Shown here piece by piece: positions 1 to 31,848 of a stretch of 31,848 bases of DNA. The stretch is taken from IMG/VR virus record IMGVR_UViG_3300042465_005350, positions 1 through 31,848 of that record; one strand, 5' to 3'. Position 1 is the stretch's first letter. Each line of letters opens with the position of its first letter. Both the position numbers and the translations under genes were made by a program. Below the pieces are notes generated by a model. That model saw nothing but the letters and a program-made list of their open reading frames with translations, made no database searches and was not told the DNA's origin. Origin of the DNA: a virus.

Positions 1-522
1 GTGCCCGCTGGCCACACTATTTATGCACCAGGTTCTGTTGTGCAGGTAATTACTGTTGCAAAAACAGACACTTTTGCTGGTACTCCTGGAGCTGTTTGGA
101 TGGACGTTTCAGGTTTATCCGTTACCATTACCCCACGCTTTGTTAATAGTAAATTCTTGGTAATGGCAGACATAAAAGGAGCAGGAACTCAAGACTCTAC
201 AGTTATAAGGTCAAAAATAGTTCGTGGTATTTCTGGGACTTTTACAGACGTTGGAGTTGGTGATGCAGCGAGCAATAGGCCAAGGTCTTTAGGTCAGTTT
301 TACATTGCCGCTGGTGGTGGCGGAGCTGCTTACTTAGCTCAAATTGGAGGAAACTTTAGTGACCAACCAAATACGCTTTTACCAGTTACTTACAAAGCTC
401 AAATTGGTGCGGACTCAAACTCTTTAGTTATAAGGGTAAATATCACTGCGCTTGATAGGGATAGTGCTTACAATGACGCTAGAGGGCAGTCTTCAATTAC
501 GGTAATGGAGATCGCACAGTGA
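1..522 (+). CDS. Tail-fibre / receptor-binding module, paralogue 1 (5' end cut by the window)
   Basis: The reading frame is open to the window edge, so the true start probably lies upstream; the GTG at base 1 lines up with an internal part of the next protein. The visible 173 residues carry a pattern shared with the next two genes: 'YAPGSVVQV' near the front, 'SLxITPxFxNSKxLV' in the middle and a 'xxxTxxEIAQ' end. This pattern is common in distal tail fibres of aquatic phages, where it forms a beta-rich C-terminal domain. The stop overlaps the next GTG by 4 nt (GTGA), indicating translational coupling. Role in host binding is inferred from family and position. Confidence 0.75.
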   Translation: MPAGHTIYAPGSVVQVITVAKTDTFAGTPGAVWMDVSGLSVTITPRFVNSKFLVMADIKGAGTQDSTVIRSKIVRGISGTFTDVGVGDAASNRPRSLGQFYIAAGGGGAAYLAQIGGNFSDQPNTLLPVTYKAQIGADSNSLVIRVNITALDRDSAYNDARGQSSITVMEIAQ

Positions 523-1073
523 GCCAACTAAGAGTAAGTAGCGTTACCAATTTAAGTGGGACTGGGTATATTTATGCACCAGGAACTGTTGTGCAAGTGC
601 AAACAGTTAGAAGCGATTCAAGAACAACAATTGCTTCAAATAACTCAGGTAACGGAACAACTATTACTCAACTGAATTTAAGCATTACCCCAAAATTTGC
701 AAACAGTAAATTAATTATGCAATGGATGCTAAACGGGGAAATTACACAAGACTCTGTTTTTTTAATTCATAAAGATGGTTCTTTAATAACAACTGCTGGT
801 GCAACTGGTTATAACTCTGAGGCTGGAAACGTCAGGTGGTCTGGTGTTGTATCAGCAGTCTGGGACAATGACCAGTCCACTACGCAAGGCAATTACTTTA
901 TTCAGTACGAATGTCTTTCTGGTTCTACAGCTGCGCAAGTGTTTGCCCCAGCAACAAGAGCTTCTGGAGCTACGAATACTACTCTATATTTAAACAGAAC
1001 AATAAGCTCAACTGGTTCAGACACTAATGAGAGCACTATTTCAAACGGAACAATTTGGGAGATTGCACAATGA
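519..1073 (+). CDS. Tail-fibre / receptor-binding module, paralogue 2
   Basis: 184 residues. It begins 'MSQLRVSSVTNLSGTG', a short N-terminal adaptor typical of phage fibre modules, followed by 'YAPGTVVQV', 'LSITPKFANSKLIM' and an 'IWEIAQ' end shared with both flanking genes. The GTG start overlaps the previous stop (GTGA), and the stop overlaps the next ATG (ATGA), so the three paralogues are translationally coupled. Low sequence identity outside the shared motifs suggests diversification of exposed loops. Receptor binding is inferred; no catalytic motif is visible. Confidence 0.75.
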   Translation: MSQLRVSSVTNLSGTGYIYAPGTVVQVQTVRSDSRTTIASNNSGNGTTITQLNLSITPKFANSKLIMQWMLNGEITQDSVFLIHKDGSLITTAGATGYNSEAGNVRWSGVVSAVWDNDQSTTQGNYFIQYECLSGSTAAQVFAPATRASGATNTTLYLNRTISSTGSDTNESTISNGTIWEIAQ

Positions 1074-1588
1074 CATCAACAATGAGATTTGACAAGTGGC
1101 AGAGCAGCGTTGGGGAAGCCTACGGTACAGTGCTGCAGGTTGTTCAGGTAGTAAAGCTAGATGTATTTTCTACTACTTCAACTACTTATGTTGACGTTAC
1201 TGGACTTTCTTTAGCTATTACACCAAAATTTGCAAATAGTAAAATATTAGTTACTGGAAACATTTCACTTGGTTCAACTACGATTGATAGGTATACGGTT
1301 TTTGGGCGTATGGTTAGAGGGGTGACCCCAGTTGGCATTGCCGATACTTCAGAGTCTAGGGACCGTGGAACGTTTTCCTATCAAATGGGTGGTTTTGAAG
1401 GTCCAATGTCTCAAAGTTTTTCATTCTTTGATACCCCAGCAACAACAGCAGTAACAACCTACACGGCACAAATTAAAGCAGAAAGCCCTCAGACCGCTTA
1501 CATAAACAGGGGTATGGAAGCTGATGGTAATTCAGCCATTACCCCAAGAGTAATATCCTCAATCACTTTGACAGAAATCGCACAGTAA
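1070..1588 (+). CDS. Tail-fibre / receptor-binding module, paralogue 3
   Basis: 172 residues from the ATG that overlaps the preceding stop (ATGA). An in-frame TTG 15 nt earlier is less likely because coupling by a 4-nt overlap is the rule in this cluster. The N terminus 'MTSTMRFDKWQSS' matches the 'MSTLRFDKWQ' start of many T7-like and aquatic-phage fibre proteins. The rest has 'GTVLQVVQVVK', 'SLAITPKFANSKILV' and an 'ITLTEIAQ' end, as in the two upstream paralogues. Probably part of the same distal fibre or an alternative receptor-binding tip (inference). Confidence 0.75.
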   Translation: MTSTMRFDKWQSSVGEAYGTVLQVVQVVKLDVFSTTSTTYVDVTGLSLAITPKFANSKILVTGNISLGSTTIDRYTVFGRMVRGVTPVGIADTSESRDRGTFSYQMGGFEGPMSQSFSFFDTPATTAVTTYTAQIKAESPQTAYINRGMEADGNSAITPRVISSITLTEIAQ

Positions 1589-1596
1589 GGAAAATA

Positions 1597-1914
1597 ATGA
1601 ACAGAACATTTGGAATAGTAGAAGCGCTTAGCTCACTTGCACCTGGCGCACAGTGGAGCCTAAATGGCGATGACTACGCTGGCCTTGACTGGCTAGATGA
1701 AGAGCAGACTCAGCCAACTGAAGCCGAGTGTATTGCTGAGGCAGCTAGACTGCAAGTAGCTTACGACGCACTAGAGTATCAGCGACTTCGTGCACCAGAA
1801 TACCCACCTATCACTGATTACCTTGACGGGATTGCTAAAAGCGACCAAGCTCAGATTGGCTCTTACATTGCAGCCTGCCAAGCAGTCAAGACAAAGTACC
1901 CAAAGCCTGAGTAG
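1597..1914 (+). CDS. XkdW-like / tail-fibre assembly-associated small protein
   Basis: 105 residues. The segment 'LAPGAQWSLNGDDYAGLDWLDEEQTQPTEAE' region (about residues 15-44) resembles the XkdW-type domain found beside phage tail-fibre genes, in which a short 'PG-QWS--GD-Y--L-W' motif precedes an acidic helix. The ATG has a good ribosome-binding site (AAGGA, 1587-1591). It lies between fibre modules, which fits a chaperone or attachment accessory role. The family assignment comes from motif resemblance only; function is not established. Confidence 0.55.
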   Translation: MNRTFGIVEALSSLAPGAQWSLNGDDYAGLDWLDEEQTQPTEAECIAEAARLQVAYDALEYQRLRAPEYPPITDYLDGIAKSDQAQIGSYIAACQAVKTKYPKPE

Positions 1915-1916
1915 AG

Positions 1917-1922
1917 TATAAT
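1917..1922 (+). promoter_or_regulatory. -10 box of a leaderless promoter (TATAAT)
   Basis: A perfect TATAAT ends exactly 6 nt before the ATG at 1929, so the expected transcription start is the A of the start codon. There is no ribosome-binding site in front of that ATG and no clear -35 box. The same spacing recurs at three other genes in this window. Confidence 0.6.
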
Positions 1923-1928
1923 ATAATT

Positions 1929-2096
1929 ATGCCAGCAATTGATTTCCCAAACTCCCCTACAGTTGGTCAACTATTTACAGTTGGCGACGTTACTTGGGAA
2001 TGGACTGGTGCTGTCTGGCAGGGTCTAGGCACTGCTGGGGATGCTGGAGCCGATGGCGAAGCAAATTTTAATTCATTTTTATTGATGGGAGCATAA
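1929..2096 (+). CDS. Orphan tail-fibre N-terminal adaptor (55 aa)
   Basis: A 55-residue frame, ATG to TAA. It begins 'MPAIDFPNSPTVGQLFTVGD' and continues 'VTWEWTGAVWQG', the same adaptor that starts the glycine-rich fibre at 4820 ('MPIDFPFAPTTGQVYYYSNK'). A short collagen-like stretch (GDAGADGEA) follows and then it stops. It therefore looks like a fibre attachment domain without a fibre, either a remnant of module exchange or a stand-alone adaptor. Its ATG is probably read from a leaderless transcript. The stop lies 1 nt before the next ATG (2098). Confidence 0.65.
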   Translation: MPAIDFPNSPTVGQLFTVGDVTWEWTGAVWQGLGTAGDAGADGEANFNSFLLMGA

Positions 2097-2097
2097 C

Positions 2098-2430
2098 ATG
2101 CCAACAACTTACAAGGTACTAGGGCAGTCTGCACCTGCAGCGACAACTAACACAAACTTATACACAGTGCCCGCTGCTACTAGCGCAGTCGTTTCTACAA
2201 TTGTTGTTGCTAACAGATCAGCGGCTACGGTAACTTACAGGATTGCAATCAGGCCAGTTGGAGCAACAATAGCAAACCAACACTACATTGCTTACGATGT
2301 TCCTGTCGGTGCAGCAGATTCTACTACTCTTACTCTCGGAATTACACTGGCAGCAACTGATGTCATTACCGTTTACGCTAGCACTGCAAACTCAAGCTTT
2401 AGTGTATTTGGCTCTGAAATAACGAGCTAA
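2098..2430 (+). CDS. Conserved phage virion-associated protein (110 aa)
   Basis: Begins 'MPTTYKVLGQSAPAATTNTNLYTVPAA' in essence: a beta-rich protein with 'STIVVANRSA', 'YRIAIRPVGA', 'HYIAYDVPV' and 'ITVYAST'. This architecture is widespread in phage tail-fibre neighbourhoods and is usually left without a precise function. It follows the 55-aa adaptor by one base and is followed by the glycine-rich fibre after 2 nt, so it belongs to the same tail transcript. A structural role (small decorating or fibre-associated protein) is inferred. Confidence 0.6.
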   Translation: MPTTYKVLGQSAPAATTNTNLYTVPAATSAVVSTIVVANRSAATVTYRIAIRPVGATIANQHYIAYDVPVGAADSTTLTLGITLAATDVITVYASTANSSFSVFGSEITS

Positions 2431-2432
2431 TC

Positions 2433-3332
2433 ATGGGCGTACAAAGTTTTGTCCGCTCTGGGATAGTAAATTCTGCTAGATATAAAAACGCATCAGCTGG
2501 TTTTGTCATTCCTTTAACTATTCAGTATCTTGTAATTGCTGGAGGAGGCGGTGGTGGTTGGGACCGTGCTGCTGGTGGTGGAGCTGGTGGTTACAGGTCA
2601 GCAATAACGGGAGAAAACTCAGGTGGCGGAGTTTCCGCTGAAAATATACCAACACTTGCAACAGGAATTAACTACACGGTTACTATTGGCGCTGGTGGCG
2701 CTGGTGCTGCTGGCGGTCAACCCGCTAATGGTCAAAACTCTGTTTTTAGCACAATAACAAGTCTCGGTGGTGGTCTTGGAGGAACTTATGGTTTGGGAGG
2801 AAATGGTGGCTCTGGTGGTGGTGGTTTTGGACAAGGCACAACAGCTCCTGGCACTGGTACAGCTGGTCAAGGATTTGCTGGTGGAACTGGTGGTGGACTA
2901 AACTCTGCTGGTGGCGGTGGTGCTGGTGCTGTTGGTCAGGATGCTAACGTTGGGCGTTCTGGTGGTGGTAATGGTGGAAACGGAGTAGCTTCTTCGATAA
3001 CTGGAACATCAGTAACTCGTGCTGGTGGTGGTGGTGGTGCTATGCAAAACACCGCTGGTAACGTAAACGGAAACGGTGGAACTGGTGGCGGTGGAAATGC
3101 TGGCTTCCCAGGTGCGGCAGGAACTGTTAACACAGGTGGAGGCGGAGGTGGTGGTTCTAACTTCCCGCAACAAAATGGTGGCTCTGGCGGGTCTGGTCTA
3201 GTGATACTTAGATACCCATCTTTGTATACAATTACAATAGGAGCAGGACTCACCGCCTCAACTGCTACTATTAATACAGATAAAGTAACCACAATAACAG
3301 CTGGCACTGGAACCGTCAGCTGGGCAGCATAA
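2433..3332 (+). CDS. Glycine-rich tail fibre protein 1
   Basis: 299 residues. After a short start ('MGVQSFVRSGIVNSARYK') comes 'IQYLVIAGGGGGG', the signature entry of the phage glycine-rich fibre domain. Roughly residues 35-255 are Gly-rich with interspersed 'GGYRS', 'YTVTIGAGG' and 'TITGTSVTRAGGGGG', then 'GGSGLVILRYP' closes the domain. The last 35 residues ('YTITIGAGLT...TAGTGTVSW') form a small beta domain shared with the second glycine-rich fibre at 4820. Such domains act in receptor recognition in some phages; that role here is inferred. Confidence 0.75.
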   Translation: MGVQSFVRSGIVNSARYKNASAGFVIPLTIQYLVIAGGGGGGWDRAAGGGAGGYRSAITGENSGGGVSAENIPTLATGINYTVTIGAGGAGAAGGQPANGQNSVFSTITSLGGGLGGTYGLGGNGGSGGGGFGQGTTAPGTGTAGQGFAGGTGGGLNSAGGGGAGAVGQDANVGRSGGGNGGNGVASSITGTSVTRAGGGGGAMQNTAGNVNGNGGTGGGGNAGFPGAAGTVNTGGGGGGGSNFPQQNGGSGGSGLVILRYPSLYTITIGAGLTASTATINTDKVTTITAGTGTVSWAA

Positions 3333-3357
3333 TAAAATTGTATAGATAGGAAAACAA

Positions 3358-3708
3358 ATGGCACATTACGCATTTTTAGATGGAAACAACATTGTCACTG
3401 AGGTAATTACTGGCATTGATGAGACTGAACTAATTGAGGGCTTAGACCCTGAAACTTGGTATGCCAACTTTAGGAGCCAAGTATGTAAGCGCACTTCTTA
3501 CAACGGAAACTATCGTAAAAACTACGCTGGGATTGGTTACACCTACGACGAAAATCGCGATGCTTTTATTACTCCAAAAGTTTTCCAGTCTTGGGTGCTA
3601 AATGAAGAAACCTGCCTATGGGAATCACCAGTGCCCTACCCAACTGACGGTGAGTCATACACTTGGAATGAAGTAAACTTAACTTGGGATTTACTAGAAA
3701 CCGAATAA
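3358..3708 (+). CDS. Conserved aquatic-phage tail-region protein ('RKNYAGIGYTYD' family)
   Basis: 116 residues beginning 'MAHYAFLDGNNIVTEVITG'. It contains the strongly conserved 'RKNYAGIGYTYDENRDAFI' segment and the 'SWVLNEETCLWESPVPYPTDG' block, which occur together in small proteins beside tail-fibre genes of many cyanophages and pelagiphages. Function is unknown. The ATG has a GATAGGAAAA ribosome-binding site about 8 nt upstream. The repeated aromatic 'W-L-E-T-C-L-W' region suggests a compact beta domain, possibly a virion appendage or chaperone. Confidence 0.65.
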   Translation: MAHYAFLDGNNIVTEVITGIDETELIEGLDPETWYANFRSQVCKRTSYNGNYRKNYAGIGYTYDENRDAFITPKVFQSWVLNEETCLWESPVPYPTDGESYTWNEVNLTWDLLETE

Positions 3709-3720
3709 GGAAAACAAACA

Positions 3721-4626
3721 ATGGCTAACTTAAAGTACTACGACTCTGGTTCATCCGAATGGAAGAGTCTAGTAATTGGCAAGCAGGGACCACAGGGTGC
3801 AGCTGGCGCAGTTGGCCCACAGGGGCCTGGTGTTATTTCCTCAACTAATGCCCCAAGTAACACAACCGTAATCTGGTATAACATCGAAAACGGTAACGCC
3901 TACCTTTACTACGATGGTTTTTGGACATCAATCTCTGGTGCATCTGGCATACCAGTTCCTTCAGCTACCGCACCTGCGGATACCACCGTAATCTGGTATA
4001 ACACCAATAACGGCAACGCCTACCTTTACTACGATGGTTTCTGGACATCTATCTCAGGCCCTAGTATTCCAACTGGCGGAAGTACTGGTCAGGTATTAGC
4101 TAAAACAAGCGCTACTGATTATGCAACTCAGTGGGTTGCGCCGTCTGGTCTTGAGTTTATTAAATCACAAACAATTGGAACTGCGGTTTCATCTGTTACG
4201 GTTACAGGTGCTTTTAGCGCTACTTACGACGCCTATCAAATTTTAGTTTCTGGCGGTGCAGCAAGCGGAAACGTTGCTATGCGTTTAAGATTAGGAGCAG
4301 CAGCAACAGGTTACAATACAATGATGTTGTTTAATACCTGGGGCTCTACTGGTTCTCCAGTCACTGGCGGTGGAAATAACCTAGCGTATTTTAACACGCT
4401 GGGTTTTGGCACTACCAGCGAACTATACATGAACGCACAACTTGTTAATCCTTTTGCCACAACAAAAACTCAACTAATTTCGGCTAGTGAAATCACATCT
4501 TCTGGGTCTTCGGTTGTTACGGGGCTTCATACGGTAAGCACAAGCTTTACGGACTTTACAATTTTGACAGTTTCAGGAACACTTACAGGCGGAACAGTTG
4601 CTGTTTACGGATATAGGAAGGCGTAA
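3721..4626 (+). CDS. Tail fibre with collagen-like start and tandem 40-residue repeat
   Basis: 301 residues. Residues 1-20 are an adaptor, about 21-38 are a short collagen-like stretch (GKQGPQGAAGAVGPQGPG), and residues 41-120 are two tandem copies of a 40-residue unit containing 'TTVIWYN' and 'NAYLYYDGFWTSISG'. A linker with 'GSTGQVLAKTS' leads to a C-terminal beta domain (about 145-301) starting 'LEFIKSQTIGTAVSSVTVTG' and ending in 'VAVYGYRKA', typical of phage fibre tips. Ribosome-binding site AAGGAAAA lies just upstream. Function as a fibre is well supported by architecture; its receptor is unknown. Confidence 0.75.
   Translation: MANLKYYDSGSSEWKSLVIGKQGPQGAAGAVGPQGPGVISSTNAPSNTTVIWYNIENGNAYLYYDGFWTSISGASGIPVPSATAPADTTVIWYNTNNGNAYLYYDGFWTSISGPSIPTGGSTGQVLAKTSATDYATQWVAPSGLEFIKSQTIGTAVSSVTVTGAFSATYDAYQILVSGGAASGNVAMRLRLGAAATGYNTMMLFNTWGSTGSPVTGGGNNLAYFNTLGFGTTSELYMNAQLVNPFATTKTQLISASEITSSGSSVVTGLHTVSTSFTDFTILTVSGTLTGGTVAVYGYRKA
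3841..4080 (+). repeat. Tandem 120-bp coding repeat (2 copies)
   Basis: 3841-3960 and 3961-4080 are two in-frame copies with a period of exactly 120 bases. The core from about 3866/3986 onward is nearly identical at the DNA level (shared CCGTAATCTGGTATAACA and CCTTTACTACGATGGTTT), pointing to a recent duplication within the fibre gene. Confidence 0.9.
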
Positions 4627-4820
4627 TGACTAAACCAAACATTCAAATAGATGACCTTGTTCGTGAAATGAGTAACGAAGAGTATCAAACATACCTTACA
4701 GATAAAGCAGTTTCTGAAGCTTATCAAGCAGAACAAGATGCAAAGATTATTGCTCGTCAATCAGCGCTTGCTAAACTGGCAGCACTTGGCTTAACCGAAG
4801 AAGAAATAGGAGCACTATAA
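4626..4820 (+). CDS. Small helical protein following fibre gene (64 aa)
   Basis: A 64-residue, helix-rich, acidic protein ending 'ALAKLAALGLTEEEIGAL', an ending common among short proteins encoded directly after phage tail-fibre genes. The start overlaps the previous stop and the stop overlaps the next start, both as TAATG, so translation is coupled on both sides. A fibre-assembly or chaperone role is inferred from position. No enzymatic motif is present. Confidence 0.6.
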   Translation: MTKPNIQIDDLVREMSNEEYQTYLTDKAVSEAYQAEQDAKIIARQSALAKLAALGLTEEEIGAL

Positions 4821-5785
4821 TGCCAATAGATTTTCCATTTGCACCGACGACAGGGCAGGTATATTATTACTCAAATAAGTCGTGGACCTACAATGGTTTT
4901 GCTTGGGATATTTCAGGTTTCCTTGGTGATCTTTCTGTTGACTACCTTGTAATTGCTGGTGGTGGAGGCGGTGGCGCTTCTGGCGGTTTCTGTGGAGGCG
5001 GTGGTGGTGGTGCTGGTGGATATAGGACCAGCTTTGGAACCTCAGGCGGAAACTCTACTGCGGAAAACTTTATGCGTGTTGGCTCAGGAGTAAATTACAC
5101 GGTAACTGTCGGTGCTGCTGGGGCTCAAAACACTAATGGTTCGGACAGCATATTTTCTACTACCTTGTCTTATGGTGGATGTAAGGGCTCGAATGCAGCT
5201 GCCATAAACCAACTGCCTGGAGTTGGTGGCGCTGGCGGTGGTGGTCAGGGTGCTACTTATTCCGCAATCGTTGGTTTCGGTATTCCACTTCAAGGTATAA
5301 ATGGTTCTACTGGGTGGGTAAATACTGGTATGAATCAAGGCGGTGGTGGTGGCGGTGGTGGTGCTAGTGCTACTGGTGGCGCTGCTGCGCTGCAAATTGG
5401 AGCAAGTGGGGGTGCTGGACTTGCTAGCACAATTACAGGTACTTCTATAACTCGAGCTGGTGGTGGTGGTGGTGGTGCTGGTAACTCAGGTACAACTGCT
5501 GCTACTGGTGGAGCTGGTGGTGGTGGCAATGGTGCAGCAACAACTGGTGGAGCTGCAACAACTGGAACTGTCAATACTGGTGGAGGTGGTGGCGGTGGTG
5601 CTGGCAACGTTGGTGGTGCAGCAGCAGGAGCTGCTGGTGGATCTGGCGTTGTAATACTTCGCTATCCAGAGATTTACACACTGACAATTGGTGCAGGTCT
5701 TACTGGATCAACCGCGGCCGCTTCAGGCGGGTTCAAGGTGACAACATTTACCGCCGGAACTGGCAGCATTAGTTGGACCGCGTAA
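4820..5785 (+). CDS. Glycine-rich tail fibre protein 2 with N-terminal adaptor
   Basis: 321 residues. Residues 1-33 are the 'IDFPxxPTxGQ...W' adaptor also found alone at 1929. Residues about 40-285 form a Gly-rich domain entered by 'VDYLVIAGGGGGG' and containing 'GGYRTSFG', 'NYTVTVGAAG', 'SITRAGGGGG' and the exit 'GGSGVVILRYP'. The last 35 residues ('YTLTIGAGLTG...TAGTGSISW') match the end of the fibre at 2433. Compared with that protein it keeps the adaptor, so the two are related fibres built from different module combinations. Receptor binding is inferred. Confidence 0.75.
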   Translation: MPIDFPFAPTTGQVYYYSNKSWTYNGFAWDISGFLGDLSVDYLVIAGGGGGGASGGFCGGGGGGAGGYRTSFGTSGGNSTAENFMRVGSGVNYTVTVGAAGAQNTNGSDSIFSTTLSYGGCKGSNAAAINQLPGVGGAGGGGQGATYSAIVGFGIPLQGINGSTGWVNTGMNQGGGGGGGGASATGGAAALQIGASGGAGLASTITGTSITRAGGGGGGAGNSGTTAATGGAGGGGNGAATTGGAATTGTVNTGGGGGGGAGNVGGAAAGAAGGSGVVILRYPEIYTLTIGAGLTGSTAAASGGFKVTTFTAGTGSISWTA

Positions 5786-5796
5786 TGGAGCATTAC
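5782..5796. promoter_or_regulatory. Operator-like palindrome GTAATG-N3-CATTAC
   Basis: Perfect 6-bp arms separated by GAG, overlapping the stop codon of the glycine-rich fibre and lying 13 nt upstream of the TATAAT at 5810. Position just upstream of a -10 box suggests a regulator site; this is inference. Confidence 0.35.
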
Positions 5797-5809
5797 AAAT
5801 TAGATAAGC

Positions 5810-5815
5810 TATAAT
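5810..5815 (+). promoter_or_regulatory. -10 box of a leaderless promoter (TATAAT)
   Basis: Perfect TATAAT ending 6 nt before the ATG at 5822, so transcription should start on the A of the ATG. No ribosome-binding site precedes the start codon and no -35 consensus is seen. Confidence 0.65.
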
Positions 5816-5821
5816 AAGAAC

Positions 5822-6505
5822 ATGGCATCCACAAGTAAGGGTATAGTATACCCAACATCAGGCGATAACATTGCGCCACTTGAAACGCACTTCTCAGCTC
5901 TTGCTGGTAGCGTAAACAGCGCCATACTTTTAATCGACGCAGACATGACACAAAACAGCGATGACATACAAACCCTGAGAGATGACGTTGGTGTTATCCC
6001 ACAGTCTGGAAGCTTTTCTTTTACAAGCCCGACCACTACAGCCACCGCGATACCCCTAACTATTAACTTCCCAGTTGCACTTGCAGCTGCCCCAGCTGTT
6101 GTTGCAACCGTAGGTTCAGCGACCGCCGCAGGCGCCTACATCGCTAATGTGCATAACATTACAAGTAGCCAGTTCCAAGCTAGGGTATGGAGGATAAGCG
6201 AAAACGCAAACCTAGGTGCCGCAACTATAACAATAGCTACACCTGCTGTTATTACTAGAGCAGCTCACGAACTAATTGACGGCAATAAGATTTACTTCAC
6301 AACTACAGGAGCATTGCCAACTGGAATTTTAGCTGGTACTGTAACCACAAACAATTATTTTGTGCGCAACGTTACCGCAAATACTTTTAACATTTCTTCT
6401 ACCCTAACCGGAGCATTGATAAACACCTCTGGAACTCAGTCTGGAGTTCACACACTACGATTTGCAGCTCAAGAAACTTTGGCACTTAACTGGATTGCTA
6501 AATAA
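5822..6505 (+). CDS. Short tail-fibre protein with an inserted beta domain
   Basis: 227 residues. Residues about 1-60 look like a helical fibre adaptor ('MASTSKGIVYPTSGDNIAPLE', then 'LLIDADMTQNSDDIQTLRDD'). From about 63 there is a fibre-tip beta domain ('GSFSFTSPTTTATAIPLTINFP'). Around residues 142-214 this domain is interrupted by a module recognised in many phage structural proteins ('AHELIDGNKIYFTTTGALPTG', 'NYFVRNVTANTFNISST', 'SGTQSGVHTL'), after which the original domain finishes ('ETLALNWIAK'). The gene probably has its own leaderless promoter. Role in adsorption is inferred. Confidence 0.65.
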   Translation: MASTSKGIVYPTSGDNIAPLETHFSALAGSVNSAILLIDADMTQNSDDIQTLRDDVGVIPQSGSFSFTSPTTTATAIPLTINFPVALAAAPAVVATVGSATAAGAYIANVHNITSSQFQARVWRISENANLGAATITIATPAVITRAAHELIDGNKIYFTTTGALPTGILAGTVTTNNYFVRNVTANTFNISSTLTGALINTSGTQSGVHTLRFAAQETLALNWIAK

Positions 6506-6519
6506 ACGATAGGAAAATA

Positions 6520-7191
6520 ATGACAACTTGGATTAGACCCGTAGAAGGCGGAAGCATTTCTGACACTTTTGAGGGACATAAAAACAGAGCAAAGCCAGCC
6601 CTAAACCCAGGAATTGACTATGCGGTTGGTACTGGAACTCCAGTGAAAGCAGTTGCCGATGCAACCGTTACAGGCATTGTAAATACTTTTACTGGCTCTG
6701 GCGGTCGAATGATATTCCTAAGCTTCCCGTCAGGTCACACCGCAGACTACCTACACCTTTCAAAAATTGACGTACAACCAGGACAGGCAGTAAAGCAAGG
6801 TCAAGTACTTGGCCTATCTGGTGGATCGGGCCTTGGCAAAGAGAACGGCTACGGCGCACACCTTCACTTCTCATTCCGAGTTGGCGGTAAGCCAACAATG
6901 GGTGCTGGAAACATTGACTACGAAGCTTTCCGTGGCGCAGCTACAAGTGCTGCACCTGCAAAGCCAAGTGCTGCACCATCCAAAGCTGGAACAAGAGCAT
7001 ACCCCGGAAGAGAACTAAAGCAAGGCGAGCCAGCAGGCCCAGATGTTCTTTACATGCAAAATAAACTTGGCATAAACCCTACAGGCCCTTTTGGACCAAT
7101 GACACACAAGGCTATTGTTGCTCTACAGAAGAAGCACGGTCTAACGGCAGATGGAATTGTTGGACCTCTTACTTGGTCAAAGTTAGGTTAA
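6520..7191 (+). CDS. Endolysin: M23 peptidase + peptidoglycan-binding domain
   Basis: 223 residues. Residues about 1-140 are an M23 (LytM/lysostaphin-type) zinc peptidase fold with 'DTFEGHKNR' (H20), 'NPGIDYAVGTGTPVKA' (D33), 'ADYLHLS' (H79) and 'GAHLHF' (H114, H116). An Ala/Pro/Ser linker (about 141-160) leads to a PG_binding_1 domain (about 165-223, 'DVLYMQNKLG' to 'DGIVGPLTWSKLG'). The enzyme would cleave peptide cross-links in the host wall at lysis. The usual first zinc ligand of the H-x3-D motif is Asn (N29); H20 might substitute. Ribosome-binding site AGGAAAA precedes the ATG. Holin-like genes follow downstream. Confidence 0.85.
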   Translation: MTTWIRPVEGGSISDTFEGHKNRAKPALNPGIDYAVGTGTPVKAVADATVTGIVNTFTGSGGRMIFLSFPSGHTADYLHLSKIDVQPGQAVKQGQVLGLSGGSGLGKENGYGAHLHFSFRVGGKPTMGAGNIDYEAFRGAATSAAPAKPSAAPSKAGTRAYPGRELKQGEPAGPDVLYMQNKLGINPTGPFGPMTHKAIVALQKKHGLTADGIVGPLTWSKLG

Positions 7192-8273
7192 ATAAAATAA
7201 AAAATATTACCAAAAAAGGGCTGCGGATTATATCCGTGGCCCTTCTTTCATTCTCACCGATTTTCTTTGTGTCTCCAGCCAGCGCAGAGGAAATAGTCGA
7301 ACCTCAAATTGTAACCGTGATTACTCCAGGCGGAGACGATTCATCTTACATGGTTCCGCTAACCACGCCCGTAACATTTGACGGAGTTGTTTACGAATCT
7401 GTTTACGCCACAACAAACTCAGTAATTACATTCGGCTCTCCAGACGGAACTTACTGGGACTACCCAACCACACCATCTATATCGCTTTATTCTATGGACT
7501 GGGTTGTTTATCCACAGTGGCGAGTAGATGAACACATGATCATCTCAACTTCTGCTGGCGGTTTTCAAGTTGATATTTCAGCAAGACCAATTTGGTTACA
7601 AAGCGCACCAGAGCCAACAAACATAAACATCGTAGCGGCAATAAACACTGATGGCACAGTCGCAATTAGCTATTTCCTTAGTGGTCCTGATTACGCGGGC
7701 TATCCACACATTAGAACTGGTGTGCGCTTGGTAAGCGGAGAAGTTGTCACCCTTGAACAATACGGTGTCGTTCGAGTAGTAGTGCCACCTGTGCTAGAGC
7801 CAGAGCCAATTGAACCCACCCCAGAACCGACCCCAGAGCCTACTTCAGAACCAACCCCAGAACCAGTAGAGCCTACGCCCACACCAGAACCGACCCCAGA
7901 ACCCACCCCAGAACCTGAACCTACTCCAGAAAGCCCTGTAAGCCCCGTAGAGGAGATTACCCCTCCAGACATAGAATTACCTACACCCGAGCCTATTGAG
8001 CCTCCTACAGAGCTTACAGAGCCTGAAATTCTTCCCGAAGCACCAATTGAGCCTGAAAACGAGCCAATTGAAAGCTTTGAGGATGCCGTAGTTGCCGTTC
8101 AAGAAGCCATCGCAGAAACCTTCCAATTAGCATCTGAAGCAATATCACAAGCTGTCGAGGCGTTTCAAACCGCAGGTTTAGATATGACAATTGAAGAACG
8201 TAAACAGGCGCAATCAGTAGTAATACCATCCGTACTCGTTGCCCAAATAGCAACCATGACATTTAGGAAATAA
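7173..8273 (+). CDS. Secreted protein with signal peptide and Pro-Glu-Thr-rich linker
   Basis: 366 residues from a TTG that overlaps the end of the endolysin gene; the exact start is uncertain (no ATG in the frame nearby). The N terminus is Lys/Arg-rich, then a hydrophobic core and 'SPASA-EE', a clear Sec signal peptide cut near residue 38. Residues about 45-205 form a beta-rich domain ('VTFDGVVYESVYATTNSVITFGSPDG', 'YSMDWVVYPQW'). About 207-290 is a 'PEPT' repeat linker like those of cell-wall-spanning proteins, followed by a helical Ala/Glu-rich tail. Not a known lysis enzyme. It may act on or outside the host envelope during infection. Confidence 0.65.
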   Translation: MVKVRLNKIKNITKKGLRIISVALLSFSPIFFVSPASAEEIVEPQIVTVITPGGDDSSYMVPLTTPVTFDGVVYESVYATTNSVITFGSPDGTYWDYPTTPSISLYSMDWVVYPQWRVDEHMIISTSAGGFQVDISARPIWLQSAPEPTNINIVAAINTDGTVAISYFLSGPDYAGYPHIRTGVRLVSGEVVTLEQYGVVRVVVPPVLEPEPIEPTPEPTPEPTSEPTPEPVEPTPTPEPTPEPTPEPEPTPESPVSPVEEITPPDIELPTPEPIEPPTELTEPEILPEAPIEPENEPIESFEDAVVAVQEAIAETFQLASEAISQAVEAFQTAGLDMTIEERKQAQSVVIPSVLVAQIATMTFRK

Positions 8274-8274
8274 G

Positions 8275-8451
8275 ATGAAATTTGTAAAAGCTTTATTTAA
8301 AGACATGATAGACCAGGCTTGGACCGTAGTAGCTTTAGCGATTGGTTACATTGTTCTAGAGGGAACAGCAAGAGAATTGACTGGCTGGCTGATTATTGGC
8401 ACACTTTGTTTTTGGGCACTTACCTTCCCACTAAGATACGACAAAGACTAA
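8275..8451 (+). CDS. Small two-helix membrane protein of the lysis region (58 aa)
   Basis: 58 residues, ATG at 8275, one base after the preceding stop. A basic N terminus (MKFVKALFKD) is followed by two hydrophobic segments, about 16-29 ('WTVVALAIGYIVLE') and 37-52 ('GWLIIGTLCFWALTFP'), then 'RYDKD'. Size, topology and position between endolysin and holin fit a holin partner or second holin, but there is no family signature. Confidence 0.6.
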   Translation: MKFVKALFKDMIDQAWTVVALAIGYIVLEGTARELTGWLIIGTLCFWALTFPLRYDKD

Positions 8452-8456
8452 TAAGG

Positions 8457-8462
8457 TATAAT
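8457..8462 (+). promoter_or_regulatory. -10 box (TATAAT) upstream of the holin gene
   Basis: Perfect TATAAT. The expected start lies near 8469, giving a leader of about 25 nt with a GGAAG ribosome-binding site (8486-8490) before the ATG at 8494. Unlike the other TATAAT boxes, this one would give a transcript with a leader. No -35 consensus is visible. Confidence 0.45.
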
Positions 8463-8493
8463 AGAAAAGAATAATGGGCGAGATTGGAAGAAA

Positions 8494-8751
8494 ATGCTAT
8501 TCGACATTATTCGTAGAACTATTGCTGTTGTTATTCTTAACATCACTGGAGCCTTTGTTGGCGGTTCCGTAATTGGAATTGAAGTTTGGCAGGCTGCTGT
8601 TATGGCTGCTGTTGCTGGAATCATGGGTGTTGCACAAGAACTGTCACGCTCTTACCTATCTGACGGCCAGATTGACATAAATGAAATCAACGCCGCATTC
8701 GGAAAAGCTGCTGGTAAGCCAGCTACTCCTACCGAGGACCCCAAAGGCTAG
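8494..8751 (+). CDS. Putative holin (85 aa, two membrane segments)
   Basis: 85 residues with two hydrophobic helices, about 8-30 ('TIAVVILNITGAFVGGSVIGI') and 32-48 ('WQAAVMAAVAGIMGVAQEL'), and a charged C-terminal tail ending 'PATPTEDPKG'. This is the usual holin layout in actinobacteriophage lysis cassettes, where the holin lies downstream of the endolysin. It would form membrane lesions that release or activate the endolysin. The ATG has a GGAAG ribosome-binding site 3-4 nt upstream. The next gene starts 3 nt after its stop. Confidence 0.7.
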   Translation: MLFDIIRRTIAVVILNITGAFVGGSVIGIEVWQAAVMAAVAGIMGVAQELSRSYLSDGQIDINEINAAFGKAAGKPATPTEDPKG

Positions 8752-8754
8752 TAA

Positions 8755-9024
8755 TTGGAAAATTACACAGAAATTCTAGTAGCTATTGGTCGGATCGAGG
8801 AAGGTATCAAGTCAGTGCGTAATTCAATTGAGCGTTTGGAAAAGAAATCGGATGCCCAAGATGCACAAATTAGTGAAATAAAAGATGAGATGCAAGGTCT
8901 TGAGCTAGATGTTCAGAAGCTAGAAACTCAGCGTAGTCAGACAAAAGAAAATATGGCTTTATTGTTTGCAATAGTTGCACTTATTGCAACAATAATCAAC
9001 ATACTTTCCGCCACAGCAATTTAG
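8755..9024 (+). CDS. XhlA-like coiled-coil membrane protein of the lysis cassette
   Basis: 89 residues from a TTG 3 nt after the holin stop. Residues about 8-65 form a charged coiled coil ('IERLEKKSDAQDAQISEIKDEM'-type heptads), and residues about 66-86 are a single membrane helix ('MALLFAIVALIATIINILSA'). This is the layout of XhlA/haemolysin-type proteins that cooperate with holins. It is the last gene before the terminator at 9036. Function as a holin accessory is inferred from architecture and position. Confidence 0.65.
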   Translation: MENYTEILVAIGRIEEGIKSVRNSIERLEKKSDAQDAQISEIKDEMQGLELDVQKLETQRSQTKENMALLFAIVALIATIINILSATAI

Positions 9025-9035
9025 CAATAAAAATA

Positions 9036-9070
9036 AAAATCCCCTTAGCTTGCTAGGGGGATTTTCTTTT
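9036..9070. terminator. Bidirectional intrinsic terminator between convergent genes
   Basis: A 13-bp hairpin (arms 9036-9048 and 9053-9065, one T-G pair, loop CTTG) starts with AAAAT and ends with ATTTT followed by CTTTT, so both strands have a U-tract after the stem. It lies between the last rightward lysis gene (stop 9024) and the last leftward gene (stop 9069). Confidence 0.9.
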
Positions 9071-9266
9071 AGTCTAGGTTAATATCTAAAGTTGTATTTT
9101 TGTCATTAGAATAAAAGCCGTCTCCCTTAAATACAACCGCTGGGGCGGTAAAGACTCTTCTCAGTTCTTTTTTGCATTCAGGGCACACGGTTAATCCAGG
9201 CTCTGTGATTCTTCTTAGCTGAGTGTGTTTGTGCCCATCTTGGCACTTGTAATCATAAATCGGCAT
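9069..9266 (-). CDS. FmdB-type zinc-ribbon protein (65 aa)
   Basis: The start is set at 'MPIYDYKC', the standard FmdB beginning; two extra in-frame ATGs directly before it (to 9272) are less likely. Zinc ligands would be C8, a His at 12 or 14, C28 and C31 ('CPEC'); the usual first CxxC is replaced by Cys plus His. Residues about 36-49 ('LRRVFTAPAVVFKGDGFYS') match the family's C-terminal part. FmdB proteins are putative regulators of unknown partner. It is the last gene of the leftward run and ends at the bidirectional terminator. Confidence 0.75.
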   Translation of the reverse strand: MPIYDYKCQDGHKHTQLRRITEPGLTVCPECKKELRRVFTAPAVVFKGDGFYSNDKNTTLDINLD

Positions 9267-9603
9267 CATCATCTCTTTCTTCCATCTTTAGTCTATCTTC
9301 AAAGTTTAAGTGGTAGTCGGTACACACAATACAGTTCTTTGACGGGCAAGCTCTGTCGCAGTGCAGGCAGAAAAAAGAATTATGCTCTAGCCCAATCACT
9401 TGAGTATCACAAGTGCATACAAGAGAGAATACTATCTCTGCGCCCTTTTCGTCGTAGACAGAGTAGCTTAGCGGAGAACCTGCTTGTCCTGAAAACGATC
9501 TGTCTTCGTCACTACCCAGCTGTTCATCCCATGCTTCGGCTTGTGACCCGTCGCTTCCACGAAATAGTGACTCCCACCATCCATCGTTGGATTCTGAACC
9601 CAT
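9253..9603 (-). CDS. Putative cysteine-rich zinc-binding protein overlapping its neighbour
   Basis: 116 residues if started at the ATG at 9603; another ATG lies at 9618. The C-terminal half has a convincing metal-binding pattern, 'VCTC...FFCLHCDRACPSKNCIVC', then an acidic tail ('KMEERDDDADL'). The first ~45 residues overlap the 3' end of the metallophosphoesterase gene in another frame. No ATG, GTG or TTG lies in the non-overlapping part before the Cys cluster except a GTG inside it, so either a long overlap or a non-standard start is needed. It also overlaps the FmdB gene start by 14 nt. Confidence 0.45.
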   Translation of the reverse strand: MGSESNDGWWESLFRGSDGSQAEAWDEQLGSDEDRSFSGQAGSPLSYSVYDEKGAEIVFSLVCTCDTQVIGLEHNSFFCLHCDRACPSKNCIVCTDYHLNFEDRLKMEERDDDADL

Positions 9604-10778
9604 AATGTTGCCCCCCAATCCTCTAACGCATCATGGTGGAAATGGTGGGTGACCAGCACATCCGCCGAACCTACAGCATGTCTATTGGCAGCCATTGTCT
9701 TGAACCAACCAAATACTTTATTACGAACTCCGGTTCCGCCACCCTTTCCGTAGACATCACCATGAGTTATTCCATAGACCCAACCTTGAATCTTAGTTGT
9801 AAGCGATACTTCTTTTTCTGCTATCTCAAACTTAACGTGCTTCATGTTTGGGTCGTTCTTAATTCCGACCTCAGCCATCTCAAATACTAAGAGGTCATCA
9901 TTGTCACCAATAGTAGTTCGTGAACCACCTATGCGGTTTTCTCCGTGGTTTCCTGGGACTGCGACTATCTTGACTTTATCAAAAAGAGGGGCAAGAGTGT
10001 AGATACCTTTAAGTATTGTTGCAACTGTTAATCTAATCTGGTCTCTTCTGTGACCAACAATCTCGTATGACTGGTTTGGGTAGATTACACAACCCTCAAT
10101 CATGTCACCGCCACCGATGATAACTAACTCATCAATCCTTCTACCAGTTGAGCGAAGGTCAACTATTCTCTGAAGAGCTGACTCCATGGCGGAATCAAAT
10201 CTATCTACAAAACCTTGTATGCCTCCGCCTTCAGCTTTCATTACTTGCCAGTCAGCCCAGTCAAGCACAAAGCTAGAGTCCAATCCATTAGCGGTATTAA
10301 TACCTTTTGGCTTGCTTTTAATTCCAAGTTCTTTAATTAAAGCAATTGGGTCTACTTCATCTTTGACAGTTGCGCTTTTCTTTAGCACACCGAAGGCGTA
10401 AGAATGCTTCCAAAGTTTCTTGCCTTCATCCCTGTCGTAATACTCACTGTGGCGCTCTCGCAAGATACCAGTTATTTCAACCTTGCTTGGGTCGTGACCG
10501 AACAACTTTAGAATTGCATCATGGCTCATGCCAGACAAATCTGATTCAAGTTGACCAGTATTAAAAACTCCCTTTTCTCCAGCCCATTCTAATGATTGCA
10601 TATTATCTCCCATTTGTTGTGAGCCAGAAATGCCAGAGCACTCTAACTTGTGATTGTTTACAAGGCTCTTACTTATATTGAGCTCTTTCGCAACAAAGCG
10701 ACTTGGCTTAGTTGCCAACATGGTTTCAATTTCTACACTCGGTAGAAGCTGACATAGCTTACAGTTTTTTCTACTCAT
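9468..10778 (-). CDS. Calcineurin-like metallophosphoesterase with N-terminal HTH
   Basis: 436 residues. The N terminus has 'CKLC' and a helix-turn-helix-like stretch ('RFVAKELNISKSLVNNH', about 27-43). The phosphoesterase core shows 'ELVIIGGGDMIEG', 'IVAVPGNHGENR', 'GITHGDVYG' and 'VLVTHHFHHD', the D/N/H metal-binding motifs of this superfamily. Phage members are usually placed with replication and recombination genes and may act as nucleases or phosphodiesterases; the substrate here is unknown. It overlaps the upstream gene by 8 nt. Confidence 0.8.
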   Translation of the reverse strand: MSRKNCKLCQLLPSVEIETMLATKPSRFVAKELNISKSLVNNHKLECSGISGSQQMGDNMQSLEWAGEKGVFNTGQLESDLSGMSHDAILKLFGHDPSKVEITGILRERHSEYYDRDEGKKLWKHSYAFGVLKKSATVKDEVDPIALIKELGIKSKPKGINTANGLDSSFVLDWADWQVMKAEGGGIQGFVDRFDSAMESALQRIVDLRSTGRRIDELVIIGGGDMIEGCVIYPNQSYEIVGHRRDQIRLTVATILKGIYTLAPLFDKVKIVAVPGNHGENRIGGSRTTIGDNDDLLVFEMAEVGIKNDPNMKHVKFEIAEKEVSLTTKIQGWVYGITHGDVYGKGGGTGVRNKVFGWFKTMAANRHAVGSADVLVTHHFHHDALEDWGATLWVQNPTMDGGSHYFVEATGHKPKHGMNSWVVTKTDRFQDKQVLR

Positions 10779-11454
10779 TCTCTAAGTCTATGCCATTTAC
10801 CCAAGTTCGTCCAGCATCGCCACCCCATGCGTCCCAAGCAACACGGCCAGGACTTGGATATCCAGTCTCACCAGCAAAAAAGCCTTTTGCTCTACGATCT
10901 ACGGTGTGCCGAGCAAAGTATGAACGCATACGACCTACAACTGCCCTAGAGACCTGCTCACCAGACGCTAGCTGAGAGGCTCTGCGCCGTCCTACGTCGG
11001 TGAATCCGCCACCAGCCTTGCCATCTGCTATCCAGCCTAAAGCCCTCTTAGCGGCGCTTTGAACGCCCTGTGGAGGGTTGTATGGGCCTTTAGCCTCTTT
11101 CTTGACCTTAATTGTCTCTCCAACGTTTACAATTCCTGGTGGAATTGCTGCAAATCTACAAGCGCCATCCTCTTCAATTTCCTGTTCGATAGCGCTACAT
11201 TGAATTCCAGTCTCAGTCATAGCGTGGAATACACAGTTCCCGCATTTTACTCCAATAGCAAGATTACGGTTATTTTCTGCGTTATCGTAGCCAGCGTTTA
11301 TCGAGCTACCCTCAGACTGAAACTTTCCAAACTGTTGAACAATGGCAAGCATGGCATCAACTAAAGCCTTTTCATCGCCACTTACTTGCTGATACAGCGA
11401 ATTAGTAACTTCCTTAACCTTTTTAAAGGTTCTTTTTCTAGCCCTTGAAGACAT
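10771..11454 (-). CDS. Conserved phage protein with Cys4 cluster and 'YPSPGRVAW-WGGD' domain
   Basis: 227 residues. A basic N terminus and helical segment are followed by four cysteines in a metal-binding layout (C71-x2-C74-x11-C86-x12-C99, 'VKCGNC...ACRF'). The C-terminal third has 'PPQGVQSAAKRALGW', 'VGRMRSYFARHTVDRRA' and 'GYPSPGRVAWDAWGGDAG'. This last module recurs in many phage proteins, sometimes fused to prohead proteases or portal-region proteins, but its biochemical role is not settled. Ribosome-binding site GAGGTAAAG precedes the ATG. It lies between the RuvC-like and phosphoesterase genes. Confidence 0.6.
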   Translation of the reverse strand: MSSRARKRTFKKVKEVTNSLYQQVSGDEKALVDAMLAIVQQFGKFQSEGSSINAGYDNAENNRNLAIGVKCGNCVFHAMTETGIQCSAIEQEIEEDGACRFAAIPPGIVNVGETIKVKKEAKGPYNPPQGVQSAAKRALGWIADGKAGGGFTDVGRRRASQLASGEQVSRAVVGRMRSYFARHTVDRRAKGFFAGETGYPSPGRVAWDAWGGDAGRTWVNGIDLENE

Positions 11455-11468
11455 CTTTACCTCGTTTC

Positions 11469-11927
11469 TTACTCATCTATTCTATCAGGCCATCCAAGCT
11501 TATAGGTTGGCTCGTGCTTTTCTACTATTCTTAGGTAGGCTATTGCGTGTCTCACAGCATCTCTAGCGTGTTGCTGGCCAACTAGGTAAAAACCAAGCCT
11601 CTTCAATGCGTCATTGTCACAGTAAGCCTTGTAGGTTGGTCTTTGATACACAATCTCCTGCTTGCGACTAAGTGCTTCAAGTGCGCCCATAACATAGCAT
11701 GGCTCGAGGTTTACTCCCGGAACCCCTTGGCGCAGGGTAAACGACTCGCAAACCAAAGTCGAACCTAATGCCATATCTAAGCCACCACCGCGCCACCAAT
11801 CTATAAATCCTTGGTGACCACCCTTAATTTCTCCAGAGTCGATCATCATTGGAATCTCGTTTTTAGGATAAACAATAAATGCGTAACCAGTGGTTCCGCC
11901 TGGGTCGAATGATAATATTTGCTTCAT
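11469..11927 (-). CDS. RuvC-like Holliday junction resolvase (RNase H fold)
   Basis: 152 residues. 'ILSFDPGGTTGYAF' gives the first catalytic Asp (D8) in the classic RNase H-fold strand, 'TLVCESF' gives the Glu (E61), and 'HARDAVRHAIAYL' gives the C-terminal Asp (D123) with a following His. This is the pattern of phage RuvC-type junction resolvases that process branched replication or recombination intermediates before packaging. The ATG overlaps the stop of the preceding 51-aa gene (ATGA) and has an AGGATTAG ribosome-binding site inside that gene. Confidence 0.8.
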   Translation of the reverse strand: MKQILSFDPGGTTGYAFIVYPKNEIPMMIDSGEIKGGHQGFIDWWRGGGLDMALGSTLVCESFTLRQGVPGVNLEPCYVMGALEALSRKQEIVYQRPTYKAYCDNDALKRLGFYLVGQQHARDAVRHAIAYLRIVEKHEPTYKLGWPDRIDE

Positions 11928-12079
11928 TTTCTAATCCTAGCTTTATGTTGTATGTGTTGAAAACACAGGACAGCGAGTGGATAGCGGTTGCCAGATTGGT
12001 ATTTTACGGCGTGGTAAATCAAAGCCTCTTCGTTTTTTACGACATCATGAAACTTAGCTTTTCTTGAGAACAAATCCAT
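11924..12079 (-). CDS. Small basic protein coupled to RuvC-like gene (51 aa)
   Basis: 51 residues ('MDLFSRKAKFHDVV' to 'HKARIRK'). Its ATG overlaps the stop of the HTH gene (TAATG) and its TGA overlaps the ATG of the RuvC-like gene (ATGA), so both junctions suggest coupled translation. It fills what would otherwise be a 150-nt gap in a run with almost no gaps. The protein is basic with several aromatic and His residues. No family is recognised. Confidence 0.65.
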   Translation of the reverse strand: MDLFSRKAKFHDVVKNEEALIYHAVKYQSGNRYPLAVLCFQHIQHKARIRK

Positions 12080-12465
12080 TACAGCCTTGCTTTCTTACTT
12101 ATAGAAGATTGATTTATTCCGGTCAACCTAGACAGTGTGTTTTGGGAAGTTCCTGCCAAAAGTATTCTTTTAACAATTCTATAGTCAACCGAGTTACGCT
12201 CTTTGTCAGATAAGCACTCAGCAATGTCTTCTAAGCTCTTAGGGTTTAACCTGCCACCCACTCTTGGCCTTACAGCTAAGTATTTACACAGGGTTGTGTT
12301 GGATATCTTGCCACCAACTATGTTGCTAATCTGTCTAATTGATAAAGCGCCAAACTCATCGAGCTCTCGGATTAGCTCAAACGCCATAGTCTTAGTTATT
12401 GACTCGGCGTTGTCTCTTAGCCAGATAGCTTGACTCAGCAACCTGTGCTTATCTTGCTGATTCAC
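12079..12465 (-). CDS. Helix-turn-helix DNA-binding protein (128 aa)
   Basis: 128 residues from a GTG that overlaps the primase stop (TAGTG). Two HTH-like segments are visible: 'LSIRQISNIVGGKISNTTLCKYL' (about 41-63) and 'TSQNTLSRLTGINQSSISKKARL' at the very C terminus. The two similar units suggest a tandem-HTH protein that binds DNA. Position after the primase-helicase suggests a replication or regulatory role, but no specific family can be named. Confidence 0.6.
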   Translation of the reverse strand: MNQQDKHRLLSQAIWLRDNAESITKTMAFELIRELDEFGALSIRQISNIVGGKISNTTLCKYLAVRPRVGGRLNPKSLEDIAECLSDKERNSVDYRIVKRILLAGTSQNTLSRLTGINQSSISKKARL

Positions 12466-14663
12466 TAGATGTTTACCTCAAGATACATTTTTCCAGACTC
12501 GCTAGAAACTCCAAGTCTCCCTTGGGACTTCAGGGCATCAAGCATTTCATCAAACTCACGCTTGCGCTTGTTTGCAAATCTCTTGTATACATCTTCGTAG
12601 CGCATTCTGCCACCCTTAGAAGCAATCATGCTTTCTACTTGGTCAACTTCCCGTTGCCACTCAGAAGCAGAGATTGCACCAGCCATGCGAACTAGGTTGC
12701 GGAACCAGTCTTCGGAATAGTGAATAGCAATAAGCATGTGCCTTAGCTCCACCTCATCAGACTTGTCATACATAGCAATCAAGATTGCACACTTCCAGAT
12801 TGACAAGGCTAGTCGCTGACGGCTTGGCTCAATAGATTCCTCGTGGTCGTGACCGTTGGTGTACTCACCCATCTCCCATTTAAACTTATTAAATCTTTCT
12901 AGTGCTTCATCAGTTAGGCGAATCGGTCTAGGGAAAGGCGCACCCTTCTTCTGCCAGTAAAGGTAAGCGTCGTAAAGTGATCGCACGATGTTATCCATCT
13001 CATCATCTCGGGACCTTACTTCCACTTCATCAGCTTGTCTGATTGCTTCGCTCTCAAAAGTTCTGTCTGGTGCATCAGCAATTACATAGATAAACCTAGC
13101 CAAGAAACCAGACCGGAAATATTCGGTGGTCAGAACATCAGCAGTCTTGCTGGTAATACCCATTAGGTACATCAAGAAGTTAGTCTCGGCTCTCTCAGAC
13201 TGCATTCCCTTGCCAGGACTAGAGCCTCCAGTGGAGCGCACAATAACAGGAACGTGACCGTCATAAAGCTCTGTGAACCGCTCTGCAGCAGTTGCCATGT
13301 AGGTCTTATTAATAAAGTCCTTAAACATACCTTGAACCTCATCACGATGAAACAGCGAAGTCTGCTTATCCCTAACAGAAAGTAGCTTGACCAAACCTTC
13401 TGCAGTCACATCAGAACCAACGTCAATTTGATACCCAGCAAACTTTTCATACTCACGAACAATCCTGAGCATTAGTTGACGTGAGGTTGACTTACGGCTT
13501 CTGGTTGTTTCACCAAGAATCATGAACCAAAGGTTTAGGCCCATCTTGCCATACTTAGGAACAGCGTGACCAGTGTCAGAGAAGCAAGAAGAAAGAATTG
13601 TAAACGCACCAGCAATCTGATACTCAACAGCCGCATCAGTTTTCTTCTGAGACCAATCTACATATCTATCTACAAAGGTCTTGTTGGTTGCTACTACTCC
13701 ACGCTCATCTTCGGTTAGGAAATCGACAGGCTTTTCGGTCCTTTTGTCAATCTCATCTAGTACATACTCTGGCGTTGCGGTAGTTCCAAAAGACTGACTA
13801 GCCCTAAGAATCTCTCTCCACAGGTCACCATCAGCGTCTAAGCGCTTCGGTCTTAGTGGCGAGTGATACTTGTTACACTTTGCGTGTTTAGCTATTACAA
13901 ATACTTCCTCGGGGCTAAAGCCAAGTCTGAACATCTCCATCTCGAGCTTCCACAGCCTCTTAGACCAATCGGCATTTACTGGTGGCTCATCCATATACAA
14001 TGTTGCAATTTCTGAGTTGGCTGGAATCTTAGAAAGAATAGTCACGATATCTGCCGACTGAGCTGGCATTGGAACTAAGCTAACTTCGCTTATTGCTTCA
14101 ATCTCAGTTTTGCCGTAAGTCTGTTCCATCTCTTCTAGGGTATAAATTTCACCAGAAGTGCTACCGATAACTGTGTAAGATTCATTTTCATACTTGGTGT
14201 TACGTGTCCCAGGAACTCTAAGTAGCTTGGTTGGATTCCAACCAGATAGATCGCAGCCATCGTTTTTGTGTGCGTAAGCAACCTTTTTTGACATGGTTGC
14301 GATTATGTGTGGCTCGTGGGCCTTCTCCAACATCCAGTAGCAGTGCCAGCGGTTCGGGGATGTCTGCACTGAGATAGAAGGTTTTATTAAAAACTTCTCT
14401 GGTGGGCAAGCGTCTGCATCGGCATAAACGACAGCGACTTCTTTTGCGTTCTCGCGGATTCTACGCTGTTCATGGAAAAGGATTGGTGAGAAGTAAACAT
14501 CTTCGTTTACAAACTTCTCAACATAATCAACTATTAAGTCAAGCTCGGCTGGGTAGTTGAAAAACTTTTGGACAGTCGGATTCTTTCGTGCATCCATCGT
14601 AACGATAGTTGCGTAGCCAGCCCCTTCTCCAAAGACCGACTCAAAGAACACTCTCGAATCCAT
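12465..14663 (-). CDS. Primase-helicase (AEP-type primase fused to P-loop ATPase)
   Basis: 732 residues. The N-terminal ~200 residues look like an archaeo-eukaryotic-type primase: 'VVYADADA' provides D82-x-D84, 'SPNRWHCYW' the His (H107), and 'NPTKLLRVPGTRN' a later conserved block. The middle part has a P-loop-like 'LGETTRSRKST' (about 383-393) and 'SLFHRDEVQG' (D441, E442) as Walker B, as in actinophage DUF3987-like helicase proteins. The last ~65 residues resemble a winged helix. It would prime and unwind at the replication fork. ATG preceded by AAAGG (14671-14675); a structured leader lies just upstream. Confidence 0.8.
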   Translation of the reverse strand: MDSRVFFESVFGEGAGYATIVTMDARKNPTVQKFFNYPAELDLIVDYVEKFVNEDVYFSPILFHEQRRIRENAKEVAVVYADADACPPEKFLIKPSISVQTSPNRWHCYWMLEKAHEPHIIATMSKKVAYAHKNDGCDLSGWNPTKLLRVPGTRNTKYENESYTVIGSTSGEIYTLEEMEQTYGKTEIEAISEVSLVPMPAQSADIVTILSKIPANSEIATLYMDEPPVNADWSKRLWKLEMEMFRLGFSPEEVFVIAKHAKCNKYHSPLRPKRLDADGDLWREILRASQSFGTTATPEYVLDEIDKRTEKPVDFLTEDERGVVATNKTFVDRYVDWSQKKTDAAVEYQIAGAFTILSSCFSDTGHAVPKYGKMGLNLWFMILGETTRSRKSTSRQLMLRIVREYEKFAGYQIDVGSDVTAEGLVKLLSVRDKQTSLFHRDEVQGMFKDFINKTYMATAAERFTELYDGHVPVIVRSTGGSSPGKGMQSERAETNFLMYLMGITSKTADVLTTEYFRSGFLARFIYVIADAPDRTFESEAIRQADEVEVRSRDDEMDNIVRSLYDAYLYWQKKGAPFPRPIRLTDEALERFNKFKWEMGEYTNGHDHEESIEPSRQRLALSIWKCAILIAMYDKSDEVELRHMLIAIHYSEDWFRNLVRMAGAISASEWQREVDQVESMIASKGGRMRYEDVYKRFANKRKREFDEMLDALKSQGRLGVSSESGKMYLEVNI

Positions 14664-14670
14664 TTACATA

Positions 14671-14793
14671 CCTTTCTTCTTCTCCGTTTTGTACCACCAG
14701 TAAGAATCGAACTTACTATCACAGTGAAAGGAGAAGAAGCTGTGATACACCAGTTGTGGCTAATGTGCGTTGTTTACGAGACGCACCCCTCGT
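14671..14793 (-). promoter_or_regulatory. Structured RNA leader of the primase gene: pseudoknot, hairpin and tRNA T-arm-like element
   Basis: Read on the - strand after the upstream stop codon: ACGAG (14793-14789) pairs with CTCGT (14780-14776), while GTGCGT (14786-14781) pairs with ACGCAC (14770-14765), an H-type pseudoknot with loops GG and AAACA. Next, TATCACAG (14747-14740) pairs with CTGTGATA (14724-14717). GTAAGTTCGATTCTTAC (14716-14700) is a perfect tRNA T-arm. GCCAC (14760-14756) can close over these with GTGGT (14697-14693). CTTCTTCTCC (14739-14730) can pair with GGAGAAGAAG (14685-14676), directly beside the AAAGG ribosome-binding site. Pairings are read by eye; no folding was run. 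Confidence 0.5.
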
Positions 14794-14805
14794 TTTCCGT
14801 TAGGC

Positions 14806-15270
14806 TTACGCCCAGGCGGAATCAGTCGGGGTTGCGCCCATTGAAGCTAGAAGGTCTGCTCCCGACTTAGCAGTGCCCTTCTCGAATCCAGAAACATTGT
14901 TATCTGCAGCATACTCGCCTTGCGCTTCACGAATTACTACTCTAGCGACAACTGGCTTACCTAGAAGCTCGTTGATATCTGGAACGTCGAAGTTCCCCTT
15001 TACTGGGTAGCCTAGAGACTCGAAGAAGCTCTGAGTCTTCCAAAAGTCACCAGCCACGTAAAGTGGAATCAAGACAAACAAACGGCGGTTTTCAAATTCA
15101 CCGTCTGCAATTTTTAGCTGGACTTTCCAGCGTGGTTTTCCGGCGTTCTGACCAGACTTCACAGTCTCTGCCTGAACGTCGAAAATGGTTGTTTCGTACT
15201 TACCAGCAGGTACTGGCTCGTAGCTTGTTGAACTGCTTTGTGGCAGGTTCTCAGGAACTGAGATTTGCAT
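14806..15270 (-). CDS. DUF669-like ssDNA-binding recombination partner
   Basis: 154 residues. 'PVPAGKYETTIFDVQAETVKSG' followed by 'KPRWKVQLKIADGEFENRRLFVLIPL' and 'FWKTQSFFESLGYPV' matches the OB-like DUF669 family, usually encoded next to Sak4/AAA recombinases in phages and thought to bind ssDNA. The C terminus ('GADLLASMGATPTDSAWA') is a flexible tail. It directly follows the ATPase gene (1 nt after the stop) and has a GGAGAA ribosome-binding site. The role as an annealing partner is inferred. Confidence 0.7.
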   Translation of the reverse strand: MQISVPENLPQSSSTSYEPVPAGKYETTIFDVQAETVKSGQNAGKPRWKVQLKIADGEFENRRLFVLIPLYVAGDFWKTQSFFESLGYPVKGNFDVPDINELLGKPVVARVVIREAQGEYAADNNVSGFEKGTAKSGADLLASMGATPTDSAWA

Positions 15271-15271
15271 A

Positions 15272-16003
15272 TTACTTTTCTCCTAGTTTCTTGATTGTAT
15301 CGATTATCTTCTTCATGCTTGGCTCATACAACTTAGGCGGTAAGCCGAAGCGGTTTCCTGAGACCAAACGATCTGATGACTGAAGGTAAAGGACTCTCCT
15401 GATACCTTCTTCACCCTTCTCAGCAGTCATATATCCGATGATATCTGGAATTGCTGGAAGAGTATTTTTAGCCGAACCAGGAAGCATAGGAAGAATCTTT
15501 ATAGCTCCAGTCTGTTCGTCTTTCTCATCCTGAGCGTGAGCAATCAGGATGGTCAAGAATGGTGCGGAGTGCAACTTGCGAACAGTCTGTGTAGTCCATT
15601 CTTTCAAGTCACCCCACTTTCCAAAACGGTTGTTCTTGTTCTCTAGCTTTTCACCAAAGAACTTTTCAGCTCTATCCATGGCTACGCCAAGAGTGTCAAG
15701 AATGACTGTCTTGTACTTGTGCTTAGTAGAAACTAAAGATTCCATTACGGTCTCTAGTTGTTCGTGTGTCTCAACGTTGATAACATCAACGTCTCTCCAG
15801 TCACGAGCGATAGCGGAAGCTCCGCCTTCGATATCGATAAGTAATACCGGACCGAGTTCAGCAACTTCACTTGCCGAGGCTGCTAGCCAAGTCTTACCGT
15901 TCTTTGGGTCACCATAAATCAGGATTGACTTAGGTGTATTTAGTTGCTCTGCCTTTTTAACGAACTGCTGAAAAGGTAAAGCTGGAAGCTCTGGATTTAC
16001 CAT
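15272..16003 (-). CDS. Sak4-like RecA-fold ATPase (single-strand annealing/recombination)
   Basis: 243 residues. Walker A 'GDPKNGKT' (31-38) and Walker B 'TVILDTL' (D103) define a RecA-fold ATPase; 'GPVLLIDIEGGASA' and 'FLTILIAHAQDEKDE' are typical of phage AAA_24/Sak4 proteins. Phages use these for homologous recombination or strand annealing, with a DUF669-type ssDNA-binding partner, which is the next gene here. Strong ribosome-binding site AAAGGAG. The leader contains a GTATT-N3-AATAC palindrome also found before the gene at 24022. Confidence 0.8.
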   Translation of the reverse strand: MVNPELPALPFQQFVKKAEQLNTPKSILIYGDPKNGKTWLAASASEVAELGPVLLIDIEGGASAIARDWRDVDVINVETHEQLETVMESLVSTKHKYKTVILDTLGVAMDRAEKFFGEKLENKNNRFGKWGDLKEWTTQTVRKLHSAPFLTILIAHAQDEKDEQTGAIKILPMLPGSAKNTLPAIPDIIGYMTAEKGEEGIRRVLYLQSSDRLVSGNRFGLPPKLYEPSMKKIIDTIKKLGEK

Positions 16004-16022
16004 AACTTCTCCTTTCTGTTGT

Positions 16023-16035
16023 GTATTAGAAATAC
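16023..16035. promoter_or_regulatory. Palindrome GTATT-N3-AATAC upstream of the Sak4-like gene
   Basis: Perfect 5-bp arms about 20 nt upstream of the ATG. On the - strand it is followed by ACACAACA and then the AAAGGAG ribosome-binding site. A near copy with the same layout precedes the gene starting at 24022. A shared regulator site is inferred. Confidence 0.35.
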
Positions 16036-16047
16036 TATCATATTTGA

Positions 16048-16251
16048 TTACTTAGTGTGGCGGAACACGCTGACAAGTTTCAAAAGCCTCATAAGCCCAA
16101 TTGCAATAATTACAAGCCCTGAGAACATAAATAGATACTTATAAACAACAGTCTCTATTTGGTATTGAGCGTCAATCAGCACAAGACCTATAGCCAACCT
16201 AATTACAAACTGAATAATAAAGGTCGCAACCAAAGCTGCTTTTAGGCTCAT
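16048..16251 (-). CDS. Small two-helix membrane protein (67 aa)
   Basis: 67 residues with two hydrophobic segments, about 5-25 ('AALVATFIIQFVIRLAIGLVL') and 38-57 ('YLFMFSGLVIIAIGLMRLL'), and a basic C terminus ('FRHTK'). The start overlaps the nuclease stop by 4 nt (ATGA), so it is translated from the replication transcript. No family is recognised. Small membrane proteins in such operons often act on the host envelope or exclude other phages, but nothing specific is visible here. Confidence 0.65.
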   Translation of the reverse strand: MSLKAALVATFIIQFVIRLAIGLVLIDAQYQIETVVYKYLFMFSGLVIIAIGLMRLLKLVSVFRHTK

Positions 16252-16961
16252 GCTGGGTCCGTCACTTTACACTTGAAGCACTCAGCTTGACGTTCAAACT
16301 GCTCTGGGCTTGGGTCTGCCTGAAGTCCTTTCCAGATTGTTTCTAGTCGGTCCCAGGTTCCCTGAGCGTATTCTTTTGAGTATTCAAAAGTGTAAGCCCA
16401 AACATCATGATCGGTGGTTCCATCTCGGTTAATGAATACCATAGAGCAACCATCAATCTCAACACCTGAGTTATTTAAACCCCAAGCATAAATCTGAAGC
16501 TGGGTGTAATACTTCTGAATTGTGTAGACCATAGAAGCGTCTGGCTTTTCTTCAAACAAAACCTTTTGCATCTTTTTGCTCTTGTCTCGTGTGCTAGTTT
16601 TCCAGTCAACCAAGTGATTGCCTTGAATCATTGCTAGGTCAGGTTTGCTACTAATCGTGCCGTAGCCATCAAGCTCACCAAGATAGATTTTCTTTTCAAC
16701 CTCAGCACCAGAAAGTTCTGGGATTAGCTCTAGGTCAGCTTTATCAATCGCATCTTCAATAAGAGAGTGCATAGCTGTTCCGATTTTTGCGCCAAGCCAA
16801 TATTTAGCCGGACCTTCTTTTTCACCAAGTAGCTTTTTAGCTAGATGATATGAGCAAGGGTCTGAGAAATCAGACGCACCAATTTTCTTTTGTGCGTCAC
16901 GCTCAGACTGTTGCTTTAGTAGTGATAGTGCAATATCCTGCACTCTTGTATTTGTAATCAT
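16248..16961 (-). CDS. Cas4/RecB-like PD-(D/E)XK nuclease
   Basis: 237 residues. 'GTAMHSLIEDA' contains the family's His (H65), 'ISSKPDLAMI' the first Asp (D108), 'HLVDWKTST' the D119-x-K121 motif, and 'YTIQKYYTQLQIYAWGL' the QxxxY-type helix. Cysteines at C36 and in 'ECFKCK' near the C terminus fit an Fe-S cluster as in Cas4, although only three are obvious. It probably degrades or resects DNA ends during recombination together with the neighbouring ATPase. Strong AAAGGAGAA ribosome-binding site. Confidence 0.8.
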   Translation of the reverse strand: MITNTRVQDIALSLLKQQSERDAQKKIGASDFSDPCSYHLAKKLLGEKEGPAKYWLGAKIGTAMHSLIEDAIDKADLELIPELSGAEVEKKIYLGELDGYGTISSKPDLAMIQGNHLVDWKTSTRDKSKKMQKVLFEEKPDASMVYTIQKYYTQLQIYAWGLNNSGVEIDGCSMVFINRDGTTDHDVWAYTFEYSKEYAQGTWDRLETIWKGLQADPSPEQFERQAECFKCKVTDPA

Positions 16962-16982
16962 TTATTCTCCTTTACTTTGATT

Positions 16983-17264
16983 TTACTTCTCAGGCCACTT
17001 CTTGTCAAGGACCATCAAACCAATTGCGCTGTAGTTCATCATATCTATAAAACTATCACGCAAGCTCTCGTTCTCTGGGTCTTTTCCAGAGTCAATCAAG
17101 TGATTGATTCTAGCCAGCTTATCGTGCATCCTGACACGCAAACCATTTATTGGACCACCAGGCGCACCAGCAATGTTGCTAGGTCCGTAGTCTTTATGCT
17201 TTTTAAGCAGTAGCTCCTCGGCCTCAGTGAAGGTCGTGGTGATGTCTTTTTCAAAGCTTTCCAT
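16983..17264 (-). CDS. Nmad1-like (DUF1599) protein, nucleotide-modification associated
   Basis: 93 residues. 'LLLKKHKDYGPSNIAG' and 'GLRVRMHDKLARINHLID' followed by 'SLRDSFIDMMNYSAIGLMV' match the DUF1599 family, named nucleotide modification-associated domain 1 because of its association with DNA-base hypermodification genes in phages. It is an all-helical, MazG-like fold in which acidic residues may bind a nucleotide and metal. Overlaps the upstream gene by 14 nt. No dedicated base-synthesis enzyme is visible in this window, so the link to modified DNA is only a hint. Confidence 0.7.
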   Translation of the reverse strand: MESFEKDITTTFTEAEELLLKKHKDYGPSNIAGAPGGPINGLRVRMHDKLARINHLIDSGKDPENESLRDSFIDMMNYSAIGLMVLDKKWPEK

Positions 17265-17382
17265 ATTTTAAATCCTTTTCTATTTTGTCAAACTTAAGAC
17301 CAAGTTCTTCTATTTCTTTTCTTAATGCCTCAAGCTCAATCTCAAGAAGTTCTACTTTCATATCCCAGTCGAAGTCTTCCAT
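17251..17382 (-). CDS. Small coiled-coil protein (43 aa)
   Basis: 43 residues from an ATG one base after the WhiB stop. 'VELLEIELEALRKEIEELGLKF' gives clear heptads, so it is almost entirely a coiled coil, highly charged. A longer frame upstream runs out of frame through WhiB and is rejected as a start. No family is recognised; it may dimerise or bind a partner. Confidence 0.55.
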   Translation of the reverse strand: MEDFDWDMKVELLEIELEALRKEIEELGLKFDKIEKDLKYGKL

Positions 17383-17383
17383 A

Positions 17384-17716
17384 TTAAAACAACTTATCTT
17401 CATCTTGAACAGCACTAAAATTAATGCCACCCCAGATACCGTGCTTCTCATCATTGGCAACAGCAAAGTCGTAACACTGTTTAAGAAGTGGGCAATCAGC
17501 GCACAGTGTCTCACACTCATCTACGGTTAATGCGCGATACTGATTTTTACCTTCTTGGTCTTCAAACCCGTATCCGTCGTAATCCATGTAGTAGTAAGGA
17601 TTATCTTTACAATTCCAAAATTTATATTTTTCTTGCGCGTCTCGTAGCTTGTTGTATTTTTGAACCGCTTCTTTTTTAATGCCGTAATAAATTGGCTCAA
17701 AATCTCCCGATCCCAT
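17384..17716 (-). CDS. WhiB-family Fe-S transcription factor
   Basis: 110 residues. The conserved cysteines are C36 ('FWNCKDNP') and 'ETLCADCPLLKQC' (C72, C75, C81), followed by the family turn 'GIWGG' (93-97). WhiB proteins are restricted to Actinobacteria and their phages; they carry a [4Fe-4S] cluster and bind the main sigma factor to alter promoter choice. The usual basic C-terminal DNA-binding tail is replaced by the acidic 'SAVQDEDKLF', so it may act through sigma rather than by DNA contact. It starts directly after the stop of a 43-aa membrane protein gene. Confidence 0.9.
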   Translation of the reverse strand: MGSGDFEPIYYGIKKEAVQKYNKLRDAQEKYKFWNCKDNPYYYMDYDGYGFEDQEGKNQYRALTVDECETLCADCPLLKQCYDFAVANDEKHGIWGGINFSAVQDEDKLF

Positions 17717-17848
17717 TTAGAATTTTTCATCTATGTCATCCACGTTCCCGAAGATTACACCACCCAAAAAAGCAAGAAAGATAGAAATAACAGCACCAGC
17801 CAGTGCTAAGACTGCAAAACTAATTGCAACTAAACTTAATAATTCCAT
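17717..17848 (-). CDS. Single-helix membrane protein (43 aa)
   Basis: 43 residues: 'MELLSLVAISFAVLALAG' through 'FLAFLGGVIFG' is one long hydrophobic segment, then an acidic tail 'NVDDIDEKF'. Its ATG overlaps the stop of the DUF2637 gene (TGATG) and its TAA abuts the WhiB ATG, so it fills an otherwise empty 130-nt gap. No family is recognised. It could be a partner of the DUF2637 membrane protein. Confidence 0.6.
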   Translation of the reverse strand: MELLSLVAISFAVLALAGAVISIFLAFLGGVIFGNVDDIDEKF

Positions 17849-18399
17849 CAGTCTTCTCTTTTCTGGAATGCAAGTCTGCTTATTTCTTCAGCTGCAAGAA
17901 GAACCGCGATAGGGGCAGAAGCAGTAATAGCCACACCAATCCAAGCTCGGTAATCAGTAAATTCACCATTCCAAAAAGAAAGCGTGTGAGATATATTCGC
18001 CACAACCGAAATTGTCGCAAAGCCTACAAGACCAAAAACTGTTCTCCAAACAGATTCTCCACGAGCCTTGAATACAATCAGTGCGATTGTGTATGCCAAG
18101 ATTGCAGCATCAATAAACAAAGCTGGTAGCCATCTAAAATTCTCTGGTAATCCTGTCCACGCAGAAGCGTCGTACAGACCACTAAAGGAAACAATAAACG
18201 AGCTGGTCATCAAGACAGCAACTAGTATTACTGCTACTGCTAAGACCAAAATTGAGTCTGGGTTAATTCTCGCTGATTTTGGTTTTGGGATTTTTAACTC
18301 TGAGGGTTCTTGTAGCTGATAATTCATTTGGGATTCCTGTCTCTGGGGGTTCTTGAGTCGGTTGGAAGTTTCAAAACCAACAATTTCATTACGCTTCAT
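17848..18399 (-). CDS. DUF2637 (SpdB-like) four-helix membrane protein
   Basis: 183 residues. About 45 polar residues precede four hydrophobic helices: about 50-72 ('ILVLAVAVILVAVLMTSSFIV'), 90-109 ('LPALFIDAAILAYTIALIVF'), 117-135 ('TVFGLVGFATISVVANISHT') and 149-169 ('WIGVAITASAPIAVLLAAEE'). 'GLPENFRWLPALFIDAAILAYT' and 'ANISHTLSFW' match DUF2637, a family known from actinobacterial plasmids (SpdB spread proteins) and phages. Its role in phages is unknown; it must act in the host membrane. Overlaps the upstream gene by 11 nt. Confidence 0.75.
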   Translation of the reverse strand: MKRNEIVGFETSNRLKNPQRQESQMNYQLQEPSELKIPKPKSARINPDSILVLAVAVILVAVLMTSSFIVSFSGLYDASAWTGLPENFRWLPALFIDAAILAYTIALIVFKARGESVWRTVFGLVGFATISVVANISHTLSFWNGEFTDYRAWIGVAITASAPIAVLLAAEEISRLAFQKRED

Positions 18400-18625
18400 C
18401 TCTTAGAATCTTTGCCATTTCTTCAACTAGACTTTGAGGCCAGCCAGCATCAGACATTTCATAGTTTCCAATAATCTCTAAAGCCTTCTCGATTATCTCA
18501 GAGTTTCGGATATTCCGCAAGTGCTCTGAGTATTCTGTTGGCGAGTATGTCGGGGGGAATAGCTTCCTATCATTAGCCCATTCCACATAGTTATCCAAGA
18601 AGTTTATTTTCTCCTGTTCATTCAT
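18389..18625 (-). CDS. Hypothetical acidic protein (78 aa)
   Basis: 78 residues, helical and acidic ('MNEQEKINFLDNYVEWANDRK' to 'VEEMAKILRDEA'), no recognised domain. The ATG overlaps the stop of the upstream 54-aa gene (ATGA), so it is translationally coupled. Located between the helicase and DUF2637 genes. Confidence 0.6.
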   Translation of the reverse strand: MNEQEKINFLDNYVEWANDRKLFPPTYSPTEYSEHLRNIRNSEIIEKALEIIGNYEMSDAGWPQSLVEEMAKILRDEA

Positions 18626-18786
18626 TTCTGCTCTCCTCTGATTAGTGCGATTAGGTCATCCCAATCTATGTTCCCCAGGTTCTTATCTAACAATTGAATA
18701 ATCCTTTCTTGCTCTGCTTTGATTCCAAGCAATACAAATTGTCTTTGGCTTTCGGTCATCTGATTCCATAGTTCTCTATCCAGCAT
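18622..18786 (-). CDS. Small hypothetical protein (54 aa) between helicase and next gene
   Basis: 54 residues ('MLDRELWNQMTESQRQFVLL' start, 'DDLIALIRGEQK' end). It overlaps the 3' end of the helicase gene by 11 nt and the next ATG by 4 nt (ATGA), matching the tight packing of the run. Helical and amphipathic. No family is recognised. Confidence 0.6.
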   Translation of the reverse strand: MLDRELWNQMTESQRQFVLLGIKAEQERIIQLLDKNLGNIDWDDLIALIRGEQK

Positions 18787-20173
18787 TCTCTTTAGCTCGC
18801 AAGCTCCTATTCATTTCAATCTGCCTTAGCACGAGAGTTGATAGTTGCCCAGCGTCGTAGGTATCTTCCGCGATAATCTCGTATGAGATAACCGCTTTCT
18901 TTTGTCCTTGACGATCTAATCTACCCATAGCTTGTTGATTCAAGATTCCGTTGTCATCCTTGGATAACCACACCACAACTGAACAGCGTTCCTGTAGTCC
19001 ATCTGTGCCTTCTCCAATCGCAGCAATAACCGCAACTATATATTGAATCTCGCCAGCGATGAAACTTTCTAAAGCCACATCCCTGTCTTTTTGCTCTGCC
19101 TTACCAGACCACTCAAAAGCTGAGTATCCTGAATTCTTGAGCCTGTTAGTGACTACCCTAGCGAACTTCTGACTATGTGTCAAAATCAACATTGGTTCAC
19201 CTTCTGGGTGGTCTTGGATAATTGAATACAGCTCATCTATCTTGGTTGATTTACAATCATCATCAAAGTAAACCTCACCCTCTGGCGAAATACTTGGAGT
19301 CCCGAGTGTGATTTGACGAAGCCTGATTCTAGTAGCTACCGGAACTTCGGCAACCAAGGGATTATCTCCAAGCCATACGAACAAATCTTTTTCCATCTTT
19401 TTATAGATACGCTTTTGCTCTGCGCCTAGAAAAACACTTCGCTCTTTGTAGACAACATTTGGCAAATCACTATCCATACCTTCTGGGTGATAATCGCAGC
19501 AGGCTTCACGCTTGAGGTGACGGATGTAGCAAGGAATACTCTCAGCTATTGCGCCAGGATTCTTCTCTGCCGATACCACCTTGCCAGCCCAGTAGTCTTG
19601 CTTGACTTCACAAAACTCATAGGCCCAAGCCCAGAACGAACGACCAGCGATATTCGGGTAGACCCATCTAATCACAGACCAGAATCCCTGAATATTGTTT
19701 CCAGCAATAGTTCCAGACATACCGATACGACGCTTTGCCTTTAGGGTCTGTAGCATTTTCGCGGTATTGCTTTTCCGGTTAGAGGCTCTGTGAATCTCAT
19801 CAAAGATTGCTAGGTCGGGAGTTATGTTAGCCCAATGGATTTTCCTAAAATACTCTGGACTAACTAAATACCAACCAGCTTTGTGCTTCTCGAGATCGAG
19901 CAGAGCTTGCTCACCAGACTTAGAACTGTTCACATACTTGACTTCGGCATTTGGGATTTGACGCTTGATAGTCTTCTCCCAGGCTCGCTTATGAGTTCCC
20001 TTGGGGGCTATGACGAAGTTGCTTTGGGTGTTTAGTTCCTTAGCAACCTCGATAGCCACAAGGGTTTTACCGCCACCGACTTGCGTAGCAATAATTCCAG
20101 TTCCGTCGTGTCCGACTAGGTTTTGAATGTCTCGCTGTTGATAGGGGTATGGGGTAAGTGGTAAATCTACCAA
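18776..20173 (-). CDS. SNF2/DEAD-like superfamily 2 helicase
   Basis: 465 residues from a TTG overlapping the previous stop. 'PYPYQQRDIQ' is a Q-motif-like entry, Walker A is 'TQVGGGKTL' (30-38), motif II is 'FDEIHRA' (DEIH 125-128), motif III is 'GMSGT', and motif VI is 'QQAMGRLDRQGQ'. This is the SNF2-type helicase of phage replication modules (compare phage replicative DEAD/SNF2 helicases next to primases). It would remodel DNA or displace proteins during replication or recombination. No ATG alternative is seen near the N terminus. Confidence 0.85.
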   Translation of the reverse strand: MVDLPLTPYPYQQRDIQNLVGHDGTGIIATQVGGGKTLVAIEVAKELNTQSNFVIAPKGTHKRAWEKTIKRQIPNAEVKYVNSSKSGEQALLDLEKHKAGWYLVSPEYFRKIHWANITPDLAIFDEIHRASNRKSNTAKMLQTLKAKRRIGMSGTIAGNNIQGFWSVIRWVYPNIAGRSFWAWAYEFCEVKQDYWAGKVVSAEKNPGAIAESIPCYIRHLKREACCDYHPEGMDSDLPNVVYKERSVFLGAEQKRIYKKMEKDLFVWLGDNPLVAEVPVATRIRLRQITLGTPSISPEGEVYFDDDCKSTKIDELYSIIQDHPEGEPMLILTHSQKFARVVTNRLKNSGYSAFEWSGKAEQKDRDVALESFIAGEIQYIVAVIAAIGEGTDGLQERCSVVVWLSKDDNGILNQQAMGRLDRQGQKKAVISYEIIAEDTYDAGQLSTLVLRQIEMNRSLRAKENAG

Positions 20174-20436
20174 CCTACATCAGTCCAATCAACATTTGGG
20201 TATTTTGCTTTTATCGCTTCTCGAACCTCATCAAAGCTACCAAAATAGTTTGGAGCGCTTCCGAATTCACCGCCATCAACCCACAACTCAAAGTCGTATT
20301 TGCCGTTCGGGTGAACGCCGATAAATATCTCGTTTCGACCAAGAACATTATTAGCTTGGTGGGATGTATCTACACACTCAGATTCTAATTCGTCATAGTC
20401 AATCGGGTCAATTCCATCTCCATACTCGTCATACAT
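20167..20436 (-). CDS. Hypothetical acidic protein (89 aa)
   Basis: 89 residues. Acidic N terminus ('MYDEYGDGIDPIDYDELES') and a C-terminal alpha/beta part with 'FELWVDGGEFGSAPNYFGSFDEVREAIKAKYP'. Resemblance to small phage proteins with a 'GGSFDEAREAIKA' helix is noted, but no named family. Good ribosome-binding site AAGGAGAAGG. Its stop overlaps the helicase start region by 7 nt. Confidence 0.6.
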   Translation of the reverse strand: MYDEYGDGIDPIDYDELESECVDTSHQANNVLGRNEIFIGVHPNGKYDFELWVDGGEFGSAPNYFGSFDEVREAIKAKYPNVDWTDVGW

Positions 20437-20446
20437 AACCTTCTCC

Positions 20447-20953
20447 TTAGTTCTGTAGTGAATTGATTTGTTCGATTACAAAGCCTCCATAGCCAGCTCT
20501 GTAGACCTGTAGCAACACATAAGGGTCTCCATCAAGATAGTTCAGTTCCTCATCTTGCGTGGTGAACCTAGCTGAACCAGTCAAAGAGTTCTCTCCAAAG
20601 TTAGAGATAGAGATTGAATAAACATTCTCTTCGCTTGTGCGCTCAACTATAATGTTTCCCTTGTTGGTGGTGTCTATTGATCCGGGACGAATTACATTTT
20701 CGGTTTCCGCCAGAATCTCTTGGACTGTCCTATAGTTGCTCGTGCCAATAGCTTTACCTAATTGGGTTTTTGGCACACCTGAATCTGAAGCTAGGCGCAA
20801 AGCCATATCCCTATCCTGTTTGATTGAGGATAGGCGATTGTTGGCTTCACGCTTTAGCTCTGACTCGATTGTGCCTTTAGCAATCGTGTAAGCAAGGTGC
20901 TTCTCGTGTAGGGCTTCAAGTGCTGACTTAGCCTGTGGTGATAGCTTTGTCAT
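20447..20953 (-). CDS. HTH-containing phage protein (168 aa)
   Basis: 168 residues. The first ~60 are a charged helix pair ('ALEALHEKHLAYTIAKGTIE'), followed by a helix-turn-helix-like segment 'VPKTQLGKAIGTSNYRTVQEIL' (about 60-81). The second half is beta-rich ('NVYSISISNFGENSLTGSARF', 'YVLLQVYRAGYGGFVIEQI'). DNA binding is plausible. The start overlaps the upstream stop (TAATG). No specific family can be named. Confidence 0.55.
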   Translation of the reverse strand: MTKLSPQAKSALEALHEKHLAYTIAKGTIESELKREANNRLSSIKQDRDMALRLASDSGVPKTQLGKAIGTSNYRTVQEILAETENVIRPGSIDTTNKGNIIVERTSEENVYSISISNFGENSLTGSARFTTQDEELNYLDGDPYVLLQVYRAGYGGFVIEQINSLQN

Positions 20954-21216
20954 TAGTAGCCCACCTTCGCATCCACATTAGGGAATTCCTGGCGGAACGA
21001 GTCAAGAACCTCATTATCCAAGGGCTCGCCTAGGACACTAATGTCCACACCAAACCAGCGCGGGTTATCTCCTAGTCCATACATCTCCGCGCCTAGATAC
21101 TCGAGCTGTTGCTCCTTCATAAAGCTAGATTGCCTAGTGTTGATTGCTGTGATTACATCAGAGACATTGTTGTCCTGACCTTCGATTGTGATTATTGTGT
21201 TGTATTTAGTTTTCAT
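20953..21216 (-). CDS. Hypothetical small protein after SSB (87 aa)
   Basis: The start is taken at the ATG at 21216, which overlaps the SSB stop (ATGA) and has AAAGGAAAG upstream; a further in-frame ATG six codons earlier lies inside the SSB gene. 87 residues, alpha/beta: 'YNTIITIEGQDNNVSDVITAIN' suggests a ferredoxin-like beta-alpha unit, then 'YGLGDNPRWFGVDISVLGEPL'. No named family. Coupled to SSB. Confidence 0.6.
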   Translation of the reverse strand: MKTKYNTIITIEGQDNNVSDVITAINTRQSSFMKEQQLEYLGAEMYGLGDNPRWFGVDISVLGEPLDNEVLDSFRQEFPNVDAKVGY

Positions 21217-21590
21217 TTCTTTCCTTTTTCGCATTTATTACAGTCGCAACTGTGATTTTTCACCAGAACAGTTCTGGTAAATTTTGTAGTGCCGTAGTTT
21301 AGATCGTGACCAACAAGACTTGCTACTAGCTCGACACTCGTGCCAGTTCGCTCTCCGTTATCCCAGTCCCTAATGTTTAGCTCACCGGAAACAATAACTC
21401 GCTGTCCCTTTTCAATAGAGTCCCTGAGATTAGTGGCTAGCTGATTGAAAGCCGTAATGGTATACCAGTTGATATTTCCATTAGCGGTTTCCTCAGAAGC
21501 AAGCCTAAAGCTTAGGCAGGGTAAATCATCCACACTTAGTAAGTAGCGTGGTGTGGTCGCTATTAGACCAGTAACTGTCGTATTAGACAT
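21213..21590 (-). CDS. ssb: Single-stranded DNA-binding protein (OB fold)
   Basis: 125 residues. 'VTGLIATTPRYLL', 'LSFRLASEE', 'NWYTITAFNQLATNL' and 'KGQRVIVSGELNIRDWDNGERTGTSVELVASLVGHDL' are the OB-fold blocks of bacterial and phage SSB. It would protect ssDNA at the phage fork. The acidic C-terminal tip typical of bacterial SSB is absent; instead it ends with a Cys-rich basic tail ('CDCNKCEKGKK'), so it may bind metal or other partners. AAAGGAGAA ribosome-binding site. It lies upstream of the helicase in the transcript. Confidence 0.8.
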   Translation of the reverse strand: MSNTTVTGLIATTPRYLLSVDDLPCLSFRLASEETANGNINWYTITAFNQLATNLRDSIEKGQRVIVSGELNIRDWDNGERTGTSVELVASLVGHDLNYGTTKFTRTVLVKNHSCDCNKCEKGKK

Positions 21591-21972
21591 TTGTGTTCTC
21601 CTTTATTTTTGCTGCGGGTTCTGATACTGCCATAGCGTGTGCCTTTTTACAAGCGTAATTCATTGAAAAATATCTTTCTTCAAATGGTTTATCTTTACCT
21701 ATTTCCCATACCGCAAAAAATGGCGATTTGATTTGAACGAGCAATCCGTCAGCAAGTAGCTCATAAAGCTCCCTGTCGCTGGTGATTCCGCCCTTCTCGG
21801 TAAGTATTTCGGTGTTTGTGTATAGGTTTCCAAAATGAGTTTCTCTTCTATCTAGGATAGAGAGCTTGCCCATTGTGAATACTGTATACCAGCCATAATT
21901 GTGAGCGAAGGTTGGGTTATTAGTCTTCGACACATAAAATGCTGGGTTGTCTCTGGTTGCGTTATCTGCCAT
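21583..21972 (-). CDS. Hypothetical protein (129 aa)
   Basis: 129 residues, alpha/beta, no recognised domain. Notable aromatic segments 'NPTFAHNYGWYTVFTMGKLS' and 'IKSPFFAVWEIGKDKPFEERYFSMNY'. The start overlaps the upstream stop (TAATG) and the end overlaps the SSB start by 8 nt, so it is part of the same translated run. Confidence 0.55.
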   Translation of the reverse strand: MADNATRDNPAFYVSKTNNPTFAHNYGWYTVFTMGKLSILDRRETHFGNLYTNTEILTEKGGITSDRELYELLADGLLVQIKSPFFAVWEIGKDKPFEERYFSMNYACKKAHAMAVSEPAAKIKENTNV

Positions 21973-22205
21973 TAGACAAGCTCCTCTCCGTCATCATTCA
22001 ATACAACAGCTTCTCGCCTAATGTCCTTATCATTGGATTCTCTAATCCAATCGACAAAGTTAGCCATTACATACTCTAAGAATTCATCCTCGTCATACTC
22101 TTTGTCGTTTTCTTGGATAATCTCTAAGTATTGACCCAGAGTTTGCTTGGTGTCCCAAGTTATATTTAGTTGTGTGATTGTGTATTTTGTTAGCTTTGAT
22201 ACCAT
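21972..22205 (-). CDS. Hypothetical acidic protein (77 aa)
   Basis: 77 residues: beta strand start ('KYTITQLNITWD'), then a strongly acidic helix ('IIQENDKEYDEDEFLEYV') and 'VVLNDDGEELV' end. Acidic small phage proteins of this kind can mimic DNA or bind host enzymes, but no family is recognised and this is only speculation. Confidence 0.55.
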   Translation of the reverse strand: MVSKLTKYTITQLNITWDTKQTLGQYLEIIQENDKEYDEDEFLEYVMANFVDWIRESNDKDIRREAVVLNDDGEELV

Positions 22206-22208
22206 TTC

Positions 22209-22742
22209 CTATTCTCCTTTTCCTAATGGGAAGATATCAAACATATTGATATCGCTTTTATCCCAATCTACATATCCATCTTCATCAAAAACGCCACCAG
22301 CCTTTACCAACATTTCGTCAGTAATGTCCTGGCAGTTGTCCAAGAAGTTTCCGTCTTCATAAGAAGACTCACCAATAAAGCCCATACCTTCTTCGTAATA
22401 TCTGTGGCTAATCTTTAGCGTTGGATATTTCTCGCTAAAGGCAGTCCAGAAGTCACAGTTCGGACTCCAAGCGGTGTCAAAGCCTAGGCTAATCTTTCCA
22501 GCTTCAAAGACAACCTGAGTTTCGTCACCCAAGTCCCACTTAGTTCCCCAGTTAGAAACACGCCAGTCATACCAGTTTGGCTCATTTGACGGAGCTTTGG
22601 TGTCTACTAGCTCATCTGGCATTGGCACAAAATCATTCATCTGAAAGATTCCGTTGCTTTTGGTTCTTACAATCTTTTCTATCTGCTTGATAGTTAGTTG
22701 GTCTCCAATAATTTCTACTTCATTAGTTGTCCAATTTGGCAT
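22209..22742 (-). CDS. Api92/YubB-like ferredoxin-fold protein (DUF1281-type)
   Basis: Start set at 'MPNWTTNEVEIIG', the usual family start, preceded by AAAGGAGAAAGCATA; a longer frame upstream overlaps the neighbouring gene. 177 residues with 'FQMNDFVPMPDEL', 'YDWRVSNWGTKWD' and 'ISLGFDTAWSPNCDF', the hallmark 'PMP', 'NWGTKW' and 'TAWSP' blocks of the YubB/Api92-like family found on plasmids and phages. Function is unknown. It is the last gene of a tiny-gene cassette joined by repeated junctions. Confidence 0.75.
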   Translation of the reverse strand: MPNWTTNEVEIIGDQLTIKQIEKIVRTKSNGIFQMNDFVPMPDELVDTKAPSNEPNWYDWRVSNWGTKWDLGDETQVVFEAGKISLGFDTAWSPNCDFWTAFSEKYPTLKISHRYYEEGMGFIGESSYEDGNFLDNCQDITDEMLVKAGGVFDEDGYVDWDKSDINMFDIFPLGKGE

Positions 22743-22948
22743 TATGCTTTCTCCTTTTCTGTATTGAGCCTGTCCCAAAGTAGTTCCATAGCCCTCTCGT
22801 TATCCTTGTGTTCCTCGTAATTGGTTTTCCAATCCTCGATCTCGGTGTCCCAAACAGACCCGTAGAAGAACTTGTGGTCGGTGGTGTCTTGGTCAATCCA
22901 TAGCTTGCCGTCTTCAACGACAACTACGAAATGGTGTTGTAGTGACAT
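22742..22948 (-). CDS. Small conserved phage protein (68 aa), tiny-gene cassette
   Basis: 68 residues starting 'MSLQHHFVVVVEDGKLWIDQD', ending 'NTEKEKA'. The start is preceded by AAGGAGAACGCATA, whose codons are the C terminus of the upstream gene; the stop overlaps the next ATG (TAATG). The N-terminal 'HFVVVVEDGK' beta hairpin recurs in small phage proteins of unknown function. No catalytic motif. Confidence 0.6.
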   Translation of the reverse strand: MSLQHHFVVVVEDGKLWIDQDTTDHKFFYGSVWDTEIEDWKTNYEEHKDNERAMELLWDRLNTEKEKA

Positions 22949-23106
22949 TATGCGTTCTCCTTTTCTGGTGACTGTAGCTTGGCTACCCACCAATCGCTAT
23001 TGAAGCCGATTGACTCATCAGCCCACTTCTGGGCATTGTCGAATGAATCAAACATTCCGTAGTGCGTGAAGCCATCAAACGGACTCCCGCTTAGGACTAT
23101 ATACAT
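22948..23106 (-). CDS. Small conserved phage protein (52 aa), tiny-gene cassette
   Basis: 52 residues: 'MYIVLSGSPFDGFTHYGMF' and 'AQKWADESIGFNSDWWVAKL', ending 'SPEKENA'. The pattern 'SGSPFDGF-YG-F-----A--WA------DWWVA-L' resembles short phage proteins seen in many actinophages and plasmids, function unknown. Start and stop both lie in repeated TAATG junctions with the ribosome-binding site inside the upstream gene's last codons. Confidence 0.65.
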   Translation of the reverse strand: MYIVLSGSPFDGFTHYGMFDSFDNAQKWADESIGFNSDWWVAKLQSPEKENA

Positions 23107-23276
23107 TATGCGTTCTCCTCTTGCTTGATAGTCCAATCGACATCATCCCAGACGACATCAGACTTGGTTGCCAAGTTCCATTCGTCTAGCGTTTTGTTTA
23201 TCTTCTGATGGACTTGCTCACTGTTCTGAGCCTCAGTCCAAAACCTAAGCGTGATTTCTCCTGTGTATCCTGCCAT
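23106..23276 (-). CDS. Small hypothetical protein (56 aa), tiny-gene cassette
   Basis: 56 residues ('MAGYTGEITLRFWTEAQNSE' start, 'VVWDDVDWTIKQEENA' end) between two of the repeated junctions. Beta-alpha-beta like, acidic C-terminal part with paired Trp. The ribosome-binding site AAAGGAGAA lies in the previous gene's C-terminal codons. No named family. Confidence 0.65.
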   Translation of the reverse strand: MAGYTGEITLRFWTEAQNSEQVHQKINKTLDEWNLATKSDVVWDDVDWTIKQEENA

Positions 23277-23488
23277 TATGCGTTCTCCTTTTGAATCTGC
23301 TTGTAGTTATGAATAGAAAGCAACACAATTACCGCTGCGAAAGCTAGCAATCCTGCGTTTCCTATTCTGGTGGCAATTTGTGGTGTCTGATACAGGTCGT
23401 TAGTCCAGAACAAAATCTGGTTTACGATAGCATCAACGCCTGCCAGGAATAGGCAGACACTTGCGAATCTTTGGATGTTTCTAGTCAT
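23276..23488 (-). CDS. Two-helix membrane protein (70 aa), tiny-gene cassette
   Basis: Start set at 'MTRNIQRFASVCLF' with AAAGGGAAACC upstream; a longer frame overlaps the next gene out of frame and is rejected. 70 residues with hydrophobic segments about 7-25 ('RFASVCLFLAGVDAIVNQIL') and 41-59 ('NAGLLAFAAVIVLLSIHNY'), ending 'QIQKENA'. First gene of the repeated-junction cassette. Function unknown, host-membrane location likely. Confidence 0.6.
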   Translation of the reverse strand: MTRNIQRFASVCLFLAGVDAIVNQILFWTNDLYQTPQIATRIGNAGLLAFAAVIVLLSIHNYKQIQKENA

Positions 23489-23843
23489 TGGTTTCCCTTT
23501 CTTCTGTTGAGCATACGCAACTAAGTCGGCATTTGTCGGTTTCTCCTTTTTGCTTGTCGCAATCTTTACACCAATCGCCACGAAGGTCTTCGACAATCAG
23601 TCCGCACTCTGGGCAGTCTGACAAAAGCTCGTCGGTATACTCCTCTACGGCAATCTGTAAATCCCTGTAAATGCGGTCATAGTAATCAAGCATTGAAGCC
23701 CTGTAAACAATCGGGTCAAGTAGCTTTATTGCGGTACTTGGGTTGTAGTAGTGGTCGCAGGCGTTCACCATTGGATAGACATCATCAAGCATTGAGCAAT
23801 ACATCTCTTCTGCTTGGTGCTGTGGGATAATTTCGTAATTCAT
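23481..23843 (-). CDS. Zinc-ribbon-containing hypothetical protein (120 aa)
   Basis: 120 residues. A helical first part ('IIPQHQAEEMYCSMLDDVYPM', 'IYRDLQIAVEEYTDELLSD') leads to a zinc ribbon-like pair 'DCPECGLIVEDLRGDWCKDCDK', then two more cysteines ('KCRLSCVC'). Metal binding is likely; function unknown. Its ATG overlaps the upstream stop (ATGA) and its end overlaps the next gene by 8 nt. Confidence 0.6.
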   Translation of the reverse strand: MNYEIIPQHQAEEMYCSMLDDVYPMVNACDHYYNPSTAIKLLDPIVYRASMLDYYDRIYRDLQIAVEEYTDELLSDCPECGLIVEDLRGDWCKDCDKQKGETDKCRLSCVCSTEERETND

Positions 23844-24022
23844 TCTGAGAACCTACTTCCTGCGTTGTCAATCTCTGCGTCTTGCTTGAATAGCGATTTA
23901 GCTTCCTCTGGGGTGTAGCCGTAGTAGGTCTTCCAATAAAGGAATTCCTCTCCGTAGTAATTGACCATCATCGCCGATAGCTTCAAAGCTCCGTCGTAGT
24001 TTCTTGAAATTGTGATACTCAT
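23840..24022 (-). CDS. Small hypothetical protein (60 aa)
   Basis: Start chosen at 'MSITISRNYDG' with AAAGGAGAGTGTT directly upstream; an in-frame ATG ten codons earlier lies in the promoter/leader region. 60 residues, helical second half 'YTPEEAKSLFKQDAEIDNAG'. Its 'EEFLYWKTYYGYTPEEAKSLF' part resembles short phage proteins of unknown role. First gene after a candidate promoter (24051-24079). Confidence 0.6.
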   Translation of the reverse strand: MSITISRNYDGALKLSAMMVNYYGEEFLYWKTYYGYTPEEAKSLFKQDAEIDNAGSRFSE

Positions 24023-24044
24023 AACACTCTCCTTTTGTTGTGTT

Positions 24045-24057
24045 GTATTCAAAATAC
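24045..24057. promoter_or_regulatory. Palindrome GTATT-N3-AATAC upstream of the gene at 24022
   Basis: Perfect 5-bp arms overlapping the candidate -10 box; on the - strand followed by AACACAACA and an AAAGGAG ribosome-binding site. The same arrangement is found at 16023-16035. Confidence 0.4.
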
Positions 24058-24079
24058 TATTTCTTGTCTAACTTGTCAA
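24051..24079 (-). promoter_or_regulatory. Candidate sigma-70-type promoter, leftward
   Basis: -35 TTGACA (24079-24074) and -10 TATTTT (24056-24051) are separated by 17 nt. The -35 lies in the last codons of the upstream gene. Transcription would start just upstream of the gene at 24022 and run into the tiny-gene cassette. Confidence 0.5.
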
Positions 24080-24314
24080 GCCACTTTAGAAAGTCCTTGG
24101 TGATTGTTGAGACAGTCAGAGCTTGGGTTTCCCCTGTAAATAAGCCCTCTTGATCGTTCCAACCGACATTCCCATTGACATCACCCAAGATGAATTCACC
24201 TTTGGTTGTGTCAATTACGAACATTCCTGGATACTCGTAGCTTGCCCTAATCACCTTCGGATGTCTCGTTAGCGAGATAATCATCAGGTTTTTGTTTCTG
24301 TGAATCGTGTCCAT
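24057..24314 (-). CDS. Hypothetical protein (85 aa)
   Basis: 85 residues, beta-rich ('VIRASYEYPGMFVIDTTKGEFILGD'-type strands) with a helical C terminus ('TITKDFLKWLDKLDKK'). No recognised family. AAGGAGAAAAA ribosome-binding site before the ATG. The 3' end carries the -35 element of the promoter described at 24051. Confidence 0.55.
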   Translation of the reverse strand: MDTIHRNKNLMIISLTRHPKVIRASYEYPGMFVIDTTKGEFILGDVNGNVGWNDQEGLFTGETQALTVSTITKDFLKWLDKLDKK

Positions 24315-24323
24315 TTTTTCTCC

Positions 24324-24794
24324 TTACCAGCTTGACTGATAGTAAAAGTCATACTCGTTGAATTGTGGTGAGCGAAGGTATTTCTCAATTCGGTTCTCCG
24401 TCTTCTGGAGTCCCTCAAAATACCATTCGTCATACTGCGTTGTGCCAAAGAAGAATCCTTCTGAGGTTGGCAGTAGGTCGTGAGCGAGTTCCTTCTTCTC
24501 AAGAACTTGCTTACAGGTGTCGGCTAGCTCCTTTAGAGCTTCTCGTGATACATAGTATTCGGCGCAGTTGTCTTCGCCGTTTTGAGCATTCTTGACGAAC
24601 CAGTTGTGAATTGCGTTCTCCTTGCGCCAGTAGATAACAGGAATGCTGATTGTCATAGATAGCATTTCGGGGTCTAACTGGTCTGGGGTCAGTTCTAGGG
24701 TCTCTAAAACTTCGTCAAACACTTCTGGATTCTTTTGGTAATACTCATTGTTTGCTACATAGGTTTTTGCTTTTAGATACATATCTAGTCCCAT
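24324..24794 (-). CDS. Conserved phage protein ('MGLDMYL' family, 156 aa)
   Basis: 156 residues with 'MGLDMYLKAKTYV', 'YWRKENAIHNWFVKNAQNGEDNC', 'EGFFFGTTQYDEWYFEGLQKT' and a 'YYQSSW' C terminus. These blocks define a family very widespread in phages and prophages, whose function is unknown. The conserved 'WRK-N-IH-WF' and 'FFFG--YD--Y' segments suggest a ligand-binding site. Strong ribosome-binding site AAAGGAGAAAC. Confidence 0.75.
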   Translation of the reverse strand: MGLDMYLKAKTYVANNEYYQKNPEVFDEVLETLELTPDQLDPEMLSMTISIPVIYWRKENAIHNWFVKNAQNGEDNCAEYYVSREALKELADTCKQVLEKKELAHDLLPTSEGFFFGTTQYDEWYFEGLQKTENRIEKYLRSPQFNEYDFYYQSSW

Positions 24795-24817
24795 TTTGTT
24801 TCTCCTTTTGTTTGTGT

Positions 24818-25003
24818 TTAGTATCGGGTGATTTGGGTAATCATTGACTTATTGAAATCTTTGGCAGTCAATACTTCGTAGATTGCGACATCAATTTCAT
24901 TGGCGTGGACTGAGAATTCTTTGTGAGTTCCCTCATCATAGATTCTGATAATCCAAAGGTTTTTGCCATTGGTGTCTTCGGTTGGAATTAGTTCTCGTTC
25001 CAT
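24818..25003 (-). CDS. Small hypothetical protein (61 aa)
   Basis: 61 residues: 'MERELIPTEDTNGKNLWIIRIYDEGTHKEF' and 'DVAIYEVLTAKDFNKSMITQ'. A single alpha/beta unit, no named family. Ribosome-binding site AAAGGAGAACC. It is the first gene downstream of the candidate promoter at 25048-25076. Confidence 0.55.
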   Translation of the reverse strand: MERELIPTEDTNGKNLWIIRIYDEGTHKEFSVHANEIDVAIYEVLTAKDFNKSMITQITRY

Positions 25004-25047
25004 TTTGGTTCTCCTTTTGTTGAATGTTATTTTGTTTCTAGGTTTAT

Positions 25048-25076
25048 TGTATAGAAAAATGTTGCTTTTGTGTGAA
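25048..25076 (-). promoter_or_regulatory. Candidate sigma-70-type promoter for the small-gene run, leftward
   Basis: -35 TTCACA (25076-25071) and -10 TATACA (25053-25048), spacer 17 nt. Start expected near 25041, giving a leader of about 38 nt with an AAAGGAG site before the ATG at 25003. It lies in the 252-base gap that separates the amidotransferase from the small genes. Confidence 0.45.
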
Positions 25077-25120
25077 ATTGTTGTGTTTTTGTTGGTGCGT
25101 GTCGTGGGTTTTTTGGGTTG

Positions 25121-25163
25121 AAATCATCAAATATGCCCTGTTTCTGAACATATTTGATTATTT
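25121..25163. repeat. 15-bp inverted repeat in the gap after the amidotransferase gene
   Basis: AAATCATCAAATATG (25121-25135) and CATATTTGATTATTT (25149-25163) are inverted with 14 of 15 positions matching, spacer 13 nt. CATATTTGATTA also occurs at 16039-16050 near the Sak4-like gene. It may be an operator or processing site; there is no U-tract typical of a terminator. Confidence 0.7.
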
Positions 25164-25190
25164 CGGGGGTGGTTTTCACTACATACTATT

Positions 25191-25222
25191 TATATATATT
25201 ATTTATTATTATAATATATATA
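25191..25222. repeat. AT-only 12-bp inverted repeat
   Basis: Arms 25191-25202 and 25211-25222 are perfectly complementary and consist only of A and T, with an 8-nt loop. It lies 34 bases past the amidotransferase stop (read leftward). Possible easily melted or cruciform-forming element, or a weak terminator. Confidence 0.7.
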
Positions 25223-25255
25223 GAAATAATGTAGAGTGAGAGCCAAAAACGAAAA

Positions 25256-26332
25256 TTACATTTTCGCTGAGTGGATGTTCCACCAAGATTTGGTGAAATC
25301 GTCGAGCTGGGAATTCGATAGATAACCCAACTCTGCGAAGTCATCTACCGAACCCATAAAGCTTCCATACTCGTCGAAGTATTCTCCATACTCATTACAG
25401 TAGTAATCGGCTACTCTTGGATACCCGTAATATCCTGGGTCATTGAGAGTTCCGAAACTAGGGTCTGACTCGCTGTCGTAATACCCTGTTAGGTCTTCGC
25501 CGTAGTAATCGGCAGGTTGCCCAACATTTGGCATTTGGTCATACCAGTCATCTAGGTAATCTACTGGCTTGGAGTGACCGCCAGCAGTCATAGAACGGAA
25601 GCCTGCGTAGTTGTAGCTAAACTTCTGAACATACTTCGGGTCGATCTCGGGCAAGGTCTCTACATTGACTAGCGAGCCATTCTCGATAGTAAGCAGGGTC
25701 TTTTCTGAGATTACTTCTGTATAGATTGGATAGATACCGATTGACTCTAGGGCGATTAGCAACATAGCTTCTGTTGAAGCGAATACGAAACTGCCGTCCT
25801 TGAGGATAGCGATACATAGCGGTGAGTGAGTGATACGAGCAACCTTGAGAGTTAGTCGGTCATTGTCATCTAGCCACGCAATAGAAGCGTCTCCGTCTAG
25901 CTTGTCGAAGCTGTCGGTGTTACGCTCGAATGTTTGTAGCAACGCTGGGATAACGCTGGAATCTACTTCTGGCAAGGTGAACGGAATCTCGCCGCGAACC
26001 ATATCGTGATTGTAGATAACGCCATTGTGAACCAGAGCAACTGACTTGTCGGGAGACAATACAGGGTGGTTGTTGGCATTGTTGCTTGTAGAGCCGTGGG
26101 TAGCGTAGCGAGTGTGTAGGACTGCTACACGAGTGCCACGAGACATTGGCTTCATTGAGAGTTGTGCGCCTGAAGCGTCACGCTTGAAGATACCCGACGC
26201 AGTGCTTGACTGCCACGCATAACCTGAAGCCTGATTGCCTCTAACATCCATCTCTCGCAATAGAGCCTTAGCTAACTTGCGGGGTTGAATTCTTGAATTT
26301 TCTGATAATGAATAACCTGCGATTGAACACAT
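25256..26332 (-). CDS. Class-II glutamine amidotransferase (Ntn-type) with Tyr/Asp-rich tail
   Basis: 358 residues. The start is set at 'MCSIAGY' because these enzymes need Cys at position 2 as catalytic nucleophile; an in-frame GTG three codons earlier overlaps the ribosome-binding site. Residues matching the family: C2, 'HTRYATHG' (R75), 'NNHPV' (88-91), 'VHNGVIYN' (N103) and 'EVDSS' (D124). It would release ammonia from glutamine for a partner synthetase; no synthetase domain is fused. Residues about 260-330 are rich in Tyr, Asp and Gly ('DYYGEDLTGYYDSESD'), an unusual tail. A plausible partner is the amidoligase at 27543, across the hub. Confidence 0.8.
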   Translation of the reverse strand: MCSIAGYSLSENSRIQPRKLAKALLREMDVRGNQASGYAWQSSTASGIFKRDASGAQLSMKPMSRGTRVAVLHTRYATHGSTSNNANNHPVLSPDKSVALVHNGVIYNHDMVRGEIPFTLPEVDSSVIPALLQTFERNTDSFDKLDGDASIAWLDDNDRLTLKVARITHSPLCIAILKDGSFVFASTEAMLLIALESIGIYPIYTEVISEKTLLTIENGSLVNVETLPEIDPKYVQKFSYNYAGFRSMTAGGHSKPVDYLDDWYDQMPNVGQPADYYGEDLTGYYDSESDPSFGTLNDPGYYGYPRVADYYCNEYGEYFDEYGSFMGSVDDFAELGYLSNSQLDDFTKSWWNIHSAKM

Positions 26333-26381
26333 AATTATCACCTTTACTTTCTTTTTGTCTATGTTTACTTGTTATATATAT

Positions 26382-26410
26382 AGTTTACTGAATAACACTT
26401 ATTATGTCAA
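26382..26410 (-). promoter_or_regulatory. Strong leftward promoter for the early run
   Basis: -35 TTGACA (26410-26405) and -10 TAAACT (26387-26382), spacer 17 nt. The spacer contains AATAA-N3-TTATT, an operator-like palindrome. Start expected near 26375, about 43 nt before the amidotransferase ATG at 26332, which has an AAAGGTGA ribosome-binding site. Confidence 0.65.
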
Positions 26411-26484
26411 GTTGATTCAGATTTTTTTTGAGAATTCTTTTGAAGAATTTTTTTGAAGGAATTTTTTCCTTGGGAAGTTTTTGA

Positions 26485-26547
26485 GTTCCGCATAAAGCTT
26501 TTCACTAAAGAATGAGAGTTAGAAAGCTACTTGACTCTATGCGGAAC
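26485..26547. repeat. 10-bp perfect inverted repeat with nested arms
   Basis: GTTCCGCATA (26485-26494) and TATGCGGAAC (26538-26547) are perfect complements with 43 nt between; AGCTTT and AAAGCT inside form a nested 6-bp pair. The sequence could extrude as a branched hairpin or be a binding site for a dimer. Confidence 0.7.
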
Positions 26548-26736
26548 AGTTCGGCACTTGTGCCTAAAATGGAGGCTATACGAATAAAATTCGATTGTCA
26601 AGTGTAAATGGCTGAGGGGGGTCAGACCATCACAGCTTCTCCTTCATCTGTAATAACTACTCTACACCCCACAGACCACCGCAGACCAGTATGGAAACCT
26701 ACAAATTATGTGCCTAAAGTTTGTGCCGTGTCGCTA

Positions 26737-26765
26737 TTGACAAAGGTTGAAAACCTTGGTAAACT
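26737..26765 (+). promoter_or_regulatory. Rightward promoter inside the hub
   Basis: -35 TTGACA (26737-26742) and -10 TAAACT (26760-26765), spacer 17 nt, the same boxes and spacing as the leftward promoter. The spacer contains the palindrome AAGGTT-N3-AACCTT (26743-26757). A transcript from about 26772 would cross the iteron array; no gene begins soon after, so it may give a non-coding RNA or a long leader. Confidence 0.6.
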
Positions 26766-26810
26766 AAAAGGGTGGTAGGGCGGGGAAAGCCTTTATACCC
26801 AAGTGACCAT

Positions 26811-26923
26811 CCCGCCACAAGGCGCTCGCGAAATGAAGTCACAGGAGACTCGTAGACCGCCGAACACGGCTCCGGCTAGGTTATCACACCAGAGAAGGGG
26901 CTAAACCCCGCCACAAGGCGCTC
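26811..26923 (+). repeat. 17-bp direct repeat CCCGCCACAAGGCGCTC (2 copies)
   Basis: Exact copies at 26811-26827 and 26907-26923, start to start 96 bases apart. The second is preceded by GGGGCTAAACCCC (26897-26909), a small hairpin. Within the transcript expected from 26772. Function unknown. Confidence 0.75.
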
Positions 26924-26940
26924 AGGGCCTTAGAGCCGAA

Positions 26941-27129
26941 TTTGGGAACTCGCGCTGGTGTTGCCCACCCACAAAAAAAGCGCGGAACAGTTTGGGATTT
27001 GGGAAATCGCGAGCGCTCTTGGGCACTAGAACCGATTTGGGAATTCGAGCGCTGGCAGGCACGATTTGGGAATTCGCGAGAGCGCAGGCACAAAAAAGTC
27101 CATTTGGGAATTCGCGCTGGCGCTGGCAC
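26941..27129 (+). repeat. Iteron-like array, five copies of TTTGGGAANTCGCG
   Basis: Copies start at 26941, 26998, 27036, 27065 and 27103 (start-to-start distances 57, 38, 29, 38). The core is TTTGGGAA-[C/A/T]-TCGCG or TCGAG, most followed by GCGC-[T/A]-GG and some by GGCAC and an A-run (ACAAAAAA). Such arrays serve as initiator-binding iterons in replication origins. That role is inferred; the spacers are too short and variable for CRISPR. Confidence 0.75.
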
Positions 27130-27133
27130 ATAC

Positions 27134-27161
27134 GCGGGCACTCGCCCGCTGGCTCGCGGGC
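27134..27161. repeat. Three alternating GCGGGC / GCCCGC / GCGGGC arms
   Basis: GCGGGC (27134-27139), GCCCGC (27144-27149) and GCGGGC (27156-27161). The middle arm can pair with either neighbour, so two mutually exclusive hairpins are possible in RNA. Confidence 0.6.
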
Positions 27162-27286
27162 AGATCGAAATCGGGCGGTTTCGCAGCTGAGAGTTGGCTG
27201 GGAGATTCCTGAGAGTTTCCTGATAGAACAAGTGTTCGAGAGACCGCGCTCGCAAAATCGAACAAGTGTCCAAAACGCGGGCGGGC

Positions 27287-27301
27287 GTTTACTAGGTAAA
27301 C
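27287..27301. promoter_or_regulatory. Operator-like palindrome GTTTAC-N3-GTAAAC
   Basis: Perfect 6-bp arms around TAG. GTTTAC half-sites also occur at 26363 and 26383 (20 bases apart, the second overlapping the leftward -10) and, reversed, at 26759 over the rightward -10. Confidence 0.45.
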
Positions 27302-27334
27302 ATTAGATAACAATTTGATTACAACGCTTGACTT

Positions 27335-27363
27335 TTGACCATAGACTAAAAACGCGCTAGAAA
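27335..27363 (+). promoter_or_regulatory. Candidate promoter for the amidoligase gene
   Basis: -35 TTGACC (27335-27340) and -10 TAGAAA (27358-27363), spacer 17 nt. The leader to the ATG at 27543 would be about 170 nt and C-rich (many CCCC runs) without obvious structure. Confidence 0.4.
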
Positions 27364-27542
27364 GCCCCTACAAGCCACGACCCCCGCCAATGGCTAAACA
27401 CCCCAGACACCCCCCGAAAACCCCCCTAGAAGGCTATAAAAAAAAGTCTAAAAAACACCCTAAAATGTCCAACACGCTACCCAAAAAGCACTAGAATTAG
27501 AGAGTGGCAACACCGCCACACAAAGAAGGAGAGCAAAAAAAA

Positions 27543-28409
27543 ATGAGCACACTAACACCAGAGCAACAGACCATAATCCTTAGCCAATGGGCAGAGTTTC
27601 GCGCCAGCTTTGGAGATGAAGCACCCCCAAGGGATACCCCGCGAAGTTGGGGCTTTGAGATAGAAACACCAAGCGCGGATGAACTACACGAAGCCTTGAC
27701 ACGCGGAGACCGCGCGTTATTGAACTTCACCCAAGATTCAAGTATTGAAGGCGGGGGAAGTGAAGATTGTAGTTGCGAATGTCGCTATTGCTTGTATCAC
27801 GAGTGCGACTGTGATTCTTGCGAAGTTGAAGGGAGTGATGACCCAGACCACGGGTGCGGGAGTGATGAGTGCTACCAAGAAGGAAGCGAATACCAAGAGA
27901 TAACCACGCTTGACGGGGGAGTGAAAACCACACACCCCCAGGAATTAGCCGTCTTGGTTGCCGCGGGACTTGAGAGCGCAAAAATCACAAGTCAATGCGG
28001 ACTTCACTTGAACATAGGAAGCGCAGACCTAAACCCCGCGCAGATCGCGAGAGTGATAAGCGCCTACCGCATAAGCTACGACCTTCTAACCGTAATCGCG
28101 GGCAGAGAGTCCGAACGCTATGCGCCGAAGCCAGTCCCAGAATACGAGACAATGGCACACCGAAGCGAAGCAACTGGAAAATTCACCGCCGTCAATACAC
28201 AACACCACTACCACAATCTAGGAAGCTACGGAGACCGCAACCGCGCCCGCCTAGAGTTTAGGCAACACGAAGGCACGAACAACCCCGCCGAGATTCGCGC
28301 GTGGGCTTGGCTAATGGTTGAGCTAGTCCAATTCGCAAAATCAACCCGCCCGCTTTATTGGATAGCGCAAGCCAAAACGCTGGACCAATTCCGCAAAGCG
28401 TTGCGCTAG
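27543..28409 (+). CDS. Amidoligase-family protein (COOH-NH2 ligase) with Cys cluster
   Basis: 288 residues from the ATG with AAGGAGAGC upstream; an in-frame GTG 13 codons earlier lacks a ribosome-binding site. 'RSWGFEIETP' (34-43), 'SSIEGGG' (66-72), 'GLHLNIG' and 'RLEFRQHEGTNNPAEIRAWAWLMVEL' are the signature blocks of the ATP-dependent amidoligase family (glutamine-synthetase-like fold). Residues 76-110 add nine cysteines ('CSCECRYC', 'CDCDSC'), a probable metal site. The family forms amide bonds on peptides or cell-wall components; the substrate is unknown. The gene has more CGCG and CGC codons than its neighbours and ends at its own terminator. Confidence 0.8.
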   Translation: MSTLTPEQQTIILSQWAEFRASFGDEAPPRDTPRSWGFEIETPSADELHEALTRGDRALLNFTQDSSIEGGGSEDCSCECRYCLYHECDCDSCEVEGSDDPDHGCGSDECYQEGSEYQEITTLDGGVKTTHPQELAVLVAAGLESAKITSQCGLHLNIGSADLNPAQIARVISAYRISYDLLTVIAGRESERYAPKPVPEYETMAHRSEATGKFTAVNTQHHYHNLGSYGDRNRARLEFRQHEGTNNPAEIRAWAWLMVELVQFAKSTRPLYWIAQAKTLDQFRKALR

Positions 28410-28424
28410 AAAACCGCGAGACCC

Positions 28425-28460
28425 GCCCGCCTAGCAACCCCCAAGCTGGGCGGGCTTTCG
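28425..28460 (+). terminator. Intrinsic terminator after the amidoligase gene
   Basis: 11-bp GC-rich stem (28425-28435 with 28445-28455, one T-G pair), loop AACCCCCAA, followed by TTTCG. The U-tract is short but the stem is strong. It isolates the amidoligase gene from the packaging genes. Confidence 0.8.
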
Positions 28461-28532
28461 CATACCCAAACAATTCAATTTTATAGGGGATTTTTAGGTC
28501 AGGAACAGTCTACGAACCGTATACCCAGTTTT

Positions 28533-28552
28533 GCCAAAATCAGCCATTTGGC
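28533..28552. promoter_or_regulatory. Operator-like inverted repeat GCCAAA-N8-TTTGGC
   Basis: Perfect 6-bp arms, ending 10 nt upstream of the TATAAT at 28563, where a -35 box or activator site would lie. No -35 consensus is present, so an activator or repressor site is a reasonable inference. Confidence 0.45.
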
Positions 28553-28562
28553 TACCTAGGAC

Positions 28563-28568
28563 TATAAT
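28563..28568 (+). promoter_or_regulatory. -10 box of a leaderless promoter (TATAAT)
   Basis: Perfect TATAAT ending 6 nt before the ATG at 28575. Start of transcription should coincide with the start codon. It heads the packaging genes. Confidence 0.65.
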
Positions 28569-28574
28569 AGGACT

Positions 28575-28787
28575 ATGAAGTTCACCGTCAGGCTAGATAA
28601 TAACGAGCAAGTCGTATTCGACATTAGGCTCTTTGATGGCGTTGACCGTGACGGAATAAACGTTTACACTTGTAGAGTAAACAACACAACATTGTATTTT
28701 GAGTGCGAGGCTAACAGTGAGGTCTGGACGGTTCTCGACAAAGCGATAATCGCCCTCAATGAATTCAGAAAAAAAGAGGTCCGCTGA
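28575..28787 (+). CDS. Small hypothetical protein (70 aa), first of the packaging run
   Basis: 70 residues, beta-rich first part ('MKFTVRLDNNEQVVFDIRLF', 'INVYTCRVNNTTLYFECEAN') and helical end ('AIIALNEFRKKEVR'). No recognised family. Probably translated from a leaderless transcript; only a weak AGGA is near the ATG. Followed after 2 nt by the next gene. Confidence 0.6.
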   Translation: MKFTVRLDNNEQVVFDIRLFDGVDRDGINVYTCRVNNTTLYFECEANSEVWTVLDKAIIALNEFRKKEVR

Positions 28788-28789
28788 AA

Positions 28790-29002
28790 ATGTCAAACTC
28801 AAAAAATTTCGCTAGTCAGATTTTCCAAAAACCAAGCTCATCTCGTTCACTCACAGACCCTGTGCCGGAAATAGAGGAAGCCCTCGAACAAGACATACCG
28901 ACACCACAAGACATGATTGACAGTTTGTACCGAATTATGATGGAACGCCTTGACAAGATTGAGGAACTTCTCAAGAAAGATTGTAAATGCCAAAAGAAGT
29001 AG
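28790..29002 (+). CDS. Small hypothetical protein (70 aa)
   Basis: 70 residues: polar, Ser/Pro-rich first half ('SNSKNFASQIFQKPSSSRSL') and a helical second half ('MIDSLYRIMMERLDKIEELL') ending 'KKDCKCQKK'. The end overlaps the small-terminase start by 16 nt. Possibly a coiled-coil oligomer; no family is recognised. Confidence 0.55.
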   Translation: MSNSKNFASQIFQKPSSSRSLTDPVPEIEEALEQDIPTPQDMIDSLYRIMMERLDKIEELLKKDCKCQKK

Positions 29003-29484
29003 CAGCGCTAGATGAGATTCTTCTACGCCTTGCAGCTGATGGTGCTTCGGCGGATGAGATTGAACGCCAGACTGGGATACCTGCAGCTCAGGCTGTAATG
29101 CACATTAAAAAGATTTTGCAGTCTCGCGACATCTGGACTGATTTTGAACGCCGTCAGCTTTTGCTTCGAGAACTAAACGAACTCAAAGACTCAATGCGCC
29201 AGAACGCCTTGGAGATGAAAGACCCGCAGTCAGCAAGGTTGCTACTCCAGACCCTCCAGACAATTGCCCAGCGCTTGGACTCCGAGCAGAAGCAGTTGGA
29301 TGTAGACATCGTAAAGGTGACAGAGCATCAAGCTAAAGTGATGGGTCGCGCATTCGACATTGCGCTGAATCACATGAAGAGTGAGCTGATGAAGTTGTAC
29401 CCAGAGGTCTCACGCGGTGAATTGGATTCGATTGCACAAGAAGGTTTAATTAAGGCCAAGTACGACCTAGCTGCGGAGAAGTAA
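28987..29484 (+). CDS. Probable terminase small subunit
   Basis: 165 residues. The N terminus has a helix-turn-helix-like unit ('GASADEIERQTGIPAAQAVMHIKKI', about 19-43), followed by long helices ('RRQLLLRELNELKDSMRQNALEM', 'LQTIAQRLDSEQKQLDVDIVKV'). This HTH plus coiled-coil layout, and its place two genes before the large terminase, fit a small terminase that recognises the packaging site and forms a ring. Sequence alone does not prove it. The TAATG overlap couples it to the next gene. Confidence 0.6.
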   Translation: MPKEVAALDEILLRLAADGASADEIERQTGIPAAQAVMHIKKILQSRDIWTDFERRQLLLRELNELKDSMRQNALEMKDPQSARLLLQTLQTIAQRLDSEQKQLDVDIVKVTEHQAKVMGRAFDIALNHMKSELMKLYPEVSRGELDSIAQEGLIKAKYDLAAEK

Positions 29485-29705
29485 TGTCAATAAGCGAAAC
29501 CTGTAGCTGTGGAGCTAACTTTACTGCTGAGCGTAATGATGAGCTCAAGCTTTTGAATGCTTGGCGCACCACGCACAAATGCTCACATCCCAAGCAGGGT
29601 GACTTGGCGATTGTAGACATGGCAAGAAGCGACATCGCCCCAGACTTAACCGAACCCGAACTGCACATTGGGTTCAGACGCTTGGAACAGGACGATGACG
29701 ACTAA
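29484..29705 (+). CDS. Small zinc-binding protein (73 aa)
   Basis: 73 residues. 'ETCSCGANFTAERND' and 'RTTHKCSHP' give Cys-x-Cys and a later Cys with His, a likely zinc site as in many small phage proteins placed beside terminases. The C terminus is acidic ('RLEQDDDD'). The start overlaps the previous stop (TAATG) and its end overlaps the next ATG. No specific family. Confidence 0.6.
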   Translation: MSISETCSCGANFTAERNDELKLLNAWRTTHKCSHPKQGDLAIVDMARSDIAPDLTEPELHIGFRRLEQDDDD

Positions 29706-30187
29706 TGCCAAGTTTAGGAAATGAAGCCACGGTTTCAGGCACTGACGTTTGGCTAACCCCAAAACCAATCTTGGAAGCGCTTGGCAAATTTGATTTAGAC
29801 CCATGCTCATCAATCGATAGACCTTGGGATACTGCAAAGCACCACTACACAATTGAAGACGATGGCTTAGCCCAAGATTGGTTTGGCAGAGTCTGGTGTA
29901 ACCCACCTTACGGTCCTGGCATGGCACCATTTTTAAAACGGATGGTCGAGCATGGAAATGGAATTGTTTTAATCTTTGCAAGAACCGAGACCAGAGCATT
30001 CTTTGATTATGTTTGGGATAAGGCAGATGCGCTTTTGTTTATCAAGGGTAGACTTAGATTTCATACGCCAGACGGTAAAACAGGTGGCACCGCCGGAAGC
30101 CCTAGCGTTTTGATCGCCTACGGCGAGGAAAATGTAAAAGCTCTAGAAAACTGTGGCATTGACGGAAAGCTGGTTTACCTTGATTGA
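29705..30187 (+). CDS. Dam-type DNA N6-adenine methyltransferase
   Basis: 160 residues. 'WLTPKPILEALGKFDLDPCSS' and 'DGLAQDWFGRVWCNPPYGPGM' (NPPY catalytic motif IV) with 'GIVLIFARTETRAFFDYVW' and 'LLFIKGRLRF' are the hallmark blocks of the phage Dam family (PF05869-type). It would methylate adenines, protecting phage DNA from restriction or marking it. The family lacks an extended target-recognition domain, so the recognition sequence cannot be read. The gene overlaps the terminase start by 8 nt. Confidence 0.85.
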   Translation: MPSLGNEATVSGTDVWLTPKPILEALGKFDLDPCSSIDRPWDTAKHHYTIEDDGLAQDWFGRVWCNPPYGPGMAPFLKRMVEHGNGIVLIFARTETRAFFDYVWDKADALLFIKGRLRFHTPDGKTGGTAGSPSVLIAYGEENVKALENCGIDGKLVYLD

Positions 30188-31712
30188 TGACGTAATTGAC
30201 AATGTTGTAAAAGACCTCCAGACTAAATCCAAGCAGGAGCTTTACTTTGATGACCCAGTGCTCTGGGCAGAAGAAGTTCTAGGCGCTGAGCTTTACTCAA
30301 AGCAAAAAGAGATGCTCCGCTCACTTGCGAATAATAAACGCACCGCAGTCAAGAGCGCCCACTCGACAGGTAAGAGCTACACCATGGGCATCGCCGCTTG
30401 CTGGTGGGTAGCAACCCGTGGACCAAACTCCTTGGTAGTTTCTACCGCACCGACCTACGCGCAGGTGAACAAGATTCTTTGGGAAGAAATTCGCAAGCAT
30501 TATGTTGAACACAACCTGCCTGGCAAGATTACCCAAGGTGACGAGTGGAAAGTTCCGGTCGAGGGTTACGACGAGAAGGGTAACAAGCGAATAATTGAAA
30601 GACAGGTTGCCTTTGGGCGCAGACCTGCCGACATGGACATGAGCGCCTTCCAAGGTCTTCACCGACCTGACGGTGTGTTGTTTTTAATTGACGAGGCTGT
30701 AGGTTGCCCTGAGATGATTTTCACTGCAGCCGAAGTTAACACCACCGCTGAGAACTGTAGGATTCTGGCGATTGCTAACCCTGATGACTACCAGAGCGCA
30801 TTTGGAAAAATCTTTAAGCGCAACGACCATACTTGGAACAAGATGAGCATCTCTGCGATGGACACCCCAAACTTTACTGGCGAGAGCGTATCTAAAAAGC
30901 TATCTGAATTGCTACCGCAACCTCAGTGGGTAGAAGATATGAAGACCCAGTGGGGAGAAGAGTCCAGCCGTTTTAAGAGCAAGATTCTAGCTGAGTTCCC
31001 AGAAGAGTCGGACTCGATGTTCTTCACCCAGACAGCGATTGATAAAGCTATTGACTGCGACTTCCCTGAGGACATGGACATACCTTGTGTAATGGGCGTT
31101 GACGTTGCCCGTATGGGTGATGACTACAACAGCATTTACATTAACCGTGGTGGCAGACTGCGCTTGCACTCTACTTGGAACAAGGTGACATTGACAGAGA
31201 CCTCTGGAAGAATCCACCGAGCAGCAATTGATAACGCTGCAACCGAAGTTCGCATTGACGGCTCTGGTATCGGTGCTGGTGTAATCGATATTCTTATGAA
31301 TGATCAAAGCTACACTGGCAAGAAGTACAAAGTTATCTCAATGATTGGTTCTGGTAAGTCACCAGACACTCTTCGCTGGCTAAACGCCAGGGCTTTGTAT
31401 TATGACCAGATGCGAGAGAAGATGCAACAGAGTCTTCTGGATGTTGACTTTGACGATGAGAAACTACTTGATGAAATGCTAATGATTAAGTTTAAATTTT
31501 CCCCTAAAGGTGGAATTCAGATTGAATCTAAGGATGATATGCGTTCTCGTGGAATGAAATCCCCTGACAATTTGGATGCTGCAGTTTACGCCTCAGCTGA
31601 GATTAGTGCGATTGTAAACAATCCCTACGCTGATTACGAAGATGGCACAGTATTTAATTTAGACCCATGGGCAATGCTTGAGATGGGCGATAGACGTGGT
31701 ATGCCGCTTTAA
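30180..31712 (+). CDS. terL: Terminase large subunit
   Basis: About 510 residues from a TTG overlapping the methyltransferase stop; an in-frame TTG at 30153 is an alternative, as no ATG is near. Walker A-like 'VKSAHSTGKSYT', Walker B 'GVLFLIDEAVG' and the coupling motif around 'CRILAIANPDD' form the packaging ATPase. The nuclease half has 'MGVDVARMGDD' and later 'RIDGSGIGAGVIDIL' and 'SPDNLDAAVYA', the acidic residues of the RNase H-like nuclease. It cuts and pumps DNA into proheads. This enzyme anchors the phage identity of the window. Confidence 0.9.
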   Translation: MIDDVIDNVVKDLQTKSKQELYFDDPVLWAEEVLGAELYSKQKEMLRSLANNKRTAVKSAHSTGKSYTMGIAACWWVATRGPNSLVVSTAPTYAQVNKILWEEIRKHYVEHNLPGKITQGDEWKVPVEGYDEKGNKRIIERQVAFGRRPADMDMSAFQGLHRPDGVLFLIDEAVGCPEMIFTAAEVNTTAENCRILAIANPDDYQSAFGKIFKRNDHTWNKMSISAMDTPNFTGESVSKKLSELLPQPQWVEDMKTQWGEESSRFKSKILAEFPEESDSMFFTQTAIDKAIDCDFPEDMDIPCVMGVDVARMGDDYNSIYINRGGRLRLHSTWNKVTLTETSGRIHRAAIDNAATEVRIDGSGIGAGVIDILMNDQSYTGKKYKVISMIGSGKSPDTLRWLNARALYYDQMREKMQQSLLDVDFDDEKLLDEMLMIKFKFSPKGGIQIESKDDMRSRGMKSPDNLDAAVYASAEISAIVNNPYADYEDGTVFNLDPWAMLEMGDRRGMPL

Positions 31713-31720
31713 AAGCATGA

Positions 31721-31726
31721 TAGAAT
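31721..31726 (+). promoter_or_regulatory. -10 box of a leaderless promoter (TAGAAT)
   Basis: TAGAAT ends 6 nt before the ATG at 31733, the same spacing as the other leaderless promoters. No ribosome-binding site is near. Confidence 0.55.
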
Positions 31727-31732
31727 AACTTT

Positions 31733-31848
31733 ATGGAAGAAAACCTAGACATTTCTGCTCTAAATGAGCAATTTACCCGACTTCAGAGCGAAAACTTCGA
31801 ACTTTCTGAAAGTTTAGCCAATATCTCTATCATGCTGGACAACCAAGG
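31733..31848 (+). CDS. Start of next gene after the large terminase (possibly portal), cut by the window
   Basis: Only the first 38 residues are visible ('MEENLDISALNEQFTRLQSE', then 'ELSESLANISIMLDNQ'), an acidic amphipathic helix. In tailed phages the portal gene commonly follows the large terminase, and short helical starts like this occur in actinophage portal proteins. The identity is an inference from position. A leaderless promoter precedes it. Confidence 0.45.
   Translation, partial: MEENLDISALNEQFTRLQSENFELSESLANISIMLDNQ

Follow-up and report, generated by a model that had tools for sequence, protein, structure and literature searches.

The junction between two genes of this virus, one for a protein resembling single-stranded DNA-binding proteins (SSB) and one for a primase, is predicted to encode a two-part RNA within the SSB-primase transcript, made up of a pseudoknot of a kind that follows stop codons across phages and a tRNA mimic whose loop carries an anti-Shine-Dalgarno (anti-SD) sequence. 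The DNA analysed, hereafter the window, is a 31,848-nt stretch of virus DNA from IMG/VR (IMGVR_UViG_3300042465_005350, positions 1 to 31,848), and the element occupies positions 14793-14691 of its minus strand, inside the 142-nt intergenic gap between the DUF669 gene and the DUF3987 primase gene. The initial annotation had described a pseudoknot, an 8-bp hairpin, a T-arm, an enclosing helix and a 10-bp pairing at this site, and all of these could be located, on the minus strand, as follows.

14806 to 15270, minus strand: upstream gene, coding for the DUF669, SSB-like protein of 154 amino acids; stop codon at 14808-14806.
14765 to 14793, minus strand: H-type pseudoknot of type B, 12 nt past the SSB stop codon; from sequence and covariation.
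14761 to 14764, minus strand: linker AUUA, 4 nt, from the pseudoknot to the acceptor helix (3-4 nt in relatives).
14691 to 14760, minus strand: tRNA-like structure (TLS), from the acceptor 5' strand to an 'AC' resembling A73-C74; from model R1 and covariation.
14760-14756 with 14697-14693, minus strand: acceptor (enclosing) helix GCCAC/GUGGU; from sequence and covariation.
14748 to 14755, minus strand: D-loop-like segment AACUGGUG, D-stem absent; GG invariant in relatives.
14717 to 14747 (14747-14740 with 14724-14717), minus strand: 8-bp arm UAUCACAG/CUGUGAUA; from sequence and covariation.
14716-14700, minus strand: T-arm GUAAG UUCGAUU CUUAC; from sequence, with the T-loop invariant or nearly so.
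14671 to 14685, minus strand: GGAGAAGAAG plus AAAGG, complementary to the loop of the 8-bp arm and adjoining the primase Shine-Dalgarno (SD) sequence; from sequence and duplex energies.
12465 to 14663, minus strand: downstream gene, DUF3987 primase/helicase (PHROG DNA primase, 9.9e-171).

In the pseudoknot, a 5-bp stem S1 (ACGAG/CUCGU, 14793-14789 with 14780-14776) and a 6-bp stem S2 (GUGCGU/ACGCAC, 14786-14781 with 14770-14765) are connected by loops L1 (GG) and L3 (AAACA), and a scan of the window for this architecture returned one site only, the element's own. The TLS scored 79.3 bits (E 1e-18) against model R1, of whose training set the window is a member. ARAGORN called no tRNA at the element, and Rfam 15 at the gathering threshold gave no family match in the window, including RF00005, RF00023 and RF02960. 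Folding of the single sequence was only mildly unusual (z -1.72, with 8 of 200 shuffles equally stable), and because this is barely more than shuffled sequences achieve, the case needed a comparison of relatives.

Relatives were gathered by primase homology, yielding 70 viral loci with primase identity down to about 57%. The element was found upstream of the primase gene in 67 of them, that is, in all with enough upstream sequence (L052, L057 and L065 being the three that fall short). Two versions of the pseudoknot occur, type A, [AGUC]C<UGAGACA>U[GACU]UAAAAC<UGUCUCA>, and the window's type B, [ACGAG]GG<GUGCGU>[CUCGU]AAACA<ACGCAC>, and the linker to the TLS measures 3-4 nt, or 5 nt in one case. 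A plain MAFFT alignment of 33 type-A elements placed standard pairs in 99.2% of cells, with 106 double-change cells against 24.6 after shuffling, while helices slid out of register paired in 22-45% of cells. For type B (n=12, window included) the corresponding values were 98.4% and 52 against 16.5. Across 41 TLS sequences we counted 173 double-change cells against 43.9 in shuffled data; the acceptor and the T-stem were each paired in 100% of cells, the former with double changes in four of its five pairs, and the 8-bp arm in 85%, with double changes in seven of eight pairs. The initial annotation had proposed a covariance check on homologous leaders, and strong covariation was indeed present in every helix.

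These covariation counts take in related sequences, whereas a second line of evidence, a search for compensated pseudoknots, draws on diverse phages. The exact pattern for one S2 sequence recovered at least 120 viral stretches and patterns with one base pair compensated recovered 77, while patterns in which only one side of one pair was changed recovered no viral stretch. A chance fold is ruled out by the covariation and these native, compensated and mismatch searches, which, on comparative sequence evidence, confirm both predicted folds as real.

The columns of the TLS that are invariant or nearly so include both G of the D-loop-like ACUGGUG, the T-loop UUCRAUU and the G-C pair closing that loop, which correspond in the alignment to the positions that form the tRNA elbow. 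At 5-6 bp in many sequences, the acceptor falls short of tRNA length, and CCA is not encoded. In at least 43 of 47 sequences an 'AC' comes directly after the acceptor helix, the next base being variable. R73 and C74 are positions read by bacterial RNase P; the conserved 'AC' appears to occupy them and is only suggestive as a sign of RNase P processing. A decaying or odd tRNA gene, left without function in a tRNA cluster, would account for the tRNA-like T-arm and acceptor, for the tRNA genes that often adjoin the element and for the odd tRNAs that related phages have at the same spot. Since every helix is compensated and the loop is almost invariant down to about 57% primase identity, this explanation, which the covariation contradicts, is very improbable.

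Position relative to the flanking genes bears on what the element belongs to. The distance from the SSB (DUF669) stop codon to S1 is 5-25 nt in the relatives, mostly 10-17 nt, whereas the distance from the end of the element to the primase gene ranges from 15 to 1018 nt, with zero to four tRNA genes in between (L005, L027, L028, L045 and L054, which share sequence with another locus and have incorrect coordinates, are left out of this spacing table). Ten long contigs each carried one strong TLS, one of them with a second, weak match, and a covariance-model search of other loci found strong TLS matches only in the SSB-primase slot, with weaker ones in L086 and L110. The narrow range of distances to the SSB stop codon, the variable distance to the primase and the occurrence in a single slot indicate that the element belongs to the post-SSB junction and not to the primase leader as such. 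Placement in the primase leader, as first annotated, therefore holds insofar as the element lies upstream of the primase in relatives, but its anchor is the SSB stop codon.

The upstream protein has a Pfam DUF669 match (2.4e-08) and matches SSB families in PHROGs. Its predicted fold is of the OB type (pLDDT 83), and the top solved match is the ssDNA-binding protein PrgE (E 2.1e-05), in an entry listed as the DNA-bound form. Judged by PHROG families and predicted fold, the protein looks like an SSB, in agreement with the earlier suggestion. DUF669 homologues and the window protein (14806-15270) share a short conserved C-terminal tail, usually with a Trp near the end (..DVW, ..DSAWA), reminiscent of SSB tip peptides. 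Elsewhere in the window, 25256-26341 encodes a protein with a glutamine amidotransferase domain (GATase_6, 4.6e-19). A BLAST comparison of the window region with cultured phages gave no DNA match.

The pseudoknot extends well beyond these loci. Short-query BLAST with the type-A version found it in phages of Paracoccus, Synechococcus, Mycobacterium, Acutalibacteraceae and others, each time in a different setting. Its outermost pair, left free in the pattern, was Watson-Crick in 90 of 114 cases, compared with a shuffled mean of 33 and a maximum of 51 in 10,000 shuffles. Among phage-wide copies, 64% lie within 0-20 nt past a stop codon, against 5% of random positions, and 45 of 144 lie exactly 5 nt past it. 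Neighbouring genes are diverse both upstream and downstream, which rules out a pseudoknot specific to SSB genes. The patterns covered two S2 sequences only, so that the class size is a lower bound, and Rfam held no family for the pseudoknot at the other loci examined either; a class of this kind could easily escape RNA searches based on stem-loops. One viral contig (L192, 7411-13720) holds five copies in 6.3 kb.

A further 39 matches to the pattern came from genome_contigs, where the outer pair did not covary, and many of these look like recurrent coding sequence on the opposite strand; an early idea that they were ribonucleotide-reductase 3' ends was dropped. An ordinary bacterial element was rejected on the lack of outer-pair covariation in genome_contigs, the clear exceptions being DUF2800-type loci. 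Since the outer pair does not covary there and many matches are coding-like, the class appears to be phage-borne. In L276 (212-236) the pseudoknot sequence is a CRISPR spacer of an Oscillatoriaceae cyanobacterium (repeat ...GAATCCCTTTCAGGGATTGAAA), as would be expected had the host acquired it from a phage.

The 5-nt spacing peak matches the usual spacer of recoding pseudoknots and raises the question of whether the structure stalls the ribosome as a readthrough or frameshift signal. Most frames past the stop codons are short, and the stop used most often is UAA, which makes readthrough unlikely, and the DUF669 loci use spacings of 5-25 nt; we consider a recoding signal barely credible.

A link to tRNAs emerged from what follows the pseudoknot. 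In 8 of 176 cases a real tRNA starts 3-8 nt downstream, where 0.15 would be expected (about 50-fold enrichment), and the tRNAs found in this position are Arg, Ser, Trp, Asp, Asn, Thr and Leu. tRNAs require processing by RNase P. Because the spacing in the window, pseudoknot, 4 nt, TLS, equals that between pseudoknot and tRNA elsewhere, an RNase P cut just after the pseudoknot is favoured, and we infer that the end of the linker (14761/14760) is the cut site. Since the pseudoknot also precedes ordinary genes with neither tRNA nor TLS, it cannot work with RNase P alone. Known substrates of RNase P include tRNA-like structures and phage RNAs, M3 and C4 among them (PMC11143913). The option of a tRNA mimic or processing site, raised by the initial annotation, is thus well supported by the invariant elbow, the covarying helices and the tRNAs 3-8 nt after the same pseudoknot in unrelated phages.

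Several other loci show variants of this arrangement. In the cultured Arthrobacter phages Amigo and Molivia, which have a distant primase, the same pseudoknot follows the SSB gene and is itself followed by an odd tRNA whose anticodon loop is abnormal. This 'tRNA-Gly(ccc)' (L112, 2084-2161; L127, 631-708) has been annotated variously as Gly, Leu, OTHER or nothing and is probably not a decoding tRNA. Nostoc phage NMeng1 carries the pseudoknot plus a 'tRNA-pseudo'. In L237 (8011-8082), behind a different upstream gene, the pseudoknot precedes a tRNA-like RNA, whose loop CCUCCAAAA has 9 nt, and a normal tRNA-Tyr comes next.

We next consider the loop of the 8-bp arm, which in the window comprises 15 nt (14739-14725) and contains CUCCUUU. 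This motif or a close form of it is present in all distinct sequences except one (L026-L028) and, in sequence, copies the anti-SD region of 16S rRNA. The 10-bp pairing in the window joins loop CUUCUUCUCC (14739-14730) with GGAGAAGAAG (14685-14676), which immediately precedes AAAGG (14675-14671), the SD sequence for the primase AUG at 14663. Among the nearest relatives of the window, loop-RBS (ribosome-binding site) duplex energies are -17 to -20 kcal/mol. Loops of short-gap loci fit their own RBS better than those of others (-15.5 versus -13.4 kcal/mol, permutation p<2e-4, a comparison confounded by relatedness), while loops of long-gap, tRNA-interrupted loci showed no preference for their own RBS (p 0.36). 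Outside the SD sequence, long-gap primase leaders have a modest excess of loop complementarity (mean z -0.93, control -0.03). The loop-RBS complementarity is in part a generic SD/anti-SD match and is confounded by relatedness; within the window's own clade, the loop is likely to pair with the primase leader.

One explanation is a switch in cis: the pseudoknot and TLS would fold as a leader, and its anti-SD loop would alternately free and mask the primase RBS, possibly with the pseudoknot bound by the SSB as in gene 32. It would fit the 10-bp pairing, the better own-RBS match at short gaps, the SSB-like upstream protein and the Rfam cis-regulatory DUF2800 RNA that has the same pseudoknot directly 5' of it. 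Yet the anchor is the SSB stop codon and not the primase start, tRNA genes intervene in many relatives, the pseudoknot follows many unrelated genes and the permutation result is confounded by relatedness, and we regard a switch of this kind as rather unlikely. The translational switch of the primase suggested by the initial annotation accordingly survives in part: the loop does match the RBS region, both in the window and in relatives close to it, but many relatives have one to four tRNA genes between an SSB-anchored element and the primase. An operator of the gene 32 type is weakened by the same pseudoknot following many unrelated genes.

Two further TLS with anti-SD loops lie in unrelated phage settings, L110 (3774-3865), whose loop AUCACCUCCUUUU resembles the 16S rRNA 3' end, and L086 (1137-1205), which begins directly after a stop codon; both were found with a pattern that demanded CUCCUUU. 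Beyond the window's clade, the main rival to pairing with the primase leader is a role in trans: tRNA enzymes would excise the TLS as a small RNA, and its mimic of the 16S tail would bind SD sequences of phage or host mRNAs. This would explain why the CUCCUUU core is kept even with the primase up to 1 kb away and why the TLS is embedded in tRNA arrays at many loci, and the L110 and L086 settings would also suit it. However, the motif at those two loci was imposed by the search pattern itself, and the extra complementarity of primase leaders suggests a local target; we judge a trans-acting RNA to be quite unlikely.

The mechanism that we favour, at a probability somewhat short of even, combines an RNase P cut at the TLS, an SSB mRNA 3' end protected by the pseudoknot and a TLS loop that damps primase translation. 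Cleavage by RNase P where the tRNA mimic begins would separate the SSB and primase messages. The pseudoknot would then form the new 3' terminus of the SSB mRNA, with a tail of 3-4 nt, and would block 3'-to-5' exonucleases, for which a pseudoknot with so short a tail is a poor entry point. The primase mRNA would keep the tRNA mimic at its 5' terminus or, where tRNA genes follow, the mimic would be released as a small RNA; the anti-SD loop of the mimic would pair with the primase RBS and keep translation low. A single transcript would in this way give a high level of SSB and a low level of primase. More tentatively, and with considerable doubt, we propose that an uncatalogued pseudoknot of ~28 nt, shared by phages whose hosts differ widely, caps mRNA 3' ends past stop codons and is here fused to an anti-SD tRNA mimic, combining RNase P processing, 3'-end protection and ribosome-binding control in one 100-nt element that would yield unequal expression of neighbouring genes. 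If true, the pseudoknot class, recorded in phages of Actinobacteria, cyanobacteria, Proteobacteria and gut Firmicutes, would amount to a general-purpose device for gene expression in phages, and the anti-SD tRNA mimic a new coupling of RNA processing with translation control. Both bear on the question of how very different protein amounts are obtained from adjacent phage genes on one transcript.

Our literature search, with most subscription papers outside its reach, found no description of the pseudoknot or of a tRNA-like, anti-SD phage element. Among known systems, the pseudoknot of T4 gene 32, possibly the sole viral pseudoknot in autoregulation of translation according to a 2010 review, precedes the start of its own gene and is a binding site of gp32 (PMC3014915). 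The T4/T2 leader pseudoknot and that of the window share the H-type fold, a short L1, an S2 of 6-7 bp, coaxial stems and the link to a phage SSB. In contrast to the 5'-leader placement in gene 32, the window pseudoknot lies 12 nt past the SSB stop codon (5-25 nt in relatives), is joined to a tRNA mimic and belongs to a class that follows many other genes.

The TLS resembles the tRNA-like domain of tmRNA in its acceptor, D-loop without D-stem, long arm and T-arm, and differs in having no tag ORF, G3.U70 pattern or CCA, no match to Rfam, RF00023 included, and a pseudoknot outside the tRNA-like part; its acceptor varies among relatives. Stenotrophomonas virus Jojan60 (L116, 2302-2384) has an 83-nt RNA between its SSB-like gene and the primase that matches Rfam tmRNA at 61.8 bits (E 5.5e-22). 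This RNA consists of the tRNA-like domain alone, carries G3.U70 and CCA and has no room for a tag; it would be a mini-tmRNA lacking the tag, located in the homologous slot. With phage tRNAs the TLS shares the elbow nucleotides, the T-arm, the acceptor helix and the tRNA-cluster setting; it lacks a D-stem and a 7-nt anticodon loop, has an anti-SD loop of 13-22 nt instead, and is recognised by neither ARAGORN nor RF00005.

DUF2800 RNA (Rfam RF02960) is likewise a phage-associated structured RNA with the same pseudoknot immediately 5'; its downstream structure is different, and the window has no RF02960 match. In L129, L132 and L136 this pseudoknot lies at about 1500-1528 and ends at the model start, and similar sequence occurs in L211, L243, L267, L278 and L293. 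A conserved pseudoknot on the 5' side may therefore be missing from the published RF02960 motif.

In MALAT1, a tRNA-like part is cleaved off by RNase P, and the new end is shielded from exonucleases by a triple helix (PMC10869381). As with MALAT1/mascRNA, a structured 3' element is directly followed by a tRNA-like RNA in the window: the tRNA-like domain starts 3-4 nt past the pseudoknot, tRNAs are similarly spaced elsewhere, and protection by the pseudoknot is putative. MALAT1 differs in being a vertebrate non-coding RNA with a U-rich triple helix, as opposed to a phage mRNA with an H-type pseudoknot and a predicted RNase P cut. No known family accepts the element on the features tested, and each proposed step has precedent; if the proposed mechanism is true, the element would be a bacterial parallel to the MALAT1 3' end.
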